The notes beneath the pieces are model-generated. The model made no database searches. It was not told the origin of the DNA and saw only the letters and a program-made list of their open reading frames with translations. 64,000 nucleotides of DNA from Olivibacter sp. SDN3. Its GTDB lineage: Bacteria; Bacteroidota; Bacteroidia; Sphingobacteriales; Sphingobacteriaceae. The stretch is taken from positions 4,526,001 through 4,590,000 of the forward strand of contig NZ_CP060497.1 in assembly GCF_014334135.1 (NCBI RefSeq). Reading direction: 5' to 3'. The translations under genes were made by a program, and so were the position numbers. Shown one piece after another: positions 1-64,000 of this stretch. Within the stretch, counting starts at the first letter, position 1, and each line of letters begins with the position of its first letter.

Positions 1-139
1 GGTAGGAATTTGAGGCTGTTTAGGTTGATTATCCTTTTCTGCATTCAAATCATGCTGGCAGGGGCGTTCTTTCAATTGCTTCAATCGCCTCAAATCTTCC
101 AATAAGCGGCGTGTGTCACATACCAGCAAATTCACAAAA
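1..139 (-). pseudogene. Tail fragment of an unidentified gene, cut by IS1182
   Basis: Read on the minus strand this stretch stays open and encodes a basic, leucine-rich, helical segment beginning near LLEDLRRLKQLKERP and turning polar and proline-rich. It runs off the left edge of the window and is cut at base 139/140 by the IS1182 element. The plus-strand bases 24-105 align without gaps to 5341-5422 with roughly 18 mismatches in 82 bases by eye, so the two stretches are diverged copies of the same gene tail. The family is not recognised. A mobile-element accessory protein is possible because of the setting, but nothing in the sequence proves it. Confidence 0.45.
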
Positions 140-170
140 GGAGCTGTCTAAAAAGCCCTATTAATAGAAG

Positions 171-199
171 ATCCCCGATACTGAAAAAGTGTCGGGGAT
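171..199 (+). terminator. Hairpin ahead of the IS1182 transposase
   Basis: TCCCCGATACT and AGTGTCGGGGA pair around a short A-rich loop and are followed by a T-rich run. It lies between the element end and the transposase start, where such hairpins stop outside transcripts from reading into the transposase. The same hairpin is present in copy 2 at 51544-51572. Confidence 0.7.
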
Positions 200-696
200 T
201 TTTATTTTTTGTCCTAAAAAACAGTTATTTTTAGGTGCACCCAAACAATATGGCAAACATACTATTCAAAGCATTACCGTCCAACAGTCCGAGCCTGTTT
301 CCGGAAGATATTTTTGCAAAGATCCCAGAGAACCACCCGGTACGTCTGGTAAATGCAGTGGTTGACAGACTGAACATCGACCACATCATAGGACAGTACA
401 AAGGTGGCGGCACGAGCAGTTTCCATCCGCGTATGATGATCAAAGTGCTGTTCTATGCCTATCTGGGCAACATCTATTCGTGCCGCAGGATAGAAAAGGC
501 CTTACAGGAGAATATCTATTTCATGTGGCTTTCGGGCCACAGTGCACCGGATTACCGAACGATCAACCACTTCCGTGGCAAAAGACTTAAAGGGCATATC
601 CATTCCCTTTTTGCCGATGTTGTCCGTTTGCTTGCCGAACTGGGCTATGTAAGCCTAAAGGTCCAGTGGAATTGCAACTTAAAATAGGAGACTTTT

Positions 697-1527
697 TTAT
701 GCTGCCATTTTCTCTTTTTCCAATAGCATCTCTTCGATCTGCTTAGGGGTTTTATATCCCAGGGCAGAATGTGTTCTTTTGGTATTATAAAAACCTTCAA
801 TATATCCAAAGATCTCCAATTTAGCCGATTGCTGATCGATGAATTTTCTATGGTAGATCATTTCAGCCTTTAGTGTCTTGAAAAAGCTCTCAGCTACTGC
901 ATTGTCCCAGCAATTGGCCTTCCTACTCATGCTTTGAAGTATCTTGTTTTTTACAATTACCCTCCTGAATTCATCGCAGGCATATTGGATCCCTCTATCC
1001 GAATGGAAGATAAGACCATCTTTGATACCTCGGTTTCTAATAGCCATTTTGATGGCTTGTACAGAAGTGTTTTTAGTCGTCATATCGGTGCTTAAAGACC
1101 ATCCAATGACTTTTCTGTCCGCCAGATCGATAACCGTTGTTAGATAAAGCCACCCTTTGCCGGTATGGATGTAAGTAATGTCGCTAACCCATTTTTGCGA
1201 TAGGGAATCCGCTGAAAAATCTCTTTGGAGGAGATTTTCAGCTATCCTATAACTATGGCTCGAATCTGTGGTCACCCTATATTTTTTCTTAACCTTACTT
1301 CGTATCCCATGTTTCTTCATCAATCTTGCTACGTAGCTTCTTGATACCATTTCACCTTTTTTGTGCAGCTCTGCGGTTATCCGTGGGCTGCCATAGATAT
1401 ACTTACTGTCACTGTGTACCTGCTGTATTTTATCCACAAGTGCTTTACTGCGTTGTTCCCTGGGGGATTCGGGCCAAACCAGCCAACGGTAAAAACAACT
1501 GCTGCTAACGTTCAATACTTCGCACAT
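697..1527 (-). CDS. IS3-family OrfB, DDE integrase
   Basis: This is the catalytic half of the transposase. The rve-type DDE domain shows WVSDITYIHTGKGWLYL (first Asp), IFHSDRGIQYA (second Asp) and NAVAESFFKTLKAE (Glu). The first ATG in the frame is at 1527, but the frame is open further upstream and reads RFIKENREVYSVEKMCEVL, a normal IS3 OrfB beginning, so the real product is the OrfAB fusion made by frameshifting at 1608-1614. The gene appears intact, with no internal stops. Confidence 0.93.
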   Translation of the reverse strand: MCEVLNVSSSCFYRWLVWPESPREQRSKALVDKIQQVHSDSKYIYGSPRITAELHKKGEMVSRSYVARLMKKHGIRSKVKKKYRVTTDSSHSYRIAENLLQRDFSADSLSQKWVSDITYIHTGKGWLYLTTVIDLADRKVIGWSLSTDMTTKNTSVQAIKMAIRNRGIKDGLIFHSDRGIQYACDEFRRVIVKNKILQSMSRKANCWDNAVAESFFKTLKAEMIYHRKFIDQQSAKLEIFGYIEGFYNTKRTHSALGYKTPKQIEEMLLEKEKMAA

Positions 1528-1559
1528 CTTCTCTACGGAATATACTTCTCGGTTCTCCT

Positions 1560-1859
1560 TTATGAACCGGTATATGGACCGTCTCCCCTGGAGAAGATGG
1601 CTATGGCCTTTTTTAAGATATCGCGTTCTAATTCTGTATCTCTTAATTTCTTGCGTAAAATCCTTAACTCCTGCTCCTCCGGACTGATCTTGGGATTGTC
1701 AGGTAAAACCTTATTCCCATTATAACGTGGATTTCTACGCCATTTACTCAGTAAACTGGGGTCTATGTCTAATTCCTTAGCTACATCGGCTACAGATCCC
1801 TTAACAACGCTCAAATCGACCGCCATTATCTTAAACGAATCATCAAATTTTCTATGCAT
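1560..1859 (-). CDS. IS3-family OrfA, helix-turn-helix protein
   Basis: This 99-residue protein begins MHRKFDDSFKIMAVDL and has the helix-turn-helix found in OrfA of the IS3 family (VADVAKELDIDPSLLSKWRR, about residues 22-42). A leucine-zipper-like helix follows (EEQELRILRKKLRDTELERDILKKA, about 61-86). It binds the element ends and is the N-terminal part of the OrfAB transposase. In frame 0 it ends with a short tail after the slippery site. Confidence 0.92.
   Translation of the reverse strand: MHRKFDDSFKIMAVDLSVVKGSVADVAKELDIDPSLLSKWRRNPRYNGNKVLPDNPKISPEEQELRILRKKLRDTELERDILKKAIAIFSRGDGPYTGS
1608..1614 (-). other. Programmed -1 frameshift site of the IS3 element
   Basis: On the minus strand the codons read TTA AAA AAG, containing the classic slippery heptamer A AAA AAG. 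Slipping back one base leads straight into the upstream part of the orfB frame. This is the standard arrangement for OrfAB production in the IS3 family. Actual slippage is inferred from sequence. Confidence 0.85.
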
Positions 1860-3364
1860 TTCTACAAATTTAAAATTACTGTCTAAATCTGTCTCGCTTT
1901 AAAGGTAGCAACTCCACCAGTACATAGACGGTACAAAGATTGAATCGGCGGCAGGCCGTTACACTTTTGTATGGAAAGGTTCGGTGGAAAAGAACAAAGC
2001 AAAACTGGAAAATAAAATACAGTCGGTCCTCTCGGACATTGAATCACAGATAAAACAGGACCAATCGGAACTGGGCAGGGATGAAACACCCAAACCTATT
2101 AAGAGCAATGAGCTCAGGGACAGACTTTCTTTACTGAACGAAAAGCTCAAAGCAACAGCAAAACCTACCCAAAAACAGCTTAAAAAGCTGCGGGAAGAAC
2201 ATCTTCCAAGGCTGGAAAAGTACGAAAAGCAATTGGCTACACTGGGGGAAAGGAACAGTTACAGCAAAACCGATGAAGATGCCACCTTCATGCGGCTGAA
2301 AGATGACCACATGCAGAACGGGCAGCTCAAACCGGCCTACAACACGCAGATCAGTACGGAAGAACAGTTCATCACCCACTACAGTATCCACCAGACAAGC
2401 ACCGATACCACCACATTGGAAGACCATCTTGATAGCTTCGAAGATCAATATAACAGGCAGAGCGATGTGGTGGTGGCCGATGCCGGTTACGGAAGTGAAG
2501 AGAACTATGAAATGCTGGAATCAAAGAACATAGAAGGTTACGTGAAATATAATTACTTCCACAAAGAGCAGAAACGCAACCAGAGGAACAATCCTTTTCT
2601 ATTACAGAACCTGTATTATCATAAAGAGCAGGACTTCTATGTGTGCCCGATGGGACAGAAGATGGAGTTTGCCGGTAAGGGAATACGCAAAAGCACCAAT
2701 GGATATAGTTCCCGGGTGAGCTATTACAGGGCCGAACGCTGTGAAGGCTGCCCGCTTCGGGGGCAGTGCCATAAAGCGCAGGGAAACAGGATCATCGAAG
2801 TCAACCACCGGTTGAACGAACTGAAGACCAGGGCACGCGAACGTCTAACATCGGAAACAGGAAAGTACCACCGGAGTAAACGCCCCATAGAAGTGGAGGC
2901 GGTCTTCGGACAGATGAAAAGCAACAACAGATTCAACAGGTTAACCATGAGGGGGCTTGAAAAGGTCGATATTGAGTTCGCCCTGATGTGTATAGGGCAT
3001 AACCTGAGAAAATGGTCGAAAAAGCTCCTGAAAACAACTTCGTCAGGCCCAAACAACGAACCTAAATACAATAATCCCCTTATTTATGACCCCAAATGGA
3101 TAAACTACTGCTATCAACCATTGGTCGCAGAGTAACATCCTAAAACCGATAGACTCTACAGGTAGATACAAAACGAAAGAAGGCGCCCTTTTTAGACGCC
3201 TTCTTTATTGTTTATGAGAACAGAAGGGGTTTCCCTGTTGGATTTGAACCATCCTTAAAACCGCTATAGAGCTACATTTCATTTGTTAATTGATGACTCG
3301 GTATACTGAAACCGTTTGATCTGTCATTTTTATTGAAATTTAGTTACGTCTTAATTAATTTGTC

Positions 3365-3739
3365 TCAGCCATTAGCTTGGATTTTGTTGTTATAGCTATA
3401 AGAAATGGCAAGAATACCCAACACCACCAATGGCAACAGCATAAACCCGATGTTTTGATCTACATATGCATGGCTGATGAATGCATAGATTAAACTAAAG
3501 GTGAGCCCTGCATAGGCCCATTCCTTTAACTTGCCTGGTATTGTTGGAATAGATATCGCTAATACGCCGAGTACTTTGCAGATGATAAGCGTATAGGCAA
3601 AGTAATCGGGATAACCCAAAGGTTTTGTACCGACGGTCGCTTGCTGCGGTGCAAGCAGCAGGGTACCAAGTGGCATGACACCTTCCCAAAGGATGATGAT
3701 GGTAGTTGCCACCCAAAAGATTATTTTATTCTTCTTCAT
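3365..3739 (-). CDS. DoxX-like small membrane protein
   Basis: This small, very hydrophobic protein (124 residues from the chosen start MKKNKIIFW) has about four membrane segments and the layout of the DoxX-like family (IPTIPGKLKEWAYAGLTFSLIYAFISH). An open frame extends upstream to 3790, but that start lies inside the preceding SRPBCC gene, while the ATG at 3739 fits a 19-bp gap. DoxX-like proteins of this type commonly travel with SRPBCC/AHSA1 proteins. The exact function is unknown. Neighbours suggest a small stress or detoxification cassette controlled by the divergent GlxA-type regulator. Confidence 0.75.
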   Translation of the reverse strand: MKKNKIIFWVATTIIILWEGVMPLGTLLLAPQQATVGTKPLGYPDYFAYTLIICKVLGVLAISIPTIPGKLKEWAYAGLTFSLIYAFISHAYVDQNIGFMLLPLVVLGILAISYSYNNKIQANG

Positions 3740-3758
3740 CTTAATAACGATTAATGGT

Positions 3759-4184
3759 TTATAAATTAGTTGATTCAACATAATTAACAAAGTTGTTCAA
3801 GATAGCTTGCCATCCCTGTTTCTGAAATTCAGGGTCATTTTCTGTTTCAGCATCAAATGTCGTTACTATGTTGGTTTTTCCATTTTTTATGGTAAACAAG
3901 GTAGTAGCCTTTCTCCCATCAAGCATGGTGTAGGTAATTTCCTTATGAAGTTCTACCTTATCATAAATGCCTTCGAAGTCAAAACCGAAGCTGCCATCTT
4001 TTGCTTCCATTCTATTCTTAAACTTACCTCCTACACGCAGGTCGTTTTCGCTGCTTGGGGTATGCCAACTTGGGTCAGGAGTATTCCATTGCATAATGTC
4101 ACTTGGTGTATTCCAAGCATTCCAAACTTTTGCTACGGGAGCATTTACTGTTGCTTCTACCGTAATTCTTGTTACTTGTGCCAT
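3759..4184 (-). CDS. SRPBCC (AHSA1-like) domain protein
   Basis: The 141-residue protein is a single START-like, ligand-binding domain of the AHSA1 (activator of Hsp90 ATPase homologue 1) type. Typical elements are TVNAPVAKVWNAWNTPSDIMQWN near the N terminus, VGGKFKNRMEAKDGSFGFDFEGIYDKVE in the middle and a C-terminal helix (FQKQGWQAILNNFVNYVES). There is no signal peptide, so it should be cytoplasmic. It is followed by the DoxX-like gene on the same strand and divergent from the GlxA-type regulator. The ligand is not known. Confidence 0.85.
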   Translation of the reverse strand: MAQVTRITVEATVNAPVAKVWNAWNTPSDIMQWNTPDPSWHTPSSENDLRVGGKFKNRMEAKDGSFGFDFEGIYDKVELHKEITYTMLDGRKATTLFTIKNGKTNIVTTFDAETENDPEFQKQGWQAILNNFVNYVESTNL

Positions 4185-4326
4185 TATTAGTTAATTTTTG
4201 TTCATTAAATTTTACAATTCAAAATTACAATGGAATATAAAACCGTGGCTGTTATGAAAACGACAACTTTAGGGGTGAATTATGACAAAACTATTTTTTA
4301 TCTTGCGGTTTAACACATTCGTTGTT

Positions 4327-5304
4327 ATGCAGATTTCTGTCTTTGTACCAGAGTATGGGGTAATTGAAGCCGTTACACCGCCATTCAGAACCTTTCATAC
4401 CGCCAATGAGTTTTTAACCACATTTGGCAAAAAGCCCATGTTCAAAGTTGAATATGTGGGCTTAAATGAATATGTACCTGCTAACAATGGCGAATACATG
4501 ATAAAAACCGATAGGTTACTCAAGGATGTGACCGAAACGGACCTACTGATTATACCACCTGCATTTGGCGATACCGCCAAAGGGGTTCAGGCCAATGCAG
4601 AAGCGATACCTTACTTTAAAAAGCTGCACGAGAAAGGTTCAAGTATTGCCAGTTTGTGCATCGGCGCTTTTCTTTTAGCCGAAACGGGTTTACTCAATGG
4701 TAAGAAATGCTCGACACATTGGGCTCATATCAACGAATTTAGGGAAAGATACCCCGATGTAGAAGTGGAAGATGGGGCTATAATCACCGAACACGATAAT
4801 ATTTACAGCAGTGGTGGGGCAAGCAGTTTATGGAATTTAATATTATACCTGGTTGAAAAGTTTGCGGATAGAGAAACAGCAATCATGATTTCAAAATATT
4901 TTGCATTAGATATCGGGAGAGATAGTCAATCTCAATTCGCGATATTCAAAGGTCAACGGAATCATGGTGACAATGATATTCAAGAAGTACAGGATTACAT
5001 TGAAAAGCATTATCACAATAAAATATCCATAGCAACTTTAGCGAATTTAATTCATATAGGCCGTAGAACTTTTGAACGGAAATTTAAAGAGGCTACCAAC
5101 AATACACCCATAGAATATATACAACGGGTAAGAATAGAAGCCGCAAAAAAATTCTTTGAAGCATCAAGAAAGAATATAACTGAAATCATGTTCGATGTGG
5201 GTTATACGGACACGAAAGCATTTAGGGATATCTTTAAAAAGATTACAGGGCTTACGCCAATAGAGTACAGGAATAAGTTTGCAAGGGTGGCAAATGAGGT
5301 GTGA
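4327..5304 (+). CDS. GlxA-family transcriptional regulator (DJ-1/PfpI plus AraC)
   Basis: The N-terminal half (about residues 1-190) is a DJ-1/PfpI-like domain with the nucleophile-elbow cysteine in SLCIGAFLLAETG. The C-terminal 100 residues form an AraC-type double helix-turn-helix (IATLANLIHIGRRTFERKF, then ITEIMFDVGYTDTKAFRDIF). The start at 4327 (MQISVFVPEYG) is preferred because the domain begins there; the longer frame from 4282 adds an unrelated tail. It is divergent from the SRPBCC/DoxX pair and is the likely regulator of that pair. The inducer is unknown. Confidence 0.88.
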   Translation: MQISVFVPEYGVIEAVTPPFRTFHTANEFLTTFGKKPMFKVEYVGLNEYVPANNGEYMIKTDRLLKDVTETDLLIIPPAFGDTAKGVQANAEAIPYFKKLHEKGSSIASLCIGAFLLAETGLLNGKKCSTHWAHINEFRERYPDVEVEDGAIITEHDNIYSSGGASSLWNLILYLVEKFADRETAIMISKYFALDIGRDSQSQFAIFKGQRNHGDNDIQEVQDYIEKHYHNKISIATLANLIHIGRRTFERKFKEATNNTPIEYIQRVRIEAAKKFFEASRKNITEIMFDVGYTDTKAFRDIFKKITGLTPIEYRNKFARVANEV

Positions 5305-5340
5305 TCGTTACCGCCTGAGAAAATAGGCTTTATAAACCAG

Positions 5341-5475
5341 GTCGATTAACGTTGTCCGTATCTAAATTATGTTGATTGGGGCTGTCTTTCAATTGGTTCA
5401 ATCGCCTCAAGCCTTCCAATAAAGAGTTCGAACTTGCTCTTGGCATTTTTCCTCGTCTCACAGATCATGTACTTT
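5341..5475 (-). pseudogene. Second tail fragment of the gene seen at 1-139
   Basis: On the minus strand this reads SLLEGLRRLNQLKDSPNQHN, clearly matching LLEDLRRLKQLKERPCQHD in 1-139. The stretch has no start codon or usable gene around it and ends 30 bp from the pntB stop. It is a diverged leftover, not a recent copy: 82 aligned bases carry roughly 18 mismatches. The family is not recognised. Confidence 0.45.
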
Positions 5476-5504
5476 TTTATCAGTACAATTTTACCCATGC
5501 TTTA

Positions 5505-6896
5505 TCACATCTCTTTTAGTTCGTTGATCACCGCTGTGATGGAAGATTTAGCATCTCCAAAGAGCATCAGGCAATTGGGGTATCCAAAGAGTTCATTTTC
5601 AATACCCGCATATCCTGCATTCATACTCCGCTTGCAGACAATTACCGTTTGTGCATTTTCTACATTCAATACCGGCATGCCAAAAATAGGGCTTTCTGAA
5701 TTAGTTTTTGCAGCAGGGTTTACCACATCATTCGCTCCGATGATCAGTGCAATGTCCGTGGTAGCAAACTCATCATTTATATGATCCATTTCAATGAGTT
5801 TGTCATAGGGGATATTAGCTTCGGCCAATAAGACATTCATGTGGCCGGGCATGCGACCGGCTACTGGATGGATGGCAAACTTCACCGAAATATTTCTTTT
5901 TTCAAGTAGTTCTGAGAGTTCACGAACTGCATGCTGGGCCTGTGCCACAGCCATGCCGTATCCCGGTACAATGATAACTGAGGAAACCGAATCAAAAAGC
6001 ATAGCGCTTTCTTCTACACCGACTTCTTTCACCACGATGTCTTCTCCCCCATTATCTCCCGATCCAGTTGTTTGTCCAAAACCTCCAAGCACTACATTAA
6101 CTAGTGAGCGGTTCATCGCTTTACACATGATTTGCGTGAGGATAAGCCCCGCTGTACCAACTATAGCACCAGTAATAATGAGTGCCTTATTATTCAAGAC
6201 AAATCCGGTAGCCGCTGCTGCAATACCCGTATATGAATTGAGTAGGGCAATCACTACTGGCATATCTGCACCTCCGATAGGGATGACTGCGAGCACACCT
6301 AAAACTAATGCAGTGGTCAAGATACTGATGACCCATATTTGGGCTGATGGATTAATAATTAGCAATATCGAAAAGACAATCGCTGCAATTAACAGCATCA
6401 AATTGATATAATGCTGGCCAGAAAAAACGATGGCCTTGCCGCTCATGATCCCCTTCAACTTGCTAAATGCCACCATGGATCCGGTAAATGTGACAGCGCC
6501 GATAAGGATACTAAGTGTAATGCTAATACCGATAACCGTATTGATTCCGATACCTGTTTCCTGTGTCATTCGCCAATATTCGGATGTGGACACAAGTGCA
6601 GAAGCAAGACCTCCAAAGCCGTTGAGCAATGCGATCATTTCGGGCATTGAGGTCATTTCTACTTTTCGGGCGGCATATACGCCAATGGCGGAAGCAACCA
6701 GTATAGTGACAAATATTTCTGAAAAACGCAATATTTGGGTATCTAGTAAGGTGGCCAATATCGCAATAAGCATGGCTGTAGCAGATAGCGTATTTCCTCT
6801 TCTGGCTGTAGGTGTTTTACCAAGCATTTTGATACCTACGATAAAAAGGACCGCAGCTATTAAGTATGCAGTCCGTATGAGTAGCGTGTTGTCCAT
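5505..6896 (-). CDS. pntB: NAD(P) transhydrogenase subunit beta
   Basis: PntB is the NADP(H)-binding subunit of the proton-translocating transhydrogenase, which moves hydride between NADH and NADP+ at the cost of proton entry. The first 270 or so residues hold about nine membrane helices, and the C-terminal 180 residues form domain III with the nucleotide loop VIIVPGYGMAVAQAQHAV and the conserved LIIGANDVVNPAA and MPVLNVENAQTV segments. The length of 463 residues is normal. It is the last gene of a three-gene set, 68 bp behind pntAB. Confidence 0.97.
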   Translation of the reverse strand: MDNTLLIRTAYLIAAVLFIVGIKMLGKTPTARRGNTLSATAMLIAILATLLDTQILRFSEIFVTILVASAIGVYAARKVEMTSMPEMIALLNGFGGLASALVSTSEYWRMTQETGIGINTVIGISITLSILIGAVTFTGSMVAFSKLKGIMSGKAIVFSGQHYINLMLLIAAIVFSILLIINPSAQIWVISILTTALVLGVLAVIPIGGADMPVVIALLNSYTGIAAAATGFVLNNKALIITGAIVGTAGLILTQIMCKAMNRSLVNVVLGGFGQTTGSGDNGGEDIVVKEVGVEESAMLFDSVSSVIIVPGYGMAVAQAQHAVRELSELLEKRNISVKFAIHPVAGRMPGHMNVLLAEANIPYDKLIEMDHINDEFATTDIALIIGANDVVNPAAKTNSESPIFGMPVLNVENAQTVIVCKRSMNAGYAGIENELFGYPNCLMLFGDAKSSITAVINELKEM

Positions 6897-6964
6897 TTCT
6901 CTCCTAATTACGTCCTTGAAAGGGTAAGTTTACTTTTTTTCTGCTGCATTTAACATCTTGGTTT

Positions 6965-7252
6965 TTACTTTTTCTTTTTAAACATTTGCAACATGCGATC
7001 GGTAACCACATACCCACTCACTACATTAAGTGTGGCGAGGAATAATGCCGTAAGACCTAATATTTTACTTGTCGGCCAACCCAAAGATCCGGAAGACAGT
7101 AAAGCACCTACGATGGTGATACCAGCTATGGCGTTTGTTGCAGACAATAAAGGCGTATGCAGTGTAGGTGGTACTTTTGAGATCAATTCAAAACCGATAA
7201 ACCCGGCCAGAACTAAGATGTATAACAAGATCAAGAGGGTGTCTGCTGTCAT
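6965..7252 (-). CDS. pntAB: NAD(P) transhydrogenase subunit alpha, membrane part
   Basis: This 95-residue protein is the C-terminal membrane domain of the alpha subunit, encoded separately as in Rhodospirillum-type transhydrogenases. It has three to four hydrophobic helices and the conserved ISKVPPTLHTPLLSATNAI segment that contributes to the proton channel. Its start overlaps the pntAA stop by 4 bp (ATGA at 7249-7252), which points to translational coupling and equal amounts of both parts. Confidence 0.95.
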   Translation of the reverse strand: MTADTLLILLYILVLAGFIGFELISKVPPTLHTPLLSATNAIAGITIVGALLSSGSLGWPTSKILGLTALFLATLNVVSGYVVTDRMLQMFKKKK

Positions 7253-8382
7253 GATTTTTTTTCTAATATTTCTTTAGTAAATTGATGAATTAACTTTCCT
7301 TCGTGAGTGATCAACGAACCTTTGGTAATGTCTTCTTCCAATTCCAATTTGAAACCTTCTTTATCGGCCAAGTGCAATAATAGGGTGCTGATATTGCGAG
7401 CATACAGTCCGCTGGCATTTACTGGAAGCAGAGCAGGCAGATTTGTTTCTCCGATAATGCTTACACCGTACTTTACGACTGTTTTTCCGGCTTCACTAAG
7501 CGCGCAGTTGCCACCAGACTCCACGGCCATATCAACGATGACTGAACCTGGTTTCATGGTTTGTATCATTTTTTCGGTAACCAGCACAGGTGCTTTTTTT
7601 CCTATCACCAATGCAGTTGTAATAATCAAGTCGGCGTCAGCGACATGCATGGCAACTAAATCTTGTTGCTTCTGGAGATATTCGGCAGAAACTTCACGTG
7701 CGTAACCACCCGCAATTTGAACTCCTTCACCTTCTACTTGCAAGAAACGTCCACCCAAAGATTCTACCTGTTCCTTTGTTTCGGGGCGTACATCCGTCAC
7801 TTCTACGACTGCTCCGAGCCGTTTGGCGGTAGCGATGGCCTGCAGCCCGGCAACTCCAGCTCCGAAGATAAGCACTTTAGCAGGGGTGATAGTACCAGCG
7901 GCCGTCATCATCAGCGGAAATATTTTGCCCAGGGCATTTGCCCCTAGAATCACTGCTTTATAGCCCGCTAGATTGGCCTGCGAACTCAGCGCATCCATTT
8001 TCTGTGCCCTGGATATCCGTGGCACAGCATCGATCGCAAAGGCAGAAATACGTTTTTTGTTCAGAAGTGCTACTAAATCGGGGATCGTGTAAGCGTATAG
8101 TAAGGATATCGTAGTGCTCCCATAGGGCAATAATTCCAACTCTGCTGGAGTAGGAGCATTTACCTTTAATAGGACTTGTGTTTGCTGCAATAAAATGGAT
8201 TTATCTGAAATAATTTCTGCTCCGGCCTTTTGATAGAGTTCATCACTGAATCCTGATAATAACCCGGCACCACTTTCAATAAAACACGAAAAACCTGCTT
8301 TAATTAGTGGTTTGATAGCTTCTGGCGTAATCGCCACCCGACTTTCAGGTACTTTGGTTTCTTTGACTACGGCTAGTTTCAA
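7249..8382 (-). CDS. pntAA: NAD(P) transhydrogenase subunit alpha, NAD-binding part
   Basis: This soluble domain I binds NAD(H). It resembles alanine dehydrogenase: N-terminal MKLAVVKETKVPESRVAITPE, then the Rossmann loop VLIFGAGVAGLQAIATAKRLGA near residues 168-189 and the PGSVIVDMAVESGGNCA segment. At 377 residues it is full length for the split form. The start codon is TTG at 8382-8380, chosen because the conserved N terminus begins exactly there. It heads the pntAA-pntAB-pntB operon. A small inverted repeat, ATAACT/AGTTAT, lies about 20-35 bp upstream. Confidence 0.96.
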   Translation of the reverse strand: MKLAVVKETKVPESRVAITPEAIKPLIKAGFSCFIESGAGLLSGFSDELYQKAGAEIISDKSILLQQTQVLLKVNAPTPAELELLPYGSTTISLLYAYTIPDLVALLNKKRISAFAIDAVPRISRAQKMDALSSQANLAGYKAVILGANALGKIFPLMMTAAGTITPAKVLIFGAGVAGLQAIATAKRLGAVVEVTDVRPETKEQVESLGGRFLQVEGEGVQIAGGYAREVSAEYLQKQQDLVAMHVADADLIITTALVIGKKAPVLVTEKMIQTMKPGSVIVDMAVESGGNCALSEAGKTVVKYGVSIIGETNLPALLPVNASGLYARNISTLLLHLADKEGFKLELEEDITKGSLITHEGKLIHQFTKEILEKKS

Positions 8383-8639
8383 ATTCGATAAATTTAAGTT
8401 ATAACTGTTAGTTATGACGTCATCGGCAATTTGACGTTTCTTATGAAGAACTAAAATGTTATTTTCTTTTCAAAGAACAAAGGATTTCATTCATTTATAA
8501 TGAAAATTACCTAAAAAATTTACATTAATGGGGTTGTTTTAGAATTAACCGTAGATTACTTATTTTTATTTTAATATTAGACAAAGCGAACAATACCAAT
8601 AACGGGATGACCGTTTTATGTTAAAAATTGCTTATAAAA

Positions 8640-9668
8640 ATGGTAATACGTGTTATATTATTAGGCGTGATTTTATTCGGTGCGTGCTCACAAGCGGGTA
8701 AAGAAAAGCAAATAACATACGAGGATCACTTCATAGAAAGTACCGACAGTGTGAGGTTATTTGTTAGAGAATTTAAGTTGGATGATAAAACACCAATCAG
8801 TCCTTATCCACTACTGCTCGTACACGGTGGAGGACCTGGAGCAATAGCATCTTTTGACTTGGACATCCCTCATGGTTCTCTCGCAAGAGACTTGGCCGCA
8901 CAGGGTATTAAAGTATACATAATGGATATTAGGGGGTGGGAACTATCCACTTATCCTGATTATGACAAGCATGATTCGACTATAGTTACCGGTAATTACG
9001 AAGAAGCTTTCGATGATATCGACGCAGTAGTTGAGTTTATCAGGGAAAAAGAACAGATAGATAAAGTCTCTCTTTTTGGCTGGGCAACCGGTGGACATTG
9101 GGGAGGTTATTATGCCACTAGAAATTCCGAAAAGGTAAGTCATTTTATTTCGTTAAACTCCTTATACAGTGTGAATGCTCCATGGCCATTGAGAGCCGCT
9201 TTTGGGAAAGAAGAGGATACCAGTCAATTCAATAAAAGCGATCATTTTCGGACATCGGATAAAGTTGGTCTCGTCAGACAGTGGAATGCGACTATACCCA
9301 TTGAAGTAAAAAATGATTGGAGAGATTCTTTGGTAATGGAGGCTTACCGAAATACAGCTACTAGCTTCCATCCCGATTCTAATATTTTATACGTTCCCGG
9401 AGGTTATCAAGAAGAAAGTTTTTATATGTCCTTAGGAAAAAAATACTGGGATGCAGCAGATATTACCTGTCCGACTTTAATCATCAGAAGTGATCTCGAC
9501 TTCTGGTCTCGACCATCAGACTTGGTTGCCATTGAAAAAGCATTGGTAAATACGGAACGAAAACGAATTGTTGAAATACCGGGCACTCATTATGTTTTCC
9601 TGGATAGACCAGAAAAGGGAAGAACACAATTAATTAGTGAAATTAAAAACTTCATCGATAACCGGTAA
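8640..9668 (+). CDS. Alpha/beta-hydrolase-fold lipoprotein lacking the nucleophile serine
   Basis: The 342-residue protein begins with a lipoprotein signal (lipobox LFGAC, Cys16 from this ATG) and then has an alpha/beta-hydrolase fold with the oxyanion motif HGGGPG (about 62-67). The nucleophile elbow reads GWATGG: the expected Ser is Ala149, codon GCA. A candidate acid (SDLDFW, about 285-287) and the His (PGTHYVF, about 317) are kept. It may be a non-catalytic binding protein, or the Ser may be supplied differently. The longer frame from a TTG at 8628 adds four residues and is less likely. It is convergent with the amidohydrolase gene. Confidence 0.85.
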   Translation: MVIRVILLGVILFGACSQAGKEKQITYEDHFIESTDSVRLFVREFKLDDKTPISPYPLLLVHGGGPGAIASFDLDIPHGSLARDLAAQGIKVYIMDIRGWELSTYPDYDKHDSTIVTGNYEEAFDDIDAVVEFIREKEQIDKVSLFGWATGGHWGGYYATRNSEKVSHFISLNSLYSVNAPWPLRAAFGKEEDTSQFNKSDHFRTSDKVGLVRQWNATIPIEVKNDWRDSLVMEAYRNTATSFHPDSNILYVPGGYQEESFYMSLGKKYWDAADITCPTLIIRSDLDFWSRPSDLVAIEKALVNTERKRIVEIPGTHYVFLDRPEKGRTQLISEIKNFIDNR

Positions 9669-9823
9669 TGTGTATACTTCGTCATCATTCGTGAATTACT
9701 TTATATACCTTTAGTAAACCCCACTTTATACTTATGACCCTTTTGAAAACCATATATGCTTTATTAACGCACAAACAGTCTTCACAAAGGAATCTCTATG
9801 GCAATGAGCCACAAAAAACAGGT

Positions 9824-11470
9824 TTATTTGTCTTCCTTCTTGAAAACAGACTCCCCTCCAATGAACGTTTGCAGTACATCAACGTCTCTTAAGTCCTCTA
9901 AAGGAATTTTCATGATGTCGTTGTTTAACATCACAAAATCGGCCAGTTTCCCCTCTTCAATACTACCACGCGAATCATTCTGAAAACACGCGTAGGCAGC
10001 CCAGATAGTCATCCCTTTCAATGCTTCTTCTCTACTTAATGCATGCTCTATTTGAAAGCCACCACTCGGCATACCCTGTTCATCAACCCTCGCAACCGCT
10101 GCATGGAAACCATACAATGGATTAATATCTTCCACCGGAAAATCACTGCCAATGGCTACACTGCCAGCTACCTCTAATAGTTGCTTATAGGCATAAGCAT
10201 TTTTTAGCCGCTCTTTTCCAATACGATCGATGGCCCAGTTCATATCAGAAGTGGCATGTGTTGGTTGTATAGATGGAATAATACCTCTAGCAAATTTTTC
10301 GAAATCGCGGGCTGAAAGAATCTGAGCATGCTCGACACGCCATCGCCTATCCTGCTGGCTATCTAAATATTTATTAAACAAATCGAGTACCAATCTATTG
10401 GTAGAATCTCCGATGGCATGGATATTTAACTGGAAATCACTTTTGGCAACCTTCGAGATCACGGTCTCCAATTCCTGCGGCGAAGTCAACAGAAAACCCT
10501 GACTAGCATGATCTGCGTAAGGTTCCAGTAAACAAGCACCTCTCGAACCTAATGCCCCATCTCCTACTATCTTAAAAGAACGAACGTCGAGATGTTCACT
10601 GGTATATATCCCTTTAGCCAGCACTTCTTCAAGCGAAGAAGGATTCAACATGATCATCGCATACTCCCGTATATTCAATTTCCCTTCATTATATAATTTA
10701 TGAAGTAAAGCGATTTCTTCTTCTCCCAGACCTGCGTCCGCCAGTGTTGTTAAGCCTACTGCTAAACAGGCCTTTTCTGCTGCTAGAAGTCTACTGCTCA
10801 TTTCTTCGGTACTTGGGTGAGGAATTTTTTCCTGTACCAAGCGCATAGCGTTATCAATCAGCATACCAGTAAGCTGACCGTTTCGCTGTTCGATAAGCCC
10901 ACCAGAAGGTTGTCTACCCACTGTAACTCCTGCCAGTTCAAGAGCTTTTTTATTTGCTAATGCGGCATGTCCATCAACTCTTCTTAAGTATACCGGTACA
11001 TCCGGAAAAGCCTTGCTTAACGCCTCATGGGTAGGAAATTTTTTACCGGTCCATCTGTTTTGGTCCCAACCTCCCCCTGTTATCCAAAGATCATTAGGGT
11101 GTTTCTCTCGAAATGCCTGTACCCGCGCTACGAGCTCTTCTTCTGAGGAAGTACCCACTAGATCAACCTGGTGCAACCGTTGGGCAAATCCGAAGAAATG
11201 GCAATGTGCATCATAAAAGCCCGGATATATGGTTCTTCCATCTGCATCTACCTGTTGGCCACTTTCATAATTATTCATGATCTCTTCGTTACTGCCTATC
11301 GTTAAAAATTTCCCGTCTTTAATGGCCATAGCTTCCTGAACGCTAAAGGCCGAATCGACAGTATAAATCACTGCATTATGTATGATGAGGTCAGCAACTT
11401 TTTTTTGCTTACATGCTACAAACAATACTGCTAGTAATATTAGCGCTAAAACAAAGGGATAATTTCTCAT
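9824..11470 (-). CDS. Amidohydrolase family lipoprotein (YtcJ-like)
   Basis: The 548-residue protein has a lipoprotein signal (LLAVLFVAC, Cys20) and an amidohydrolase-3/YtcJ-type TIM barrel. The metal-binding DAHCHFFG motif (about residues 87-94) follows the N-terminal beta sandwich, and later conserved pieces include NIHAIGDSTN, RVEHAQILS and IGSDFPVEDINP. It probably hydrolyses an amide or related bond in the periplasm or on the cell surface; the substrate cannot be told. It follows the tricorn-like protease gene on the same strand, but a clear terminator (11505-11542) separates them. Confidence 0.9.
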   Translation of the reverse strand: MRNYPFVLALILLAVLFVACKQKKVADLIIHNAVIYTVDSAFSVQEAMAIKDGKFLTIGSNEEIMNNYESGQQVDADGRTIYPGFYDAHCHFFGFAQRLHQVDLVGTSSEEELVARVQAFREKHPNDLWITGGGWDQNRWTGKKFPTHEALSKAFPDVPVYLRRVDGHAALANKKALELAGVTVGRQPSGGLIEQRNGQLTGMLIDNAMRLVQEKIPHPSTEEMSSRLLAAEKACLAVGLTTLADAGLGEEEIALLHKLYNEGKLNIREYAMIMLNPSSLEEVLAKGIYTSEHLDVRSFKIVGDGALGSRGACLLEPYADHASQGFLLTSPQELETVISKVAKSDFQLNIHAIGDSTNRLVLDLFNKYLDSQQDRRWRVEHAQILSARDFEKFARGIIPSIQPTHATSDMNWAIDRIGKERLKNAYAYKQLLEVAGSVAIGSDFPVEDINPLYGFHAAVARVDEQGMPSGGFQIEHALSREEALKGMTIWAAYACFQNDSRGSIEEGKLADFVMLNNDIMKIPLEDLRDVDVLQTFIGGESVFKKEDK

Positions 11471-11504
11471 TGGAATAAAATTTATCTGTAGAGGATTTTT
11501 GTAT

Positions 11505-11542
11505 AAAAATAAAAAATCCCATGGATATTATGCCATGGGATT
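11505..11542 (-). terminator. Terminator after the tricorn-like gene
   Basis: AATCCCATGG and CCATGGGATT form a perfect 10-bp stem, followed on the minus strand by a T-rich run. It ends the tricorn-like gene upstream of the amidohydrolase start. Confidence 0.8.
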
Positions 11543-11565
11543 AACATGATATCTACTGCAGATAG

Positions 11566-14500
11566 CTATTTCTTCAAGAGCTCTTGTACAGCAGTTTCTA
11601 ATTGTGGATCGTTTCCTTTTAGAAAGTCTCCATATGGGAGTGGAGTCCTGATATCTGGTTCAACTTGTAAATTTTCTGTGGGGCGGTTTTCAGCACCAAT
11701 TGTACCTACCATGGGGATACCAAAAACCAACGTAGGATCGATCTGTGTTTCCCACCACACGGCTGTACCGGTACCCGGTACCGGCATACCTACTAATTTA
11801 CCAAGACCATTTTGTTTATATATATAAGGAAAAATAAATGCGTCACTGTAGTTCCCTTCGCTCATAACCACTATACTGGGTTTATTCCAGCGCGACATTG
11901 GTTCTCCGCCATTTAGGATTTCGCCCTGTGGAGCAAATTTCAGGTATTCTTTCCCACTTAAAAAAGTGTTTAAATCGTCGTGAAGCCACCCACCACCATT
12001 GAATCTTGTGTCAACCACCAGCGCTTCTTTATCTCTATTTTCTCCCATAACCTTGTCGTAAACCTCCCGAAAACTTGCGTCATTCATTCCCTCAACGTGT
12101 ACATAACCTAAGCGTCCGTCGCTTAGTTTATGTACATATTCTTTACGTCCCTTCACCCATCGCTTATACATTAATGCTATTTCCTCATTTAATGTAATAG
12201 GTTTTACGGTTTCGTTAAAAACTGTTCCTTGCGAATTCTTTCCTCTGATGTTTATATATTGCCCTTCTTTACGATTTAAGAATTTTGCCCAATCAATACT
12301 ATCCGCTATGATGTCTCCGTCAATTTCTTCTATAATGCTTCCAGCATCAATTTTTGATGACGCTTTGTCTAATGGGCCTCCCATGATCACTTCAGAAATT
12401 TTCAAGCCATGCCCACTAAAGGTTTCGTCGTATAACAAACCCAGTGCAGCGGTGATATCCGGATTATTATATTCAGGGGTGAACCTTCCTCCAGTATGCG
12501 AAGCATTCAGTTCCCCCAACAGTTCACTCAACAATTCCTGAAAATCAAAATTGTTATTAATATGTGGAAGAAAACGACGGTATATTTCATAGTATTCTTC
12601 CCAATCCAATCCATGTATAGTCGGATCGTAAAATTTCTTTTTTACTTGTAACCACGCATGATCGAAGATATAACTGCGTTCTGAAGCTGCATCCAGCATT
12701 ATTTCTCCTTTACTGCTTATCGGTGTAATTTTCCCGCCAGAGGCTTCTACTTTTACAATATTTCCACGGTTAGTAACGAATAAATTCTTTTCGTCGTCAC
12801 TAATAGCTATACCGCTGGGACTTCCTCCCAGTTTAGCTAGAATTTTTGTCTCTTTAGTACGAGGTTCTGTAACCCAGAGATCATATCCTTTCTCAAAAGC
12901 CGTTAAATAGTACAGTTTACTCCCGTCTTTTGTTAATACGTAATCACTTATGGACGAGCTATTGATAGTAAACCTAATCTCTCTCTCTTTTAAATTGTCG
13001 AGGTTCAAAAGAAGAGGTTCTTCGTCTTTTTTTTCCGTATCTTTCTTTTCTTTTTTCTTATCGTTCTCTTTGTCATCAGAACCTTCTTTTTCCTTTTCTT
13101 CTTTTTCTTTCACTAAGTTAAACTCGTCCTTACTTAACTTGAATTTATCATAGGCTTCTTGATCCACAAAAACACCGAATACATCTAACTCCCTACTTCC
13201 CTGAAAAGCCAACGATTTCCTACCATACTTGCTACTTAACCAAGTAATAAGCCTACCTTTCATCTGCCAGCGAGCACCGCTTTCACCAAAACCACTAAGT
13301 ATAGGATGCTGAATATCTCCCGAACCATCTGCTTTTATCAGCGCTGTATTACTCATGCTAAAATAACCACGTTGATCGTCTACCAATAACCATTTGCTAT
13401 CCGGACTCCACTCAAACCCCCAATCACCATCTGCATACGAATGATTATTTCCCTTGGGTAAAACTGTGATCGTTTTTTTACTTTCTATTTGGTACACTTT
13501 CAGTAGATTACGTTCTTCGATATAAGCAATGGATTTGCCATCGGGTGAAAATTTAGGAAGAAAATTATCGGTATTTCCAATAATGAGAGGCTCTTCTTTT
13601 AGTACAGTTGCATTAAAAAAATAACGTTCATTTTCATTTACAACAGTCGTTTGATAAATGCCCCACCCCTTGCGCTCACGTTCAGCTGCATAAATTAAAG
13701 ATTTACCATCTGGCGACCATTGTACCATTCGCTCCTGCCCTGCTGTGTTCGTGACCCTTTTGGTAAAATCTCCTTCAACGCTTGTAACAAATAACTCTCC
13801 CCTACTTACATAAGCAATCTGCTTGCCATCGGGGCTTAGCTTGAATTGATTGACTTGCCCATTGATTGGAGTGTTGGCCGTTACGTATTGTCCACCATCT
13901 GTATTAACATAAACGGTCAGCTTTTGTGGATCCTCTCCTTCCTTTAAGGTATAAATAGAGCCATCTTGACTGAAAGCCAACATGTTGTTTTTCGAAATAC
14001 TCAAATGCCGCACCGGATTGTTTGAAAAATTAGTCAACTGCTGATCAGCAATTTTTAATTTAACCCCTTTCTTGTATACATTTAACGTACCGTCTTTTTC
14101 ACTTAAGTAATACACATATTGACCGTCGTTGCTAAAAACCGGTTCACGGTGTTCGATTTCTTCATTTGTTAGCGGTTCATAAGACTTGTTGTTTAAATCG
14201 TATAACCAAATATCTCTTGTAACCGATGAAGTATGGTGCTTACGCCAAGGATCTTCGTATCCTTTTCGATCCTGAAATACAAGCTGACTCCCATCTTTGT
14301 TAAAGTGTGCATGTTCAACACCAGCGGCACTTATTAGCATTGGTCTGCCTCCAGTTATCTTCACACTGTATAAATTTTGGAAGAGACGGATACTGGGAAA
14401 TCTAATACTTTCGGCGGGCGCTTGACGAGCACTTCCAAAAACAACCTCATTATTATCAGGTGTAAAATCGTACGGATAGTCGTTAGCGCTATTGAACGTT

Positions 14501-14829
14501 AGTCGGACAGCTTTACCTCCAGTAGCTGGCATTACAAACACATCAAAATTACCGTATCTATTATTAGCGAACGCAATGAATTTCCCATCAGGGCTCCACA
14601 CAGGCATCATGCTATATGAATTGCCAATAGTAAGTGCTACCGCGTTTCCGCCTTTTGAATCGACGCGATACAAATTACCTTGATAACCAAAAACAATGGA
14701 GGTCCCATCTGGGGAGATAGCCGGGTATCTTAACCACAACGCCTCTGTTTGGGCTAGGCTATAAGAAGTTGCTGTAATTAATAAAAATACTGAAAGGAAT
14801 ACTTTTAGATTAGTTAATGTTTTTTTCAT
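11566..14829 (-). CDS. Tricorn-like protease (PD40 propellers, PDZ, S41 core)
   Basis: This exported 1087-residue protein has a signal peptide (ending near TSYSLAQ) and the tricorn layout. About residues 30-550 are PD40/WD40-like beta-propeller repeats (WSPDGKFIAFANN, FSPDGKSIAYIEE, WSPDGKSLIYAAE and others). A Lys/Glu/Asp-rich linker follows at about 570-610, then a second propeller part, a PDZ-like domain near 830-890 and a C-terminal S41 serine peptidase. The likely nucleophile is the Ser of EGNYSDAFIFP (about 995), with SHTGGRF and RPTENLQVEPD as further tricorn core motifs. It is expected to degrade peptides in the periplasm. It is flanked by unrelated genes. Confidence 0.92.
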   Translation of the reverse strand: MKKTLTNLKVFLSVFLLITATSYSLAQTEALWLRYPAISPDGTSIVFGYQGNLYRVDSKGGNAVALTIGNSYSMMPVWSPDGKFIAFANNRYGNFDVFVMPATGGKAVRLTFNSANDYPYDFTPDNNEVVFGSARQAPAESIRFPSIRLFQNLYSVKITGGRPMLISAAGVEHAHFNKDGSQLVFQDRKGYEDPWRKHHTSSVTRDIWLYDLNNKSYEPLTNEEIEHREPVFSNDGQYVYYLSEKDGTLNVYKKGVKLKIADQQLTNFSNNPVRHLSISKNNMLAFSQDGSIYTLKEGEDPQKLTVYVNTDGGQYVTANTPINGQVNQFKLSPDGKQIAYVSRGELFVTSVEGDFTKRVTNTAGQERMVQWSPDGKSLIYAAERERKGWGIYQTTVVNENERYFFNATVLKEEPLIIGNTDNFLPKFSPDGKSIAYIEERNLLKVYQIESKKTITVLPKGNNHSYADGDWGFEWSPDSKWLLVDDQRGYFSMSNTALIKADGSGDIQHPILSGFGESGARWQMKGRLITWLSSKYGRKSLAFQGSRELDVFGVFVDQEAYDKFKLSKDEFNLVKEKEEKEKEGSDDKENDKKKEKKDTEKKDEEPLLLNLDNLKEREIRFTINSSSISDYVLTKDGSKLYYLTAFEKGYDLWVTEPRTKETKILAKLGGSPSGIAISDDEKNLFVTNRGNIVKVEASGGKITPISSKGEIMLDAASERSYIFDHAWLQVKKKFYDPTIHGLDWEEYYEIYRRFLPHINNNFDFQELLSELLGELNASHTGGRFTPEYNNPDITAALGLLYDETFSGHGLKISEVIMGGPLDKASSKIDAGSIIEEIDGDIIADSIDWAKFLNRKEGQYINIRGKNSQGTVFNETVKPITLNEEIALMYKRWVKGRKEYVHKLSDGRLGYVHVEGMNDASFREVYDKVMGENRDKEALVVDTRFNGGGWLHDDLNTFLSGKEYLKFAPQGEILNGGEPMSRWNKPSIVVMSEGNYSDAFIFPYIYKQNGLGKLVGMPVPGTGTAVWWETQIDPTLVFGIPMVGTIGAENRPTENLQVEPDIRTPLPYGDFLKGNDPQLETAVQELLKK

Positions 14830-14927
14830 GTGATACTAAGTTATGATTATTAGTTATCACAAACATAGGTAAAAATGTAAAAAGCAAACGAGCCCTAATA
14901 ATGCAACATTGTAACATTTTAGAAGTT

Positions 14928-15692
14928 TTACAGTTCTCCCATAAATAATCTCGTTTTATATGAAAGTCCGATAATATTATTCGTGCTGTATTTATCAAAC
15001 AATACCTTCAGCGCATCTACCATATTTGGCAGTTGTTGGTGTCCATAATTTGGCATATAAGAATATGATAAAGTTCTGCCTAATAGTTGCTCAAAGGTTA
15101 AATAAGTATCATAAATAAACGTTCTTTCTTCAAATACGCCTTGGTAGAAAAAAAAATGAAGGTTGTTTCCACGCTGTTCTCTCTTTTTAACTTCTTCATA
15201 GTCTATCGAAAACTCCAATATAAATTCCTCATAAGCCCGCTCAAAAGCTGTTTCGGCACTCCTAATATTCCAAATAATTGCTGCTTTCTTACGATATTTT
15301 AGTATACGTTTAAATTCAATTTTGCATTTTTCGGCATCAAACCAATGAAAAGACTGTGCACATATGATTAAGTCAACGGAGTTATCTGCTAAACCGGTAT
15401 TTTCGGCCGTTGATCCCAGAACCGAGCAATGTTCGGCATGACCTAATGAATTGATAGCCTTTTCACGCATCTCATCATTTGGTTCTATTGCTATTAGTTT
15501 CCCAGGCCATTTAATCAATTCTTGTGATAATATTCCCGTACCTGCTCCCATTTCAACAACAATGTGATGAGCTTCTAATTTATTATGTTCATAAATATAT
15601 TGCAGCAGCTGCTGGGGATATCCTGGTCGGAACCTATCATAGTTGTCAGCGCGATCATTAAATCTATTAATATTGTCGGAAAATGTATTCAT
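14928..15692 (-). CDS. Class I SAM-dependent methyltransferase
   Basis: The 254-residue protein carries the SAM-binding motif I VVEMGAGTGILSQELI (about 44-59), an acidic motif II (LIAIEPNDEMREKA) and motif IV-like LIICAQSFHWFDAEK, which place it in the methyltransferase_11/Tam-like group. The FHWF and N-terminal RFNDRADNYDRFRPGYP segments are typical of that group. The substrate is unknown. It stands alone on the minus strand. Confidence 0.85.
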   Translation of the reverse strand: MNTFSDNINRFNDRADNYDRFRPGYPQQLLQYIYEHNKLEAHHIVVEMGAGTGILSQELIKWPGKLIAIEPNDEMREKAINSLGHAEHCSVLGSTAENTGLADNSVDLIICAQSFHWFDAEKCKIEFKRILKYRKKAAIIWNIRSAETAFERAYEEFILEFSIDYEEVKKREQRGNNLHFFFYQGVFEERTFIYDTYLTFEQLLGRTLSYSYMPNYGHQQLPNMVDALKVLFDKYSTNNIIGLSYKTRLFMGEL

Positions 15693-15830
15693 CTAAATTG
15701 CTTACTTTATCAACCTATATATTTATATATTAATATAAGTCATAGAAGGAAGATAAGTTTTATGGGTGAAACGTATGTCATCTAAAATAAGTTTTTATTC
15801 TATAAAAATCAATTCTCGATTGTTGGCTAC

Positions 15831-15859
15831 AAAAAAGCCCCCATATTTAGTATGAGGGC
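15831..15859 (-). terminator. Terminator after the anti-sigma/protease gene
   Basis: On the minus strand GCCCTCAT pairs with ATGGGGGC (one G-T pair) and a run of T follows. It lies 27 bp beyond the stop codon of the gene ending at 15886. Confidence 0.75.
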
Positions 15860-15885
15860 CTGCTAATATTATTATACAGAATCTA

Positions 15886-16983
15886 TTAATACACTTTGAC
15901 CATATAAATATAATCCTGCACTTTTTTTATTTGTTCTGTTCTCGATAAGTTCGATAAAGAATTTTTCTTATTAATCTGAATCTTCTTCTCCAAACTATCT
16001 TCAGGAATACTTTCAATAGCTTTCAAGACATAATCAGCTTTGATTGCAAACGCGGCGCCATCTGTTTCTGTTTGCTTACTGTTTATTACACCAATTATAT
16101 TACCTCTATTATCCAAAACCGGACCACCACTATTTCCTGGATTAACCGGAATTGACACCTGATAAGCTACTGTATCTCCGCTATATCCCGTATTGCTACT
16201 CAAATATCCCCTTCCATAGACGGCTTCTTCTCTGGGAAATCCAATCGTATATACATCTTCTCCTATATCCGTTGTGTGTTGCTTAAATGTATAAGGTAGA
16301 TGGCCTAAATCTTTGAACTCTTCATCAATAATTTGCAAAACAGCAATATCATAAGCGGGATCTGTAAAAACGACTTTTACTTTATAGGAATCACCGGTAT
16401 TATTCTGAATATAAACGGAATCAGCACCTTTGATTACGTGATAAGTAGTCATTATATAACCATTTGAAGATAGGGCGAAACCTGTTGCGCCATAATGGCT
16501 TGGCGTTGCTATACCTCCCTGATTTCTATTAATATCTTTAATCAACGCGTTCTGGGCTTTCACATTTTGACGGATATTATTCATATCGCGTCGTAAAGCG
16601 ATATATTGAGAAGCATCGTCTTTAGCATAAAAACCTGTAAGCCATAAAGTAGAGAATACTGCTAAAATCGCGACCGACGCGGCAACAAGGGAATTGATTT
16701 TATATTTATCCCATAAGCGAACAACCAACGTCTTCCTAGGCAGAGCATTTTCTATGATTGACTCTATATCTAAATTTGCATGAATATCATCTAGTTTATG
16801 CTGTAGATTAATTCGTCCACCATAAGTGTGTAATCCTTCCATAAACGCACGATGTTCGTTGAACTGATCACGGCGAGCCTGGTCTTTAGAAAGTAGATCC
16901 TCAAACCGCAAATTGTCCGAATCATTTAGATCACCTCTTAAATAGGCCTCCACTTGATTTAAAAATTCCTGATCACTTTTCAT
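15886..16983 (-). CDS. Membrane protein: anti-sigma-like domain, TM helix, DegP-like protease
   Basis: The 365-residue protein has three parts. Residues 1-90 are a soluble helical region laid out like the cytoplasmic part of Bacteroidetes anti-sigma factors (FLNQVEAYLRGDLNDSDNLRFEDLL). Residues 97-118 are one membrane helix. Residues 122-152 look coiled-coil, and 160-325 are a trypsin-like S1C (DegP/HtrA) domain with a complete triad: His182 (TTYHVIKG), Asp212 (DPAYDIAVL), Ser285 (NPGNSGGPV). No PDZ domain is present. It starts 12 bp after an ECF sigma factor gene on the same strand, so the two are almost surely cotranscribed. A role as membrane-bound partner of that sigma factor is inferred, not shown. 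Confidence 0.88.
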   Translation of the reverse strand: MKSDQEFLNQVEAYLRGDLNDSDNLRFEDLLSKDQARRDQFNEHRAFMEGLHTYGGRINLQHKLDDIHANLDIESIIENALPRKTLVVRLWDKYKINSLVAASVAILAVFSTLWLTGFYAKDDASQYIALRRDMNNIRQNVKAQNALIKDINRNQGGIATPSHYGATGFALSSNGYIMTTYHVIKGADSVYIQNNTGDSYKVKVVFTDPAYDIAVLQIIDEEFKDLGHLPYTFKQHTTDIGEDVYTIGFPREEAVYGRGYLSSNTGYSGDTVAYQVSIPVNPGNSGGPVLDNRGNIIGVINSKQTETDGAAFAIKADYVLKAIESIPEDSLEKKIQINKKNSLSNLSRTEQIKKVQDYIYMVKVY

Positions 16984-16995
16984 CTCTTTATTCCA

Positions 16996-17556
16996 TTAAC
17001 TAAAGAATAATTTTTTTAACCGTTGTAAACACTTATACTTTTGATTTTTTGCATTATCTGTATTTGTATAACCGAATTTCTCACAGATTTCCTGCATGCT
17101 CAAATTGTGAATATAAAAATCTTCAATAATTGTTTTACATGGTTCGCCTAGACGAACCAGGGCATTTTCCATCAACGTAAATTGCTGATCTTTTTCATGA
17201 TGTTTTTCTAAATCATCGTCTACTACCATTCGCTCTTCGTAATCCTTGATATTTGTAAAAACACCTTTTCTTGTAAGTTTTTTTAACCACAAATTCCTGC
17301 TCACGGAGTAAACATATGTTTTGAGCTTACTATTTAACTTAAAGTCCCCACAAGTCACTTTATCATACAATATAATGACTGCCTCCTGAAATACATCCTT
17401 CGCATCATCAATATCTCCACCGTTATTCAATATCATTCGCGTCACCACAGGGAAATTGATTTCATACAGTTTTTCAAGACTTCCTTTTTTCCCCTTAAGT
17501 ATTCCGGTTATTATATCGTTATCCTCAGATAGTGTATGTCTCTCTTCTTTACTCAC
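16996..17556 (-). CDS. ECF-type RNA polymerase sigma factor
   Basis: The 186-residue protein has sigma region 2 (DDAKDVFQEAVIILYDKV, about 44-61, with the -10 recognition segment) and region 4 (CKTIIEDFYIHNLSMQEICEKFGYTNTDNAKNQK, helix-turn-helix near the C terminus), the two-domain layout of ECF sigma factors. Its partner is probably the membrane anti-sigma/protease gene 12 bp downstream. A minus-strand TACTTTTG at about 17743-17750 could be its -7 element, leaving a long leader. Confidence 0.93.
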   Translation of the reverse strand: MSKEERHTLSEDNDIITGILKGKKGSLEKLYEINFPVVTRMILNNGGDIDDAKDVFQEAVIILYDKVTCGDFKLNSKLKTYVYSVSRNLWLKKLTRKGVFTNIKDYEERMVVDDDLEKHHEKDQQFTLMENALVRLGEPCKTIIEDFYIHNLSMQEICEKFGYTNTDNAKNQKYKCLQRLKKLFFS

Positions 17557-17947
17557 TAGTTAATACATCAATATGCAAATAGTAACCCATTAAAGTACAT
17601 TTTTTTATTTTCCCCACAAGCAACTAATAGCAGAAAATTGAGAAGTATTTTATCTCCTAATTAAACAAATTCTCAATATATAATAGCCATAGCCTTTACT
17701 AAACTAATTGAATGCGCTTTTATACTCCATGCACTTCGGCAAAAGTACGGAAATAAAATGGCCTCTGACATATTGCAAATATCTAATCTAAACCTTGGAA
17801 ATACCAAAAATATACTCATATTTGCAACCGCAAAAGTGATAAAGAACAAAAAATATCTTTTTTTATTTTTTGGGTTACCTTTTTACAAATGCGGTATAAA
17901 GTAATAAATAAACAATTTTTTATTTAAATCAGAAAAGAAAATTAACA
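17557..17947. other. Divergent spacer between sigma factor and small lipoprotein
   Basis: The 391-bp stretch is AT-rich and non-coding. It holds a candidate minus-strand -7 element TACTTTTG (17743-17750, written CAAAAGTA on the plus strand) for the sigma factor operon, and it must contain the plus-strand promoter of the lipoprotein gene, which I could not place. No RNA gene or strong palindrome is seen. Confidence 0.4.
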
Positions 17948-18133
17948 ATGAAAAATTTATTCAAATTCGGTTTTTTAGGCCTAGCTTTAGCTTTAACAGT
18001 AGCAGCATGTGATTCTAACACAGGAGAAAACACAGAAGAAGCTGCTGATACAACTACTATTATAACTCCTAGCGAACCAGATACTACAGTAATCGAGACT
18101 GATACTACTATTACTACCGATACTATAGGGTAG
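17948..18133 (+). CDS. Small acidic Thr-rich lipoprotein
   Basis: The 61-residue protein has a clear lipoprotein signal (MKNLFKFGFLGLALALTVAAC, Cys at residue 21) followed by only about 40 residues made largely of Thr, Asp, Glu, Ile and Pro (SEPDTTVIETDTTITTDT). Such a tail is probably disordered. It has its own terminator at 18165-18198. It is divergent from the sigma factor operon and may be a target of it, but no sequence evidence proves that. No family is recognised. Confidence 0.7.
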   Translation: MKNLFKFGFLGLALALTVAACDSNTGENTEEAADTTTIITPSEPDTTVIETDTTITTDTIG

Positions 18134-18164
18134 TTTTTCTCACTATTACATTTCGAAAGAATAT

Positions 18165-18198
18165 AAAGGCCGTACATAATTTGTGTGGCCTTTTTGTT
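18165..18198 (+). terminator. Terminator of the small lipoprotein gene
   Basis: AAAGGCC and GGCCTTT form the stem with a 15-base loop, followed by TTGTTTT. It lies 30 bp behind the lipoprotein stop. Confidence 0.8.
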
Positions 18199-18231
18199 TT
18201 ACATTACTGCTGTAGGTTAAGGCTATTTTTA

Positions 18232-18239
18232 TAACTTTG
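18232..18239 (+). promoter_or_regulatory. Candidate purB promoter -7 element
   Basis: TAACTTTG fits the Bacteroidetes -7 consensus TAnnTTTG and lies 29 bp ahead of the purB start. No good TTG is found at the -33 spacing, so the call rests on the -7 element alone. Confidence 0.55.
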
Positions 18240-18267
18240 CGCTTTATTATTTATAGTTCTCATAAAG

Positions 18268-19614
18268 ATGGCATTAACTTCTCTAACAGCGATATCTCCA
18301 ATAGACGGACGTTACCACAACGCAACAAAAGCGTTGTCTTCGTATTTCTCCGAAGCAGCATTGATCAAGTACAGGGTGTTTGTTGAAATTGAATATTTTC
18401 TAGCACTGGTTGATAGTAAAATCCCTCAACTTAATGCTTTTGACAACAGCAATAGGGAAAAACTGCGAGATGTATATAGACATTTCTCAGACGAAGATGC
18501 TGCTCAAGTTAAGGAGTTTGAAAAAACGACTAATCATGATGTCAAGGCTGTAGAATATTTTGTTAAAGAGAAATTTGATTTGCTCGGTTTAGATGATTTA
18601 AAAGAATTTATCCATTTTGGGCTTACTTCTCAAGATATCAATAACACAGCTATCCCGTACTCTTGGAGAGAAGCGCTTACGAAAGTATATTTTCCAAATA
18701 TCGAGGAAGTCGTAAGCGTTTTGCGTAACTTAGTTATTTCCTGGCGACAGATACCAATGTTGGCAAAAACACATGGGCAACCCGCATCTCCAACACGTTT
18801 AGGAAAAGAAATTGAAGTTTTTGTAGAGCGGTTGGAAGTTCAGCTAGTACAATTGGAAAACATTCCATTTTCAGCCAAGTTTGGAGGTGCCACAGGTAAT
18901 TTTAATGCGCACCATGTAGCCTATCCTGATTACGACTGGGTGGCTTTTGGAAACAATTTCGTAAACAACCAATTGGGGTTACATCGATCGCAAAGAACTA
19001 CACAGATTGAACACTATGACAATTTTGCGTCGCAGTGCGATTGCTTAAAACGGATCAACAATGTTTTGATTGACTTATGTCGAGATATTTGGACCTATAT
19101 CTCAATGGATTATTTCAAGCAACAGATAATAGCTGGACAAATAGGCTCCTCCGCTATGCCGCATAAAGTGAATCCAATTGACTTTGAAAATGCCGAAGGC
19201 AACTTAGGTTTAGCAAATGCTATCTTCGAACATTTGGCGGCTAAGCTTCCCATTTCAAGGTTACAACGGGATTTAACTGATTCTACAGTGTTACGTAATA
19301 TCGGTGTTCCTTTTGCACATACCTTAATCGCCTGCAAGTCTATCTTACGCGGTCTAAATAAACTTATATTAAATGAAGAGGTGATCAAAACCGATCTGGA
19401 GAAAAATTGGGCCGTTGTTGCAGAAGCGATACAAACTATTTTAAGACGGGAAGGTTACCCTAAACCTTATGAAGCGCTGAAAGATCTTACCAGAACCAAT
19501 GACGCTATCAACGAACAATCAATTGCACATTTTATTGAAAATCTTGATATCACCGACGAGATAAAACTGGAATTAAAACAAATAACACCTTGGACATATA
19601 CCGGTATATCTTAA
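18268..19614 (+). CDS. purB: Adenylosuccinate lyase
   Basis: PurB cleaves SAICAR to AICAR and adenylosuccinate to AMP, both releasing fumarate, in purine synthesis. The 448-residue sequence carries the fumarase/lyase superfamily signature SSAMPHKVNPIDFENAEGN (about 290-308), the HFGLTSQDINNTA segment (about 116-128) and TTNHDVKAVEYF near 92. Length and N terminus (TAISPIDGRYH) are normal. Cytoplasmic tetramer expected. It stands ahead of nfu with an 87-bp gap. Confidence 0.97.
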   Translation: MALTSLTAISPIDGRYHNATKALSSYFSEAALIKYRVFVEIEYFLALVDSKIPQLNAFDNSNREKLRDVYRHFSDEDAAQVKEFEKTTNHDVKAVEYFVKEKFDLLGLDDLKEFIHFGLTSQDINNTAIPYSWREALTKVYFPNIEEVVSVLRNLVISWRQIPMLAKTHGQPASPTRLGKEIEVFVERLEVQLVQLENIPFSAKFGGATGNFNAHHVAYPDYDWVAFGNNFVNNQLGLHRSQRTTQIEHYDNFASQCDCLKRINNVLIDLCRDIWTYISMDYFKQQIIAGQIGSSAMPHKVNPIDFENAEGNLGLANAIFEHLAAKLPISRLQRDLTDSTVLRNIGVPFAHTLIACKSILRGLNKLILNEEVIKTDLEKNWAVVAEAIQTILRREGYPKPYEALKDLTRTNDAINEQSIAHFIENLDITDEIKLELKQITPWTYTGIS

Positions 19615-19701
19615 CAGGCACGACGATACAACTTTGACGAACAACTGACGGCGAAGCTGTTATATTTTAGTAGTTTTGTTATATTAAATTAAAATTAAAA
19701 A

Positions 19702-20256
19702 ATGGCTACAATTAACGTCTATACAGAGAGTACTCCCAACCCGGCGACTATGAAGTTTCTGGTGAATAAATTATTATACAACGGAAGCTTGGATTTCCCT
19801 GATAAAGAAAAGGCTCAAAGCTCTCCCTTTGCAAGAGAACTTTTTAAGTTCAATTTTGTCAATGGAGTTTTTTTTGCCAGTAATTTCGTAACCATAACGA
19901 AGTCTGAAGACAGCGATTGGGATGATATTTTACCTATATTAAAGGATTTTGTAAAAGGTGCGGTTGAAGCAGAATTGCTTATTCAAGAAGTCGCCACAGA
20001 TCAAAATATCGATTTTGAGGGTTCAGAAACAGAAATTAAAATACAACAGGTACTACACGACTATGTTAGGCCTGCTGTAGAGCAAGATGGAGGTGCTATC
20101 GCATATAAATCTTTTGATGAAGGAGTTGTAACTGTAGAATTAAGAGGCTCATGTAGTGGTTGCCCATCATCAACAATCACACTTAAGGCTGGTATAGAAG
20201 GTTTATTGAAAAGAATGGTACCCGAGGTACAAGAAGTTGTAGCAGAAGCGATGTAA
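19702..20256 (+). CDS. NifU-family Fe-S scaffold (Nfu) with N-terminal Nfu_N domain
   Basis: The 184-residue protein joins an Nfu N-terminal domain (STPNPATMKFLVNK, FFASNFVTITKSEDSDW) to a C-terminal NifU domain with the cluster-binding CxxC in LRGSCSGCPSSTITLKAG (about 149-166). It should carry and hand over a 4Fe-4S cluster to client enzymes. The two-domain form is usual in Bacteroidetes and resembles mitochondrial NFU1. A very long perfect hairpin follows the stop codon. Confidence 0.93.
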   Translation: MATINVYTESTPNPATMKFLVNKLLYNGSLDFPDKEKAQSSPFARELFKFNFVNGVFFASNFVTITKSEDSDWDDILPILKDFVKGAVEAELLIQEVATDQNIDFEGSETEIKIQQVLHDYVRPAVEQDGGAIAYKSFDEGVVTVELRGSCSGCPSSTITLKAGIEGLLKRMVPEVQEVVAEAM

Positions 20257-20269
20257 ATAGACAAAAGTA

Positions 20270-20327
20270 TATTTTAAATAAGAAAAGGAAACAAATGACG
20301 ATTTGTTTCCTTTTCTTATTTAAAATA
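20270..20327. terminator. Bidirectional terminator with a 27-bp perfect stem
   Basis: 20270-20296 and 20301-20327 are perfect reverse complements around the 4-base loop GACG. The stem core is AAGAAAAGGAAACAAAT. It sits between the convergent nfu (stop at 20256) and lgt (stop at 20332) genes and provides T-rich runs on both strands. Confidence 0.85.
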
Positions 20328-20331
20328 CATG

Positions 20332-21510
20332 CTAAACATATTTGGGAGCTACCGTATCAGGATTCCTTTCTGCATATGATTTTGCGTAAGAAATACCAAT
20401 TATCGCAGAAATAATCATTAGTAACGATATAAATTCTGCTTGTGTAAAACGTATCCCCAAAACATGATACTTTGAATTTACACGTATCAATTCGATTAAA
20501 AAACGTTCGATACCATTTAAAAGAAGATAAATACAAAAAAGTATACCTGCCGTACGTATACGCTTTCGCAATAGCCAAAGCACTGCAAACAAAAACATAC
20601 ACATTAAAAATTCGTAAAAAGATGTAGGATATACTGGTAATGGTAGCTCGTGACAGAACTTTCCGGTACAATCCGCTATCGGTACACCCGCATTAATTAC
20701 GTTATGCGGAAATTTAAATGCCCAGACCCAATCGGGGGCCCAACCCAGCCATGTAGGCTTTAGATAAGTATTGTTAATACCCCAATCTCCATCTCCCGAT
20801 AATTGGCAGCCCAGTCTTCCGATTGCATATCCTAACATAATACCTGGTGCGCCTATATCTAACATGTGCAATGGCTTTATACCTTGTTTACCGGTATAAT
20901 AAATAACTGCTATTCCACCGAAGATAACCCCGCCATAGAAAGTCAACCCACTAAATGAAAGTAAACCGGTTATCGGATCGTTTACAAACTCATCCCAATA
21001 TTCTAGATTATGGAATAATTTTGCCCCAATTAATCCCCATATAGCCGCCCATAATAATACCTTACCCATGAGGTCTTTCAGTTTTACGACCTCCTCTATT
21101 TCCTTAGGCTTACTTAACTGGTTTCTCTTCTTTTCTGCATATGCCCAATAGCCAAATAATGCCGCCAGTATTAGTCCACCAAAAAAATTACCCGCTAAAG
21201 ACAATAAAAAACCTTGTGGATCATCCACCATTAACCTGTAGTTTAATACAGCATACAACAATTTGTACCCTATAATAAAACCAACAAGCGCATTGGTGAT
21301 TATTTCGTAAATATTAGGTCTCTCGCCGATAGTAACCCTACGGTATATAGGTTTAATAAGCCCTTCCTTTTCTTTTCGCTCAAGCTCTTTACTGAATACC
21401 CAATAAGCTGCAAAAAAGGCGAAAGCGACGAATAAGCCAAAAGTTTGAACGGGTAGTGGCACGTAGATGCCAGTTAAATACTCTATAATGTGCGAGAGTG
21501 TAGGAAACAT
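20332..21510 (-). CDS. lgt: Prolipoprotein diacylglyceryl transferase
   Basis: Lgt moves a diacylglyceryl group from phosphatidylglycerol to the lipobox cysteine of prolipoproteins in the inner membrane, the first step of lipoprotein maturation; the window encodes many lipoproteins that need it. The Lgt signature appears as GRLGCQLSGDGDWGI, the Bacteroidetes variant of GRxGNFxN, together with GLTFYGGVIFGG and YPTSFYEFLMC. At 392 residues it is longer than the usual 260-300 because of extra N-terminal and loop sequence between helices (charged segments near 45-60 and 120-145). Confidence 0.93.
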   Translation of the reverse strand: MFPTLSHIIEYLTGIYVPLPVQTFGLFVAFAFFAAYWVFSKELERKEKEGLIKPIYRRVTIGERPNIYEIITNALVGFIIGYKLLYAVLNYRLMVDDPQGFLLSLAGNFFGGLILAALFGYWAYAEKKRNQLSKPKEIEEVVKLKDLMGKVLLWAAIWGLIGAKLFHNLEYWDEFVNDPITGLLSFSGLTFYGGVIFGGIAVIYYTGKQGIKPLHMLDIGAPGIMLGYAIGRLGCQLSGDGDWGINNTYLKPTWLGWAPDWVWAFKFPHNVINAGVPIADCTGKFCHELPLPVYPTSFYEFLMCMFLFAVLWLLRKRIRTAGILFCIYLLLNGIERFLIELIRVNSKYHVLGIRFTQAEFISLLMIISAIIGISYAKSYAERNPDTVAPKYV

Positions 21511-21615
21511 GGGATAAAGATAGAATTTTTAAAAATTGTTATACAAACTAAGTAAAGTATTTAAAGTTAAAAAACCTTCATATAACATTTTTGTTAACCA
21601 TTAAAGCATGTTGTT

Positions 21616-21831
21616 ATGAAAGGACTTGGTATTATATTAATTGTAGTAGGTGCCATAATGTTAATATGGACAGGATTCAGCTATACAAAGAAAGAAAAAG
21701 TTGTAGATGTAGGCCCGGTTGAGATTAATGCAGACAAAGAAAAGCAAATTAATTGGCCTCCATATATAGGTGCTATATTGATTGGAGGAGGTATAATTGC
21801 CTTAATCAGCAGCTCCAGAAAAGCGTCTTAA
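21616..21831 (+). CDS. Small two-helix membrane protein
   Basis: The 71-residue protein has two hydrophobic helices (about 4-22 and 49-66) joined by a charged loop with KKEKVVDVGPVEINADKEK. The layout resembles DUF3185-type small membrane proteins. The gene has its own start and a strong terminator shared with gltA. Function unknown. Confidence 0.75.
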   Translation: MKGLGIILIVVGAIMLIWTGFSYTKKEKVVDVGPVEINADKEKQINWPPYIGAILIGGGIIALISSSRKAS

Positions 21832-21874
21832 TAAAAAAGGAGCACTTGAAGTAAAAGTGCTCCTTTTTTTATTA
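21831..21874. terminator. Bidirectional terminator between small membrane gene and gltA
   Basis: AAAGGAGCACTT and AAGTGCTCCTTT form a perfect stem with a 7-base loop, flanked by an A-run on one side and a T-run on the other, so it works for both convergent genes. Confidence 0.85.
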
Positions 21875-21898
21875 GCTTCAGAAGCTATAGATCACGTC

Positions 21899-23185
21899 CT
21901 ATCGATCTTTCATCGCAACATAATTACGTTTTGTTTCGCCAGTATAAATTTGTCGAGGCCGTCCAATGGGCTCCTTATTAGTACGCATTTCCTTCCATTG
22001 TGCTATCCAACCAGGTAAACGTCCTAATGCAAATAATACGGTGAACATATCGGTAGGAAAGCCTAGGGCTCTATAAATAATGCCTGAATAAAAATCAACG
22101 TTCGGATAAAGTTTACGATCCACAAAGTAGCTATCGTTTAAAGCTGTTTCTTCCAACTTCTTGGCTATATCTAATACCGGATCCTCTACCCCCAGATTTT
22201 CTAATATATCATCACATGCCTTTTTGATGATCTTAGCTCGTGGATCAAAATTCTTATAAACACGATGTCCGAAACCCATCAAACGGAATGGATCATTTTT
22301 ATCTTTTGCTTTTGCTAACCATTTTTCGGAGTCTCCACCGTCTTCCTTGATCCGTTCTAGCATCTCTATAACCGCTTGGTTTGCGCCTCCATGAAGAGGG
22401 CCCCACAACGCCGAAATCCCTGCAGATATAGATGTAAATAGATTCGCATTTGAAGAACCTACTATCCGAACCGTTGAAGTAGAACAATTCTGTTCGTGAT
22501 CAGCATGAAGAATCAATAACTTATTCATCGCCGAGACCACGATTGGGTCAATAGCTACGTCTTCGGTTAACTGACCAAAAGTCATGTTAAGATAATTACT
22601 TACGTAATCTAAACTGTTCTTGGGATATATCACAGGATGCCCTAATGACTTCTTGTATATCCACGACACGATAGTCGGAAATTTAGCCAATAACTTGATA
22701 ATAGTTAGGTTATCTTCTTCTTCAGAAGCATCTGGATTTAAAGATTCCGGGTAAAATGCTGAAAGTGCTCCAACCAAAGCTGATAATTGCCCCATCGGAT
22801 GAGATTTGGTAGGGAAACCCTCAAAAAATTTCTTCATATCCTCATGGATCAGTGTATGACGGCCAACCTTATTCTGAAAATCAGCATATTCACTTTCCTT
22901 AGGCAATTCACCATATATCAACAGATAAGCTACCTCAAGAAAACTAGATTTTTCGGCTAATTCTTCAATTGGATATCCCCTATAACGAAGAATTCCCTCT
23001 TCCCCGTCTAAATAAGTAATCGCACTTGTAGTAGCCCCCGTATTTTTAAAGCCTGGATCTAATGTGATATAACCTGTTTCAGCTCTAATTTTTGAAATGT
23101 CTATCGCTTTTTCGTTTTCGGTACCTACAATAACCGGTAACTCCACATTCTTATCTCCAATATTCAAAGAAATTTTTTCTGACAT
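21899..23185 (-). CDS. gltA: Citrate synthase
   Basis: GltA condenses acetyl-CoA and oxaloacetate to citrate at the entry of the TCA cycle. The 428-residue sequence is the hexameric Gram-negative type, with GPLHGGANQAVIEML, the family signature GFGHRVYKNFDPRA (catalytic His) and the catalytic Asp region of NVDFYSGIIYRALGFP. The N-terminal beta region (KISLNIGDKNVELPVI) is also typical of that type. It is separated from the upstream DUF3347 gene by a terminator. Confidence 0.97.
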   Translation of the reverse strand: MSEKISLNIGDKNVELPVIVGTENEKAIDISKIRAETGYITLDPGFKNTGATTSAITYLDGEEGILRYRGYPIEELAEKSSFLEVAYLLIYGELPKESEYADFQNKVGRHTLIHEDMKKFFEGFPTKSHPMGQLSALVGALSAFYPESLNPDASEEEDNLTIIKLLAKFPTIVSWIYKKSLGHPVIYPKNSLDYVSNYLNMTFGQLTEDVAIDPIVVSAMNKLLILHADHEQNCSTSTVRIVGSSNANLFTSISAGISALWGPLHGGANQAVIEMLERIKEDGGDSEKWLAKAKDKNDPFRLMGFGHRVYKNFDPRAKIIKKACDDILENLGVEDPVLDIAKKLEETALNDSYFVDRKLYPNVDFYSGIIYRALGFPTDMFTVLFALGRLPGWIAQWKEMRTNKEPIGRPRQIYTGETKRNYVAMKDR

Positions 23186-23211
23186 AGTAATTCAATGGTT
23201 TGTAACAAAAC

Positions 23212-23247
23212 TAAAAAAAAAAGCCTTAAAACATAGTGTAAGGCTTT
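23212..23247 (-). terminator. Terminator after the DUF3347 gene
   Basis: AAAGCCTTA and TAAGGCTTT pair around a 10-base loop. On the minus strand a run of nine T residues follows. Confidence 0.8.
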
Positions 23248-23307
23248 AAATATTTCAATTAATTTACGATATATTAACCTCAGCTATTTATGCGTTTCCG
23301 GTATGCA

Positions 23308-23820
23308 CTAATTAATCTCTTCTGTTACAGTACCACAAGTTAACATCTCATCGCCAAAATATGGATTTTCAACTTCTGGTGAGACCGATAACCAATTAGC
23401 CCCCTCGTTATTATTATACATAGGACAATGAATAACGTAAATGGTACCCGCATTTAATGAGGTGTTTTTATACATCGCGATAACATCTTCACTAATAGTA
23501 GAAAATGCTGTTCGCTGAATCCCGAGATCTTTCGTATTGGCTAGTTCCTGCGCCAACATCGCTGTATTCTCACATCCATGTATGGTGTTTAAACTCTCCG
23601 CCAGTGTGTTGGCCGCGTGGCTCGCTTCGTTGGGGTCTGAATCGACTAATGCATCTTTTAAGCTGATGTACGCTGCAAATACAGTAGATAATGTATCGTT
23701 CTCGATGATTACCCCTTCAGCACTGACAGCAGCTGTATCTGCTTTGTCATCTGTAGAACCACCGCTGTTACAGCTACAGATAAAAAGAGATAATAATACT
23801 AATAGATTCCACTTTTTCAT
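23308..23820 (-). CDS. DUF3347 lipoprotein
   Basis: The 170-residue protein has a lipoprotein signal (LSLFICSC) and a DUF3347 domain: helical YISLKDALVDSDPNEASHAANTL region, then the characteristic VIHCPMYNNNEGANWLS and NPYFGDEMLTCG segment with conserved Cys, His and Met that could bind copper or another soft metal. DUF3347 domains are often found on CusB-like efflux proteins; here it stands alone. Metal binding is inferred from the family. Confidence 0.85.
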   Translation of the reverse strand: MKKWNLLVLLSLFICSCNSGGSTDDKADTAAVSAEGVIIENDTLSTVFAAYISLKDALVDSDPNEASHAANTLAESLNTIHGCENTAMLAQELANTKDLGIQRTAFSTISEDVIAMYKNTSLNAGTIYVIHCPMYNNNEGANWLSVSPEVENPYFGDEMLTCGTVTEEIN

Positions 23821-23959
23821 GACATAAGGTATTTAAGGCTATCGCAGTTAGTGTAAATTAAAACACGTCTATAAAGAGATTGTTTTCTACCAATATAAAT
23901 TGTTCAATACAACAGAATGAGCAGAATAACCTTAAAGTTAAATAAAGAATGATTTGCTT

Positions 23960-23980
23960 ATTTACGAATAATTCGTAAAT
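23960..23980. promoter_or_regulatory. Perfect palindromic operator ahead of the decayed blaI
   Basis: ATTTACGAAT, one central A, and ATTCGTAAAT make a perfect 21-bp palindrome. A further half-like TTTACGAT follows directly. It lies 22 bp ahead of the blaI-like reading frame, where BlaI/MecI repressors bind their own promoter. Assignment to BlaI is inferred from position. Confidence 0.65.
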
Positions 23981-24001
23981 TTACGATATAAACATAAATA
24001 T

Positions 24002-24356
24002 ATGTAAAGTTAACGATTCAAGGAGAAGAGGCCATGTAGGCAATTTGGAAGAATAACGGTGGGTTTATCAGAGAATTACTGCCATATATACCGACGCCTA
24101 AACTTCCATATATACTACTGTAAAAAAATCGCGAAGGTAAAGGATTTTTATCAAAGCGGTTAAATATGCTAATGCTTATGGACATGAGCCTTGATGAACG
24201 GAGAAGAATAGAAAAAAGTTTATGAATGGCTTTGTGAATCATTATTTCAAAAATTCTTATAAAAAACTTGCGTTTTTTTTTTGCAAAAGAAGAAATAACG
24301 GTACCGACGAATTGAAAGAAATAATCAACATGATTCACGCTGAAAAAAATGAATGA
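24002..24356 (+). pseudogene. Decayed BlaI/MecI-type repressor
   Basis: Pieces of one BlaI-family repressor can be read in shifting frames: KLTIQGEEAM-stop-AIWKNNGG, FIRELLPYIPTPKLPY, then NREGKGFLSK, and finally KKFMNGFVNHYFKNSYKKL and TDELKEIINMIHAEKNE before a stop. There is a TAG in place of what should be a Gln codon at 24037, a disturbed start (ATGTA ahead of the frame) and at least two further frame changes plus stops near 24197. The final TGA overlaps the M56 gene start as ATGA, the normal blaI-blaR1 coupling. No working repressor can come from it. Confidence 0.85.
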
Positions 24357-26194
24357 TTATGGCTGATCTGTTTATTTACTTACTTAAGGTTAACCTTGGC
24401 ATTTTGTTGTTCTATCTTGGATATCACTGGCTGCTCAGCAGGTTAACGTTTTACAACCTCAACCGACTTTACCTGCTATTCGGACTACTCTTTTCCACTA
24501 TATATCCGTTGATTGACATCACAAACATCCTTTATAAACGACAAACCCTATCACCGTCAGTGATATCTTGGACTCCAAACTGGCAAGAGTTACAACAAAC
24601 TACTACGCCCCATTTTTCACTAGTAGATATTTTAACTATTTTGTCATCTTTCATTACATGTATTCTTTTTATACGTTTCTTATTACGTCTAGTTGCATTG
24701 CGAAGAATACATAAAGAATCGACGCCTGCTATTTATTCGCTTTACCAATATCGTAAAGTAAAACTGGATATAAGCCCTTTTTCCTTTTGGAGAAACATTT
24801 ACCTGAACCCCAATCGTCATAACAGATGTGAGCTGAAAGATATCTTTAAACATGAATATGTCCATGTTAAGAGCCTGCATACATTAGATGTGTTAGTGGT
24901 AGAAATTGTGTCTCTTGCGTGTTGGTTTAATCCTTTTATCTGGCTTTATAGAAATGCAATAAAAGAGAATTTAGAGTTTATTACAGACAGGCGGGTACTT
25001 ATCGGTGGTGTAGACAAAAAAACTTATCAATACAGTTTGGTAAACATGCTTACGCAGAATAACCAACCTATTATCGGGAACAATTACAACCTACACGCTT
25101 TAAAACGGAGAATTATGATGATGAACAAACGCAGCTCGTCATATTTTAATTTAGGTAAATATGTATTTATGATCCCCGGTATTATTGTTTTCATATTAAT
25201 ATTTACAATTACAAAAGCTTATCAAGACAACCGACTGGACGGAGATCATGTTGTCCCACCAACGCCAACTCTTCTCAAAAATACTATTGAAGATAAGGCA
25301 GATACCCTACCATCACCAAAAACCGGTGAAAAAGAACCAGCGTTGGTCGTTCTAGAAGGGAAAAGTAATACTAAAACCTCTAAAGTAAGTGCAGGTTCCG
25401 CAAACTCAGATGAAGAGCCATTGTACGTACTTAATGGAGAAATAGTGCGTAACGGTCTGGATAAGATAAAACCTGAAGATATTGAGCGCATAGATGTGTT
25501 GAAAGATGCAAGAGCCACCGCCCTATATGGTGAGAGAGGGAAAAGCGGTGTGGTACTTATTACAACCAAGGTTGAAAAAAATATTCCCGTTAACGCATCC
25601 AGAAACTTGAAACAGAACAAAAAACCTACTAATCTCCGTGACCCCATGTATCTATTAGATGGTAAAGAAATAAATACTATCGCGTTTAATCGTCTTGATC
25701 CAAATGAAATAGCAGCAATGGAGGTTTTGAAAGGGGTGGAACGATCATCAACGATTAATGGATCAGTAGGTCGGAATGTAGTTAAAATCACCTCGAAGAA
25801 AGCAGCAAAAACGGATACGCTGCCAAAGGTAAGCACGGTAAAAATCAACAATGAAAAAACATTTATTTATGACTATAGGCTCGCAGGTGATTTCGGATTA
25901 CCCGTGAAAACATTGCTGAAAAATAAACCTGAAGAAGCTTCTTCAACAGGAAAGGTTATAGCTGTAATCAGTGGAATAACCATCAAAAACAATAGTTACG
26001 AACAAGGAACGCTACCTGACGATATTACCATTATTATTGATGACGAGGAAGCAACTAGAGACGACTTAAACAAATTATCACCAAACGAAATACAAAGCTT
26101 CGAGGTGCTCAAAGATGAATTGAATAAAGGGATAATCAAAATCCAAACTAAAGAACATCTGAAACTTAAAAAAAAGCCAAAGGCACGAAAATAA
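24353..26194 (+). CDS. M56 (BlaR1-like) peptidase with TonB-plug-like repeats
   Basis: The 613-residue membrane protein has an M56 peptidase N-terminal part with several helices and the zinc motif HEYVH (167-171) and downstream Glu (KENLEFITD, about 205-208). A last helix spans 270-288. The periplasmic C-terminal part carries three repeats like the TonB-receptor plug: PLYVLNGE..ERIDVLKDARATALYGERG..VLITTK (356-406), MYLLDGK..MEVLKG..VVKIT (432-480) and a shorter one ending IQSFEVLKDE..IIKIQTK (about 560-600). There is no penicillin-binding domain. It is intact, though its repressor partner upstream is decayed. Confidence 0.9.
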   Translation: MIMADLFIYLLKVNLGILLFYLGYHWLLSRLTFYNLNRLYLLFGLLFSTIYPLIDITNILYKRQTLSPSVISWTPNWQELQQTTTPHFSLVDILTILSSFITCILFIRFLLRLVALRRIHKESTPAIYSLYQYRKVKLDISPFSFWRNIYLNPNRHNRCELKDIFKHEYVHVKSLHTLDVLVVEIVSLACWFNPFIWLYRNAIKENLEFITDRRVLIGGVDKKTYQYSLVNMLTQNNQPIIGNNYNLHALKRRIMMMNKRSSSYFNLGKYVFMIPGIIVFILIFTITKAYQDNRLDGDHVVPPTPTLLKNTIEDKADTLPSPKTGEKEPALVVLEGKSNTKTSKVSAGSANSDEEPLYVLNGEIVRNGLDKIKPEDIERIDVLKDARATALYGERGKSGVVLITTKVEKNIPVNASRNLKQNKKPTNLRDPMYLLDGKEINTIAFNRLDPNEIAAMEVLKGVERSSTINGSVGRNVVKITSKKAAKTDTLPKVSTVKINNEKTFIYDYRLAGDFGLPVKTLLKNKPEEASSTGKVIAVISGITIKNNSYEQGTLPDDITIIIDDEEATRDDLNKLSPNEIQSFEVLKDELNKGIIKIQTKEHLKLKKKPKARK

Positions 26195-26489
26195 GAACGG
26201 CACAAAATTTAGCAAGTACAATTTCATTTTTTTATGTTTGCTATTCAACAATTTAATAACAACAAACGATAATTTATTTCCCTTAGTAAACTAGTAAACG
26301 TGTATATAACGCTCCGTCAATAAGCGCTTCTTAAAATATTCAATTAAATAGAATCAGCGAACAGGGAGCCATCATCGGACTACCGAACGCCGGAAAAAAA
26401 TTTGCCCTATCGGTTACCATTATGGTAAAGTTAGCGATTAAGCAATGGATTGTTAAATTATCGGATGGAGAGATCATATTAAAAAACAC
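26195..26489. other. Gap ahead of the enoyl-CoA hydratase gene
   Basis: The 295-bp gap is AT-rich at its left half. At about 26335-26490 both strands are open in a protein-like frame; the plus strand reads NRISEQGAIIGLPNAGKKFA and on to a TGA at 26490-26492, without a good start. Neither reading is recognised, so no gene is called here. The upstream promoter of the hydratase must lie here but was not placed. Confidence 0.4.
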
Positions 26490-27269
26490 ATGAAAAATCA
26501 CCATATACCGGCTGGAAAAATAACTACTACCATTAGCAATCAGGTAGCAACCGTTATTTTTGAACATCCTTCCCATAATGCGCTTCCCTCCGATCTACTC
26601 AAGCAATTAGCAGCAGAGATAAGGAACTTAGGAAAAAACAAGGCAATAAATGTGATATTATTGACAAGTGCAGGGATAAAAACCTTTTGTGCGGGAGCCA
26701 ATTTTGATGAACTTTTAACGATCAGAGATAGGGATTCGGGAAAGACTTTTTTCGCCGGATTTGCACATGTTATTAACGAAATACGCCTGTCCAGTAAACT
26801 CGTTATCGGTAGAGTACAGGGAAAGGCAATCGGTGGAGCAGTTGGATTGGCAGCCGCTTGCGATTATTGTTTCGCCCATGTAAATGCCCATATTAAATTA
26901 AGTGAACTAACCATTGGTATAGGTCCATTTGTAATAGCACCAGTGATCCAAAGGAAAATGGGACTAAATGCGCTTACACGATTATCGTTTAATCCAGAAA
27001 TTTTTAGGAGTGCAGATTGGGCGATGAAATATGGATTATTTCAATCAGTTTATGAAGATATCGAACAATTGGACGAAGCCGTCCAGGAATTTTGTCAAAA
27101 GCTATCCAAATATCCACCAACTGCATTATCTGAACTGAAAAAGACACTTTGGCAGGGCACAGATCATTGGGATACTATGCTACTATCCCAAGCAGAAATC
27201 AGCGGAAGCTTAGTTGTTGAACAGCAGACAAAAACCCTATTGGAAAATTTTAAAAACAAAAAAAAATAA
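26490..27269 (+). CDS. Enoyl-CoA hydratase/isomerase family protein
   Basis: The 259-residue protein has a crotonase fold: oxyanion-hole segments FCAGANFDEL (about 68-77) and GKAIGGAVGLAAACDYCFA (about 111-129), and the C-terminal trimerisation region. The position of the usual second catalytic Glu reads LSELTIGIGPFVIAP, keeping a Glu. It likely hydrates or isomerises an acyl-CoA in fatty-acid or amino-acid breakdown; the exact substrate is unknown. The gene stands alone ahead of the efflux operon. Confidence 0.88.
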   Translation: MKNHHIPAGKITTTISNQVATVIFEHPSHNALPSDLLKQLAAEIRNLGKNKAINVILLTSAGIKTFCAGANFDELLTIRDRDSGKTFFAGFAHVINEIRLSSKLVIGRVQGKAIGGAVGLAAACDYCFAHVNAHIKLSELTIGIGPFVIAPVIQRKMGLNALTRLSFNPEIFRSADWAMKYGLFQSVYEDIEQLDEAVQEFCQKLSKYPPTALSELKKTLWQGTDHWDTMLLSQAEISGSLVVEQQTKTLLENFKNKKK

Positions 27270-27384
27270 CCATTTTTTACTACTTGATTTTAATTTTTTT
27301 TATATACATAAACTCCTTTTGTAATTATAATATCTTTTTTTCGTCACAAATTAATGGCATAATCCTGTGGTAGCAAATATTTAC

Positions 27385-27392
27385 TACTTTTG
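27385..27392 (+). promoter_or_regulatory. Promoter -7 element of the efflux operon
   Basis: TACTTTTG matches TAnnTTTG. It ends only 7 bp ahead of the tetR start codon, so the transcript should begin at or within a few bases of the ATG, giving a leaderless or nearly leaderless mRNA. Confidence 0.6.
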
Positions 27393-27399
27393 ATGCCGA

Positions 27400-27987
27400 A
27401 TGAACGTTCAATTGGAAGCAACAGAAAAAAAGGAAAACATTTTAAACAGTATGTTGGAACTAATAGCGTCCCACGGTTTACAAGGTGTTTCTATGAGTTC
27501 GTTAGCAAAGAAAGCCAATGTGGCCGCGGGAACTATATACCATTATTTCGAGTCTAAGGATGCCATGATATTGGAGCTTTTTCAGTATGTGAGGACTTCA
27601 ATAAATAACGAAATATTTAAAATAAAGGATCGAATAACGGATAACTATAAGGATAGGTTTCAGGGTATTTGGATGAATTTATGTCAATACTATATCGCTC
27701 ATCCTGAGGTACTGAGTTTCATGGAACAGTTTTACAGTTCTCCTTTTCAGAAAAAAATTAAAGATCGCGATCTACAATTTAGAGAGAACAGTTTAACAGT
27801 TTTCTTTAAGTTAGGAGTAGATCAAAAACATATTAAATCAAATGATTTACATATTATTTCTTCAATATTTATAGGGAGTATTACCATTGCTGCCAAGAAA
27901 CACATAAATGGTTATTATCCCGTTACCGATAAAGAACTGAGAATAATGGCCGCTATTATATGGGATGGCTTAAAATGCACACATTAA
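27400..27987 (+). CDS. TetR/AcrR-family repressor of the RND efflux operon
   Basis: The 195-residue protein has a TetR-type DNA-binding domain: ILNSMLELIASHGLQGVSMSSLAKKANVAAGTIYHYFESKDAMI (about 14-57). The C-terminal ligand domain is variable. It lies 30 bp ahead of a TolC-type gene in the same direction, so it likely represses its own operon. A perfect palindrome, TGAACGTTCA, overlaps the start codon. The start is chosen because later ATGs would cut into helix 1. Confidence 0.92.
   Translation: MNVQLEATEKKENILNSMLELIASHGLQGVSMSSLAKKANVAAGTIYHYFESKDAMILELFQYVRTSINNEIFKIKDRITDNYKDRFQGIWMNLCQYYIAHPEVLSFMEQFYSSPFQKKIKDRDLQFRENSLTVFFKLGVDQKHIKSNDLHIISSIFIGSITIAAKKHINGYYPVTDKELRIMAAIIWDGLKCTH
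27401..27410. promoter_or_regulatory. Palindrome over the tetR start codon, candidate operator
   Basis: TGAACGTTCA is a perfect 10-bp palindrome that begins with the second base of the tetR start codon and lies directly behind the -7 element. A TetR protein bound here would block RNA polymerase. Binding is inferred. Confidence 0.45.
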
Positions 27988-28017
27988 AAATATTACAAGT
28001 TATTACATAATTTATAT

Positions 28018-29361
28018 ATGAAGTATACCGCGATTAGTTTACTATTCTTTTTGTTAATCGGTCCTGTAGTAAATGCGCAGGATTCCATTCCGATGGTGGG
28101 GGGCGGTATCGCCCGCCAAGCATCTCTACAAGAGTGTATTGATTATGCGCTAGAACACCAGGCAACGGTACAACAAGCGCTTATTGATGAAGAAATTGGT
28201 AAAAAAGATATAGCTTCAGCCCTATCCGGCTGGTATCCTCAGTTGCGCGCTGACGCATCCTATAATTATAATATCAGGATACCAACGAATGTGATAGGAG
28301 GCCAAGTTATCCAATTTGGACAGAAAAACGTAGCCGCTTTAGTCTTTCAGGCAGATCAAACGATTTTGGATCCCGCCTTGTTACAGGCATCAAAAGCTGC
28401 AAAATATATTAAGCTCCAAAATGCGCAGAATACGGAAAGTAATCGAATAAATATAACAGTTGCCGTAAGTAAAGCCTTTTACGACATCCTGACCAGTGAG
28501 GAGCAAATTAAAATTATTGATGAGAATATTGCAAGGATTAAACGACAACTATCAGACGCAAAAGCACAATATGAGGCTGGGTTAGTTGATAAAACAGACT
28601 TCAAACGAGCACAGATTACCTTGGGCACTACAGAAGCCGATCGGAAAAGAACTGAAGAAACATTAAAATATAAATATGCTTTTTTAAAGGAGTTGATTGG
28701 TACAGACGTGAACAGCGATTTGCAATTATCATATGATGATGATACGATGGAACGGGAAATGCTCATGGATACCACACAAACTTTGGATTACAACCGTCGT
28801 ATAGAATATCAACAGCTACAAACCCAGAGCAAACTCCAACAGCTAAACACTAGCTACAATAGGTGGACTTTTTTACCTAATATATCGGCATTTTATAATT
28901 ATGCTTGGGATTATCGGGAAGACCATTTTTCGCGACTTTTTAACGTAGACTATCCTCGATCCGTATTGGGAGTAACGTTATCGCTGCCGATTTTTCAAGG
29001 AACAAGAAGAATTCAAGAGATTAGAAAATCCAAATTGCAGGAAGAACGAATTGATTGGGAAATAACCAATGTAAAAAATCAAATCAATACGCAATTTCAA
29101 GAGGCGTTGGCATCATATAAGGCAAGTTTGAATGACTGGAAGACGGCCAAAGAGAACGTTGAACTATCAAAGGATGTCTATAACACGATCAAATTGCAGT
29201 ATGATGCTGGAATTAAGACTTATCTAGATCTTATGACCGCTGAAACAGATCTACGCACCACGCAGATAAACTATATTAATACCTTGTATGCGGTATTATC
29301 AAGTAAGCTAGACATTCAACAAGCACAAGGAGATATCCAATTTAAATCAACAAATTATTAA
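28018..29361 (+). CDS. TolC-family outer membrane efflux protein
   Basis: The 447-residue exported protein (signal peptide ending near PVVNAQD) is a TolC/OEP channel. Two long helical repeats are visible, each with the pattern of TolC domains: SLQECIDYALEHQATVQQALID near 36-57 and the segment with QYEAGLVDKTDFKRAQITLG near 184-203, mirrored later by QYDAGIKTYLDLMTAETDLRTTQINY. It forms the outer membrane exit duct for the adaptor and RND pump encoded downstream. Confidence 0.95.
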   Translation: MKYTAISLLFFLLIGPVVNAQDSIPMVGGGIARQASLQECIDYALEHQATVQQALIDEEIGKKDIASALSGWYPQLRADASYNYNIRIPTNVIGGQVIQFGQKNVAALVFQADQTILDPALLQASKAAKYIKLQNAQNTESNRINITVAVSKAFYDILTSEEQIKIIDENIARIKRQLSDAKAQYEAGLVDKTDFKRAQITLGTTEADRKRTEETLKYKYAFLKELIGTDVNSDLQLSYDDDTMEREMLMDTTQTLDYNRRIEYQQLQTQSKLQQLNTSYNRWTFLPNISAFYNYAWDYREDHFSRLFNVDYPRSVLGVTLSLPIFQGTRRIQEIRKSKLQEERIDWEITNVKNQINTQFQEALASYKASLNDWKTAKENVELSKDVYNTIKLQYDAGIKTYLDLMTAETDLRTTQINYINTLYAVLSSKLDIQQAQGDIQFKSTNY

Positions 29362-29386
29362 CGATACAGAGTAATAATCCCATCAT

Positions 29387-30526
29387 ATGAACAATAATTA
29401 TCTATCGGCCATTTTATTTATTGGTTCAATCGCAGTTTCTTCCTGTGGAGGAAATGACCAGCAAGGTTCACAACAAGGAGGAAATGCGCAAGTTACTGCC
29501 TATACGGTGACCAGAGAGGATGTAAACCTTAGCGATAGCTATCCTGGAAGCGTGGTCGCATTGAACCAGACCGAATTACGTGCGGAGGTGAATGGATATG
29601 TCACAGCAATATTGGCCGCAGATGGCAGCCAAGTCAGTAAAGGTCAGAAGTTATATGAGATTGATCGCATTCGTTATGAATCTGCGCAGCAACAGGCAAA
29701 AGCAAACCTCGAAATTGCCGAGTCTAACTTATTGAAAGTTGAAACGGATGTAAAAAGATATCAACAACTTTCAGATCAAGATGCTATTGCTAAACAAACA
29801 CTAGACTATGCAATGACTGACCTCAGCAATGCTAAAGCTCAGGTTGCATCGGCAAAAGCATCATATATCTCAGCAACAACTGATCTCGATCGCTCAATTA
29901 TCCGTGCGCCATTCAGTGGTACTATTGGTATATCAGAAGTAAGAGTGGGTGCTTTGGTAAGCGCTGGCACTACTTTACTGAATACGGTATCTTCAACTGA
30001 TCCGATTGCAGTTGATATTCCGGTTAATGAAAGAGATATTCCAAGATTTATCGAACTACAAAAACAAGCGCCGGATTCTACTTTCAGGTTGACGTTACCT
30101 AATCAAGAGATTTATGACAAGCCAGGCAAACTAGCATTTATAGATAGGGCAATAAATCCTCAAACCGGTACACTTACTGCCAGGGTTGTATTCGGCAACC
30201 CCACTGGAATATTACGCGTAGGTATGAATACCAACGTATCGGTAGCTACGCACGATATCGGCCAGCAGCTAGTAATACCTACCAGGGCAATAACTTCCCA
30301 GTTAGGTGCTGTTTCCGTATTTACCATAAATAGTGATGGAAAAGTTAGCCAAACCAATGTAATCTTGGGGGGCATTGTAAAAGATAAGGTGATCGTACGT
30401 GATGGGCTTAATGAAGGGGACGTAATTGTTCTTGACGGTGTGCAAAACATTAGAGATGGTGTTGAGGTAGAGATAATTGACCCCAACAACTTACCGGCAG
30501 AAGGAGCGCAGCAGGAACAGGAATAA
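29387..30526 (+). CDS. RND efflux periplasmic adaptor (AcrA/MexA type)
   Basis: The 379-residue lipoprotein (Cys20 in IAVSSCGG) is a membrane-fusion protein. It has the lipoyl-like half (LRAEVNGYVTAILAADGSQVSKGQKLYEID, about 62-91), a coiled-coil hairpin (SAQQQAKANLEIAESNLLKVETDVKRYQQL), the second lipoyl half (IIRAPFSGTIGISEVRVGALVSAG) and a beta-barrel. It bridges the RND pump and TolC-type channel. It starts 25 bp after the TolC gene. Confidence 0.95.
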   Translation: MNNNYLSAILFIGSIAVSSCGGNDQQGSQQGGNAQVTAYTVTREDVNLSDSYPGSVVALNQTELRAEVNGYVTAILAADGSQVSKGQKLYEIDRIRYESAQQQAKANLEIAESNLLKVETDVKRYQQLSDQDAIAKQTLDYAMTDLSNAKAQVASAKASYISATTDLDRSIIRAPFSGTIGISEVRVGALVSAGTTLLNTVSSTDPIAVDIPVNERDIPRFIELQKQAPDSTFRLTLPNQEIYDKPGKLAFIDRAINPQTGTLTARVVFGNPTGILRVGMNTNVSVATHDIGQQLVIPTRAITSQLGAVSVFTINSDGKVSQTNVILGGIVKDKVIVRDGLNEGDVIVLDGVQNIRDGVEVEIIDPNNLPAEGAQQEQE

Positions 30527-30581
30527 GGCATGCAAAACGTTAATTAGGGACGATTATACTTATATATTTAGAAAATAGACT

Positions 30582-33500
30582 ATGATAGCTGACGTATTTA
30601 TAAAAAGGCCCGTTACCGCCATGGTAATATCTATTGTGATACTACTTGTGGGGGCCATTTCCATCATAAATCTTCCTGTAAGTCAATACCCGGACATCAC
30701 ACCACCAACTGTTCAGGTAGAGGCTAATTATACAGGAGCTGATGCACAAACTGTTGAAGAAACCGTAGCTACGCCCACGGAAATACAAATCAATGGCACG
30801 CCCGGAATGGCTTATATGAGTTCCAATAGTACGAACAATGGTATGATGTCTGCTACTGTAACATTTGATATAGGTACAGATATCGATATCGCTGCGCTTG
30901 ATGTGCAAAACCGGGTCAGTGTAGCCGAACCCACCTTGCCAGAAGCAGTCAGACGCTTAGGGATTACGGTTAGAAAGCGAAATCCAACCATTTTAATGGG
31001 GATTGCCCTGTATTCACCTAACGGCACCTATGACCGAAAATTTCTCTCCAACTACGCGAGTATTTACCTTAGAGATGCATTGTTACGGGTAAAGGGAGTA
31101 GGTGATGTAAGGAATGTTGGGCAGGACTTTAGCATGCGTATTTGGTTGAATCCTCATAAAATGTCTCAGCTAAATATTACTTCCAATGAAGTTACTGCTG
31201 CATTACAAGATCAAAATATGCAGGTGGCCGGTGGTCAGGTTGGCGTAAGTCCGCAAGACGAAGCGCAAGCCTTTGAGTATTCCATCTTATTGAATGGTCG
31301 CATCTCCGAAGAAGAAGAGTTTGAAAAGGTCATTATTCGGACAAATCCCGATGGTTCCATTGTTTACTTAAAGGATATCGCCCGCGTGGAACTTGGTCAG
31401 TTCAATTATAGCGCTGCGGCAACCACCAATGGGAAGCCCTCCACTATGCTGTTGGTTAACCAAATTCCAGGTGGTAATGCACTTGAAACGGCAGAAGGAA
31501 TAACAGAGACACTGGAACAACTAAAAACAAGTTTTCCTAAAGATCTCGATTATACTGTAGGCTTCGAATCGATCACCGTGGTAAAAGTCTCCATTAATGA
31601 GGTTATCCATACCTTGGTGGAAGCGCTCGTGCTGGTAACACTCGTCGTATTTTTCTTTCTACAAAGTTGGCGGGCCACTTTAATCCCTATACTGGCCATA
31701 CCGGTATCAATTGTTGGTACCTTCATATTCTTTATTCCATTGGATTTTACGATCAATACATTGACGTTGTTTGGTTTCGTGCTTTCCATAGGTATCGTGG
31801 TAGATGACGCTATTGTTGTTGTGGAAGCGGTCCAGCATTATATAGACAATGAAGGCCTATCGGCCAAAGAAGCGACGAGAGCAGCTATGAAAGATATATC
31901 GGCGCCAGTAATCGCCATTGCGCTTATTTTGGCAGCCGTATTTATCCCTGTTGGTTTTATCCCCGGGATGGTGGGCCGTTTGTACCAACAGTTTGCCATT
32001 ACCATCGCCATTTCAGTATTGCTATCAGCCTTTGTAGCACTGTCACTTACACCGGCATTATGCTCCATCATGCTTAAACCTATGAAACTTGACGAAAATT
32101 CAAGAGGTTTAAATAAGTTCTTTTATAAATTCAATCGGTGGTTTGCTAAAACCACTGAAAATTATGGAAAAGGTGTACAATATGCTATCAAAAAAACACC
32201 TTTGGCTCTTGTAATGCTCGTTTGCATATATCTTGGTACAGGATTGTTATTTAAGGCCAAACCCACCGGTTTTATTCCGCAGGAAGACGAAGGACGGCTT
32301 TTCATTTCCATCACTCTTCCGGAAGGTGCCTCTACCTCACGTACCGCCGAGGTAATTGATTCTGTAGCAAGCATTATCCAAAACAAGTTTCCTCAATTTA
32401 GGACGTATACCGGTATTGCAGGATTAAATGCCCTTAATTTCTCTTTCAAAAGTAACTCCGCTACCTTCTTTACCCAATTAAAACCCTGGGACGAAAGAAA
32501 AGCTCCGGAAGATAAAATTGATGCGATCGTTGCTAATCTTAGGAAAGAGGTTTCGGGAATAAAAGGAGCGAATATTGTAGTGGTAACACCTCCCGCAATC
32601 CCAGGTATGGGTAATACTGGTGGTTTTAGCTTTATGTTGGAACAGCGCCAAGCTGGTAGTGTACAATCCTTTGAAGAGAACGTTAATAAGTTTATTATGG
32701 CGGCCAACCAGAGACCGGAAATTGCTATGGCCTATACGTTTTTTAATGCACAGACTCCCAGTTACCAGGTAAATATTGACCGGGAAAAAGCAAAGCGCAT
32801 GGGAATTCCTCTGAATGCTATCTATAGCACCATTTCAAATTTTATGGGAAGTGCCTATATTAATGACTTCACACGTTTTGGAAGAAACTTCAGGGTGGTC
32901 ACACAGGCAGAAAGTCAATATAGAAGTGATGTCGTCGATTTAAATGGCTATTATGTTACCAATAACGAAGGTGTACAAGTACCTATTAGTGCAATAGCGT
33001 CTTGGGATAGGGTAAAGAATGCCGCTTTGATTTCTCATTACAATCTTTTTAGGTCGGCCGAGATAAACGGAGATGCCGCTCCCGGTTATAGCAGCGGACA
33101 GGCCATGCAGGCGCTGGAAGAGGTCGCATCTGAAGTATTACCCACAGGTTATGGTTATGATTTTTCCGGACTCAGTCTCGAAGAAGCAAGTGCAGGCAAT
33201 ACGACCACTATTATCTTTATGTTGTCAATTATTTTTGTATTTCTATTATTGGCAGCATTATACGAAAGTTGGTCAGTACCATTTTCTATCATATTATCGG
33301 TACCACTTGGCGCTTTTGGGGCTATAGTAACCTTGATGTTCATTCCTAAACTAACCAACAATATCTATGCACAGATCGGATTGATTACACTGATAGGCTT
33401 ATCAGCCAAAAATGCTATCCTGATTGTTGAATATGCAAAAGAAAGGTTGGATTGGGGAATGGGACTTCTACCTGCGACTATAGAGGCAGTTAAGCTCAGA

Positions 33501-33758
33501 TTACGTCCGATTATCATGACATCTGTAGCTTTTATATTAGGAGTTTTTCCATTAGCACTTTCTTCTGGAGCAGGAGCGGTATCAAGGCAAACCATTGGTT
33601 GGACGGTTGTTGGGGGGATGTTTGCGGCCACCCTACTCGCCTTATTTATTGTCCCAGTATTGTTCGTTATCATCAGTAGAATTGCCTACGGAAAGAAAAA
33701 GCTTCAAGAGCTTGAGGCTAATTACAACCCCGATGAGCATAGTCATAAATCACACTAG
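30582..33758 (+). CDS. RND multidrug efflux permease (HAE1 type)
   Basis: The 1058-residue inner membrane pump is of the AcrB/MexB family, full length. Helix 1 (KRPVTAMVISIVILLVGAI) and two large periplasmic loops are present. The proton-relay pair in helix 4 is visible as GIVVDDAIVVVEA, and the second half has the matching LIGLSAKNAILIVEYAKE. It should export hydrophobic and amphiphilic compounds using the proton gradient. It is the last gene of the tetR-tolC-adaptor-pump operon and is followed by a bidirectional terminator. Confidence 0.97.
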   Translation: MIADVFIKRPVTAMVISIVILLVGAISIINLPVSQYPDITPPTVQVEANYTGADAQTVEETVATPTEIQINGTPGMAYMSSNSTNNGMMSATVTFDIGTDIDIAALDVQNRVSVAEPTLPEAVRRLGITVRKRNPTILMGIALYSPNGTYDRKFLSNYASIYLRDALLRVKGVGDVRNVGQDFSMRIWLNPHKMSQLNITSNEVTAALQDQNMQVAGGQVGVSPQDEAQAFEYSILLNGRISEEEEFEKVIIRTNPDGSIVYLKDIARVELGQFNYSAAATTNGKPSTMLLVNQIPGGNALETAEGITETLEQLKTSFPKDLDYTVGFESITVVKVSINEVIHTLVEALVLVTLVVFFFLQSWRATLIPILAIPVSIVGTFIFFIPLDFTINTLTLFGFVLSIGIVVDDAIVVVEAVQHYIDNEGLSAKEATRAAMKDISAPVIAIALILAAVFIPVGFIPGMVGRLYQQFAITIAISVLLSAFVALSLTPALCSIMLKPMKLDENSRGLNKFFYKFNRWFAKTTENYGKGVQYAIKKTPLALVMLVCIYLGTGLLFKAKPTGFIPQEDEGRLFISITLPEGASTSRTAEVIDSVASIIQNKFPQFRTYTGIAGLNALNFSFKSNSATFFTQLKPWDERKAPEDKIDAIVANLRKEVSGIKGANIVVVTPPAIPGMGNTGGFSFMLEQRQAGSVQSFEENVNKFIMAANQRPEIAMAYTFFNAQTPSYQVNIDREKAKRMGIPLNAIYSTISNFMGSAYINDFTRFGRNFRVVTQAESQYRSDVVDLNGYYVTNNEGVQVPISAIASWDRVKNAALISHYNLFRSAEINGDAAPGYSSGQAMQALEEVASEVLPTGYGYDFSGLSLEEASAGNTTTIIFMLSIIFVFLLLAALYESWSVPFSIILSVPLGAFGAIVTLMFIPKLTNNIYAQIGLITLIGLSAKNAILIVEYAKERLDWGMGLLPATIEAVKLRLRPIIMTSVAFILGVFPLALSSGAGAVSRQTIGWTVVGGMFAATLLALFIVPVLFVIISRIAYGKKKLQELEANYNPDEHSHKSH

Positions 33759-33766
33759 TTAAATAA

Positions 33767-33809
33767 AAATATCTGGGCCTTAATGACATTGTTAATGCCC
33801 AGATATTTT
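33767..33809. terminator. Bidirectional terminator after the RND operon
   Basis: AAAATATCTGGGC and GCCCAGATATTTT are perfect complements (13 bp) around an 17-base loop. It lies between the convergent RND and DUF2147 genes. Confidence 0.85.
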
Positions 33810-33817
33810 GTTAGCTT

Positions 33818-34252
33818 TTATTCTTTAACTCTCGTCCACGTTTCTGTTCTTCCAAGTAAGCTTACACCTACATAACCTCTTATGTCCAATTTATTTTGAT
33901 CTTTTAACGTCATTTTACAACTATAGGTCTTTCCAGATTTAGGGTCGTATATTGTACCATCTTCATAAGAACCTTTTCCTTTATCTACAAAGCCTTGCAA
34001 AATTTGCAGGCCTTGAATAGGCCTAGATTGTTTTTCCTTATCTGGATTCTTGGAATCCTTTTTTGGCTGTCCATTTTCATCATTTGGTTCTTTAAGCCAG
34101 TATAGCTTTCCGAAAAAATTATCTCCTTCTTTTGAGATTTCAATTCTCCCTTCACCACTAGGATTTTGCCACTTACCGACTATATCATCACCTTGCGAAA
34201 ATGCATGTAAGGATATTATACAAAAAATCAAAGCAAACAGAATTTTTTTCAT
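33818..34252 (-). CDS. DUF2147 exported protein
   Basis: The 144-residue protein has a signal peptide (FALIFCIISLHAFSQGDD) and a DUF2147 domain: DIVGKWQNPSGEGRIEISKEGDNFFGKLYWL, then GLQILQGF, GTIYDPKSGKTYSCKMTL and a closing LDIRGYVGVSLLGRTETWTRV. The fold is lipocalin-like in related proteins. The role is unknown. Confidence 0.88.
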   Translation of the reverse strand: MKKILFALIFCIISLHAFSQGDDIVGKWQNPSGEGRIEISKEGDNFFGKLYWLKEPNDENGQPKKDSKNPDKEKQSRPIQGLQILQGFVDKGKGSYEDGTIYDPKSGKTYSCKMTLKDQNKLDIRGYVGVSLLGRTETWTRVKE

Positions 34253-34449
34253 AACTAATAGATTTAAAATAGTTCAATTGATACTTATTAACACATTTAT
34301 ATAACCTCTTTAGAATTAGTAAGTATTATGCATGCATAAAAATAAATGTTTTTTTTTAAAGAACCTCGTTAGTGTTCATAAAGTTTGCACACACGAATCA
34401 AAAAAGAAACTTGTTATTAAGAAATATTTCCTAAACCAAATACAAGTGT

Positions 34450-34457
34450 TATATTTG
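34450..34457 (+). promoter_or_regulatory. tRNA-Leu promoter -7 element
   Basis: TATATTTG matches TAnnTTTG, placing the transcript start about 25 bp ahead of the mature tRNA 5' end. No clear TTG is found at the -33 spacing. Confidence 0.55.
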
Positions 34458-34489
34458 CAGCCACTTCGCGGGTATACACCGCATTCCCT

Positions 34490-34572
34490 GCCCAGGTGGC
34501 GAAATTGGTAGACGCACCATCTTGAGGGGGTGGCGCCCTAAGGGCGTGGCAGTTCGAATCTGCTCCTGGGCA
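34490..34572 (+). tRNA. tRNA-Leu (anticodon GAG)
   Basis: GCCCAGG at the 5' end pairs with CCTGGGC at the 3' end as the acceptor stem, with discriminator A. The D arm (GGCGAAATTGGTAGACGC), the anticodon stem CCATC/GGTGG with loop TTGAGGG (anticodon GAG), a class II variable arm (GCGCCCTAAGGGCGT) and the T arm (GGCAGTTCGAATCTGCT) are all present. The 3' CCA is not encoded. Confidence 0.95.
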
Positions 34573-34574
34573 CT

Positions 34575-34698
34575 ATCGAAATGGAAGCCATTGCGAAAGC
34601 TAGGGCTTTTGTTGTTTTATGGTGAGCCAAGCTTGTGCTTGTGTGAGCGATAAAACAACAAAAGGCAAAGCCACGAAGTGGCCGGCTTCCATTTCGAT
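34575..34698. repeat. Structured inverted-repeat element behind tRNA-Leu
   Basis: ATCGAAATGGAAGCC (34575-34589) is repeated inverted at 34684-34698, and CTTTTGTTGTTTTAT (34606-34620) is repeated inverted at 34650-34664. Inside lies a small CAAGC/GCTTG hairpin. All arms nest into one long imperfect cruciform or RNA hairpin starting 3 bp behind the tRNA. It may be a transcribed structured RNA, a MITE-like repeat or an attachment-site scar; which one cannot be told here. Confidence 0.6.
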
Positions 34699-34787
34699 GG
34701 TTGACCTCCTACCCACAGATGGCTGCGGCCATCAAGTGCGGAACCGCGGGGCACAGCCAATCTGCTTTTAGACGCTTTAATTCTGTC

Positions 34788-35315
34788 TTATATTTTTTTA
34801 TCCTCTAGATATTTTTTAAAGATATCTTGGTATACCTTTATAAACCATACGGTAAACTGATCTGGAAACGAGTTGACTGATTGTTGGAGTGCATCAAACG
34901 CTATCCACTTAAAATCCATCACCTCTTCTTGATTTACCAGTGCTACTTCACCATTGTAATTCCCTGTCAACAAATGATCGTATTCATGTTCTATTAATCC
35001 GTTGTCAAGATGCGCTTTATAGATAAAGGAATCTATAAGCTTTAAATCAGCAACAATTCCCATTTCTTCAACTAATCTTCTTTTAGCAGCATTCATGATA
35101 GTCTCTCCCGGAGCTGGATGACTACAACACGTATTTGTCCATAGTCCTCCACTATGATATTTATGCATAGCCCGTCTTTGCAATAGCAGCTCATCCTCAC
35201 TATTAAATAAAAAAACGCTAAAAGCTCGATGTAGAATTCCTTTTTGATGCGCTTCCATTTTTTCCATACTTCCCACTATTTCATCCTGTAGATTAACCAA
35301 TATTACTTCTTTCAT
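34788..35315 (-). CDS. idi: Isopentenyl-diphosphate delta-isomerase, type 1
   Basis: Idi interconverts isopentenyl and dimethylallyl diphosphate in isoprenoid synthesis. The 175-residue Nudix-fold protein has HRAFSVFLFNSEDELLLQRRA, the catalytic Cys in WTNTCCSHPAPGE, the Nudix-like RRLVEEMGI and the conserved EHEYDHLLTG. The length is normal for the bacterial type 1 enzyme. It is the last gene of a long minus-strand run that begins with the metal importer. Confidence 0.95.
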   Translation of the reverse strand: MKEVILVNLQDEIVGSMEKMEAHQKGILHRAFSVFLFNSEDELLLQRRAMHKYHSGGLWTNTCCSHPAPGETIMNAAKRRLVEEMGIVADLKLIDSFIYKAHLDNGLIEHEYDHLLTGNYNGEVALVNQEEVMDFKWIAFDALQQSVNSFPDQFTVWFIKVYQDIFKKYLEDKKI

Positions 35316-35342
35316 AATTGTATAGAACTTTTTTTGGCACTG

Positions 35343-35816
35343 TTAAAGTATGCCCAAAATTTGATACCTTTTACCATTAAATAACACATCGTCGCCGATT
35401 GATTTATACAGAAATAATTTTCCGAGAGGCGATTTAGAAGATATCACATAAAAATTTATTTCATCTAAGATAATAGTTCCGGCACTAATTGAAAGATAAA
35501 AATGTCCGTGATCGGTAAGAACCAGCGATCCCAGACATACGTTTCCAGCTCTTGCATGGCTATTTAGATGATCAACTATAGTACGCATCTCTTCAGCATC
35601 TTTTAATAAACCTTGACTTCTTTCGATCTCTTGCTGCATCATTTCCCGAGTGGTTTCATACTTATCACCAGCGCTGCTTTTGGTGTCATCGTTAGCGGCA
35701 TCTCTTGCTGCTGTTAATGCATCCTGAGCAGTTGTGATGCGTTGATCTACATAAGCTACAATATACTCATATAGTTTCTCTTTTACTCCTTGATCAATTT
35801 GTTTCAACATATGCAA
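35343..35816 (-). CDS. Gre-factor-like protein
   Basis: The 157-residue protein has an N-terminal helical hairpin (about 10-80, with KYETTREMMQQEIERSQGLLKDAEEM) and a C-terminal beta domain ending SSKSPLGKLFLYKSIGDDVLFNGKRYQIL, which matches the end of GreA/GreB (SPxGxALLGKKVGDE). A transcript-cleavage or RNA polymerase secondary-channel role is plausible. The acidic pair that Gre factors carry at the hairpin tip is not obvious; the region reads ANDDTKSSAGD, which does hold adjacent Asp residues. It lies between trmN6 and idi. Confidence 0.75.
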   Translation of the reverse strand: MHMLKQIDQGVKEKLYEYIVAYVDQRITTAQDALTAARDAANDDTKSSAGDKYETTREMMQQEIERSQGLLKDAEEMRTIVDHLNSHARAGNVCLGSLVLTDHGHFYLSISAGTIILDEINFYVISSKSPLGKLFLYKSIGDDVLFNGKRYQILGIL

Positions 35817-35823
35817 TTATATG

Positions 35824-36531
35824 CTAAAAATTCAAGAAAAAAGGTCTTAAAAGTTCAATATATTCTTCTGAGTACACCCCTTTTTCTTTGTAGATGACAA
35901 AATCACTGCAAGTACTAGCTTCTTCATTTTTTGAAAGAAAAAGAATCTCTCGAAAACACTCACTATGTACAAAAGACTTTAGGCGAATGGAGCTTACCTG
36001 ATTGAAAGCAAACAACGTATTAGCGCTTTCAACAACATAACTCGCTAAGGCCGGTGGTAATACCAGTTGTAAGAAACCATTAGGGGCAAGCCAAGTATGC
36101 GATCGACTTAGTAAATCCTCATAAAACCTGAAAGATGCATGCCTTGCATTTGATTTCCTGATATCCGGGCTCTTCAAGGCGTTCATAAAAAAAGGAGGAT
36201 TACTTACAATCAAGTCATAGCAAAATGATGTAGAAAAGGTCTCAAAAGCTGTTTGATGGGCGTTTAAACGACGTGAGAATCGGGAATCAGCAAAATTATC
36301 CCGAGCCAACAGGAAGGCTATTTTGTCAACTTCCAGGGCATCGACAACCGCTTGTTCGAAGCGTTGAGCCATCATTAATGCAATAACTCCGGTGCCTGTA
36401 CCAATATCCAAAATACGTTTAGGCGCTTTATGGTAAGCAAGCGCTCCCAACAAAACACCGTCCGTATTAATTTTCATTGTAGCTCCTTCCTGCTCTACAC
36501 TAAATTCTTTAAATCTAAACGGGGATGACAT
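35824..36531 (-). CDS. trmN6: tRNA1(Val) (adenine37-N6)-methyltransferase
   Basis: The enzyme methylates N6 of A37 in tRNA1(Val). The SAM site reads ILDIGTGTGVIALMMAQRF and the N6-adenine catalytic motif is DLIVSNPPFF. The start at 36531 (MSSPFRFKEFSVEQ) is chosen because the family begins there; the longer frame up to 36582 runs through the end of the permease gene. The chosen start overlaps the permease stop by 17 bp, suggesting translational coupling. It is about 235 residues, as expected. Confidence 0.88.
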   Translation of the reverse strand: MSSPFRFKEFSVEQEGATMKINTDGVLLGALAYHKAPKRILDIGTGTGVIALMMAQRFEQAVVDALEVDKIAFLLARDNFADSRFSRRLNAHQTAFETFSTSFCYDLIVSNPPFFMNALKSPDIRKSNARHASFRFYEDLLSRSHTWLAPNGFLQLVLPPALASYVVESANTLFAFNQVSSIRLKSFVHSECFREILFLSKNEEASTCSDFVIYKEKGVYSEEYIELLRPFFLNF

Positions 36532-37402
36532 GCTTTGTTCTGCGGTGGAAATATTTAAAAAATAGCCCCGACTTTGGAGCAAAGATAAAAGCCAAAAGAA
36601 AAAATAGACCTAATATTACCGTCATACAACCGGCAATCGAAGCATTTAACCAATAAGCCAACCAATAGCCGAAAACAGAAATGCATATTCCCAAAATCAC
36701 GGTGATGGTCATCATCTTCTTAAGGTCTTCTGTCAGTAAATAAGCTGTGGCCGGAGGGCCGATCAAGAATGCAACCACCAAAATTGCTCCAACAGACTCG
36801 AATGAAGCAACTGTAGTTAATGATACTGCACCCATTAGCAAATAATGCCATAAAGTTGTAGAGATACCAATGGCCGCTGCAAAAGATGGATCAAAAGCTG
36901 TTACGGTTAATTGCTTATAACCCAGAACAATAAACAGTAACACCAGTATAAGGATAATGGATAAAATGTATACAGGTCTAGGTCCCATCACCATACCAGA
37001 GTCTAATATCCAAAGATCGATAGGTACGTATGCAATTTCTCCATAAAGTACACAATCTTGATCTATATCCACTTTACCAGCAAACACACTGATCAAAATA
37101 ATGCCTATTGCGAAAAGTAAAGTGAACGTTACGCCAATAGCAGCATCTGTTTGTAAATTAGCTTTCGTATGGAAATATTCAATAATGAAAGTAGTTAATA
37201 GACCAATTCCCCCCGCCCCTATCAACATAATTACTGGATCACGATTTCCACTCATCAGGAAAGCGATAACTATACCCGGTAAAACGGCATGACTGATTGC
37301 ATCGCCAACCATGCTCATTTTTCTTAATATTAAATAACAGCCCAAAAGGCCGCAAGAAATTGCGACAAGGGCCCCCGTTAAAATAATCCAGAAAGCAATC
37401 AT
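36515..37402 (-). CDS. Metal ABC transporter permease
   Basis: This 295-residue ABC-3 family permease has about eight to nine helices. The family start LILRKMSMVGDAISHAVLPGIVIAFLMSG and the C-terminal VASFESVGAILVVAFLIGPPATAYLLT are typical of MntB/ZnuB/SitC proteins for Mn, Fe or Zn. It is the second permease of the importer and lacks the extra domain of the first. It starts 32 bp behind the permease-DtxR gene, and its end overlaps trmN6. Confidence 0.94.
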   Translation of the reverse strand: MIAFWIILTGALVAISCGLLGCYLILRKMSMVGDAISHAVLPGIVIAFLMSGNRDPVIMLIGAGGIGLLTTFIIEYFHTKANLQTDAAIGVTFTLLFAIGIILISVFAGKVDIDQDCVLYGEIAYVPIDLWILDSGMVMGPRPVYILSIILILVLLFIVLGYKQLTVTAFDPSFAAAIGISTTLWHYLLMGAVSLTTVASFESVGAILVVAFLIGPPATAYLLTEDLKKMMTITVILGICISVFGYWLAYWLNASIAGCMTVILGLFFLLAFIFAPKSGLFFKYFHRRTKHVIPV

Positions 37403-37434
37403 ACCATATTTTTAAATACTCAATTTGCCTTACG

Positions 37435-38724
37435 CTAGGATCTTGGAATTTCTTGTTTATGAGGATCTATCTTAGGATAATCCAATAAATGTTCCAACTC
37501 TGTCTCAATTTCAGGCGTTATAATATGCTCAATCGTTTCGGCATCATCATGCACATGATCAGGAGCTATTTTCATATAATTTGTTAAGTACAGTTCCCAT
37601 AGTCGATGTAATTTCACCACCTTTGCTGCTTTTTCAACACCCTTCGCGGTAAGTTGCCATTGACCTGCCAATGGCTCTAACAATCCTTTAATTTTTAACC
37701 TTTTTAATCCTTGATAAAGGTTACTTTTTCCGAGCGCTCGTTTACCCAACAAAACAGCAATACTCCTTGGTGCTTGAAAACTCTTATCCTCTTCGCCAAG
37801 ATGATAAAACACTTTCAAGGTGTTTTCCTCTAACATCAGAAACCTATTCTGTCTGCTATTGTACCACCTTGCTATTATCCCTTTCCGAGGCGCCAATAGA
37901 AAAGAGCAAACAGCAATTATTGACGAAACAACAACCATCCAAGGGCCCGTGGGCATAGATGGCGCCACATAAGATATATATGCACCAGCAATTCCCGATA
38001 TGGCTCCAAAAATTGCAGCAAGTAACACCATGATTCGAATATTGTCTGTCCAATACCGAGCAGCGGAACCCGGTGTGATTAACATTGCTGCCATCAAAAC
38101 TACACCAACAGCGGTTATACCAGTTACCACCGCTAAAACTGTAAGCGTTGTAAGTAATACATCCAAACCTCGTACAGGTAAGCCCAAACTAATGGCATAA
38201 CTCTCATCAAATGCTACCAACGTTAGTTCTTTAAAAAAAACAGACACAACCACTAACAGAACGATCGAAATAATACTGAATACCCAAAGATCTTGGCCTA
38301 CGAGAGCCGCAGCTTTGCCAAATATAAAATTATCCAGACCACTTTGAGCGGAATTACCAGATTGTTGTATAAAAGTCAATAATACAATACCAACACCAAA
38401 GAATACAGAAAGCACTAAACCGATAGCTGCATCCTGCTTTATTTTCGATTTAGCCGTAATATAATCGATAGCTAATAGTGATATCCAGCCAGTTATAAAG
38501 GCACCTACAATTAGCAATACCGTATTCTTGTCTCCCGCAAATAAAAATGCAGCACACACTCCCGGTAGTACAGAATGGGCAACGGCATCTCCCACAAGTG
38601 CTTTTTTCTTAAGCAGGGTAAAGCACCCTACAATGGCCGAACTTGCGGCTAATAATATAGCGCCCAAAACTACATATCGAATATTGGGATCTGTGAATGA
38701 AAAAAAAGTAATGAGATCCTCCAT
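37435..38724 (-). CDS. Metal ABC permease fused to a DtxR/MntR-like regulator domain
   Basis: Residues 1-275 are an ABC-3 permease (CFTLLKKKALVGDAVAHSVLPG, TAVGVVLMAAMLITPGSAARY). From about residue 296 the cytoplasmic tail is a DtxR-type winged helix (RALGKSNLYQGLKRLKIKG) and a DtxR metal-binding/dimerisation domain (KLHRLWELYL, HDDAETIEHII, DYPKIDPHKQEIP). By eye the MntR ligands His77, Glu99, Glu102 and His103 map to His373, Glu396, Glu399 and His400; the N-terminal Asp8/Glu11 pair looks replaced by Asn and Lys. The tail may sense metal to gate transport or to act on DNA. It follows the ATPase gene by 6 bp. Confidence 0.92.
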   Translation of the reverse strand: MEDLITFFSFTDPNIRYVVLGAILLAASSAIVGCFTLLKKKALVGDAVAHSVLPGVCAAFLFAGDKNTVLLIVGAFITGWISLLAIDYITAKSKIKQDAAIGLVLSVFFGVGIVLLTFIQQSGNSAQSGLDNFIFGKAAALVGQDLWVFSIISIVLLVVVSVFFKELTLVAFDESYAISLGLPVRGLDVLLTTLTVLAVVTGITAVGVVLMAAMLITPGSAARYWTDNIRIMVLLAAIFGAISGIAGAYISYVAPSMPTGPWMVVVSSIIAVCSFLLAPRKGIIARWYNSRQNRFLMLEENTLKVFYHLGEEDKSFQAPRSIAVLLGKRALGKSNLYQGLKRLKIKGLLEPLAGQWQLTAKGVEKAAKVVKLHRLWELYLTNYMKIAPDHVHDDAETIEHIITPEIETELEHLLDYPKIDPHKQEIPRS

Positions 38725-38730
38725 ACCTGA

Positions 38731-39519
38731 TCAATTTTCTCTAGATGGCATTTGTTTTTCTTTTAAAATATTACCAACCTCAGTTAGTAAGGTTAGCTTG
38801 CCTCCATATGTTTCCTGTATTAACTCATTATTAAACACCTTTTTTGTAGGCCCTGAAGCCACCAAGCGCATATTAATAAGAATTACCCAATTAAAATAAT
38901 TAATAACCGACTGTATATCGTGATGCACAACAATAATTGTTTTGCCTAAGTTTGCCATATCCCTGAGAATTTCGATGATGGCTTTCTCCGTGGCTGCATC
39001 GACTCCAGCAAAAGGTTCATCCATGAGATAGAAATCTGCTTCTTGTGCAAGTGCTCTTGCTAGAAATACTCTTTGCTGTTGCCCACCAGATAATTGTGAA
39101 ATCTGCCGTTTAGTAAAGGCGCTCAAACCCACCTTATCGATGCATTCCAGGGCTATTTTTTTATCCGCCTTACTTACCCTTTTTAACAGTCCTATTTTTC
39201 CGTATCGTCCCATCAGCACCACATCTAAAACAGAGGCAGGGAAATCCCAATCGACAGATTCTTTCTGTGGAACATAGCTAACCCGTCCCCGAACTTTATC
39301 TAATGATTGATTAAAAATTTTTACATAACCGCTCGACACCGATAGTACGCCCATAATGGCCTTTATTAAAGTAGATTTTCCTGCACCGTTTGGTCCGATT
39401 ATTCCAGCAATACAGCCCTTTGGCAAGGTGAAATCAATTCCCCATAAAACAGGTTTACGCGAATAACTCACTGTCAAGTCGTGTACTTCCAATACAGGAT
39501 TGTCAACATGTTCAATCAT
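38731..39519 (-). CDS. Metal ABC transporter ATPase
   Basis: The 262-residue ATPase has Walker A GPNGAGKSTLIK (about 41-52), the Q-loop region VPQKESVDWDFP, the ABC signature LSGGQQQRVFLARAL, Walker B FYLMDEPFAGVD and the switch His (IVVHHDIQ). The VPQxxxVDWDFPxxVxDVVxMGR segment is typical of Mn/Zn importer ATPases (MntA/ZnuC type). It lies between the binding protein and the permease-DtxR gene. Confidence 0.95.
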   Translation of the reverse strand: MIEHVDNPVLEVHDLTVSYSRKPVLWGIDFTLPKGCIAGIIGPNGAGKSTLIKAIMGVLSVSSGYVKIFNQSLDKVRGRVSYVPQKESVDWDFPASVLDVVLMGRYGKIGLLKRVSKADKKIALECIDKVGLSAFTKRQISQLSGGQQQRVFLARALAQEADFYLMDEPFAGVDAATEKAIIEILRDMANLGKTIIVVHHDIQSVINYFNWVILINMRLVASGPTKKVFNNELIQETYGGKLTLLTEVGNILKEKQMPSREN

Positions 39520-39542
39520 TGCTATCTATTTTATATTTAACA

Positions 39543-40457
39543 CTACTTTAAAGCATCTACAATTGTTCGTACATTATATTTAAACATCCCAATGTATGTT
39601 CCCTCTGGAGTACCTTCTGCCCCCATGGAATCGGAAAAAAGATTACCTCCTATCTTCAATTCTCCACCCCGTTCACGTACACCGGCAACAACAGCATTAA
39701 TCGCTCTATCTGAGACCGAAGTTTCAACGAACACCGAACTAATATCCCTTTCCATAATCAAACGAACCAAAATAGAAACATCTCTCAAACCAAACTCCGC
39801 GGTAGTGGATATGCCTTGTAGGCCTTTGACCTCTATTCCGTAAGCCTGTCCAAAATAATTAAATGCGTCGTGCGCGGTAATCATTACCCTTTTTTTTGGA
39901 GGTATTGTCTGGATTTGCGCCCTCACTTCCACATCCAAAGCATCTAACTGCTCAATATAATGATCGGCATTTAATCGATAGTATGCAGCATTTGCCTGGT
40001 CTAACTCCATTAAACGTTTCGCCAGCAAATCCACTACTGCCGACCAGAGTTTTATATCAAACCAAATGTGTGGATCAACAGCCGAACTAAAGGAACGATC
40101 TACTCTTACCATCGCTTTGGGAAGTTGATCTCCTACGCCAAATACAGGTTTTGTACGCCCAAGTTTCGTCAGCACTTCTGTAAGCTTTCCTTCTAAATGT
40201 AAGCCGCCAAAAACAATCAGATCGGCTTCTAAAAATTTCTCAAGATCACCTTGGCTTGCTTTATATAAGTGAGGGTCAACCCCGGCACCCATAATTGCCA
40301 CTACATCTGCAGTGTCTTTCACAATATTTCTAACAGCATCTGCCAACATTCCGGTCGTGGTAACAATATATGGCTTATCCCTTTTTAGAGATGGCTCACG
40401 GCAACCTGAGAGCTGGCTGAAAATAACTAAGGCGAAAATAAAAATCTTGATTTTCAT
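39543..40457 (-). CDS. Metal-binding lipoprotein of the ABC importer (cluster A-I)
   Basis: The 304-residue lipoprotein (Cys19 in SQLSGC) is a ZnuA/MntC/TroA-type binding protein. Likely metal ligands are His63 (GVDPHLYK), His130 (AVDPHIWFD), a Glu in VFVETSVSD and an Asp in GGNLFSDSMG. There is no His-rich loop of the ZnuA kind, and the two-His/Glu/Asp set resembles manganese binders. Mn (or Fe) is therefore favoured over Zn as cargo, as inference. It is the first gene of the importer operon. Confidence 0.92.
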   Translation of the reverse strand: MKIKIFIFALVIFSQLSGCREPSLKRDKPYIVTTTGMLADAVRNIVKDTADVVAIMGAGVDPHLYKASQGDLEKFLEADLIVFGGLHLEGKLTEVLTKLGRTKPVFGVGDQLPKAMVRVDRSFSSAVDPHIWFDIKLWSAVVDLLAKRLMELDQANAAYYRLNADHYIEQLDALDVEVRAQIQTIPPKKRVMITAHDAFNYFGQAYGIEVKGLQGISTTAEFGLRDVSILVRLIMERDISSVFVETSVSDRAINAVVAGVRERGGELKIGGNLFSDSMGAEGTPEGTYIGMFKYNVRTIVDALK

Positions 40458-40468
40458 ATATCCGTAAA

Positions 40469-40499
40469 CAAAAATATAAAAATTAGACTAACCTAACAA
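40469..40499 (-). promoter_or_regulatory. Promoter of the metal importer operon
   Basis: On the minus strand TTG (plus 40497-40499) and TATTTTTG (plus 40469-40476) are 20 bp apart, a full Bacteroidetes -33/-7 promoter. The -7 element ends about 11 bp ahead of the start codon, so the leader is very short. Confidence 0.65.
40478..40496. promoter_or_regulatory. DtxR-box-like operator in the promoter spacer
   Basis: On the minus strand the 19 bases read TTAGGTTAGTCTAATTTTT, matching the DtxR/IdeR consensus TTAGGTTAGSCTAACCTAA at 14 positions with a perfect left half. It fills the spacer between the -33 and -7 elements, where a bound regulator would block polymerase. Binding is inferred. Confidence 0.55.
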
Positions 40500-40515
40500 T
40501 TTTTGTACGGCCTTT

Positions 40516-40534
40516 TTAACAAAAACTTTGTTAA
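40516..40534. promoter_or_regulatory. Perfect palindrome upstream of the metal importer promoter
   Basis: TTAACAAA, spacer AAC, TTTGTTAA form a perfect 19-bp palindrome about 17 bp ahead of the -33 element. Its size fits a homodimeric regulator such as a MntR or Fur protein. The binding protein is unknown. Confidence 0.45.
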
Positions 40535-40642
40535 GACGAAGGTATAACGATAAAAAACGAGTAGTGCTTTCTCTGACTTTCTTTCACCTAATAACGCGCC
40601 TTGTTTATTCTTACGTTTTGAAGAAACCTAGTTATTGTTACA

Positions 40643-40682
40643 TACAAAAAAAGCAATCTCTTTTGAGATTGCTTTTTTTGTA
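40643..40682 (-). terminator. Terminator of the sugar-oxidation operon
   Basis: Eighteen base pairs from TACAAAAAAAGCAATCTC to its exact complement surround the loop TTTT. It lies 15 bp behind the stop of the last gene. Confidence 0.85.
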
Positions 40683-40696
40683 TAACTTATAACACC

Positions 40697-41266
40697 TTAT
40701 GTTGCCCAGGCTTTATCTCCTTTTTTATAGGGCACGTTGCCATCGTATTTTCCTGGAATCAGAACATAACGCATAGCTTTTGTTGCTCCCAACTCGGAAG
40801 TAAAAAAACCTAAGAGTGTTAATTGTTTAACCATGCTAAAATAGTGTGCAGGATCTTCTGATTTTTTGTTGCTGGCATGATCTTTTGCCTCCTTATCGAT
40901 TTCCGTAAGTAAGGTGGTGCGATCTTCCTTCGTCAATTCCTGAAACTTCTTCCCAAATTTGGATTGCGACGACTCCTCTAGTTTATTCAAACCATCAAGA
41001 AATATCTTTTGATCTTCTTTGGTATAACAGTCGCGTACCATTACGGGAATAAATGCCCCCACACCTGCTTCTTTGGCTCCTGGAGTGGCCGTTTGTGGCA
41101 GGATTGTTTCAGCAATATCTCCTAAATAATCGATTTGTTCATCTTTGAACAGACTTTCGACGTCTTTAGATGCAGGTCGAGTACAGCCTTCCAGAAATAA
41201 GTTGGCACCAATTACGGTACCCCCCATAATCCAAGCTACTCGGCTTAAGGCTTCTCTTCTATTCAT
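40697..41266 (-). CDS. Gluconate 2-dehydrogenase subunit 3-like protein (Tat exported)
   Basis: The 189-residue protein has a Tat-type N terminus (MNRREALSRVAWIMGGTVIGANLFLEGC) with a lipobox-like Cys, then a gluconate_2-dh3 domain (LGDIAETILPQTATPGAKEAGVGAFIPVMVRDCYT). Such small subunits partner GMC oxidoreductases in periplasmic sugar dehydrogenases. It closes a minus-strand operon with a GMC oxidoreductase, a Gfo/Idh/MocA protein and an MFS permease. Confidence 0.9.
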   Translation of the reverse strand: MNRREALSRVAWIMGGTVIGANLFLEGCTRPASKDVESLFKDEQIDYLGDIAETILPQTATPGAKEAGVGAFIPVMVRDCYTKEDQKIFLDGLNKLEESSQSKFGKKFQELTKEDRTTLLTEIDKEAKDHASNKKSEDPAHYFSMVKQLTLLGFFTSELGATKAMRYVLIPGKYDGNVPYKKGDKAWAT

Positions 41267-41289
41267 ATCAAATTAATTAATTCGTTTTA

Positions 41290-42750
41290 TTATAATGTAT
41301 AATTTATATCCCAACCGGTACGGTATTCCCGTTTAACATACTGGTTCACTTCATCAAAGTTTGTCACTTTCATCGCGTCATTGTCCCATATCAACTTGAT
41401 GTTGCGGCCAGGGTAATCATTATTAACTTTCAAGTCAGCACCTCTTATAGCGAGATTAGCCATTAACAAAGCCTCGGTTAATGGTCCTGCAATTTCAAAC
41501 GGAGAACTAACCTCTTGTTTGCCGTAACCTGCTAAGCATGCTTCTACCCATTGTGCGTAATGCCCGCCTTCTTCACCATTAACTCGTGCATACTTTTGAG
41601 GTACGTTTACACTGTCTGTTTTCGAAGTAGGTAATAAGCGTGCATTTTTTCCATAAGTATCGGCTAGTATTTTACCTTTGGTACCTATAATTAAAATTCC
41701 GTTACCACCATCACCAAAGATTTCATTTGGCTCCAATTCTTCAGGTCTTTCAGGTTGAATACCTCCATCCATCCAATGCAACTTTATTGGTCCAGTAGTT
41801 TTTTCTGTTTTTGGGAATGTTAAGGTCGCGTGACTTGATGGCGGGCAACTTTCTGGAAAATATCCACGTTTAAACTCGTCGACATACACTGTTCCAACAC
41901 TTGCTTGAACATCCTGAACATAAGTTAAACCGAACATACTAAAAGGCATTTCAAGTAAATGGCATCCCATATCACCTAAAGCCCCTGTTCCGTAATCCCA
42001 CCAACCACGCCAATTGAAAGGCACCAATTTATCAATATAGTCCTTCTGAGGCGCTGTTCCCAACCAAAGATCCCAATCCAATTCCTTGGGAACCTCTGCT
42101 TTTTGAGTTGGCCATTGAATTCCTTGCGGCCACACGGGTCGGTCTGTCCAGCAATATACCGTATGAACATCTCCTATTATCCCAGCCTCGTACCATTCAC
42201 GTGCTTGTCTCGGGCCATCATTAGATGCTCCCTGATTACCCATTTGCGTAACCACTTTATATTTTTTAGCGGCATCCGTCAATATTCTTGCCTCCCAAAC
42301 ATCGTGTGTTAATGGCTTTTGCACGTAAACATGCTTTCCTAACTGCATTGCTGCCAGGGCTTGAATCGCATGATTATGGTCGGGTGTTGAAACGGATACT
42401 GCGTCGATATGCTTGTGTTCTTTATCAAGCATTTCTCTATAGTCCTTATAGTATTTCGCTTTAGCATATTTCTTTACAGATCCAGCAGCTCTACGGTCGT
42501 CTGCATCACAGAGAAATGCTATCTCTGCTTTACCGCTGTCATAGAAAGAGTTAATATCGCTGGATCCCTTCCCTCCTACACCAATTCCGGCTACCTGTAA
42601 TTTATCGCTTGGCGCTATAAATCCAGTTCCACCCAGTACGTGTCTCGGAACAATCATAAAGCCGGCAGCAGCCATAGCCCCTGTTTTTAGAAAGCTTCTT
42701 CTGGATTCGCTTATCTTTTTCTTTTTGTTGCTATTATTAGTATCAGACAT
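41290..42750 (-). CDS. Gfo/Idh/MocA-family oxidoreductase, Tat exported
   Basis: The 486-residue protein has a Tat signal (SRRSFLKTGAMAAAGFMIVP) and then a Rossmann domain (LQVAGIGVGGKGSSDINSF) with the family's KPLTHDV motif at the sugar site (YVQKPLTHDVWEARIL). The C-terminal domain is the usual Gfo/Idh/MocA beta sheet. Exported members often hold a tightly bound nicotinamide cofactor. In this operon a role in interconverting 3-keto sugars or glycosides is likely, as inference. It lies 36 bp behind the GMC gene. Confidence 0.92.
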   Translation of the reverse strand: MSDTNNSNKKKKISESRRSFLKTGAMAAAGFMIVPRHVLGGTGFIAPSDKLQVAGIGVGGKGSSDINSFYDSGKAEIAFLCDADDRRAAGSVKKYAKAKYYKDYREMLDKEHKHIDAVSVSTPDHNHAIQALAAMQLGKHVYVQKPLTHDVWEARILTDAAKKYKVVTQMGNQGASNDGPRQAREWYEAGIIGDVHTVYCWTDRPVWPQGIQWPTQKAEVPKELDWDLWLGTAPQKDYIDKLVPFNWRGWWDYGTGALGDMGCHLLEMPFSMFGLTYVQDVQASVGTVYVDEFKRGYFPESCPPSSHATLTFPKTEKTTGPIKLHWMDGGIQPERPEELEPNEIFGDGGNGILIIGTKGKILADTYGKNARLLPTSKTDSVNVPQKYARVNGEEGGHYAQWVEACLAGYGKQEVSSPFEIAGPLTEALLMANLAIRGADLKVNNDYPGRNIKLIWDNDAMKVTNFDEVNQYVKREYRTGWDINYTL

Positions 42751-42785
42751 AATTTAATATTAAATATAGTTTTAATTTGTTTGAA

Positions 42786-44465
42786 TTAAAGATTTCCCTT
42801 TTTCAGCTCGTTAACGGCAAAATCAGCCGCACGTGCAGTTAATGCCATATAAGTGAGTGAGGGATTTACACAGGCCGCAGATGTCATACATGCTCCATCC
42901 GTAACAAATACGTTAAGTGCATCCCAAACTTGATTTTTTTCATTCAGAACCGATGTTTTTGCATCTCTTCCCATTCTGGCAGTACCCATTTCATGAATAC
43001 CCTGTCCAAAGCCATATTCTCTGTTATAAGTATACACATCTTTCACTCCCGCAGCTTCGAGCATCTCTTTCGCATCGTTGGCCATGTCTTCACGCATTTT
43101 AAATTCATTCTCTTTCATCTCCACATCGAAAGCCAAAACAGGTAGCCCCCATTTGTCTTTCTTCTCTTTATCCAGCGTAATTTTATTCTCATGGTACGGC
43201 AATATTTCACCAAAACCACCCAGTCCTATACTCCAAGATCCTGGTTCGCAAAGTTCGTCTTTCCAATCGCCACCAATATTCATTTCAGGAATATCACGAC
43301 TCCAACCTTGCCTACTGGCACCCCCTTGATAACCAAAGCCTCTTATATAATCGCGCTTATCGTCTCCTACATTTTGGAAACGAGGTACGTAAAGACCGTT
43401 TGCACGTCGACCGAAGTAGTATTTATCTTCAAAACCTTCAACCCGGCCTCCTGCGCCAACACCCAAGTGGTGGTCCATCACGTTATGTCCGAGCTCTCCA
43501 CTACTGCTTCCTAAACCACCTTCCCAGATGTCAGTTGCAGAATTCATCAATACCCAGGCAGAGTTTAATGCCGAAGCATTCACAAAAATCACTTTTGCGA
43601 AGTATTCATATGTTTGGTTGTTTTCTGCATCCAACACTTCAACTCCCTTGGCTTTTTTCGTATCCTTATCATATAATATTTTTGTAACAATAGACCAAGG
43701 CCGAACAGTTAGATTACCTGTTTTCATAGCTACGGGTAACGTAGCAGATTGCGTACTGAAATATGCTCCGAAATTACATCCCAACCAACATTTATTCTGG
43801 TATTGACAGTTCACCCTGCCATTATGAGGAACAGTAATGTTAGCGGTACGACCTATAATAAAATGTCTCTTTCCTCCATAGTGTTTTTTCACACGTGCCG
43901 CGATATCCTTTTCCACGACATTCATTTCCATAGGAGGCATAAATTCCCCGTCGGGCAATATATCTATACCATCTTTATTTCCACTTATGCCAGCGAACTT
44001 CTCTGCGTAACTGTACCAGGGTGCGATATCCTTATAACGAATAGGCCAGTCAACAGCTACTCCATCTTTTAAATTAGCTTCAAAATCTAAATCACTTAAT
44101 CGATAACTTTGACGACCCCACATCAGTGATCTTCCGCCAAGATGATAACCACGGTACCAATCAAAACGCTTGATTTCAACGTACGGACTTTCCTTTTCAT
44201 TAACCCAGTAATTTAAGTTCGTTTCATTTAAGGGATAGTCGCGTTTTAGTACAGGATAATCCTCAATCATCTTTTGCGTTCTTCCGCCCCTATGCGGAAA
44301 ATCCCACGGGTTTTTATTAGGGCTCTCATAGTCTTTGATATGCTCAATGTTTCTGCCACGTTCAAGCATAATCGTTTTGAGACCCTTCTCTGTCAATTCT
44401 TTGGCTGCCCAGCCTCCGCTGATACCTGATCCGATTACTATCGCATCATATACATTATCTGCCAT
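42786..44465 (-). CDS. GMC-family FAD oxidoreductase
   Basis: The 559-residue flavoenzyme has the N-terminal FAD site AIVIGSGISGGWAAKEL (about 9-25), LERGRN, and the C-terminal HEMGTARMG and ACVNPSLTYMALTARAADF segments with the catalytic His/Asn pair. With the subunit 3-like protein it is expected to form a sugar or glycoside dehydrogenase, such as a 3-dehydrogenase, passing electrons to a respiratory acceptor. No own export signal is seen; it may ride out with its Tat-exported partner. Confidence 0.93.
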   Translation of the reverse strand: MADNVYDAIVIGSGISGGWAAKELTEKGLKTIMLERGRNIEHIKDYESPNKNPWDFPHRGGRTQKMIEDYPVLKRDYPLNETNLNYWVNEKESPYVEIKRFDWYRGYHLGGRSLMWGRQSYRLSDLDFEANLKDGVAVDWPIRYKDIAPWYSYAEKFAGISGNKDGIDILPDGEFMPPMEMNVVEKDIAARVKKHYGGKRHFIIGRTANITVPHNGRVNCQYQNKCWLGCNFGAYFSTQSATLPVAMKTGNLTVRPWSIVTKILYDKDTKKAKGVEVLDAENNQTYEYFAKVIFVNASALNSAWVLMNSATDIWEGGLGSSSGELGHNVMDHHLGVGAGGRVEGFEDKYYFGRRANGLYVPRFQNVGDDKRDYIRGFGYQGGASRQGWSRDIPEMNIGGDWKDELCEPGSWSIGLGGFGEILPYHENKITLDKEKKDKWGLPVLAFDVEMKENEFKMREDMANDAKEMLEAAGVKDVYTYNREYGFGQGIHEMGTARMGRDAKTSVLNEKNQVWDALNVFVTDGACMTSAACVNPSLTYMALTARAADFAVNELKKGNL

Positions 44466-44564
44466 AATTTGATTTAGTTTATTTTGTCGTTTTAGTATTT
44501 TTAGTTAGAGTTATTTTAATGTTTTTTTCTCTTGTGTAAGGATTTGGTTTTAACTATCTATACG

Positions 44565-45800
44565 TTACACAGATGGATTTATTTCCTTTTCTTCCTTGAA
44601 GAAAACAAAAAAGAGTACAAATACCACCGCTGCGATTGAGGCGGGTACGATCCATACACTTTGCCAAAAATTAGTTACTTCGGCTTCTTTATAATATTCT
44701 GTTACAAAACCCGCTACCCAAAAGCCAATCAACATACCGACTCCATACGTAGCCAAAGTAACTAAGCCTTGAGCCGAAGATTTATATTTCTCACCGGCAC
44801 GTGCATCTGTATAAATTTGTCCGGAAACGAAAAAGAAATCGTAACATATACCATGTAAAGCAATTCCTATGATTAACATGAAAGATAATTCGTCTGCATT
44901 ACCATAAGCGAACAGTATATAGCGGATAGCCCATGCTATCATACCGAACAAAATAGTTTTCTTAAAACCAAAACGGCTAAAGAAAACTGGCAATAACAAG
45001 AGAAACAAGGCCTCCGATATCTGTCCGATGGCCATTTTGCCCGTAGGATTAGGAAGACCAATATCCGATAAAAATGGATTCGCGTTTTGGTAATAGAATG
45101 CCAAAGGTATACAGATAAGAATTGCTGATACGAAAAAGACAAGAAAATCTTTCTTATTTAGCAATTTAAGAGCATCTAACCCTAATATTTCGGATATACT
45201 ACTTTTTTGACCAGCCTCTCTAGCAATTGGAGGGGTTTTAGGTAAAATAAAACTATATAGCCCCAAGATCAACGATGCAATACCAGCCATTAAAAAAGTG
45301 TTTCTAAGAGCCCCCTCTCTTAAACTTTCCCCAGAATCCCAGTGAAATAGGTAACTAATTACCAGACCTGCGATAATCCAGCCGATAGTTCCCCATACTC
45401 TGATAGCGGAAAATTCCTTTTCAGGGTTGCTCATCTGTCTAAAAGAAACTGAATTAACTAAAGCCAATGTAGGCATATAGGCGATCATATAAGCCAATAC
45501 ATAAGGATAGAAAACTGCGACATTCGATGCGCTATACATTTGATACATCAATAACGCGCCCACCAAATGCAATACGCCCAGTATCCGCTCTGCGTTAAAA
45601 TAGCGATCAGCAATTAAGCCAATGATAAAGGGGGCTATTATGGCTCCGAAAGATTGCGTTGAAAAGACATTTGCACTTTCGAGGCCAGTAGCATTCAAAT
45701 TGATATTCAGGAACGTTCCCAATGTAACAAACCATGCTCCCCAAATAAAAAATTCAAGAAACATCATAAAAGAAAGCTTAATACGTGTAGTTGTGTTCAT
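44565..45800 (-). CDS. MFS permease, NupG (nucleoside:H+ symporter) family
   Basis: The 411-residue protein has about twelve membrane helices and the family N terminus LSFMMFLEFFIWGAWFVTLGTFL and PFIIGLIADRYFNAERILG. It resembles NupG/XapB nucleoside symporters. In Bacteroidetes such permeases are often linked to Gfo/Idh/MocA and GMC genes, so the cargo here may be an oxidised sugar rather than a nucleoside. It is the first gene of the operon, 99 bp ahead of the GMC gene. Confidence 0.88.
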   Translation of the reverse strand: MNTTTRIKLSFMMFLEFFIWGAWFVTLGTFLNINLNATGLESANVFSTQSFGAIIAPFIIGLIADRYFNAERILGVLHLVGALLMYQMYSASNVAVFYPYVLAYMIAYMPTLALVNSVSFRQMSNPEKEFSAIRVWGTIGWIIAGLVISYLFHWDSGESLREGALRNTFLMAGIASLILGLYSFILPKTPPIAREAGQKSSISEILGLDALKLLNKKDFLVFFVSAILICIPLAFYYQNANPFLSDIGLPNPTGKMAIGQISEALFLLLLPVFFSRFGFKKTILFGMIAWAIRYILFAYGNADELSFMLIIGIALHGICYDFFFVSGQIYTDARAGEKYKSSAQGLVTLATYGVGMLIGFWVAGFVTEYYKEAEVTNFWQSVWIVPASIAAVVFVLFFVFFKEEKEINPSV

Positions 45801-46221
45801 AATAAGGTTTAGTACAAGTTTTGGTTGCTCTAGTATGTTTTACTGACTCAAGCATTAATAAATAGTTAATTTTCAATTAGTTAATATAATAAAGTTAGCT
45901 CACAAGACAAACAAATTATAGCTGTTTGCCTACAGAAATCTAAGTTAAAATTTACTAAAAGTAGTCGATTTTTTAAAAATTCCAAAATACCGTTAGAAAT
46001 TTTATTGAACTTAATATCAAACGCTTCGGATAAAAAAAATATTGTACAAATCCGTATCATCAGTAAAAACACTGATAATCAACATGTATAAAGTACACTA
46101 AGATTATTATTATGGTAATATTTCCGTTGTATAACAATTTAGATATATTGTCATTTTCAATAAAAAAATCCTGCAATCAATCATATGCTTGCAGGATTTT
46201 TCAAAAGCTAAACCGTTTTTT
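45801..46221. other. Spacer between MFS permease gene and guaB
   Basis: The 421-bp stretch is AT-rich and non-coding. It holds the guaB terminator (46163-46203), a small ATCAGT/ACTGAT hairpin near 46058-46078 and presumably the promoter of the MFS operon, which I could not place. Short open frames here lack any protein-like character. Confidence 0.4.
46163..46203 (-). terminator. guaB terminator
   Basis: AAAAATCCTGCAA and TTGCAGGATTTTT are perfect complements around a 12-base loop, followed by T residues on the minus strand, 19 bp behind the guaB stop. Confidence 0.85.
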
Positions 46222-47715
<1,494 letters not shown>

Positions 47716-47730
47716 TTACTATTTGCCAGG

Positions 47731-47759
47731 CAAAAGTACGATTAATTTTCGTATTTCAA
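47731..47759 (-). promoter_or_regulatory. guaB promoter
   Basis: On the minus strand TTG and TACTTTTG are separated by 18 bp, close to the Bacteroidetes TTG-N19-TAnnTTTG pattern. The -7 element ends 33 bp ahead of the guaB start. Confidence 0.6.
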
Positions 47760-47962
47760 TTAGCTCTTTTATCAATTCTACCTCTTTTTTGTAAGCTCAA
47801 AGTAATTTTGTATATCTAGTAATTACCTTTCGTATGGATATGCCAAAATTGCTTTTTGAACGATAAGTTTTTCTTGCGGATAGCTGTCCCTCTTCGCATC
47901 CAGTTTTAGGTGATATGATGTATATATAAATACATTTTACCATCATATAATAAATAAATCCG

Positions 47963-47970
47963 TACCTTTG
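47963..47970 (+). promoter_or_regulatory. prfC promoter -7 element
   Basis: TACCTTTG matches TAnnTTTG and ends 35 bp ahead of the prfC start codon. No good TTG lies at -33. Confidence 0.5.
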
Positions 47971-48005
47971 CACCTATTTTTAACATAGCACCTCCACGTT
48001 CCACC

Positions 48006-49592
48006 ATGAGCACATTAAAGACAGAAATTGATAAAAGAAGAATTTTTGGCATAATCAGTCACCCTGACGCGGGTAAAACGACATTGACAGAAAAGCTCTT
48101 ACTTTTTGGTGGTGCTATCCAAAAAGCAGGTACCGTAAAGCGCAATAAAGCGGATAAAACTGCCACATCTGACTTTATGGAAATCGAAAAACAACGGGGA
48201 ATTTCTGTTGCGACGTCAGTCATGGGTTTTAACTATAAAGATCGAAAAATAAATATTTTGGACACACCGGGTCACAAGGATTTTGCTGAAGACACTTATC
48301 GTACCTTAACTGCGGTAGACTCGGTGATTTTAGTGGTGGATTGTGTAAAGGGGGTTGAAGAGCAAACACGAAAATTGATGAACGTTTGTCGGATGCGTCA
48401 TATTCCGGTAATGGTGTTCATCAACAAAATGGATCGCGAAGGGAAAGACCCCTTTGATCTGTTGGAGGAAATCGAAAAGGAGTTAAACATTTCTACTAGG
48501 CCATTGAGTTGGCCGATTGGAATTGGGAGTACCTTTAAGGGAGTATATCATCTTTTTAAAAAACAGCTGAAGCTGTTTAGCCCCGATAGCAAAATGGAAA
48601 TTTCGGAAGAATACCTACAATTAGATGATATTCAAAACAAGGAGTTAACTGTGCGTATCGGTGAAAAAGCAGCTCAAAAACTCAGAGACGAGGTAGAACT
48701 CGTGGAAGGTGTTTACGAGCCATTCGACCTTGGTCTTTACAGGTCTGGCTATTTGGCTCCGGTTTTTTTTGGAAGCGCTATCAACAATTTTGGCGTACAG
48801 GAATTATTAGATACATTCATTGAAATTGCTCCACCACCACAGGCAAGGGAAACGGACATGCGTAAAGTTGAACCGGGGGAGGCTAAATTTAGTGGTTTTA
48901 TCTTCAAGATACACGCAAACTTGGACCCAAACCATCGTGACAGGATTGCATTTTGCAGAATATGTTCCGGAAAATTTGAACGAAACAAATTCTATCAACA
49001 TGTACGTTTATCAAAAAAACTTAAGTTCGCGTCTCCGACTAGTTTTATGGCCGATACGAAGAGTCTTGTCGAAGAAGCTTGGCCTGGAGATGTAATCGGC
49101 CTTTACGATGCCGGGAATTTTAAAATTGGTGACACGCTTACTGAAGGCGAGCCACTGAAATACCTTGGTATCCCAAGCTTTTCACCGGAAATTTTCAAAG
49201 AACTGGAAAATACCGACCCTATGAAGACAAAACAGTTAGAAAAAGGGATTAGTCAATTAGTTGACGAGGGGGTTGCGCAATTATTTATTCAAAACTTAGG
49301 TAGTAGAAAATTTGTCGGAACGGTTGGAGAGCTACAGTTTGAAGTAATCAAATTTAGATTGTTAAATGAGTACGGAGCATCCTGTAATTTTCGTTCAATT
49401 AGCTTTACCAAAGCGAGTTGGATCATCTCTGAAAACAATGAACAAATCCAGCAATTAATGCGTTCTCAAGCAAACCGTATCGCGTTTGACAAAGAAAACA
49501 GGCCTGTATATCTTTCAAATTCTAAATGGGACATTGATTCAACCATGCGGGAATATCCCGATATTATCTTTCATGAAACCTCCGAATGGTAA
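48006..49592 (+). CDS. prfC: Peptide chain release factor 3
   Basis: RF3 is a translational GTPase that recycles RF1/RF2 after termination. The 528-residue sequence shows G1 [18 protein letters not shown]2 in [12 protein letters not shown]3 [14 protein letters not shown] and G4 [11 protein letters not shown], then the RF3-specific domains II and III ([23 protein letters not shown]). The length is as expected. It is divergent from guaB. Confidence 0.96.
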
Positions 49593-49864
49593 CAGATTTA
49601 TCATCTATCCATTGATTATTAAATCCAGCATCCACATTAGCTCATTTATTGCAATACCATTCTCCTTAATATCCATTGTCGCCGTACTAATCAGTGGCCG
49701 GCGATTACCTCATTACGGTCCTAATTGACATTATCTTCATATTAAATGTCACAGTAAATAAGTTTCAACATTGTTTTAACTAAGTTTTAACGAAGGCGTC
49801 TAAAAAGGGCGCCTTCTTTCGTTTTGTATCTACCTGTAGAGTCTATCGGTTTTAGGATGTTACT

Positions 49865-51508
49865 CTATGCGACCAATGGTTGATAGCAGTAGTTTATCCA
49901 TTTGGGGTCATAAATAAGGGGATTATTGTATTTAGGTTCGTTGTTTGGGCCTGACGAAGTTGTTTTCAGGAGCTTTTTCGACCATTTTCTCAGGTTATGC
50001 CCTATACACATCAGGGCGAACTCAATATCGACCTTTTCAAGCCCCCTCATGGTTAACCTGTTGAATCTGTTGTTGCTTTTCATCTGTCCGAAGACCGCCT
50101 CCACTTCTATGGGGCGTTTACTCCGGTGGTACTTTCCTGTTTCCGATGTTAGACGTTCGCGTGCCCTGGTCTTCAGTTCGTTCAACCGGTGGTTGACTTC
50201 GATGATCCTGTTTCCCTGCGCTTTATAGCACTGCCCCCGAAGCGGGCAGCCTTCACAGCGTTCGGCCCTGTAATAGCTCACCCGGGAACTATATCCATTG
50301 GTGCTTTTGCGTATTCCCTTACCGGCAAACTCCATCTTCTGTCCCATCGGGCACACATAGAAGTCCTGCTCTTTATGATAATACAGGTTCTGTAATAGAA
50401 AAGGATTGTTCCTCTGGTTGCGTTTCTGCTCTTTGTGGAAGTAATTATATTTCACGTAACCTTCTATGTTCTTTGATTCCAGCATTTCATAGTTCTCTTC
50501 ACTTCCGTAACCGGCATCGGCCACCACCACATCGCTCTGCCTGTTATATTGATCTTCGAAGCTATCAAGATGGTCTTCCAATGTGGTGGTATCGGTGCTT
50601 GTCTGGTGGATACTGTAGTGGGTGATGAACTGTTCTTCCGTACTGATCTGCGTGTTGTAGGCCGGTTTGAGCTGCCCGTTCTGCATGTGGTCATCTTTCA
50701 GCCGCATGAAGGTGGCATCTTCATCGGTTTTGCTGTAACTGTTCCTTTCCCCCAGTGTAGCCAATTGCTTTTCGTACTTTTCCAGCCTTGGAAGATGTTC
50801 TTCCCGCAGCTTTTTAAGCTGTTTTTGGGTAGGTTTTGCTGTTGCTTTGAGCTTTTCGTTCAGTAAAGAAAGTCTGTCCCTGAGCTCATTGCTCTTAATA
50901 GGTTTGGGTGTTTCATCCCTGCCCAGTTCCGATTGGTCCTGTTTTATCTGTGATTCAATGTCCGAGAGGACCGACTGTATTTTATTTTCCAGTTTTGCTT
51001 TGTTCTTTTCCACCGAACCTTTCCATACAAAAGTGTAACGGCCTGCCGCCGATTCAATCTTTGTACCGTCTATGTACTGGACCTTTAGGCTTACATAGCC
51101 CAGTTCGGCAAGCAAACGGACAACATCGGCAAAAAGGGAATGGATATGCCCTTTAAGTCTTTTGCCACGGAAGTGGTTGATCGTTCGGTAATCCGGTGCA
51201 CTGTGGCCCGAAAGCCACATGAAATAGATATTCTCCTGTAAGGCCTTTTCTATCCTGCGGCACGAATAGATGTTGCCCAGATAGGCATAGAACAGCACTT
51301 TGATCATCATACGCGGATGGAAACTGCTCGTGCCGCCACCTTTGTACTGTCCTATGATGTGGTCGATGTTCAGTCTGTCAACCACTGCATTTACCAGACG
51401 TACCGGGTGGTTCTCTGGGATCTTTGCAAAAATATCTTCCGGAAACAGGCTCGGACTGTTGGACGGTAATGCTTTGAATAGTATGTTTGCCATATTGTTT
51501 GGGTGCAC
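49865..51508 (-). CDS. IS1182-family transposase
   Basis: The intact 547-residue transposase begins at a GTG (51508) or the ATG 15 bases in (MANILFKALPSNSPSLFPED). It has the N-terminal DUF772-like region (HPRMMIKVLFYAYLGNIYSCRRIEKAL), a Lys/Glu-rich coiled-coil insert (about 165-265), the first catalytic Asp region VVVADAGYGSEENYEML and the C-terminal CxxC-containing DDE domain (CEGCPLRGQC) with the late EVEAVFGQMKSNNRFNR Glu. It could mobilise both this copy and, in trans, the interrupted copy 1. Confidence 0.95.
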   Translation of the reverse strand: MHPNNMANILFKALPSNSPSLFPEDIFAKIPENHPVRLVNAVVDRLNIDHIIGQYKGGGTSSFHPRMMIKVLFYAYLGNIYSCRRIEKALQENIYFMWLSGHSAPDYRTINHFRGKRLKGHIHSLFADVVRLLAELGYVSLKVQYIDGTKIESAAGRYTFVWKGSVEKNKAKLENKIQSVLSDIESQIKQDQSELGRDETPKPIKSNELRDRLSLLNEKLKATAKPTQKQLKKLREEHLPRLEKYEKQLATLGERNSYSKTDEDATFMRLKDDHMQNGQLKPAYNTQISTEEQFITHYSIHQTSTDTTTLEDHLDSFEDQYNRQSDVVVADAGYGSEENYEMLESKNIEGYVKYNYFHKEQKRNQRNNPFLLQNLYYHKEQDFYVCPMGQKMEFAGKGIRKSTNGYSSRVSYYRAERCEGCPLRGQCYKAQGNRIIEVNHRLNELKTRARERLTSETGKYHRSKRPIEVEAVFGQMKSNNRFNRLTMRGLEKVDIEFALMCIGHNLRKWSKKLLKTTSSGPNNEPKYNNPLIYDPKWINYCYQPLVA

Positions 51509-51543
51509 CTAAAAATAACTGTTTTTTAGGACAAAAAATAAAA

Positions 51544-51572
51544 ATCCCCGACACTTTTTCAGTATCGGGGAT
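51544..51572 (-). terminator. Hairpin ahead of the IS1182 transposase, copy 2
   Basis: This is the same GC-rich hairpin as at 171-199, between the element end and the transposase start. Confidence 0.7.
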
Positions 51573-51761
51573 CTTCTATTAATAGGGCTTTTTAGACAGC
51601 TCCGTTAATCCTCTATCAACCCTTTGTTTATACTATGTTAATTTAGAATTTAATATGAATATGGCATGGGTAAATGTGTACCAAAACGGATAGGAAATCA
51701 ACGCAGGAAACGTTAACAACAAATTCAAAATCCAGCAAAACTAAATAGGTTATAGGGAAAA

Positions 51762-53195
51762 TCAACGTAAGGTTGGGTAACTTACAAACTGTAATCTTCC
51801 ATTCCCATTAATTGTAATCGTATCGGCTTGCTCATTACCTTCTTGGTCTATCAAGTGCAAAACAATGTTATTTGTTCCTTTCTTCAAAGGTATACGTGTA
51901 TAATATATTTCGTTTGGCAGCGATTGCCAGTTCCTCGTGTCCGCTTTTTCGGACAATAAACTATATAGTTGCACTCCAAAGCCTAAACTTTCCAGCAACA
52001 CATTATCTTTACCATCTTTTCCGGTTCCTTTAGCACTTTCCTTTAGTACATACTCTGCTGTTTTTTTAACAGCTAGACGGGTAAGCATTTTCCCTATTTC
52101 CTTGGTATACCGCTGTTTTAGCGTCTCGACTGCCAGCACATTGATATCTTCTGCTTTTTCAAAATATAAAGTCTCATTATCAACTTCAACACGCGCTTCG
52201 CTATAATAGGGCGCGGAAGAAATATACCTAGGTAAAGTAGCCCGTATCGTGTGAACATCATTCAAACTGCTTCCTCCTTTGTAAACATCCCGATCAACCG
52301 GAATATATATCGTTCCAGTTGAATTAGTAAAAAACCAGTCACCATCACTGCCCTTAATCATGGAAAATAAAATCTCTTCTTGTTGTTTAATCGGAGCTAA
52401 ACCATTTTCCCAAAATAGAATAAGCTCCCCTCCTTCGCCAGGAATATAGTGCTCATAAGGTATCTTAAACAACTGTTCAAAGTGCTGTAGCTCGCTATCA
52501 AAACCATTGAGGTAAGCCATCCTCATGACATCATACTTTAAACCAAAGGGTATTTTTATGCCATATGAAGTACTATCAGAGCTTCCTAAGTAAACGTTTG
52601 CTGCATTTCTATAGGCTATGAAAGCATTGTTGAAGTCACGATCATGTTCATATATCATGCCTTGAAGCATCAGCGAAAAAGCATCCTTGGTATATCTATT
52701 TTCCCTGTTGTTAAATTTATCCGACTGTTCTTGAGTCTGCAAAGTTATTCTTCTAGCCTCCACTATGGCATCCTCTGTCTTTTGCAGGTACAAATAATTG
52801 AGTGCTTTGTAATAATGCACCATGAATTTTTCAAAATCCTCCCCTTTATAGTTCTGGGCCATCGGATTCAGGACGACACCGACAACGGCATCCTGTACAT
52901 TGCTGAGTCCAATTTCTAATAGACGATCAGCCTCGTTAAAATAGTTATTACTAGCCTCGTAATCGCCATTCAAGTGAGAGACCCTCCCCATTTCTAACAG
53001 ATAAAGCAACTTATTTCTTGGCTTTTTCAATAACGCGATTTTTGACAGATTCTGCTCGGCCTCTTGAAAATTACCTTCAGATATTTTCTTGTAGTAAGGA
53101 GCAACTCTACTATTATAAGAGGCGCAATTACATAGAAAGAGCATCGAAAGGAAAATTATCGATGCTCTAAAAATATGCCTGAATCGTTCCTTCAT
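51762..53195 (-). CDS. COG3014-family lipoprotein
   Basis: The 477-residue lipoprotein (Cys24 in LFLCNCAS) has TPR-like helical repeats in its first half (ISEGNFQEAEQNLSKIALL, YLLEMGRVSHLNGDYEASNNYFNEADRLL, HYYKALNYLYLQKTEDAIVEARRI, FNNAFIAYRNAANVYL) and a beta-rich C-terminal part with YYSEARVEV and NEIYYTRIPLKKGTNNIVLHLID. This matches COG3014 proteins found beside LpoB-like genes. An envelope role tied to cell-wall synthesis is plausible. It follows the LpoB-like gene by 22 bp. Confidence 0.85.
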   Translation of the reverse strand: MKERFRHIFRASIIFLSMLFLCNCASYNSRVAPYYKKISEGNFQEAEQNLSKIALLKKPRNKLLYLLEMGRVSHLNGDYEASNNYFNEADRLLEIGLSNVQDAVVGVVLNPMAQNYKGEDFEKFMVHYYKALNYLYLQKTEDAIVEARRITLQTQEQSDKFNNRENRYTKDAFSLMLQGMIYEHDRDFNNAFIAYRNAANVYLGSSDSTSYGIKIPFGLKYDVMRMAYLNGFDSELQHFEQLFKIPYEHYIPGEGGELILFWENGLAPIKQQEEILFSMIKGSDGDWFFTNSTGTIYIPVDRDVYKGGSSLNDVHTIRATLPRYISSAPYYSEARVEVDNETLYFEKAEDINVLAVETLKQRYTKEIGKMLTRLAVKKTAEYVLKESAKGTGKDGKDNVLLESLGFGVQLYSLLSEKADTRNWQSLPNEIYYTRIPLKKGTNNIVLHLIDQEGNEQADTITINGNGRLQFVSYPTLR

Positions 53196-53217
53196 AGGAT
53201 ATATGGAGCTACTACGC

Positions 53218-53802
53218 TTAGTTTCTAACGTATTTCGCTATCTTTTTGTCGCCTATCCAAATTACCTCATTACTCTGAATATCAGTCAACTCAAGATCAA
53301 CTTGATAATAAACTACTTTTTGACGTTTATGAGAATCAACAATAGAGTTTATAGAACCTTGAAGGATGTAATCAGCGCCATTTTCGAGCCCAAATTTTTT
53401 CATTGTTGATAAAGAAGCATTATCCTGCTGATCTGCTTTTTCGGCCCTTAACTCTTCTCTCTTCTTACCTCCTTGAACTAACCTAACGCGTTGTGTTTGG
53501 ACGAAAGCTCTTTCGATGTCCTTCACAAATGTTTCAGCATCTATATGTTCATGACTTTTGTTCTGCATCATCCCCACTACAACGACAGGCTTAGTACCAC
53601 CGTTTTTTTCAAGATGATTACCTAGCCAACTGGATCCCAAAATTGTTTTGGTCATTTCGTCCGCAACCATCCGCGAATCTGTATTATTCCAATTGCCACT
53701 AATATCAATGGCTTCGTCTGGACTAACCCTTGTTACCTGTCTAGCGCAAGATGAAATAAAAAGGGTGATTGCTGCCACAAACAAAAGAGGTTTTACTTGC
53801 AT
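53218..53802 (-). CDS. LpoB-like lipoprotein (penicillin-binding protein activator family)
   Basis: From the start at 53802 (MQVKPLLFVAAITLFISSC) this is a 194-residue lipoprotein of the LpoB/COG3417 family: DISGNWNNTDSRMVADEMTKTIL, KPVVVVGMMQNKSHEHID, DIERAFVQTQRVRLV and GADYILQGSINSIVDSHKRQKVVYYQVDLEL are all typical. In enterobacteria LpoB stimulates PBP1b from the outer membrane. A longer frame to 53934 is rejected because the signal peptide and lipobox start here. It lies ahead of the COG3014 gene. Confidence 0.88.
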   Translation of the reverse strand: MQVKPLLFVAAITLFISSCARQVTRVSPDEAIDISGNWNNTDSRMVADEMTKTILGSSWLGNHLEKNGGTKPVVVVGMMQNKSHEHIDAETFVKDIERAFVQTQRVRLVQGGKKREELRAEKADQQDNASLSTMKKFGLENGADYILQGSINSIVDSHKRQKVVYYQVDLELTDIQSNEVIWIGDKKIAKYVRN

Positions 53803-53854
53803 ATCTATTTCTATTAATTTAATTGATGTTTTTTCACTTTTGTACATTACGGAT

Positions 53855-54223
53855 CTACCAAAATCCGCCAATTCTGAAACCATACGAAGGATACCAACCC
53901 CAATTGTTAAATCCAATATTATTGTAAAAACCAAAACTTGGATAGTACCAATCCCAATAAGGATTACTTACCCTTTCCAAGTGTCTTCTTTCTTTACGGA
54001 GTGCACGTCGCTCCTGTCTGGCGGTGTACCAATCGTAGGCTTTATAAGTTTGCTGCACTGTCGTTCCTTGTGTCCTCAACAATGAATCGCTTATTATAAG
54101 ATATTTCTCTGCACTTTTGTAGTGCCGCGGGTTTTGGTCTGACAAATTTTTATCTTGCGTATATCCTAAGCTAACAAATAAGAATAGAACCATTAAAAGA
54201 ACGGGGATCCATTTTTTATTCAT
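53855..54223 (-). CDS. Exported protein with an aromatic-rich tail
   Basis: The 122-residue protein (start MNKKWIPVLLMVLFLFVSLG, a signal peptide) has a short helical basic region (TARQERRALRKERRHLERV) and then a C-terminal 35 residues dominated by Trp, Tyr, Phe, Gly and Asn (YWDWYYPSFGFYNNIGFNNW). No family is recognised. It lies 52 bp ahead of the LpoB-like gene and may share its operon. The ORF can be read further upstream, but the signal peptide fixes the start. Confidence 0.7.
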   Translation of the reverse strand: MNKKWIPVLLMVLFLFVSLGYTQDKNLSDQNPRHYKSAEKYLIISDSLLRTQGTTVQQTYKAYDWYTARQERRALRKERRHLERVSNPYWDWYYPSFGFYNNIGFNNWGWYPSYGFRIGGFW

Positions 54224-54368
54224 CTCTTTCAAATTTTTGATATGACAAAGGTATTCTTTAATTGTTACAAAATGACTCTTAATACGCATGATAGTAGTAT
54301 TTACTCGCTATCTTTTGACAATAAAAAAACATAAAGGATTAAAGTAAGCGAAAAATTATTCATTGCCA

Positions 54369-55499
54369 TTAGAAGTTGATAAAAGCAATATGAGCCGGTA
54401 TATCTCCCGTACTGAAAGACCGTACAAGTTTACCAGAGGTATCATATTGATGTAATGTTCCGGGTGTAACGTAATTTTTCGCATCAGTAATGTATATATC
54501 TTTCCGCTCGGGATCTACTGCTATACCATATGGCATAGCTATCTGTTCTTCGCTTCCATCCTTTATATACACAGAAGGAGGAGCGTTTACATCACTTAGG
54601 TCTATCAAATGGTAACTGATATTATTTTGTTGTTCCTGATTACTCCATTCGGAACTATAGGTATAAAGTTGTTTGCCATCTATCCAAAAGTTGCTGATGG
54701 GTAAGTTAAACGTGTGCGCTACTTTATCTGTCTTAGTGTCTACCAAAAATAAGTTTGAGTGCTGACCGGTATAATCGCCCCTTGATGAAACTAAAATATT
54801 TCCGTCATGATCAACCTTTAGCCGATGGAGGTTAATTCCCACATCAATTCGTTTTATTTCAGCAAATGCATCGAGATCGATCACGGACAAGGTGCGTTCG
54901 TACGCATTTGGATTATATCCTCCTGAATTTGCTACATATAGTTTATTGTTGGCTATTGCAACACCGTCTGGTTGTCTTCCTACACTGACACTTCTTGTGA
55001 TACTTAAAGTAGATGTATCTATTTCAACCACCTTTCCGAGAGGAGAATTGGGATCCAAACCTATTTCTGCATTATACGAACTAACATACGCTTTATCTTC
55101 ATGAAAAGTGATATAACGGCAGTTAATAAGGTCAATTTGTTTTATTCTCTTCGCTGTATTTGCGTCAAGAACCTCTATTTTATTAGATGCATTGACGATT
55201 ACGTATAATTTACTTCCGTATAACTGAACATCGTTTCCAACATCCCCTAGGCCCAATACAACCCCTGGATTAGCTCTTCTATAAACATCGCGCTCATAGC
55301 GATCCGTGTGATAATCGTAAAAATCAAGCGAAGCCTTGTTCATTGACATATTTCCCTCATTTAACAAGTAAAACCCTTGTTTAAAATTAAAAGACTCCTC
55401 TGGCAATTCTTCGGCATTTTTCCTACAGCCACAAAACAATAACATACTTATAATTAGCATGTTAAATCCTGAAAATCTTATTTTACTATCAAATATCAT
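54369..55499 (-). CDS. BtuG-like surface beta-propeller lipoprotein
   Basis: The 376-residue lipoprotein (Cys24 in MLLFCGC) is built from YVTN/YncE-type propeller repeats, seen as KLYVIVNASNKIEVLDANTAKRI, KVVEIDTSTLSITRSVSVGRQPDGVAI and KLYVANSGG. In Bacteroides the BtuG protein has this fold, sits on the cell surface and binds vitamin B12 very tightly on top of BtuB. Here it follows a BtuB-like receptor by 6 bp in a riboswitch-controlled operon, so the same role is likely. Confidence 0.85.
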   Translation of the reverse strand: MIFDSKIRFSGFNMLIISMLLFCGCRKNAEELPEESFNFKQGFYLLNEGNMSMNKASLDFYDYHTDRYERDVYRRANPGVVLGLGDVGNDVQLYGSKLYVIVNASNKIEVLDANTAKRIKQIDLINCRYITFHEDKAYVSSYNAEIGLDPNSPLGKVVEIDTSTLSITRSVSVGRQPDGVAIANNKLYVANSGGYNPNAYERTLSVIDLDAFAEIKRIDVGINLHRLKVDHDGNILVSSRGDYTGQHSNLFLVDTKTDKVAHTFNLPISNFWIDGKQLYTYSSEWSNQEQQNNISYHLIDLSDVNAPPSVYIKDGSEEQIAMPYGIAVDPERKDIYITDAKNYVTPGTLHQYDTSGKLVRSFSTGDIPAHIAFINF

Positions 55500-55505
55500 G
55501 CTGTT

Positions 55506-57506
55506 TTAATAATCAAATGCCAACCTAATGCGGTAGTTCCTTCCCGGCATCGGAAAGTTTTTTACCACTTCGTAAGGTTGGTTAAACAGGTTATTAGCTT
55601 CCAGAAGAACCTTTGCATTTCCCAATTTCAACGAAAAATCTTTTCCTAAAGAAAAATCGCTGGTATACCATGGTTGTAGATAATTATCTACAGTATTAGC
55701 TGACTGACTGTATCGTTCTCCGGTATATATAAAGCTATAGTTCATATAAATACTTCCATAGTTTAACCCTAAGGTTATGGCGCCACTGTGCTTCGGTATA
55801 TAAGGTATTTGTTCCCCTTTGTTGTACATACTGCCTCGTGTTGTTGTATTCAGAGCTTCTTGAAAAGTATAGTTCAAACCGACATCCAGCTCCACATTCC
55901 CTATTACGGACCACCCACTTTTTACGACTACATCAGCGCCTTTAATACTTACGCGCTCTAAATTATACATTATCCATCTAAACTGGTTATCTGCCGGAGT
56001 AGCGATAATTTTATCACTTACTTCGTTGTAATATATATCTGATTGTAAATTAATATACTTAATATATTTATCATAATACTTTCTAAAAGTAAAACCTATA
56101 TCATACTGATTAGCATATTCTGGTTTTAATAAGGTATTGCCTATCGCGGTATAGTAGAGATCATTAAATGTAGGCATTCTAAAGATATTTTTATAGAACG
56201 ATCGTATAACAAAAGAATCATCACTAAATGGCTGCCAAGACAAAGATATTGAAGGTGTCACCTCCTGTTTATCTCCGGCTGCGGAGAAAAAACGAGCTTT
56301 ATCTTCAAGAAAAGTACTCAATATTGTTGCTTGAGCCGTTAACCGGTCATTGCTATATTTTGCTGTTGCGGCTATCAATGTGGTATACCTTGTAGGATAA
56401 GCAAAATTATATAGGTCTGCGTTCAGCTTATTCCAGATAAAATCCCCTGCTAGACCTACACTCCAATAGCTGCTCAACGCGTATTGATTAGCAACCGACA
56501 AGTAAGCCTCCTGCTGATGATAGTTGTTCTCAAGGGGACCTTCTAATTTTATGATATTTGGATTAGCATAATAAGTATAATCGTTTGCGTACTTTAAATT
56601 TACTTCTAAGGAATAACGATAATAAGTTTGTGAGAACGACGATTGTACGAAAATATTTCGGTCAATTTGCCTTTGTCCCAATTCGGGGCTCGTAGGTTTC
56701 AACCGATTACCTACCGTTGCGTCGGGAAGCCCACGATCAGCATGATAAAGGTACAACTGGGACTTCCATAATCCATTTTTTAACGATCGCTGCAGGGAAG
56801 ACTCTATACGAAAAGCCTTTAAATCCGTATTTTCTCTAATAGCTGTTGTGTCATAATTATTGTCACGGAGCCTAAATTTATATTTACCATGAGCTTCGGT
56901 ATACTCCGTACTTAGGGATAAACTTGTTTGATCTGTAAGTTTGTGTTGTAATAAAATAGACGGGTTTACCAACCCGAATGAACCACCCTTGATTCCCAAA
57001 CGAAGGTTGGTCCGCTTACCTTCTTCGAATACAGGAGAAGAGGTCGTGAGATACATTGCTGAAGCTGAAGCAAAGGCTCTTGCCGGTTGAAGCAACATAG
57101 GTCGTTCTCCATTGAATAAAGTAATTTCCTCTATATTCTCTAGGGAAAACTTGCCTAGATCTACCTGTCCATTTTGAGCATTACTAATCGCTAATCCGTC
57201 TAGAAATACCTGCGTATGATTAGTTCCCATACTCCTGATATTAACAGTTTTCAATCCACCAACGCCTCCATAGTCTTTTAACTGAACTCCCGACAAGAAA
57301 CGGGTAGCATCAGCTACGGTAAGGCTATTAAGGCGTTGAAGCTGATGTTTGGTTAAAGTTTGGACTGGGGTTGGTGATTTAAGCCATCGGCTACCTTGCA
57401 GAGAATATACGGATACCGTATCCATTACGGTCTGTGCGTAAGAAACATGAACACCAACACTTATTATTAAAAAATAAATAAAAGAAAATCTCTTTAACCA
57501 ATGCAT
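55506..57506 (-). CDS. btuB: TonB-dependent outer membrane receptor, BtuB-like
   Basis: The 666-residue receptor has a signal peptide (ending HVSYAQT), a plug domain (LNSLTVADATRFLSGVQLKDYGGVGGLKTVNIRSMG and VFLDGLAISNAQNGQVDLGKFSLENIEEITLFNG, about 40-135) and a 22-strand-type barrel ending in RNYRIRLAFDY with terminal aromatic. Position in a cobalamin-riboswitch operon with a BtuG-like protein supports vitamin B12 as cargo. It starts 22 bp behind the first operon gene. Confidence 0.92.
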   Translation of the reverse strand: MHWLKRFSFIYFLIISVGVHVSYAQTVMDTVSVYSLQGSRWLKSPTPVQTLTKHQLQRLNSLTVADATRFLSGVQLKDYGGVGGLKTVNIRSMGTNHTQVFLDGLAISNAQNGQVDLGKFSLENIEEITLFNGERPMLLQPARAFASASAMYLTTSSPVFEEGKRTNLRLGIKGGSFGLVNPSILLQHKLTDQTSLSLSTEYTEAHGKYKFRLRDNNYDTTAIRENTDLKAFRIESSLQRSLKNGLWKSQLYLYHADRGLPDATVGNRLKPTSPELGQRQIDRNIFVQSSFSQTYYRYSLEVNLKYANDYTYYANPNIIKLEGPLENNYHQQEAYLSVANQYALSSYWSVGLAGDFIWNKLNADLYNFAYPTRYTTLIAATAKYSNDRLTAQATILSTFLEDKARFFSAAGDKQEVTPSISLSWQPFSDDSFVIRSFYKNIFRMPTFNDLYYTAIGNTLLKPEYANQYDIGFTFRKYYDKYIKYINLQSDIYYNEVSDKIIATPADNQFRWIMYNLERVSIKGADVVVKSGWSVIGNVELDVGLNYTFQEALNTTTRGSMYNKGEQIPYIPKHSGAITLGLNYGSIYMNYSFIYTGERYSQSANTVDNYLQPWYTSDFSLGKDFSLKLGNAKVLLEANNLFNQPYEVVKNFPMPGRNYRIRLAFDY

Positions 57507-57528
57507 TAGCGCTATAGATACTTGTCAG

Positions 57529-58377
57529 CTAGGGAATATGGAGATCTTCTATACCGCTTATCTCGGTGGAGAGCTCACCAAGCCAACCTAAATCAGCCTG
57601 AATACCCGTTTGTATTTTTACAAAATCAATTGCTTGCAACTCAACTTTATCGCCGTTATGATCGATAGCATTATCAATGTCAACCTTATCACCTCCAACG
57701 GTATTATCGGCATACCCCCATTCAAAAGGCATACTTTTTACATATGTAGGAACGGTTTTATCGATATTGGTACTTGGTAGACGTGAGCCGGTCAAGGTGT
57801 AGGATGTTGCGTCAAGCCATTCGGGATAGTATGGCTGGTTGTGGTAAGTGTTCCTTTTTATTGCACCTTCATTACCTTGACTGTCTCTCCAGGAAACATC
57901 ACCATCAGAACTTTCAGGCTTAAAATACGTAACCTCGTAATCTCGAAGATAACCATCGGTGTTATATGCACTACCTTTGATTTCGTACCAGGTATCATCT
58001 GGCACTCCATTTCCATTTGCATCTTGCATTACCCAAATCACACCCGGTTCGGCAAACTCGGCTTGCGAATTACCATATACTACGAAATCATCCTCACCTT
58101 CTTGATTAACTACCGGATGGTCAAAGCCCAAGACGATATATCCCCCATATGCGCCTAAGGAGACTAGCCCCTCTCTTCCTCCAAGAATTCCTTCAGCACT
58201 TTCTATATTGCCTGGAGCTTTATTAATAAATTGACCCGGTGCAGGTTTATATTCAAATAAATTAACGACATACCTATTGCTTACAGGAACAACATCTTCT
58301 TTTTTGTTGCATGCTGTTAGACATAATATTGACATCGTGTATAAAAGAGCCTGCTTCATAAAACTGTCTTTCTTCAT
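57529..58377 (-). CDS. B12-operon surface lipoprotein
   Basis: The 282-residue lipoprotein (LCLTACNKK) is the first gene behind the cobalamin riboswitch. Its body is a beta-rich domain with GGYIVLGFDHPVVN, DFVVYGNSQAEFAEPGVIWVMQDANGNGVPDDTWYEIKG and FDFVKIQTG-like segments (VELQAIDFVKIQTGIQAD), a layout of Bacteroidetes cell-surface proteins with a Ca-loop-like DANGNGVPDD. It may help catch B12 at the surface together with BtuG and BtuB; that role is inferred from the operon. The start may be 18 bp further in (MKQALLYTM). Confidence 0.8.
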   Translation of the reverse strand: MKKDSFMKQALLYTMSILCLTACNKKEDVVPVSNRYVVNLFEYKPAPGQFINKAPGNIESAEGILGGREGLVSLGAYGGYIVLGFDHPVVNQEGEDDFVVYGNSQAEFAEPGVIWVMQDANGNGVPDDTWYEIKGSAYNTDGYLRDYEVTYFKPESSDGDVSWRDSQGNEGAIKRNTYHNQPYYPEWLDATSYTLTGSRLPSTNIDKTVPTYVKSMPFEWGYADNTVGGDKVDIDNAIDHNGDKVELQAIDFVKIQTGIQADLGWLGELSTEISGIEDLHIP

Positions 58378-58511
58378 ATATATACATTATGATTTGTGCG
58401 ATAAAAATAGCATAGTTTAGGCTAAAGAAGCAGAAAAGAAGAATCAGTAAGTTATACTTACGGTACAAAATACTAATTTGCTTCAATCCACGAAAGCCAT
58501 CAGTTACATCA

Positions 58512-58705
58512 TATATCTGGCAGGTATTCTGACTTGTTCTGCCAGCATCGGACCTTCCCATTTCATTCCGAAACAGTGGTGCATTTAAAATGCTGACTAA
58601 TAGGAGAACTTACAGCTGCGGGACAGTTTTGGATTTACACCAAATTCCCTTTTAATCTCAATTATAGCAATAATTTAAAAACCAAATATCGTGGCAAAGG
58701 TAATA
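58512..58705 (-). ncRNA. Cobalamin riboswitch (B12 element)
   Basis: On the minus strand the conserved cobalamin-riboswitch blocks appear in order: AAAGGGAATTTGGTGTAAATCC, then ACTGTCCCGCAGCTGTAAG with the B12-box core, and near the 3' end AAGTCAGAATACCTGCCAGA. The element lies 135 bp ahead of the first gene of the BtuB operon. Binding of B12 should lower expression of uptake genes. The outer ends are approximate. Confidence 0.93.
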
Positions 58706-58739
58706 TATAATTTTCGAAGATGAATGAAAAAATGCTATC

Positions 58740-59987
58740 CTAAACACGTACCTGTCCGGTACCAACCACGATCCATTTATAAGACGTTAGTTCTGCTAAG
58801 CCCATGGGGCCACGGGCATGTAATTTCTGCGTACTAATTCCTATTTCTGCCCCAAGGCCAAACTGGGCACCATCGGTAAAAGCGGTAGACGTATTGGCAT
58901 ACACTGCTGCCGCATCTATAGCGGTTAAGAAGTCATTGATAGCGTGTTCATCTTCAGCAATTATGGCCTCACTATGTTTAGAACTAAATGCAGTAATATG
59001 AGCAATGGCTTCTTCCAGGCTGTCGACTGTTTTTACCGCCATTTTTAATGATAAAAACTCCATGCCATAATGACGGTCGTCAGCAGGCTGCAAACACTTT
59101 TTCGGATAGCCTGCAGCCAATACTTCATATGCTCTGCTATCGGCAAATAACTCTACTCCTTTTTCTGCCAAAGGCTCCAATAAACGAACTAAATCTAATA
59201 GTCGATCGCTATGTATTAAAAGGCAATCCAACGCATTGCACACACTTACGCGTCTTGTCTTCGCATTATCAATAATAGCTCTCCCTTTCTCCAGATTACC
59301 CGAAACGTCAAAATAAGTATGTACAATGCCTGCTCCTGTTTCTATAACGGGAACTTTGCTGTTTTCACGGACATAATTAATAAGCTGCTGACTTCCTCTA
59401 GGTATAAGCACATCGACATAGTCTACGGCATTAAGTAAGCATGCAGTTGCAGCTCTATCTACCGGCAATAGGCAAACAACTGCAGGACTAACCTGCTCCC
59501 GAACTAATACCTTATGAATAATTGTCATAATAGCCTTATTGGAAAATTCGGCATCACTACCGCCTTTTAAAATTGTTACATTACCTGTTTTAAAACAAAG
59601 AGCGAAAACATCTAAAGTTACGTTTGGTCTAGCCTCATAGATCACGCTTACCACGCCGAGAGGAACTCTTACTTTTTTTACATCCAAACCGTTTGCCAAC
59701 AACCGTTTTTCGAGCACCTCTCCAATAGGACTGTTGAGTTCCGCAATGTTCTCAATATCTCTTGCAATGGCTTTGATACGCTCAGATGTTAGTTTTAGTC
59801 GATCATACTTAGGATCGCTAATCGACATTTTCTCTAAATCTTTTTGATTTTCACGCAGTAAAAAATCAATACTGCTTACTATTTCAGTAGCCAATAGTTG
59901 TAATACCTCGTTGATCTTTCCTGCAGACAGGTATACCATTTCCTGCCGTGCTTCTCTTGCTTTCTCGAAAGCGCTTAAATAACTCAT
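58740..59987 (-). CDS. proA: Gamma-glutamyl phosphate reductase
   Basis: ProA reduces gamma-glutamyl phosphate to glutamate semialdehyde with NADPH in proline synthesis. The 415-residue aldehyde-dehydrogenase-fold protein has the catalytic Cys in TRRVSVCNALDCLLIH, the VPLGVVSVIYEARPNVTLDVFALCFKTGN segment and the closing GAEIGISTQKLHARGPMGLAELTSYKWI. The stop lies directly next to the B12 element on the other side. It follows proB by 9 bp. Confidence 0.96.
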   Translation of the reverse strand: MSYLSAFEKAREARQEMVYLSAGKINEVLQLLATEIVSSIDFLLRENQKDLEKMSISDPKYDRLKLTSERIKAIARDIENIAELNSPIGEVLEKRLLANGLDVKKVRVPLGVVSVIYEARPNVTLDVFALCFKTGNVTILKGGSDAEFSNKAIMTIIHKVLVREQVSPAVVCLLPVDRAATACLLNAVDYVDVLIPRGSQQLINYVRENSKVPVIETGAGIVHTYFDVSGNLEKGRAIIDNAKTRRVSVCNALDCLLIHSDRLLDLVRLLEPLAEKGVELFADSRAYEVLAAGYPKKCLQPADDRHYGMEFLSLKMAVKTVDSLEEAIAHITAFSSKHSEAIIAEDEHAINDFLTAIDAAAVYANTSTAFTDGAQFGLGAEIGISTQKLHARGPMGLAELTSYKWIVVGTGQVRV

Positions 59988-59996
59988 TCTTAAATA

Positions 59997-61076
59997 TTAA
60001 TAAATCGAATAAAAGTAATCGTAGTGAACCAATGCCTTTTGGTTTTTAAGACCAAGTCTTTCTCGAGCTTTGTCTGCTCCATACTGAGCTATACCTAATC
60101 CAACAATTGCGTTATCCTCGTCTAAAATTTTGATAATATCTCCTTTTTTGAAATTTCCGATGATCTCCAAAATACCAATAGGCAGTAGGCTTCTTACATT
60201 ACCCGAGGTTAGTACCGTTTTAGCACCATTGTTAAGTTTTACTATGCCATTAGCAGAGCTTTCAGCATGAGCAATCCATTTTTTTTTACCTGATTTTCTT
60301 TTTTCCGGAACAAAATAACTATGGGTCAATTTCCCCATGAGCAAATCGAATAAAACCTCATCTCTTTTTCCATTAGCTATGTGTACGGCAATCCCCAATT
60401 TTGAAACCTTTCTGGCTATGGAAGTTTTAGTTACCATCCCTCCTCTTCCGAATGTTGACTTTTCTGGTTTAATAATGGATGAAAAGTTATAATCATTACC
60501 CTGTATCTGTTCAATAATTCTCGAAGTTGCCAGTTTAGGGTCGCCATCGTAAATGCCATCGATATTGGATAAGATAATTAAGGCATCTGCATTAAGCATG
60601 GACGCAATCAGGCCAGCCAATTCATCATTATCTGTAAACATGAGTTCCGTAACTGACACCACATCATTTTCATTAACTATAGGAATAATATTATGTTGTA
60701 GAAGTGAGTTCAAACAATTCTTCATATTTAAATAGTGCACGCGGTCACGAAAATCCTCCTTTGTAACTAGCACCTGTGCGCATAACATATCATGGATATT
60801 GAACAATTCAGAATAGGTATGAATGAGCTGTACCTGACCAACTGATGAAAGGACTTGTCTAATGGCAACAGGCTGTCTGCTTTCTTTCAACGAAACTAAA
60901 CTCCTGCCCGAAGCCACGGCCCCGGAAGAAACCAATATAACATCGACGCCTTCCTTTTTTATTGCTGCAAGTTGGTTAACAAGGTGTTTGATACGACCGC
61001 TATCAGGAAGGCCATCGTCTTTAGTAATAACATTTGAACCTACTTTTACAATAATTCGCTTGTATTGAAAACCCAT
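59997..61076 (-). CDS. proB: Glutamate 5-kinase
   Basis: ProB phosphorylates glutamate, the first and feedback-controlled step of proline synthesis. The amino-acid-kinase domain (IIVKVGSNVITKDDGLPD, ILVSSGAVASGRSL, FTDNDELAGLIASMLNADALIILSNIDG, GRGGMVTKTSIARKVSKLG) is followed by a C-terminal PUA domain (about 275-355, with GNFKKGDIIKILDEDNAIVGLGIAQY). It is 359 residues and heads the proBA pair. Confidence 0.96.
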   Translation of the reverse strand: MGFQYKRIIVKVGSNVITKDDGLPDSGRIKHLVNQLAAIKKEGVDVILVSSGAVASGRSLVSLKESRQPVAIRQVLSSVGQVQLIHTYSELFNIHDMLCAQVLVTKEDFRDRVHYLNMKNCLNSLLQHNIIPIVNENDVVSVTELMFTDNDELAGLIASMLNADALIILSNIDGIYDGDPKLATSRIIEQIQGNDYNFSSIIKPEKSTFGRGGMVTKTSIARKVSKLGIAVHIANGKRDEVLFDLLMGKLTHSYFVPEKRKSGKKKWIAHAESSANGIVKLNNGAKTVLTSGNVRSLLPIGILEIIGNFKKGDIIKILDEDNAIVGLGIAQYGADKARERLGLKNQKALVHYDYFYSIY

Positions 61077-61363
61077 GGAGATGTTGTAACAGCTATTAAT
61101 ATTTTATTTTATTAGAAAGTACTCCCTATACGATTTGGAGGATAGCAAATTAACAACATTTTATAAAAAACAACAATTATTTAGCAATGAAACTTCACAA
61201 TAGCTAACAGGTTAATAAATTCGGAAAAATATCAAGTAACCCTTATTAGGCTTGTTAAAAAAGTGTTGGCTGGAACGATTGCAAACAAACGGCTTAAATA
61301 TAGCAGCACCATTACAATTGTACACCAATCGATCTAATGCTCACTGTAGAAACATGAAGAAAA

Positions 61364-62203
61364 TCATCTCTTAATTTCCTTCAAAAACATTAATGGTAAT
61401 TTCACATGCCAAAGCAATCTTTCACTGATACTCCGATGGAATAACCTTTCAAGAAAATCATAGCTTCTTACTACCAAAAAAATCATACCAGCCCGATGTT
61501 CCTGAGCAAAATCTATAATTCCGGTTATTAAATCCTTACGGTCGATATAATGAAGTTCCGCTGTATCCCCAAACAGCTCATGCAGCTTATATTGCTCAGT
61601 GATTGTATCTGGATCAAAATGACCAACATCGTTGTAATCCACATTTACGACCAATAATCTGACCTGTAGATTATCTGCCCAAGACTTAATCATACGAACT
61701 GGCACTGTTTGCGCTACCTCTTTTAAGTCGCAAGCATATACCATGCTATTAAAATCATCGTACGTGGCACTTTGTGGTACTATTAATAAAGGATATTCAG
61801 TAGACCTTATCAAATCAACAGCATTGCTACCAATAAAAATTCGTTCAATTTGATTTTTAACGGAGGTGCCTATGACAACAAATTCGACTTGGTAAGATGA
61901 TGCCAATTGGTTAATAGCCAGGTCGAGCGAACGATGATCAGCCAATACCTCTATAACAACAGAATTATTTGTCTGATTATTCAAAGCCTCTTTTAATTTA
62001 TTCAGTTCTTCTTTGCATTCTTCCTCTAAGTGATCGCTGTTATAAGGCTCACTTATAGGAATTTCTGTTATTATGGGCAATTTATTAAATGAATGATATA
62101 TTAGTACACGTTCTATATTCAGTTGTATGCTTAATGATAATGCGTATCGGGCCGCATTGAAAGCAGCGTCTGAGAAATCGGTAGCTAACAGGATTGTTTT
62201 CAT
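61364..62203 (-). CDS. Universal stress protein with two UspA domains
   Basis: The 279-residue protein is two UspA domains in a row. The first has ILLATDFSDAAFNAARYALSLS and a nucleotide-loop-like segment VVIGTSVKNQIERIFIGSNAVDLIRSTEYPLLIVP. The second (from about 147) is more diverged and has a weaker nucleotide loop. Tandem UspA proteins are common in Bacteroidetes and take part in stress survival; the client is unknown. It stands alone. Confidence 0.88.
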   Translation of the reverse strand: MKTILLATDFSDAAFNAARYALSLSIQLNIERVLIYHSFNKLPIITEIPISEPYNSDHLEEECKEELNKLKEALNNQTNNSVVIEVLADHRSLDLAINQLASSYQVEFVVIGTSVKNQIERIFIGSNAVDLIRSTEYPLLIVPQSATYDDFNSMVYACDLKEVAQTVPVRMIKSWADNLQVRLLVVNVDYNDVGHFDPDTITEQYKLHELFGDTAELHYIDRKDLITGIIDFAQEHRAGMIFLVVRSYDFLERLFHRSISERLLWHVKLPLMFLKEIKR

Positions 62204-62374
62204 TGAAATAAACTATTGTTTTATAGCTACGCTGTGGCGACCGCAGCAATGACTTCTATCAGCAGTAACTACTTACTCAACAATTGACACTTGGCTTTGT
62301 TCGACGTTATTTTAATGGTATTATAATTTACAGAATGAATACACGGATATGTTAACAAAGTGTTTAAAGAATAA

Positions 62375-62382
62375 TATCTTTG
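62375..62382 (+). promoter_or_regulatory. tetR promoter -7 element
   Basis: TATCTTTG matches TAnnTTTG and ends 43 bp ahead of the tetR start codon. A TTG at -33 is not clear. Confidence 0.45.
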
Positions 62383-62425
62383 TACGCATATTAACGCTAA
62401 AATAGGTTATATTATATTATAGCAT

Positions 62426-62965
62426 ATGAAAAAACAGGGGCCAAACAGAAGAGAAAAAATAATGAATGTAGCTCTTCTCTTGTTTGCTGAAAAAGGGTAT
62501 GCTGATACTTCTACCAAGCTCATAGCCAGAGAAGCAAATGTTTCTGAAGCATTAATCTTTAAGCATTTTGAAAACAAGGATAAATTGCTGTTCCACCTAA
62601 TTAAATCTGGTTATAGACGTGTACTCCTACAAAACCATGGGATGCTCACCTACAATGATCCAAAATCTTTCTTGAGGAATATGATAGATCTTCCTAAAAA
62701 ACTGGTGAGTGAAGAGCCACTTTTTTGGAAATTACAAGAGAGACTTTCACATCATGACTTTTCTAAGCAGCAGCATAATCTATTCATGAAGTCAGTTGAC
62801 GTAGTTGTGAACAAAGCATTTACTGAACTTGGCAAGAAAGATCCTGCACTTGAAACTCAATTTCTTCTACTTTTGATAGATACGCTGTGGAAAAAAGAGG
62901 CTATTGGCGAAATCGAGGCTATTGACAGAATCGCTGAACTTATTAAACAGAAGTACAACCTATAA
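62426..62965 (+). CDS. TetR/AcrR-family regulator
   Basis: The 179-residue protein has a TetR DNA-binding domain at its N terminus (REKIMNVALLLFAEKGYADTSTKLIAREANVSEALIFKHFENKDKLLFHLI). The rest is a helical ligand domain of unknown specificity. No obvious target gene lies beside it, apart from the M23 peptidase gene downstream on the same strand, which is separated by more than 500 bp and a terminator. Confidence 0.9.
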   Translation: MKKQGPNRREKIMNVALLLFAEKGYADTSTKLIAREANVSEALIFKHFENKDKLLFHLIKSGYRRVLLQNHGMLTYNDPKSFLRNMIDLPKKLVSEEPLFWKLQERLSHHDFSKQQHNLFMKSVDVVVNKAFTELGKKDPALETQFLLLLIDTLWKKEAIGEIEAIDRIAELIKQKYNL

Positions 62966-62983
62966 TCAGCTTTGAAAAAAACA

Positions 62984-63015
62984 AAGTAAGTGTTTACTCA
63001 CTTATTTTTTTAATA
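62984..63015 (+). terminator. Terminator of the second tetR gene
   Basis: AAGTAAGTG pairs with CACTTATTT (with one G-T) around a short loop, followed by a T-run. It lies about 20 bp behind the tetR stop. The same bases also resemble a TetR-type operator, which cannot be excluded. Confidence 0.65.
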
Positions 63016-63094
63016 TTTTTTTGATATTAAAAATATTACATTAGATTTGCATCACTAATCAATTATAAAACTAAGCATTTTTATATTCTAATAT

Positions 63095-63148
63095 AAAGTG
63101 ATCATTTGTAAAGGGAGCACTGCCGGGTAGCTTACTTATGATCACTTT
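63095..63148. other. Free-standing hairpin element
   Basis: AAAGTGATCAT (63095-63105) is repeated perfectly inverted at 63138-63148. The 32-base interior is much more GC-rich than its surroundings (GGGAGCACTGCCGGGTAGC) and can partly pair. It lies 80 bp beyond the tetR terminator, so it looks like a separate RNA or regulatory element. A T-rich stretch follows. Confidence 0.5.
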
Positions 63149-63491
63149 GTTTTCTTTGCAATCAGATTAGAAATATGAAATTGCGACCATTGGTAATTAT
63201 TAACCCCTCATTTATTGGTTAAAGACATGATTACGCTGCAATTAAAGACTTTTTTTTACATAACAGGATATCCTCCGCCCAGCTACAACTGTCATTCGAA
63301 TTTTGCTAAATCAATATTTCCAGTTTGCCTAGAACATCAATTACACACAAAAAGAATAAAAATCCCCTACGCTATGCAATAAATCCATTCTTTTCTTGTT
63401 ATTTTAGTAACTAATCGTGATTTTAGTAGAATCGTAGTGTAAACAATATTAAAACAAAGCATAGAAAAGATCACCGAACCTATTTAACAAC

Positions 63492-64000
63492 ATGAAATTC
63501 AAAAAAAAAACAATAAAGATACTCATAGCACTGACAATCGTTTTAGGAAGTGGTTTCGTTTTTTTCTCAGCCTTCGAGCTTAACAAACCAACACAAAAGG
63601 AAGTACGTGTTAGTCTACCCAGCAAGCCGGTACTCCTCCCTAAACAATTCGGATTACATGTTGATTCATTTAACGTCCATAAAAAAACGGTAGCCCGCAA
63701 TCAGTTTCTATCAAATATATTGGAAGAACATGCCATAGACCGCAGTGCTATTGCTAAGATAGTTGAAAAATCGAAGTCAGTTTTTAACGTTAGAAAGATT
63801 AGCGCAGGAAATCCATACACGATTTTCACCTATAAAAACGATCCTCAACGTGCCGCTTATTTCATTTATCAGCCTAATCCAGTTGATTACATCGTCTTCG
63901 ATCTTCGTGACAGCATGCGCGTATATACAGGAAAAAAAGATGTTACGAAAAAGACGGAAACATTGGCAAGCAGTATTAATCATTCTCTTTATGATGCGTT
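63492..64000 (+). CDS. M23-type peptidase, N-terminal part, cut by the window end
   Basis: The frame from ATG 63492 stays open to the window end (169 codons). It begins with a membrane anchor or signal (KKKTIKILIALTIVLGSGFVFF) and continues with FLSNILEEHAIDRSAIAKIVEKSKSVFNVRKISAGNPYTIF, typical of the N-terminal domain of Bacteroidetes M23 peptidoglycan metallopeptidases (LysM-like/OapA-like part). The peptidase domain itself would lie beyond the window, so the call rests on the N-terminal part. Confidence 0.75.
   Translation, partial: MKFKKKTIKILIALTIVLGSGFVFFSAFELNKPTQKEVRVSLPSKPVLLPKQFGLHVDSFNVHKKTVARNQFLSNILEEHAIDRSAIAKIVEKSKSVFNVRKISAGNPYTIFTYKNDPQRAAYFIYQPNPVDYIVFDLRDSMRVYTGKKDVTKKTETLASSINHSLYDA

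Follow-up and report, generated by a model that had tools for sequence, protein, structure and literature searches.

How is an ECF sigma factor held and released when the gene behind its own encodes an anti-sigma-like domain and a protease in a single chain? Anti-sigma factors are usually cut by separate DegS/RseP-type proteases. The question is raised by two adjoining genes in a 64,000-nucleotide stretch of DNA (the window) from the genome of Olivibacter sp. SDN3, a single contig of 6.1 Mb for which the nearest named relative found is Olivibacter domesticus (79% identity). An earlier note, made from the window's letters, had described a 365-residue protein encoded 12 bp after an ECF sigma ORF and had proposed that its protease acts on itself or on its neighbours to free the sigma factor. 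Both ORFs are as described there (Table 1): the sigma protein matches the sigma70-ECF profile (TIGR02937) and sigma-70 region 2, and the fusion is laid out as a helical cytoplasmic domain, a membrane helix, a neck, an HtrA-like trypsin domain and a conserved C-terminal strand.

Table 1. Features of the sigma-fusion locus and its divergent neighbour (positions in the window)
Feature	Position	Strand	Details and basis
ECF sigma factor	16996..17556	-	186 aa, GTG start; Sigma70_r2 E 1.9e-6, TIGR02937 5.8e-21
Anti-sigma-like / membrane / trypsin-like protease fusion	15886..16983	-	365 aa; ORF, Pfam, homologues
Residues 1-84, helical cytoplasmic anti-sigma-like domain	16732..16983	-	AlphaFold2, profile scans
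Residues 99-117, sole transmembrane helix	16633..16689	-	hydropathy scan
Residues 124-152, helical neck in the periplasm (low confidence)	16528..16614	-	AlphaFold2 model
Residues 166-325, HtrA-like (S1C) protease domain; His182, Asp212, Ser285	16009..16488	-	Pfam, conservation, Foldseek
Residues 339-365, conserved C-terminal part	15889..15969	-	helix at 348-358 and strand at 359-364, both predicted
Sigma-operon promoter-like site, GGGTTACTATTTGCATATTGATGTATTAA	17560..17588	-	followed by the GTG start after 3 nt
Second site of this type, ahead of the divergent lipoprotein gene, GGGTTACCTTTTTACAAATGCGGTATAAA	17872..17900	+	pattern match
Small lipoprotein, predicted sigma target, MKNLFKFGFLGLALALTVAAC...	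17948..18133	+	61 aa; no Pfam match

The fusion is a core gene of one bacterial family and is patchy elsewhere in the class. In a 300-genome sample of the order, all reported as one family (17 genera), it was matched in 299 genomes at E ≤ 1e-8 and in 298 at E ≤ 5e-86, coverage being known for only the better part of these matches; the two exceptions are G226, with an ordinary HtrA match alone, and G110, with no match. Outside the family, near-full-length homologues occur in 33 of the 285 genomes sampled from the class, spread over nine further families. Outside the class, a phylum-wide sample of 247 genomes, many of them the same as in the earlier samples, gave no full-length fusion at E ≤ 1e-55 and one protease-only match. 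A separate draw of 61 family genomes contained the fusion in 51 and lacked it in ten (G226, G794, G796, G800, G801, G803, G804, G806, G810 and G813), so that core here does not mean universal; these ten represent lineages that are scarce or absent in the 300-genome draw, and three of them are less than 90% complete.

The tie to the sigma gene is close to absolute. From 154 loci first scored as full-length, one was removed as a different architecture (L111), and merging those identical over their last 300 residues left 141 distinct fusion loci. Counting as paired any locus with a sigma gene upstream on the same strand and first starts within 250 bases, a sigma gene adjoins the fusion gene in 139 of the 141, the other two (L015 and L070) stopping at contig ends; the ECF neighbour gene expected of a class I anti-sigma factor is thus present, and the co-occurrence on which the earlier note had staked its reading holds. 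One paired locus, L026, carries a sigma ORF shortened to 135 aa (896-1303) while its fusion gene is intact. The protease with its C-terminal tail is also found behind other N-termini, in 26 loci of what are here termed Bacteroidota tail proteases (L098-L121, L123 and L124), and none of these shows a sigma gene, with 889-2443 bases of upstream sequence in 24 loci and 189 and 338 in L115 and L123. Therefore, the pairing tracks the anti-sigma-like N-terminus and not the protease.

What is usually a switch of several proteins seems in this family to be united in one membrane protein, the gene of which stays next to that of its sigma factor. A recognised class I partner is found close to few of the Bacteroidota ECF sigma factors (just 6% of Bacteroidetes ECFs have such a domain, ASDI, in their vicinity according to the excerpted text of PMC7406223), and for a core sigma factor of one family the present locus offers candidates for partner, promoter and target together. 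The same source describes the domains fused to class I anti-sigma factors as conserved within groups (PMC7406223, coevolution paper; excerpted text), and the word trypsin occurs 0 times in its main text. ECF sigma genes have also been placed beside caspase systems whose variable part is perhaps trypsin-like, an architecture that, as far as the excerpted text goes, differs from that of the fusion (PMC8195603). The titles and abstract openings of the literature found, a coverage to which the 2021 ECF reclassification does not belong, hold no description of the fusion, and an earlier description of the group is possible.

The membrane and periplasmic parts of the fusion largely agree with the earlier description. 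Its one membrane helix is the single hydrophobic segment (residues 99-117), and a 19-residue stretch of mean hydropathy above 1.6 is found in 138 of the 141 homologues, with a second such stretch in none; an excess of Lys and Arg on the N-terminal (inner) side of this helix is seen in just 97/141. The neck, described as coiled-coil-like, is indeed helical in an AlphaFold2 model of the joined sigma-fusion chain (helix 315-343), but with low confidence (pLDDT 42-65 across its 10-residue blocks). The protease domain is matched by Trypsin_2 over residues 166-299 (E 4.5e-25), and its triad is complete, with His182, Asp212 and Ser285 invariant in 141/141 distinct homologues; the triad is therefore no chance motif, and catalysis is under selection. 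By sequence, the best solved relatives are MucD/DegP proteases, and the best fold match of the protease model by E-value in Foldseek is DegS without its PDZ. The fusion thus shares with the HtrA/Deg (S1C) proteases a Trypsin_2 domain, an invariant triad and a fold nearest DegS, but in place of their one or more C-terminal PDZ domains, none of which the Pfam scan of the window's protein lists, it has a C-terminal helix and strand, and it additionally carries an anti-sigma-like cytoplasmic N-terminus. HtrA/Deg proteases form trimers; the fusion was modelled as a single chain.

This helix and strand are modelled by AlphaFold2 with high confidence, and the segment Y-I-Y-x-V-K-V-Y within them is well conserved across the 141 homologues. 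The tail was considered as a mimic of the C-terminus of outer-membrane proteins and rejected in that role: it is also the C-terminus of the other tail proteases and in many cases extends beyond the aromatic residue, and it is therefore read as a structural strand. Many of the tail proteases, which have the protease domain and tail in common with the fusion and differ from it in their N-termini, begin by eye with a signal-peptide-like stretch; of six that were scanned, two (L102 and L106) contain MORN repeats, and the other four have no domain reaching its cut-off ahead of the protease.

On balance, we favour the reading that the fusion and its sigma factor constitute a self-contained envelope-signalling unit, in which the protease starts its own destruction and an M50 protease of the RseP type finishes it. 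Acting as a class I anti-sigma domain without zinc, residues 1-84 would tether the co-encoded sigma factor to the cytoplasmic side of the membrane; they are joined by the membrane helix and the predicted helical neck to the PDZ-less HtrA-like protease in the periplasm. Upon an envelope signal, the fused protease would make the first cut, in the neck of its own or of a neighbouring chain; the earlier note had proposed that it acts on itself or on its neighbours, and the invariant triad is compatible with such an action. The second cut would fall to the M50 protease, for which the SDN3 genome has one match, and the freed sigma factor would recognise sites of the form GGGTTAC-N15-GTATTAA, turning on its own operon, probably as a leaderless transcript, together with very few other genes, foremost one for a lipoprotein of 54-93 residues. 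DegS-RseA-RseP, which controls sigmaE in E. coli through stress-induced cleavage in two steps (background, with the excerpted text of PMC8103513), can be regarded as a functional analogue: a membrane anti-sigma domain and an autoregulated ECF sigma factor would be common to the two, as would an HtrA-type periplasmic protease as presumed first cutter and an M50 protease for the second cut, whereas here the anti-sigma-like domain and the protease are one chain, the PDZ is missing and the regulon is seemingly very small. If the fusion does cut itself, regulated proteolysis would be reduced to a single sensor-protease-inhibitor chain, one that could be dissected by a single change at Ser285 and used as a compact engineered switch.

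The strongest alternative to self-cleavage is a sensing role for the protease in place of a cutting one. The fusion would then still be an anti-sigma factor, with its protease domain serving as a sensor or envelope effector and not as the site-1 protease, and the sigma factor would be freed either because substrate binding reshapes the fusion or because a separate protease cuts the neck. We hold this to be somewhat unlikely. It gains weight from the 26 tail-protease loci, where protease and tail follow other, secreted-looking N-termini and no sigma gene was seen, as the protease would therefore have an independent periplasmic role. A separate cutter is harder to find: besides the fusion, a Trypsin_2 search of the SDN3 genome turned up a PDZ-bearing protein as its one full match and two incomplete matches below the cut-off, and thus no second, DegS-like protease was seen in it. 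The invariance of the triad also argues for cutting, though a role in quality control would explain it too.

Both self-cleavage and sensing presuppose that the N-terminal domain binds the sigma factor. Class I anti-sigma factors bind sigma2 and sigma4 through a domain of three to four helices, and AlphaFold2 places helices at residues 5-16, 21-33, 35-69 and 73-80 of the fusion. This domain is the most variable part of the protein, its standouts being Tyr14 (132/141), Phe27 (137/141) and His44 (124/141). The earlier note's view of residues 1-90 as anti-sigma-like is only partly borne out, in some homologues and not in the window's own copy: among the 44 of 141 N-termini scanned singly against Pfam and NCBIfam, the commonest Pfam family was zf-HC2 (13/44, best E 2.6e-4) and the commonest NCBIfam family the 'anti-sigma factor' NF052375 (10/44, best E 1.9e-4), with 'putative anti-sigmaE protein' matched by three and many other families matched once or twice at similar E-values, whereas residues 1-84 of the window's protein had no anti-sigma match in either collection at E ≤ 0.1, the full-length protein reaching NF052375 at E 0.16. 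No anti-sigma protein was among the 60 PDB matches listed for a profile of the 44 N-termini. HxxxCxxC, which we take to be the zinc motif of anti-sigma domains, occurs in 0/141 homologues. The domain thus weakly resembles a zinc-free class I anti-sigma domain. The class I factors (zf-HC2, RskA, RsiW, ChrR and others), which share with the fusion a short helical N-terminal domain encoded near an ECF gene, a single membrane helix and diverse further domains, and from which it differs in the missing zinc motif and in having an intact serine protease as the fused part, are likely the family to which this N-terminus belongs.

Joint folds were predicted from loci in which the sigma and fusion genes lie in the same frame, the stop being read as glycine. 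The joined chain of 556 residues gave a pLDDT of 87.2 and a pTM of 0.54, and the sigma factor with residues 1-84 gave 85.7 and 0.78 in a single fold, a pTM that suggests a defined arrangement. The structure prediction called for in the earlier note is thus fairly confident in itself, and its likeness to known complexes is loose: Foldseek matched the sigma factor of the joint model to chains of AlgU-MucA, SigW-RsiW and sigmaE-RseA at an rmsd of 12-16, with sigma factors of open transcription complexes also among its matches. Going by the model, sigma binding by residues 1-84 is plausible. Mean-field covariation between the sigma factor and the domain, computed over 136 of the 139 pairs (L026, L067 and L078 left out), placed sigma 182 with domain 14 and sigma 61 with domain 68 at the top, above five pair-shuffles; in a control including the periplasmic domain, however, couplings to that domain arose at nearly equal density. 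Since the periplasmic domain should not touch the sigma factor, covariation was rejected as proof of contact and dropped as evidence.

That control, together with the weak match to anti-sigma models and the promoter-like site of the sigma gene's own in 139 of 139 loci, is what a second rival can point to, namely that the N-terminal domain is no inhibitor and that the sigma factor merely transcribes a co-transcribed membrane protease, the activity of which would be set by transcription alone. This is very unlikely in view of the near-absolute adjacency of the two genes, the membrane topology and the prevalence of zf-HC2 and anti-sigma families among the matches, and it would give no reason for the finding that, across the loci read, a sigma gene adjoins no proteases but those with this N-terminus.

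The promoter-like site, and with it the lipoprotein target, is new here, absent from the earlier note. Upstream of the sigma gene, GGTTAC is present in all 139 loci, mostly as GGGTTAC, and is followed by GTAT after 15 nt in 109 loci, 16 nt in 15 and 22 nt in one; GTAT is absent from the remaining 14, where variants such as GAAT stand instead. The fuller pattern is present in 130 loci, and in 92 of them the -10 element is followed after 2-3 nt by a GTG start (77 and 15), so that the transcript probably starts at the start codon and, judging from sequence, is probably leaderless; among the mRNAs examined in F. psychrophilum, 5.5% are leaderless (PMC9723704, excerpted text). The window contains two matches to GGTTAC-N13-17-GTATNAA against 0.06 expected, the pattern having been drawn up after both sites were seen. 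Across the 61 family genomes, 113 strict sites were found, compared with 13 for the reversed pattern; 112 fall in the 51 genomes with the fusion, each of which has at least one (30 have two, eight one, eight three and five four), and a single site falls in one of the ten without it. That nine of the ten fusion-less genomes also lack a strict site suggests loss or absence of the whole circuit. This co-occurrence is what points to recognition of the GGTTAC-type site by the co-encoded sigma factor. That GGGTTAC might belong to another regulator and precede both genes by chance is hardly credible, since, for all that the link between sigma factor and site is a sequence pattern only, the sites follow gene presence (51/51 against 1/10) and two per genome is the commonest count (30/51).

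What the second site would control is mostly a small lipoprotein. Upstream sequence of 400 bases or more is available for 128 loci, of which 64 have a site 17-48 nt before a divergent gene for a lipoprotein of 54-93 aa, and this layout was not seen in the other 64. The window's lipoprotein and its relatives begin with a signal peptide that is conserved (MKNLFKFGFL..) and continue in a tail of low complexity, rich in A, T, S, D and V. A surface-export signal was looked for and rejected, as K-x-[DE][DE], which we take to be its pattern, occurs in only 18/64.

Twenty site-bearing stretches from the genome scan, a subset of the extra sites, were examined, two of which (L237 and L240) are the sigma locus itself. 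Of the 18 stretches away from sigma, nine have a site leading to a small lipoprotein (L227-L234 and L236); L227-L234 are the eight genomes with all other strict sites away from sigma, and all lead to this lipoprotein type. Four others precede larger genes and make these possible further members of the regulon: L238, with a DUF4294 gene (E 2.7e-50), is resembled by eye by L239, and L241, with a DUF4349 gene (E 2.1e-17), by L246, in which the site is 309 nt away. No plausible target follows the remaining five (L235, L245 and, in the SDN3 genome, L242-L244). In eight of the 51 fusion-bearing genomes the strict site is single, so that a second target is not visible there. A large regulon is rejected for now: looser promoter patterns gave 5 matches against 4 for the reversed pattern and 6 against 4 in the SDN3 genome, the three matches of the first pattern outside the locus (L242-L244) precede no lipoprotein, and among the sites read there (L192 and L193 left out) plausible targets follow only the two at the locus itself. 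Circumstantially, the genome sequences argue strongly that the sigma factor serves very few genes, that of the lipoprotein first among them.

The preferred reading, with the fusion as sensor, inhibitor and first cutter, can be extended to a closed loop in which lock and opener are one protein and the sigma factor's main product, the lipoprotein, is itself the signal. The lipoprotein is short, apparently disordered and rich in A, T, S, D and V; its tail would be an easy substrate for the fused protease, and lipoprotein stalled in the inner membrane or piled up in the periplasm would act on it, either by occupying the protease, with the system off, or by triggering self-cleavage, with the system on. 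We consider this extension unlikely as it stands; if true, an entire bacterial family would use the circuit to sense how lipoproteins move across its envelope.

Some further observations concern single loci. In L232, three sites of the GGGTTAC type stand one after another, and the two lipoprotein genes there are nearly identical. In the window, a hairpin followed by T's is visible by eye just past the fusion gene (~15831-15860, minus strand) and is likely the terminator of the two-gene operon, and positions 11566-14829 of the same strand encode a 1087-aa protein that by eye has the look of a tricorn-type protease.
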